A DNA stretch of 11,333 nucleotides from Treponema sp. Lineage in GTDB: Bacteria > Spirochaetota > Spirochaetia > Treponematales > Breznakiellaceae. The notes beneath the pieces are model-generated. The model saw only the letters and a program-made list of their open reading frames with translations, had not been told where the DNA came from and did no database searches. Shown here piece by piece: positions 1 to 11,333 of the stretch. A program made the translations under genes and the position numbers. The stretch's first letter is position 1; every line of letters begins with the position of its first letter. The stretch lies in the NCBI GenBank assembly GCA_031271075.1, contig JAISWN010000076.1, positions 1 through 11,333 on the forward strand, written 5' to 3'.

Positions 1-1
1 C

Positions 2-712
2 GGACTGGAAGTGGACGGAGAAAAGGCCGATCCCCTCTCGCTGGAATCTTTCTTCAACCGGGAAGTGGCGGGAATCGGCGCCGTGAACCTGTCCACCAGT
101 TCCTGGGCGGAGCTTGCCACGGTAGCTCTGGGCGAACTCTATGGGGAAACGGAAAAATTCCCGGATTGTTCCTTTGGGGAAAGGGTGGCGTTTAAACAAA
201 ACTGGGAGAAGAGCCCCGGTGGCTGTTTTCTGGCGGAGTACATGCGCGACTTGTACAGCCTGGCGGATGGAACTTTTTCCGGCCGGGGCCCGGGGCCCGG
301 GGATCTGCAAAAAATAATCCGGGAACGTTTAAGGGAACTTGAGGATCCCCGGCGGGAGATTGCCGCTTCAGGCCCCCTGGTCAGGGTGGTAGCCGGACGG
401 CTTGAAGAGCTGCCCCTGGATATTCAAACCGGTAAGGACGGGCGGGCCGCGGAAACGATTCAGCTTTTTTCAAGCGCCGCCGGGAAGCTCCTCCGACTCC
501 TTGGCCTGTTAAAGCTGGAAGGATATTCCCCCGAAACGTTAACTGTGGATGGGGTTCCTTTGTTTGAATATATTGAGGAATTTGAGTCCCTATTGAGGGA
601 ACTGGCGGCGGCTTACGAGGAAAAGGATGCGGTTCTGGTCGGGGATCTGGCCGAATATGAGCTGGCCCCCCGGTTTCTCAAGTTCTATTCCGCCTTTTCG
701 CCAGAGGCCTAA
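2..712 (+). CDS. Hypothetical protein, 5'-truncated by window edge
   Basis: The reading frame is open to the left window edge. A GTG at 11 would give 233 residues, but only 10 bases precede it and they hold no clear ribosome binding site, so the true start probably lies upstream. The product looks soluble and mostly helical, without signal peptide or membrane segment. The C-terminal third is rich in Leu and Glu and carries a GDLAEYELAP string at about residues 211-220 (GTG numbering). From memory, similar strings occur in uncharacterised proteins encoded near flagellar genes, but I cannot confirm this. The stop lies 18 nt before the PilZ gene, so the two are probably co-transcribed. If the locus matches the Treponema arrangement I recall, fliD would lie upstream and a flagellum-related role would be plausible; that is inference. 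Function unknown. Confidence 0.8.
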   Translation, partial: GLEVDGEKADPLSLESFFNREVAGIGAVNLSTSSWAELATVALGELYGETEKFPDCSFGERVAFKQNWEKSPGGCFLAEYMRDLYSLADGTFSGRGPGPGDLQKIIRERLRELEDPRREIAASGPLVRVVAGRLEELPLDIQTGKDGRAAETIQLFSSAAGKLLRLLGLLKLEGYSPETLTVDGVPLFEYIEEFESLLRELAAAYEEKDAVLVGDLAEYELAPRFLKFYSAFSPEA

Positions 713-730
713 AGTCCCAGAGGAGAAAAC

Positions 731-1837
731 ATGGGCGGCGTCTCGCTCTATCTGCTTCAACTGCCTCAATTTTACAAAGAAACCGGAATTTCGGATGTAC
801 TCTTTTTTGGAATCGGCCTGGGGTTCGTAATCGCCGTCTTCACGATCGTAAACCTGAGAAAGGCCAAGTCCAAATCCCCGATCTTTACCAGGGGGACCGT
901 CACGGTTCCCAAGCCGGAACGCAAGTACAGCAAATCCTCCATACGGGATGCGGCCCGCGACATCGGTTTGAACAAAGCCCAGAAGAAAATGCTGGACTTT
1001 GTCATGAGAAACGACAACGCCACTGACCCGGGAGAATCCCTCCGGACCCCCGAACTTTTAGACCGGCACTTCAAACGGGCATACCGGACTCTTCAGCGAT
1101 CCGCCAGGTCGGAGGAAGACGCCCAGGAAAAAATCTCTGTCCTCTACTCCACCCGGAATATCCTGGAAGCCGTCATGGAGGGCAACAACATCAGCTCCAC
1201 CCGGCAGATTCCCGATAAGACCGACGCCATATTCATGATAAACGGCAATGACTACCCGGTTAAGGTTATTTCCGCCAAGGGAAACCACCTTTTGGTAGAA
1301 CACCCAAGAAACATGGGTTCCCCCGTGCCTTTGGCCCAGAATACCAAGGTAAGCCTCTCGTTCTTCAGCAAATCCAGCAAGGGTTTCTCGGTGGAAAGCC
1401 GGGTCGCGGGGCTCCTCAATAACGGGCCGGAAGGGCCCCGGGTACAGATTTTCCATTCATCCCAGATAAGCGGTTCCTCCAAGCGGCGTTTCCGCCGGCG
1501 GCATATCAGTATCCCCGCCACTTTTTACTTTGTGCGTGTGGAAGAAACAGGCTCCCGGAATAAAACCAGGATGGTGGTGGATAGGAGGAAACTGAGCGGC
1601 AGCATCATGGACATCTCCATCGGCGGCTGCTCCATACTGACCAAGGCGTCCGTACCATCGGGAACCAGGCTTAAAATCGAATTTGCCCAGGATAAAACAA
1701 CGGTTGCCGCCCTTGGACAGGCGCTGCGGACAAACCGGAACGGTCTGGATACGGTTATGCACATCAAATTCCTCAAAATTTCCCGAAAATCGCTTAACGC
1801 AATCAATACCCTTGTATTTGACTACACCGATGTATAA
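731..1837 (+). CDS. Membrane-anchored PilZ-domain c-di-GMP receptor
   Basis: This 368-residue protein is probably a c-di-GMP effector. A hydrophobic segment at about residues 22-42, followed by basic residues (RKAKSK), predicts one membrane helix with the rest in the cytoplasm. Residues 60-150 are charged and probably helical. Residues about 160-245 look like the beta-rich YcgR/PilZN-type domain that precedes PilZ in many receptors. The PilZ domain spans about 250-365 and keeps both ligand motifs: RxxxR in the basic run at 251-257 (R252/R256 or R253/R257) and DxSxxG at D294, S296, G299. In the family these bind c-di-GMP dimers. The start is well supported by AGAGGAG at 719-725, 5 nt before ATG. 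Motility control is the usual role of PilZN-PilZ proteins, but the target here is unknown. An HD-GYP enzyme is encoded three genes downstream. Confidence 0.88.
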   Translation: MGGVSLYLLQLPQFYKETGISDVLFFGIGLGFVIAVFTIVNLRKAKSKSPIFTRGTVTVPKPERKYSKSSIRDAARDIGLNKAQKKMLDFVMRNDNATDPGESLRTPELLDRHFKRAYRTLQRSARSEEDAQEKISVLYSTRNILEAVMEGNNISSTRQIPDKTDAIFMINGNDYPVKVISAKGNHLLVEHPRNMGSPVPLAQNTKVSLSFFSKSSKGFSVESRVAGLLNNGPEGPRVQIFHSSQISGSSKRRFRRRHISIPATFYFVRVEETGSRNKTRMVVDRRKLSGSIMDISIGGCSILTKASVPSGTRLKIEFAQDKTTVAALGQALRTNRNGLDTVMHIKFLKISRKSLNAINTLVFDYTDV

Positions 1838-1892
1838 ACTGCACAGTAGCAAGGTATTGCAAAATCCGATAGAGGCAGGCGTATAGAAAAAT

Positions 1893-2156
1893 ATGAAGAT
1901 CCTTGAAGTTAAGGATGTGGTAAGGAAGGATGTTCCGATTTATTATCGAAGGTTTTATACCGGGACGGCGGTAATGGAGCTTATCAACAAATCCGTAGAG
2001 GCCCGTATTGATTTTTCCATAGAGATTAAGCCTACGGGCCACAAAGAGATCCTTGTCAGCCTTCTGGATAAGGTGGATTATCCCCTTGTTCCCCTGAACA
2101 AAGAACTGAAAAAAATACTGGACAGCATGGACTCCACCGGAGAGCTTCCTGTTTGA
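1893..2156 (+). CDS. Small conserved-looking hypothetical protein (87 aa)
   Basis: This short ORF lies between the PilZ gene (55-nt gap) and tsaE (1-nt gap) and shares their direction. That packing and its normal amino-acid composition argue that it is real. The ATG at 1893 has only a weak upstream purine run (AGAGG at 1871-1875), which is far from the start. The protein has no signal peptide or membrane helix. It looks alpha/beta: an early tyrosine-rich stretch (IYYRRFYTG, residues about 15-24), beta-like segments around IDFSIEIKP and EILVSLL, and a C-terminal amphipathic helix. I do not recognise a family. Co-transcription with the PilZ and t6A genes is likely, but does not define a function. 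Confidence 0.8.
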   Translation: MKILEVKDVVRKDVPIYYRRFYTGTAVMELINKSVEARIDFSIEIKPTGHKEILVSLLDKVDYPLVPLNKELKKILDSMDSTGELPV

Positions 2157-2157
2157 G

Positions 2158-2586
2158 GTGATAAGCGCTTCCCCGGAGGAGACCGCCGCCCTGGGTGAGC
2201 GCATCGCCCGGCAGCTCCTCCCCGGCAGCGTGGTGGCCCTGCGGGGCGGTCTGGGGGCCGGAAAAACCTGCCTGACCAAGGGCATTGGCCGGGGACTGGG
2301 GGTGGAGGAAGGGATCAAGAGCCCCACCTATACGATAATTTCCGAATACGAGACAAAAGAAAAAATTTCCTTCTACCACATTGACGCTTACCGGCTTGAG
2401 GGGGATGGGGATTTTGAGGCCCTGGGGGGGAGGGAGCTTTTTTACGGGGGCGGGATCGCCGTAGTAGAATGGAGCGAAAGGATCCCCGGCTCCCTGCCGG
2501 CGGATTCCATCCTCGTTGAAATTGAGATTCTGGACGGGGAAAGGCGCCGTTTCCGCGTCTGGGGGATGGACGGGAGAGAAAGGTGA
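2158..2586 (+). CDS. tsaE: tRNA t6A biosynthesis ATPase TsaE
   Basis: TsaE is the small P-loop ATPase that works with TsaB and TsaD to transfer threonylcarbamoyl from TC-AMP to A37 of ANN-decoding tRNAs; it acts in the cytoplasm. The 142-residue length fits the family. Visible motifs are Walker A at residues 30-37 (GGLGAGKT), the family SPTYT element at 55-59, HIDAYRL at 74-80 (the usual FDLYRL-like motif), and EWSER at 104-108 (Walker-B-like region). The start is GTG at 2158, one base after the preceding stop, with GGAGAG at 2139-2144. Its end overlaps tsaB by 4 nt, which suggests translational coupling. All core motifs are present, so it should be functional. Confidence 0.95.
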   Translation: MISASPEETAALGERIARQLLPGSVVALRGGLGAGKTCLTKGIGRGLGVEEGIKSPTYTIISEYETKEKISFYHIDAYRLEGDGDFEALGGRELFYGGGIAVVEWSERIPGSLPADSILVEIEILDGERRRFRVWGMDGRER

Positions 2587-3344
2587 AAGAGCCGGTGATC
2601 CCTGAAAACCGGCGGGACGGGAGGCCGCCGAATATCCTTGCCCTGGATACCGCGTCGGCGGCGCTGTCGGCGGCCCTTTCCGCGGGGGAGCGGACCTGGT
2701 ACTTCGAGGCGGACGCCGGGCTCAGGCACTCGGAACTGCTCATGGAAATTGTGGACACCCTTTTCGGAAAGGCCGGCATGGACAGGGGGGATCTGGACGC
2801 GGTAGCCTGCATGAAGGGGCCCGGTTCCTTTACCGGCCTCAGAATCGGCTTTGCCGCGGCTAAGGGTATCGCCCTTGCCCTGGGTATCCCCCTGGTAACG
2901 GCGCCCACCCTGGACTGTATGGCCGCCTCCCTCTCCGTCTGGCCCGGCATCGTCCTTCCCGCCATAGACGCGAAAAAAAACAGCTTCTTCGCCGCCCTTT
3001 ACTCAGGCGGACTGCGGCTTTGCCCGGATATGGACGCGGAAGCCCCGCTTATTGCCCGGACGTTAAACCGGACGGTAAGGGAAAGACCGCCCTGCCCTGT
3101 CATCCTTACCGGGCCTGACGCGGGCCTCCTTGCCTCCCGCCTGGGCCCCCTTTTCCCGGAAGGGGCGGCGGAACCGGAACTTTGTATCGATCCCCTGGGC
3201 CGCAGGGGCCGGGCCGGGGAACTTTTAAAGCTTGCAAAAGATACCTTTTTGTTAAATAATGGGCTTGACGATGTTTTTTCCGGCCCGGAATATATCCGTC
3301 CAAGTGACGCGGAACTAAAATCCGGTCTTAATTCTAAAACCTGA
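2583..3344 (+). CDS. tsaB: tRNA t6A biosynthesis protein TsaB
   Basis: TsaB is the ASKHA-fold scaffold that dimerises with TsaD for t6A synthesis. The family signature runs from ILALDTASAALSAALS (residues 18-33) through RHSELLMEIVDTLF (48-61), the conserved KGPGSFTGLRIGFAAAKG (78-95) and AIDAKKNSFFAALY (127-140). The C-terminus YIRPSDAELK resembles the usual YLR family ending. The protein is 253 residues, slightly longer than E. coli TsaB, with about 16 extra residues before the first beta-strand. GTG at 2583 overlaps the tsaE stop (GTGA) and has GGGAGAG at 2572-2578. A second in-frame GTG at 2595 is an alternative start. Another purine box (CGGGAGG, 2618-2624) is not followed by a standard start codon. 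TsaD and TsaC are not in this window. Confidence 0.95.
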   Translation: MKEPVIPENRRDGRPPNILALDTASAALSAALSAGERTWYFEADAGLRHSELLMEIVDTLFGKAGMDRGDLDAVACMKGPGSFTGLRIGFAAAKGIALALGIPLVTAPTLDCMAASLSVWPGIVLPAIDAKKNSFFAALYSGGLRLCPDMDAEAPLIARTLNRTVRERPPCPVILTGPDAGLLASRLGPLFPEGAAEPELCIDPLGRRGRAGELLKLAKDTFLLNNGLDDVFSGPEYIRPSDAELKSGLNSKT

Positions 3345-3395
3345 ACAGGAACTGAAGGCTTCGCTGTTTAAGGCTTCCCTGTTTTTTGAACGAGT

Positions 3396-4487
3396 ATGAC
3401 GGAAAAAGAATTGGAAACAGAGGACATCCCTGAACCGCTTGAGCTTGAGGAAGTGGCGGAAACCCCGCCTGACGGAAAGCCTCGTGGTTTGCTGGCGGTT
3501 TCGGTAAATAAATTCTCCCGCAATCCTGATCCTGTCATGACCAGTATCTTTCCTGTTCTCATACTCGATCAAAACCTTAAAATCGTATACGCAAACTCGG
3601 TCTGCGAAGGGCTCTTTCCCGGTTTCTCCAGTTTGGCGGGCAGGTACTTCATTGATATTTTCGGAAAGTACTTCGCCGTGGCTGATATCAGGAGTATCCG
3701 GGAAACTATCGTCAAGGGAAAGAACGGCTACTCCTGGAAGGGGGAAACCCAGTTCAAGTCCCAGGATGTGGTAACCCGGGAGACCAGGGTGTATGTCTTT
3801 CCCGCGGAAATAAACGCCCGGCAGCCCTCCGAATTTCTGGTCATATTCGACGATGTTACCGAGGAAAACAGGCGGCTCCTCCGGGCGGTGTTCCTGAGCC
3901 TCCTTGAGGCCTCCAAGCTCAAGGACAACGACACGGGTAAGCACATTACCCGGGTAAATTACTATTCCCACCGTCTGGCGAAGCAGATCTACGACAGCCT
4001 GGGGAAACAGTACCCCAAGGTGGACGCGGACTTTGTAGACAATATCGGCTTCCTGGCCTCCATGCACGATGTGGGGAAGATAGGCACCCCGGACGACATC
4101 CTCAACAAGGAGGGGCCCCTTTCGGACTGGGAATGGACGGTGATGCGGGAGCATACCAAGAACGGCGCCTTCATCCTTTCCACCTACCCCAACCCCATGG
4201 CCAAGGAGATAGCCCTTGCCCACCATGAACGCTGGGACGGCTCCGGCTACCCCTTCCAACTGGTGGGGGAGATGATCCCCCTCTCGGCGCGGATAGTAGC
4301 CATAGCGGACGTATACGACGCCCTGAGGATGGAGCGGAGCTACAAACCCGCCCTGAGCCACGAGGTGGCGGTGTCAAAAATGATGGAGGAAAAGGGTACC
4401 CACTTTGACCCCTACCTGATGAATGTATTCGGCATCATCTCCGGGGATTTCAACAAGATCTATGAGGAAAACAGGGATACCCGGTAG
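3396..4487 (+). CDS. PAS / HD-GYP c-di-GMP phosphodiesterase
   Basis: This is a predicted cytoplasmic sensor phosphodiesterase of 363 residues. Residues 1-30 are acidic and probably disordered. Residues about 45-155 look like a PAS-type sensor (FPVLILDQNLKIVYAN near 52-67, and a terminal strand FLVIFDDVTEENRR near 147-160), followed by a short linker helix. The HD-GYP domain covers about 160-350 and keeps the expected metal ligands: H183 (GKHITRV), H224/D225 (HDVGKIG), H253 (EHTKNG), H276/H277 and D305, plus GYP at 284-286. The family hydrolyses c-di-GMP to pGpG or GMP, so activity is likely. No receiver domain is seen, so the input is probably a ligand or redox signal via PAS. The gene follows tsaB after 51 nt, and its ATG has no strong Shine-Dalgarno sequence. 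I propose functional pairing with the upstream PilZ receptor. Confidence 0.93.
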   Translation: MTEKELETEDIPEPLELEEVAETPPDGKPRGLLAVSVNKFSRNPDPVMTSIFPVLILDQNLKIVYANSVCEGLFPGFSSLAGRYFIDIFGKYFAVADIRSIRETIVKGKNGYSWKGETQFKSQDVVTRETRVYVFPAEINARQPSEFLVIFDDVTEENRRLLRAVFLSLLEASKLKDNDTGKHITRVNYYSHRLAKQIYDSLGKQYPKVDADFVDNIGFLASMHDVGKIGTPDDILNKEGPLSDWEWTVMREHTKNGAFILSTYPNPMAKEIALAHHERWDGSGYPFQLVGEMIPLSARIVAIADVYDALRMERSYKPALSHEVAVSKMMEEKGTHFDPYLMNVFGIISGDFNKIYEENRDTR

Positions 4488-4503
4488 GGGAGATGCAAGT
4501 ACC

Positions 4504-4731
4504 TTAAGCGCCCATGCGCCCCAGCGTCTTGGATACGCTTTCAAGCATGGCGTACTGTTCTTCGGGAATTTCGTCCCGGACGATATAGGCGTATGCCTTT
4601 ACCGCGGCGGACCGGGCAAATTCATAACAGGCGTCGTTTTCAATAACCTCTTGCAGAAGGCTTATGTTACCGTTGTAGGCGCTGCATAAAATGGCATCGT
4701 AATTCTCCGTTAAACCATAACTCCGCCATTT
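4504..4731 (-). pseudogene. Truncated DUF1186-family gene remnant
   Basis: The minus strand carries 75 codons open from just below an in-frame TAA (4732-4734) to a TAA at 4504-4506. The translation contains LTENYDAILCSAYNGN, LLQEVIEND, FARSAAVKAYAYIVRDEIP. This matches the central signature of DUF1186 proteins as I remember it (LTEDL-ILASV-GD-LK-IIE-EYVRSAALEAL-LV-G-I). No ATG, GTG or TTG occurs in frame until near the end, and the N-terminal part of the family and its C-terminal tail are both missing. I therefore read it as a gene fragment rather than a small gene. It runs convergently to the HD-GYP gene, and its stop lies 16 nt from that gene's stop. The upstream side is replaced by hairpin-rich sequence, consistent with disruption by insertion or deletion. 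Confidence 0.68.
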
Positions 4732-4750
4732 TTAGGCTGCTTACGCACAA

Positions 4751-4900
4751 GTTCCACGGGGTGGAAACATAAACCACGATTTATGGGTCCCTGCGAACCT
4801 TTGGTTCGTCGAATCGAAGGTTCGGCGAAGTTTGCAAGGTAAAATCGCCTCATGGGCGGCGCCTAACCGGCGTTTTTTAGAGATTTTAAGCGCGAAGCGC
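4751..4900. repeat. Cluster of closely packed inverted repeats
   Basis: About 150 nt hold four or more short perfect inverted repeats. TTCCAC/GTGGAA lies at 4752-4757/4761-4766 with a GGG loop. CATAAA/TTTATG lies at 4768-4773/4780-4785. CGAACC/GGTTCG lies at 4794-4799/4803-4808 with a TTT loop. It competes with CGAACCTT/AAGGTTCG at 4794-4801/4817-4824. GCGC/GCGC lies at 4890-4893/4897-4900 with a GAA loop. GCGAAC (4793) could also pair with GTTTGC (4830) as an outer stem with one G-T pair. The block starts immediately next to the truncated DUF1186 fragment and contains no plausible ORF. This is the look of a dispersed structured element or a small RNA; I cannot tell which without other copies. 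Confidence 0.5.
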
Positions 4901-4920
4901 AGCAAACTCCCGGCCGGCGC

Positions 4921-4949
4921 TTGTGGAGGAATGCCCCGGACTTTAGTAT
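4921..4949 (+). promoter_or_regulatory. Weak sigma70-like promoter candidate
   Basis: TTGTGG at 4921-4926 and TAGTAT at 4944-4949 are separated by 17 nt, the standard spacing. Each box keeps only part of the consensus (TTG of the -35; four of six in the -10). They lie upstream of the two small ORFs at 4971 and 5042. This is a candidate only. Confidence 0.2.
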
Positions 4950-4970
4950 ATTAAAGGTGATGTAATACCT

Positions 4971-5045
4971 ATGCGGCTTATAGAGACGAAAAGGCCGGCG
5001 CGGTGCTGGGGGTCAATGGGGGGCCGCAAGGAGGGTAGGGGATGA
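4971..5045 (+). CDS. Possible 24-residue leader or mini-ORF
   Basis: ATG at 4971 is preceded by AAAGGTGA (4953-4960), giving a 10-nt spacing. The ORF is basic and low in complexity (MRLIETKRPARCWGS...). It ends in TGA at 5043-5045, overlapping the ATG of the next ORF as ATGA. Such an overlap can couple translation, and the Shine-Dalgarno sequence of the next ORF lies inside this one. The peptide is short and resembles nothing I know, so a chance ORF remains quite possible. Confidence 0.25.
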   Translation: MRLIETKRPARCWGSMGGRKEGRG

Positions 5046-5206
5046 AACGGGTAAGTATGGAACGGTTGCTTGGAGAGATGGGCTGGGCCGCCCTGTGGGA
5101 AAGGCCGGGTGAAATTCGGGGAAGGCCGGAAAAGGCCGCGGAGATTATGAAAAAGGCCCTGGCGAAGGAGAGGCCGGTTGAGGGTCGCCGGTTTGAGCGG
5201 CCTTGA
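5042..5206 (+). CDS. Small ORF, 54 aa, strong RBS, possible Rpn-tail remnant
   Basis: ATG at 5042 follows AAGGAGG (5028-5034) with 7-nt spacing, the best Shine-Dalgarno match in the intergenic region. The product is soluble, rich in Arg, Glu and Lys, and probably helical. It has no membrane segment or signal peptide. Its second half (GEIRGRPEKAAEIMKKALAK followed by ERPVE) faintly recalls the G-x-x-R-G-rich, helix-forming tail of Rpn/PD-(D/E)XK transposase-like proteins, in which GEARG-like repeats precede a LAK-LPVE-like end. No catalytic domain precedes it, so if the resemblance is real this is a leftover 3' end. Otherwise it is a small protein of unknown function. No clear terminator follows. 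Confidence 0.42.
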   Translation: MKRVSMERLLGEMGWAALWERPGEIRGRPEKAAEIMKKALAKERPVEGRRFERP

Positions 5207-5259
5207 CTCCGGGACTATTCCGGTTTTTAAGAATTAAGAGAGAGGTTTGTTTTCCCCTG

Positions 5260-5276
5260 TTTTTTCCCGCAAAAAA
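5260..5276 (+). other. T6/A6 inverted repeat in leader of the giant gene
   Basis: TTTTTT (5260-5265) and AAAAAA (5271-5276) flank CCCGC, 25 nt before the ATG of the large surface-protein gene. A stem of A-U pairs only is weak, so it may be merely two homopolymer tracts. It lies where a ribosome binding site region or slippage-prone promoter spacer could matter. No Shine-Dalgarno sequence is visible between it and the ATG. Confidence 0.25.
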
Positions 5277-5300
5277 AGTTACGGTTAGCCTGTTGATGAG

Positions 5301-8300
5301 ATGATATGTAAACCCTTTATCCCAGCCCTTTTGCTCTTTCTGCTTCCCCTGGCGGCGGGGGCGCAGACCACATATACCTGGGTTGGTGTGACTGGGGACT
5401 GGCATGATCCTAATAACTGGGAAGACGGGACCCATCAGCCACCGGCCGGCGATTTTCCCGGAAATACCGGCATTGACGATGAGGTGATCATTTCTGCTTC
5501 ACACAACCCGTCGCAGTATCCTGTTTTGACTGCAAAGCTAAATCAGCCTGTTGGTTCTCTTGCTATCCAATCTCCGGGAATCCTGACTCTTGGTTCCAGT
5601 GTTACTTTAACCGTTAGCGGTACTGTTTTGGTTAATGGCACCCTTGATTTGGGTGACGGGACGCTTGCTTCCGGGGAGCTCACGAGCGGGGGAACTGTTT
5701 CTTCAAGCGGGGGCAGCATAAGCAGCGTTGGGAACTTCAGCCAGGCCGGGGGCAGTATTATAGGCAGTATTACTATTGATGCCGGCGGGGATGTAACCCA
5801 AAAGGGCGGCATTGTAAGCGGTAGTATTACGATTTCCGCCGGCGGCTCAGTGGGCATCGATCTGGGGCAGTCTAATGCCTTGACATCCGCGGATCTGACG
5901 GCGCATAACGGTAGTATAGCGTTTAACAACGCATCCGGGGGAGGGCTTTCGCTTACGGCGAGCGCCGCCGCCGCCGGGGGGGCTGTAAATGTTACGGAAA
6001 GCGGGAATCTCACCATAGGGGCGGGGGGGATTAAGGCAGGAGGGGGAATTACCCTTGCCGCGAGCGGCGATCTTGTCGTTACTGACGGGGTAAGCTCAAC
6101 GGGGGGCAAGGTGGAATTTACCGGGGCCGGGATTACCCTGGGGGCCGGTGTAAGCGGGGCCGGGGATATTAGGTTTAACAATCCGGTTACTCTTTCCGCG
6201 GACCTTACGGTAAGTTCCGGCGGCGGGAATGTAACATTTACCAGCACTGTTGACGGGGCTCATGATTTGACGATAAACCAGGCCGATAATGTAACTTTTG
6301 GCGGAAACGCGGGGAGTAGCGCGTCTCTTGGCGATCTTTCCATAACCGCCGCCGATTTTGATATTCTATCGCCGGCAGCGGAGTTGAAGGCTGCAAATAT
6401 TTCCCTTACCGGAACAGGGGATCTGACTATTGGGAACGTGCCTGGTGATGAAATAAGCGCCGTGGAATTGTCAAAGCTTATTGCCGCTTCAAGGCTCCAA
6501 ATTGAGGCGGATTCCTCCCATGCGCTTGCCGTTGAAGTTACTATCACTGCTTCCGTGCCGGAACTGACACTGGCCGCCGGCAAGGAGATAAATCTGGGCT
6601 TTGGTATAACAAACGGCGGCGGGAAAATAACCCTGGACGGCGCGGTAAGCTTGGGCGCTGATGTGACCCTGGATACATCCGCCGGAGCCGGAGATATTGA
6701 GTTTACCGGCCCCCTTAAGGGAAATAAAAATCTGGCCTTGAAAGCCGGAACCGGCGGCATAAACTTTGCCGGAGCGGTTGGCGGAACAAGCCCGGCCGAT
6801 GCCATCGGCGGCGGAACCGGGGCGGCGATAAGCATAGAAAGCGCCTACAATACCGGAAAGGTGAATTTTGCCGGTACTTTGATGACGAATAGTGTTATTA
6901 CCATCGGAACGGAAGTGGAATTCGGCGGCAGTGTTACTATAGGCGGGAACGGCGGTCCTCAAAGCCACATCAAGGGCCCGGCGACAATACGCGGTGCGGC
7001 CCTAAGCTCCGGGAATACATTGGTCTTCGGGGATTCTCCAACGGATCTCACGGACGCGGTAACCCTGGGCAGCACCGGCCCGGTAACGGTAGAGGTAACC
7101 GGACCCGGCGGGGATTTGGAATTCTGGGGAGCCCTGGGAGGAACCCAGGGTTTTACCGTCCGGGCGGCCGGGACGCTGACTTTTCACGATGATGTGGCGG
7201 CCGGCGCCCTGACAGTAGAAGCGGGCGGCCTGATTCTGGATGGCACGGCCGATCTTTCAACAAAATCGAACGGCAATATAACAATAATTGCGGATGCTAT
7301 TACGAATAATTCTAACAGCATCAACGCGGGAACAGGGGCAGTCCGGTTTAGCCCCTTAACCGTAACTAAAACGATTGCCTACGGCCCCTCTTCCGGCGGA
7401 ACCGTTTTGGGGATCTCTATAGATGTTTGGTATTCATCATCCTGGAGCGATATTACTGCCGGTTTGTATCTCATCGGCAGGGATACGCATCAGGGAAATA
7501 TTTATCTCGACAATGTGGGTACGACACCAATAGAACTGACGGCTGACAACGGGGCGGGAACGGGGGCATCAGGAACTATCACCGTTATTGGAACTTACAA
7601 GTCTCTGGACAAGCCTCTCCAGCTCAAGCCGGGAAGCGGCGGCTTAGTGCTTCATGACGCGGTTACTATAGATCTGGGAGACGCGGAATTTGTCTGTAAC
7701 GCAAATGCCGCCCTTGAGGGGAACGGGGATTCTTCGGTAAGCGCCAGGGGGGGGATTACTATCGGAAGCGTTGTTGAAGGGGCAGCTTCCGGCGCCAACG
7801 GCATTACCCTTGACGCCGGGACGGGCGGTAGCGTTACCTTAAACGGGAATATGGGGGATCCGGTAGTCAGGCTGGGAGCGGTAAACGTTACCGGATCGGC
7901 GGTAGGTTTGAAGGGTGTATATTCCGGGGCAGCGGTAACGGTAAGTAACAGCGGGGTTCTTACACTGAACGCCGAGGTAGAAGGAGACGGCGGGTTTACC
8001 CAGATCGGGGGCGGGGTAACCCTTGCCGATGATGCCGCGCTGAGTACAGTAGCAGGCGGCATCGCCCTTGCGGGATCGGTAAGCGGCCTGGGGAAGAATC
8101 TTACCCTTACTGCGGGGACGGGGAGTATCACCCTGGACGGAGCCCTGGGGGGCAGCGGCGCCGGACTGGGGGAAGTGAGTATAAGCGGCGGCGGGACAAG
8201 CCTGAAAGGAAACATCTATACTAACAATAAGGATATTACGGTTACCGGGAGTCTGACCTTAGCCTCCGGAGCCGGGGGGGTAATTCTGAACACCGGCACA

Positions 8301-11135
8301 GGCATTGGCGGTATCACCCTTGGGGGGCCGGTGAGCGGGGCCGGTGAGCCTCCTCTTACCCTTACTGTGGGGATGGGGGATATCGATCTGGCCGGAGACC
8401 TGGGGAGTACCGGCGTGAGGCTGGGGGAAGTGAGTATAAGCGGCGGCGGGACAAGCCTGAAAGGAAACATCTATACTAACAATAAGGATATTACGGTTGC
8501 CGGGAGTCTGGTTTTAGCCTCCGGAGCCGGGGGGGTAACTCTGGACACCGGCACAGGCATAGGCGGTATCACCCTTGGGGGGCCGGTGAGCGGGGCGGGG
8601 GAGGATCTTACCCTTGAGGCCGGAACAGGGGGCATCACCCTGAACGGAGACCTGGGGGACAATACCGGCAGACTTGGGACAGCGGACATACGGGGCGGCG
8701 CCGTTACCCTGGGGGCGGATGTAAGCACGGAGGGAGATATTACATTTGCCACCGCGCCTGATGGTGTTATTTTGGCAGGAAATTCCACAGTAAGTTCCGC
8801 CGGCGGAAATGTCTGGTTTAACAGTAATGTAAAGATCCCGCAAGGCTTCGCCATGACGGCAGACTGCCCCGCGGGCAAGACTGTTTCTATTGCGGGGAAT
8901 GTGGAGCTTTACGGCAGGCTGGATGCCGGTCCCTATCAAAACAGCGATGTTACCATTACTGTCGGGGGCAACTGGAAACAGACAGATGTCTCGGGAAACG
9001 GCGTTTTTAACCCTCACAGCGGAACGGTTGCATTTACCGGCACCGACGTGGAAATTGACGGCGTTACTACCACCTGGTATAACCTTGGTTTCACCAATCC
9101 CGCCGGCGCGACGATCAAATTCCGCAATTATCCCTATCCCGCTTACACGACCGCCCCTTCCGGGCATCGCATAGGCGGTGTTTTCAGTATAGTAAACGGG
9201 GCGGCCGGCAGACTGACCCGCCTTGATTCTTCGCAGACTTTCCCGCCAGGCGAATTATCGCGGAATGATCTTTATGATTATCTTAGCGCCAACCGCGCCG
9301 ATAGATTCTGGAATCTCTTTTACGATCCCGGTAAGAACACTGTTTTTGATGCCCTAAAAGATACGGAAATAGAATGGTGCTGGCTGCGGCCCACGATTTC
9401 CAAAGACATGAAAATACCCCGCATCGGTGATTGGATATCCTCTTATGTGATTAGTTCCCTCAACAACGTTGGCTGGTCAGCCCCCTACCTTGTCTACAGT
9501 TTTACTGAGGACTGGGATTACAACGGCAGAATCGACCATATCCGGGTTCAGGCCGGGGCGCCTATGAACCGGGACATTGCCGATTTTCGCGCCAATGTGG
9601 CCGGTTATAATGTTACGGGCTACGAACTCCATCCCGGTACTGAGCCTTTTTCCCGGTATTTGTTTTATATCAAACTTGAGGAAAAGGATTTCCCCGATAC
9701 GGGTGAAAGACCCCTGGTGCTGGATATTACCGGAGTTAAAGACATCTCCGGCAGGCCCTTTAACCTGCTGGATTCGGCCAAGACGCCGATTGATACCGCC
9801 CCGCCCCAGGTTGTTTATTCCCTGGCCCTGCCCGGCGGGAACGAGCTGTTTATCCGAATGAGCGAACCAGTGGAATTTGCCGCCGGTTTTGAGGCGGCCC
9901 TGTTGATCAACGGGACCGGGGGAGCCTCCGTTGTTCCGGTTACAAGCCTATCAGGCAAATATTCCGAGTTTAAAATTACAGCCCCCTCCCCGTTGACGGC
10001 GGAGGATATCGCCGCGGAGAAGAACATAGAATTCGCGGCCTCTTCCCCGGGGTATTTTTATGATCCTCCTGTTTCGTTTATCTATCCCCCCCGCATAGGA
10101 TCGAGCCAGTTTCCGGGCTGTTACCTTATTTGGCCGAAGGACAGAAAATATGAATACGGCCGAAGCGGGGGCTATGAAGACATAGCGCCGCCCTGGACGG
10201 GAGCTCCGGAGACAAAGATTACCCGAAACTACAACATGAACAACGATACAAGCTACGACTATGTCTACCGCCTTTCGGATCTGCTCCTTGCCCCGCCGCA
10301 GGCAAGCGCCGGAGATCCCTTCTTCGCCCTGCCTGTGTTTGCCCACGATCTAACCGGCGCGGCGAACACGGATCCCCGGACCAGGATCTTTGAATTCGAC
10401 GGTTCCGGGGAGCTTATGGATATGGATGTAACCGTCCAGGCAAAGCTGAGCGACGCCGCCTGGGCGGCCGGCATCAGGGGGCTTGAACTCCGCTATAGCA
10501 CGGATAAAAGGATACCGGAAGAATTCCGCTCCAAGGAGGCGTTTCACGGCACGGAAGGACTCTGGCTTCCCGACGGAAACAGTTCCGTTGATAAGACCGC
10601 CCTGGTTCCCCGCCCCTATAAGGCGGGAAGTTCCGTGGGCGTTCCCGCGCCGGGTAACAGGCTTTACAATTTTACTATTCCCGGCTCAAACCTGCTAAGC
10701 TACACAAATGTTGAATTTTATCTCACCGCCAAAAAAGGCGGTTCCAGGGATCTGATTATCGCCCGGCTGGATGCCAAAGACGGCGCTTCCCTTCCCTGGT
10801 ACAGGCGGATAAAGCCCTTCTCCTTCAGGCTGAGGGAAATGGTTTCTCAGCGCGGCGGCGCTACTATTCTTAACAACGTTATTAACCCGGATCGGGGGGA
10901 CAGGGCGGTTCTCCACTACCTCCTTGCCCGGGGCGGCCGGGTAACCATCCAGGTTTTTACCCTGGACGGAAACCTGGTTAAGGTTCTGGAACGATCCTCC
11001 AAGGGCGCGGGGGAATACGCCGTCTCCTGGGACGGCAGGAACAAGGGCGGCCGCGTGGTGGCCCGGGGGCTCTACTTTATCCGGATCGTCGGGCCGGATA
11101 TAGACGAAATACGCAAGGTAATGGTGGTAAAATAG
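5301..11135 (+). CDS. Giant secreted beta-helix surface protein, FlgD-like C-terminus
   Basis: This 1944-residue protein is predicted to be exported and surface-associated. Residues 1-21 form a signal peptide with an AGA cleavage site before Q22; C3 is not in a lipobox. Residues 25-40 hold a YTWVG...DWHDPNNW motif typical of large adhesin-like proteins. Residues about 70-1175 are Gly/Thr/Ser/Val-rich repeats (LTLTAGTG-ITL-G, GGITLGGPVSGAG) of filamentous-haemagglutinin-like beta-helix type, interrupted near 690-770 by a less repetitive, Trp/Tyr-containing stretch. Residues about 1224-1275 contain a FNPHSGTVAFTGT...TTWYNLGF module. Residues 1404-1412 (DWDYNGRID) resemble a calcium-binding DxDxNGxxD loop, and an Ig-like DTAPP...SEPV region begins near 1498. 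Residues about 1846-1944 are a FlgD-type Ig domain (GEYAVSWDGRNKGG, then GLYFIRI, ending KVMVVK). No two-partner-secretion domain or autotransporter barrel is seen. An in-frame TAG at 5286 fixes the ATG at 5301. Adhesion or envelope structure is inference. Confidence 0.93.
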   Translation: MICKPFIPALLLFLLPLAAGAQTTYTWVGVTGDWHDPNNWEDGTHQPPAGDFPGNTGIDDEVIISASHNPSQYPVLTAKLNQPVGSLAIQSPGILTLGSSVTLTVSGTVLVNGTLDLGDGTLASGELTSGGTVSSSGGSISSVGNFSQAGGSIIGSITIDAGGDVTQKGGIVSGSITISAGGSVGIDLGQSNALTSADLTAHNGSIAFNNASGGGLSLTASAAAAGGAVNVTESGNLTIGAGGIKAGGGITLAASGDLVVTDGVSSTGGKVEFTGAGITLGAGVSGAGDIRFNNPVTLSADLTVSSGGGNVTFTSTVDGAHDLTINQADNVTFGGNAGSSASLGDLSITAADFDILSPAAELKAANISLTGTGDLTIGNVPGDEISAVELSKLIAASRLQIEADSSHALAVEVTITASVPELTLAAGKEINLGFGITNGGGKITLDGAVSLGADVTLDTSAGAGDIEFTGPLKGNKNLALKAGTGGINFAGAVGGTSPADAIGGGTGAAISIESAYNTGKVNFAGTLMTNSVITIGTEVEFGGSVTIGGNGGPQSHIKGPATIRGAALSSGNTLVFGDSPTDLTDAVTLGSTGPVTVEVTGPGGDLEFWGALGGTQGFTVRAAGTLTFHDDVAAGALTVEAGGLILDGTADLSTKSNGNITIIADAITNNSNSINAGTGAVRFSPLTVTKTIAYGPSSGGTVLGISIDVWYSSSWSDITAGLYLIGRDTHQGNIYLDNVGTTPIELTADNGAGTGASGTITVIGTYKSLDKPLQLKPGSGGLVLHDAVTIDLGDAEFVCNANAALEGNGDSSVSARGGITIGSVVEGAASGANGITLDAGTGGSVTLNGNMGDPVVRLGAVNVTGSAVGLKGVYSGAAVTVSNSGVLTLNAEVEGDGGFTQIGGGVTLADDAALSTVAGGIALAGSVSGLGKNLTLTAGTGSITLDGALGGSGAGLGEVSISGGGTSLKGNIYTNNKDITVTGSLTLASGAGGVILNTGTGIGGITLGGPVSGAGEPPLTLTVGMGDIDLAGDLGSTGVRLGEVSISGGGTSLKGNIYTNNKDITVAGSLVLASGAGGVTLDTGTGIGGITLGGPVSGAGEDLTLEAGTGGITLNGDLGDNTGRLGTADIRGGAVTLGADVSTEGDITFATAPDGVILAGNSTVSSAGGNVWFNSNVKIPQGFAMTADCPAGKTVSIAGNVELYGRLDAGPYQNSDVTITVGGNWKQTDVSGNGVFNPHSGTVAFTGTDVEIDGVTTTWYNLGFTNPAGATIKFRNYPYPAYTTAPSGHRIGGVFSIVNGAAGRLTRLDSSQTFPPGELSRNDLYDYLSANRADRFWNLFYDPGKNTVFDALKDTEIEWCWLRPTISKDMKIPRIGDWISSYVISSLNNVGWSAPYLVYSFTEDWDYNGRIDHIRVQAGAPMNRDIADFRANVAGYNVTGYELHPGTEPFSRYLFYIKLEEKDFPDTGERPLVLDITGVKDISGRPFNLLDSAKTPIDTAPPQVVYSLALPGGNELFIRMSEPVEFAAGFEAALLINGTGGASVVPVTSLSGKYSEFKITAPSPLTAEDIAAEKNIEFAASSPGYFYDPPVSFIYPPRIGSSQFPGCYLIWPKDRKYEYGRSGGYEDIAPPWTGAPETKITRNYNMNNDTSYDYVYRLSDLLLAPPQASAGDPFFALPVFAHDLTGAANTDPRTRIFEFDGSGELMDMDVTVQAKLSDAAWAAGIRGLELRYSTDKRIPEEFRSKEAFHGTEGLWLPDGNSSVDKTALVPRPYKAGSSVGVPAPGNRLYNFTIPGSNLLSYTNVEFYLTAKKGGSRDLIIARLDAKDGASLPWYRRIKPFSFRLREMVSQRGGATILNNVINPDRGDRAVLHYLLARGGRVTIQVFTLDGNLVKVLERSSKGAGEYAVSWDGRNKGGRVVARGLYFIRIVGPDIDEIRKVMVVK
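7747..7754 (+). repeat. G8 homopolymer tract within the surface-protein gene
   Basis: Eight consecutive G residues encode Arg-Gly-Gly at about residues 815-818. Further G7 tracts lie at 5976-5982 (directly after four GCC units), 6023-6029, 8274-8280 and 8529-8535. Gain or loss of one base would shift the frame and truncate the 1944-residue product. Gly codons in GC-rich DNA also create G runs by chance, so a switching role is only a possibility. Confidence 0.6.
8166..8672 (+). repeat. In-frame tandem duplication, units of 255 and 252 bp
   Basis: Two adjacent units inside the beta-helix gene, 8166-8420 (85 codons, residues 956-1040) and 8421-8672 (84 codons, residues 1041-1124), each begin LGEVSISGGGTSLKG. 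The first 78 nt are identical between units. Over the first 176 nt I count 7 mismatches (8244; three around 8254-8256; and one each in the later VILNTGTGIGG-type stretch). After that the units diverge (GAGEPP versus GAGED). More diverged copies with the same layout flank them on both sides. This indicates recent duplication within an older repeat array. Confidence 0.9.
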
Positions 11136-11186
11136 CAGAGGCTAATTCAAATACTGCCGTACCGCAGAATCCTGACCGGCAAATAG

Positions 11187-11204
11187 GGAAGCGCCCTGTC
11201 TTCC
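11187..11204 (+). other. Hairpin downstream of the giant gene
   Basis: GGAAG (11187-11191) pairs with CTTCC (11200-11204) around an 8-nt loop, about 50 nt after the stop codon. No T-run follows, so it is not a typical intrinsic terminator. Confidence 0.3.
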
Positions 11205-11237
11205 TAGTATCCCAACAACTATGAAAGTGCGGCTTTG

Positions 11238-11333
11238 TTTCCCAGCGGGAAAACGCAAGGCTTGGCAGAGCGCAAGGGATAGAAGCGGAAATCCCGCAGA
11301 CCCCCCACAGGGGGTCGAGGAATTGAAGCGGAT
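11238..11333. repeat. Hairpin-rich structured non-coding element, open at window edge
   Basis: Three perfect stems lie in succession. TTTCCC/GGGAAA sits at 11238-11243/11247-11252 with an AGC loop. GGGAT/ATCCC sits at 11276-11280/11291-11295. GACCCCC/GGGGGTC sits at 11299-11305/11310-11316 with a CACA loop. The loop of the second stem contains AGAAGCGGA, and nearly the same string (TGAAGCGGA) recurs at 11324-11332, after the third stem, as if another arm continues past the window. No ORF or protein remnant is visible on either strand in 11136-11333. I have an impression of similar GAAGCGGA-containing text recurring in spirochaete intergenic DNA, but cannot confirm it. It could be a dispersed repeat or a structured RNA. 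Confidence 0.5.

Follow-up and report, generated by a model that had tools for sequence, protein, structure and literature searches.

By which route could a giant surface-type protein of Treponema sp., for which the original prediction saw no recognisable secretion partner, leave the cell? Its gene lies in the window, that is, the whole stretch of 11,333 nucleotides that was analyzed, which is the entire contig C181 of the source genome (G000; 62.9% complete, 394 contigs). Using Pfam, we found a PilZ protein, TsaE, a TsaD/TsaB-type protein and a PAS/HD protein upstream of the giant gene. Between the HD protein and the giant, at positions 4700-4960, the window is non-coding and contains short inverted GAACCTT-type repeats. 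The parts of the giant gene are listed in Table 1.

Table 1. Parts of the giant gene, with positions in the window and the basis of each assignment.
Feature	Residues	Position	Strand	Basis
Whole ORF, giant protein, ATG start	1944 aa	5301..11135	+	ORF call; identical match G000:C181:5301-11132 in single-sequence search
Signal peptide MICKPFIPALLLFLLPLAAGA	1-21	5301..5363	+	read by eye
Mature N-terminal motif TWVGVTGDWHDPNNW	26-40	5376..5420	+	W.G...W...NW pattern in relatives
Gly/Thr-rich, charge-poor body	about 60-1300	5478..9200	+	composition, periodicity; no Pfam match
Tandem repeat, 2.4 copies of 255 bp (85 aa), 81% alike		8054..8669	+	TRF
C-terminal half common to the family	1391-1944	9471..11132	+	single-sequence search, alignment
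Calcium-loop-like DWDYNGRIDHIRV, putative	1404-1416	9510..9548	+	family consensus
C-terminal domain (CTD), proposed export signal; last 20 residues are the most conserved block	1851-1944	10851..11132	+	alignment, profile searches
FlgD_ig PF13860 match inside the CTD	1879-1929	10935..11087	+	Pfam

The N-terminus reads by eye as a signal peptide, in line with the original prediction, and the predicted cleavage point, also placed by eye, falls between MICKPFIPALLLFLLPLAAGA and the Q that follows. The W.G...W...NW pattern of the mature N-terminus is present in 8 of the 17 relatives counted as having the start of the ORF. Residues 60-1300 contain 19% Gly, 11% Thr and 1% Arg. They had been taken for about 1100 residues of haemagglutinin-type beta-helix repeats. 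We could not confirm this: no Pfam repeat family matched residues 60-1300, and a crude test for hydrophobic periodicity gave no peak exceeding those of shuffled sequences. TRF found the 255-bp repeat and a 13-bp doublet in the ORF and nothing more. The body is a possible candidate for a beta-helix. The Ig-like regions proposed upstream of the CTD found no Pfam support either. The calcium-loop-like motif is present, and its loop DWDYNGRID (residues 1404-1412) belongs to a conserved family stretch with the consensus YS.TED....G.ID..R. The sole Pfam family matched at E ≤ 1 in the full protein was FlgD_ig (PF13860; E 7.4e-8, 32.7 bits against a gathering cut-off of 27), which bears out the expected C-terminal FlgD-type Ig domain.

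The size and the Gly/Thr-rich composition of the giant are like those of adhesins exported by two-partner secretion or as autotransporters. It could be such a cargo (TPS/T5b or autotransporter) with domains too diverged for Pfam, but we see very little chance of this. At E ≤ 1, the Pfam check found no TPS, haemagglutinin or barrel family in the giant, as the original reading had it, and the C-terminus is FlgD_ig. Among 58 genomes of the same order as the source, G000 included, none had the partner family ShlB (PF03865) above the cut-off; two had sub-cut-off matches (G006 and G021), and G000 had none. No partner gene adjoins the giant gene within the window, and of the 28 loci around the giant gene, no more than 7 share any one neighbour family.

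A single-sequence search of this one order found relatives of the giant in 28 of the 57 other genomes, which makes 29 of 58 with G000. In one of them, G025, the match is a 40-residue piece only. Complete ORFs or frames range from 1053 to about 7462 aa, i.e., about sevenfold. The 7462-aa frame (L053/L054; G038:C11, about 574-597 kb) is nearly four times as long as the window protein. An alignment was made of 28 proteins over their last 640 residues. The final 94 residues of the window protein are 49-78% identical to those of the 27 relatives. When the two relatives of the same genus were left out, identity was 20-39% in the block 1651-1850, 9-30% in the block 1531-1650, and 14-41% in the block 1391-1530, where the 187-aa fragment of G011 was left out as well. 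The best-conserved block of the whole alignment is its last 20 columns, and 18 columns are invariant in the 28-row alignment A1. Thus, in this protein of variable length, conservation is by far highest at the C-terminus, which had been described as conserved from the window alone. Such a steep rise in conservation at the extreme C-terminus, together with a body varying about sevenfold in length, is the pattern expected of a signal recognised by a conserved machine.

Which kind of domain is this? FlgD models matched all 28 CTDs and scored above TIGR04183, the type A sorting domain of the type IX secretion system (T9SS), which matched 26 of the 28 at E ≤ 0.01. The cut-off of TIGR04183 is 23 bits; the excised CTD of the window protein scored 23.7 and the full-length giant 18.4. 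When the CTD profile was compared with solved structures, FlgD came closest, and the structure matches listed contained no T9SS CTD. The CTD therefore looks like a T9SS-type CTD, and sequence alone does not separate it from other FlgD-like Ig domains.

The similarity to FlgD_ig would also suit a periplasmic or flagellar giant, whose FlgD-like domain binds the hook or periplasmic filaments. Treponemes are expected to carry flagella. The giant is absent from 29 of the 58 relatives, which should be flagellated too, its length varies about sevenfold, and its presence coincides with that of an outer-membrane translocon family (see below); a flagellar role is thus very improbable. The domain is like the Ig domain of the hook cap in its Pfam match and its best PDB relatives, but here it closes a giant protein with a signal peptide and is not part of a hook-cap protein. 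It shares with the type A CTD of the T9SS a length of about 94 residues, the position at the extreme C-terminus, a Lys near the end and the strongest conservation in the last 20 residues; a conserved lysine of the last strand and a 22-residue targeting end of HBP35 are described for T9SS CTDs (PMC11285876). It differs from that type in being closer in sequence to FlgD_ig and in being very well conserved, whereas T9SS CTDs are described as having very low identity (PMC11285876).

We then considered SprA, the outer-membrane translocon of the T9SS. With the SprA/Sov model TIGR04189, none of the 58 genomes was above the 200-bit cut-off, and weak matches (E 7.9e-5 in G026 and 2.0e-4 in G020) fell in an orthologous large protein. 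With the G020 protein as a query, 35 of the 58 genomes were positive, including the source genome, where the match is a protein of about 1759 aa on contig C152 (E 2.4e-231). Among 296 Spirochaetota genomes, 83 matched TIGR04189 at E ≤ 0.01, 81 of them in other classes than the source's. The frames there are mostly about 1800-2060 aa long and match in several collinear stretches (best E 4.7e-30). None of the 296 genomes reached the 200-bit cut-off. These proteins, below the cut-off in both sets, therefore form a divergent branch and are not equivalogs.

The homology to SprA was traced through a chain of profiles. Alignment A6 consists of 20 deep-branching spirochaete SprA proteins, of which 17 match TIGR04189 at E ≤ 1e-3 (best E 1.8e-52). 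With its profile, the solved SprA 6h3i was reached at E 6e-41, the match being divided into SprA 144-885 and 990-1525. Alignment A3, 21 SprA-like proteins of the source's class, matches A6 in hhalign over 718 columns (Prob 99.9, E 4.2e-36, 17% identity), and its profile directly matches 25 genomes of other classes. TIGR04189 itself is matched by just one of the 21 class members (E 0.002), and SprA in the PDB was reached neither by the class-family profile A2 at E ≤ 10 nor by the single G020 sequence. In a Foldseek search with a model of the SprA-like protein, itself weak, the top three hits were the SprA chains 8gl6, 8gl8 and 6h3i. Thus, judging from the chain A3 to A6 to TIGR04189 and 6h3i, the source genome and many relatives probably encode a large SprA homologue. 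The lack of a recognisable partner, noted in the original prediction, holds for the window alone and not for the genome, where the SprA-like gene lies on another contig.

Some SprA-like genes have an unusual structure. In three genomes of family f3 (L098:4275-10556 in G056; L109:5592-11423 in G050 and L110:6436-12381 in G047, both on the minus strand), the gene is in frame with an upstream DinB (DNA polymerase IV), whose end runs directly into a signal-peptide-like stretch. SprA-like frames near 1900-2100 aa in other f3 genomes may carry the same DinB fusion. The SprA-like gene of L064 (G026:C186) includes a masked stretch of N, and in the available sequence its parts lie in different frames.

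We scored the presence of the giant and of the SprA-like gene in the 58 genomes with one threshold for both (E ≤ 1e-3). Both were found in 28 genomes and neither in 22; one genome had only the giant, and seven had only the SprA-like gene (G003, G012, G018, G021, G022, G026 and G035). Fisher's test gave p 1.0e-8, a value that ignores shared ancestry. Two genomes with the SprA-like gene and no CTD, G022 and G026, are 97-99% complete, and they are the only two of that kind among the 33 genomes that are at least 90% complete and at most 5% contaminated; in this set 20 have both, none has the giant only and 11 have neither. The genome with the giant only is G025. There the last 40 residues lie in a 139-aa frame (G025:C106:29478-29597, L149), no further family match was found in the 3.1 kb of sequence analysed there, and there is no SprA-like gene, which gives the piece the look of a remnant.

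In the 296-genome draw, where the thresholds were E ≤ 1e-10 for the CTD and E ≤ 1e-5 for the SprA-like gene, the agreement was exact: the 46 genomes of the source's class with the CTD are the same 46 that have the SprA-like gene. At least 20 genomes of the order are negative for both. Positives and negatives occur inside one genus, with 17 positives and at least 10 negatives in g40 and one positive and two negatives in g48. In the single-contig genomes, the giant and the SprA-like gene lie at 2.86 and 1.68 Mb (G032), 2.43 and 1.89 Mb (G033), 2.44 and 1.81 Mb (G036), and 0.41 and 2.42 Mb (G039). As the two genes are far apart, linkage is not the cause of their co-occurrence. Outside the source's class, 22 genomes are CTD-positive; an SprA match was found in 19 of them, and the remaining three (G088, G091 and G108) are 76-78% complete. 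Of the 85 SprA-positive genomes of these other classes, 19 have the CTD by profile A1 and 66 do not; the cargo of these 66 may carry other CTDs. Thus, the CTD behaves as an export or anchoring signal would, since its presence coincides with that of an SprA-type outer-membrane translocon. This part of the original prediction, which also drew on the conserved C-terminus, stands. Its assumption that the signal is specific to a spirochaete surface-protein family does not, as the CTD belongs to a wider FlgD_ig/T9SS-CTD-like kind.

The number of CTD copies per genome was determined with profile A1. One strong copy was found in 28 of the 58 genomes (E ≤ 2.6e-45), which are also those that supplied the rows of the profile. 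The 40-residue piece of G025 matched at E 1.5e-11, and further matches in the 58 genomes were weak (E 8e-8 or worse). Among the 296 genomes, 68 matched at E ≤ 1e-10. The 46 of the source's class have exactly one copy each, at the end of frames of 1186-7462 aa; the other 22, all of other classes, have 1-8 copies each (8 in G081, 6 each in G069 and G091, and 4 in G059). The original prediction had made an export role depend on other exported proteins of the genome sharing the domain; in the source's class there is one strong copy per genome, which on that criterion would speak against export, but there are 1-8 copies in other classes. Therefore, in the source's class the tail is not a sorting tag shared by many proteins, and in view of the copies in other classes the single copy looks like a one-cargo state.

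Other proteins with FlgD-like parts were observed. The one second FlgD_ig match in the source genome is below the cut-off and internal to a 440-aa ORF (L002:1138-2460, G000:C91), where it is followed by a barrel-like part; this ORF overlaps a 269-aa ORF in another frame that is PEGA-like by eye. L150 (G019:C115) and similar frames of about 1400 aa consist of tandem FSPNGDG-type Ig repeats and FlgD-like modules. Proteins with FSPNGDG-type Ig repeats occur also in genomes without an SprA-like gene.

The CTD might still be an ordinary FlgD-type Ig cap or anchor. In that case export would take another route, and the co-occurrence would reflect a shared envelope lifestyle and not recognition. This is the main rival explanation, and it agrees with FlgD being the closest family and the closest solved structure and with the pore occurring without the tail in 7 of 58 genomes. 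We consider it unlikely, because it does not fit the perfect match between two unlinked loci in 46 of 46 class genomes, both states being found inside one genus, the maximum of conservation at the extreme C-terminus, or the multi-copy C-terminal domains of deep-branching spirochaetes, where 19 of 22 such genomes have an SprA match.

A CTD-dependent passage through an SprA-type translocon encoded elsewhere in the genome, after export by Sec, is in our opinion the likely route of the giant, which would be a surface fibre or adhesin. The protein would cross the inner membrane by means of its Sec-type signal peptide, and the divergent SprA-type translocon encoded on contig 152 would then move it across the outer membrane. 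The translocon would recognise the 94-residue C-terminal Ig-like domain as a ticket, as homology, conservation and co-occurrence suggest. The product would be a surface fibre whose body is free to vary in length, and in the source's class the SprA-type route would serve one giant cargo per genome. After passage the CTD may be removed or may be kept as an anchor. We infer the recognition, the export and its energy source, the surface location and the adhesive role.

Are other parts of the T9SS present? PorV (PF19572) was above the cut-off in none of the 58 genomes, with one weak match (E 0.005, G044) and no positive control. GldM/PorM (TIGR03517) was above the cut-off in none of the 296 genomes; five matched at E 0.003-0.009, and there was no positive among 14 control genomes. 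Since there is no positive control for either model and SprA itself stays below its cut-off, this non-detection is no proof of absence. As a precedent for an SprA set without the rest of the T9SS, PorV, SprA and Plug and no other T9SS protein are reported for Melioribacter and Ignavibacterium (PMC11705866).

In G022 and G032, the gene immediately downstream of the SprA-like gene encodes a barrel-like protein of about 450 aa, and such a protein also follows SprA directly in G094 and G102, which belong to another class. It is followed, where the available sequence reaches, by a FecR-domain protein of about 720-750 aa with a related C-terminal part. This pair beside SprA genes is conserved between classes (L114:10994-14602, L198:10305-13749), and its FecR part weakly matches the Leptospira Lsa33/LipL45 models. 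The barrel profile A7 matched 84 of the 296 genomes at E ≤ 1e-6. In the source's class, 16 of the 46 positive genomes match it, with two copies each, and so do two class genomes outside the 46 (G291, E 2.5e-26; G324, E 1.3e-8). By coordinates, 9 of these 16 genomes have the match downstream of the SprA-like gene at a distance of at most 0.9 kb. G000, G224 and all 28 positives of family f3 gave no A7 match. The pair may be an accessory part and not a required one.

Like the SprA translocon of the T9SS, the SprA-like proteins are linked to SprA by the profile chain, they end in the source's class in a C-terminal Phe, as outer-membrane barrels do, and they are found together with CTD proteins, a pairing also described for the CTD and T9SS genes of Bacteroidetes (PMC11285876). 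In contrast, the aligned single-gene members are 1139-1779 aa long (the three longer ones are fused to DinB), while the solved chain has 2403 aa; there is one strong CTD protein per genome instead of tens; and no member is above the family cut-off. Another counterpart is SprB, a giant protein with a type B CTD and a gliding motor. In gliding Flavobacterium, SprB is a repetitive surface adhesin exported by the SprA system (PMC11205867). The giant would resemble it as a large repetitive SprA-exported adhesin, but neither a type B CTD nor a gliding motor was seen in its case.

T9SS genes are reported from Bacteroidota and allied FCB phyla and stated to be absent elsewhere (PMC11285876). Likewise, a 2016 survey is reported to have found the T9SS in Bacteroidetes alone among the clades, in 60 of the 97 genomes of that group (PMC4793230). 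In the partial set of literature that we checked, we found no report of SprA in spirochaetes. The route proposed here works like the T9SS and has the same kind of pore, yet we do not file it as a T9SS, since the motor and PorV were not detected. A wider reading, which we put forward tentatively and with more doubt than the export route itself, is that spirochaetes have an SprA-based secretion system of their own, older and simpler than the T9SS of Bacteroidetes. In the source's class it would lack the known GldM motor and PorV and consist of a dedicated pore and one giant CTD fibre, with the barrel/FecR-barrel pair in part of the class, and this unit would have been lost and retained as a whole on many occasions. 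The system of deep-branching spirochaetes would still serve several CTD cargoes.

Our data thus point to a secretion route that has received little notice in spirochaetes. Should SprA homologues and CTD cargoes prove widespread in Spirochaetota, the T9SS would have an older origin, or be more mobile, than has been assumed. Removal of a single gene would then be a direct test of how spirochaetes place large proteins on their surface. With the GldM motor apparently lacking, the route would also be a test case for what powers SprA.
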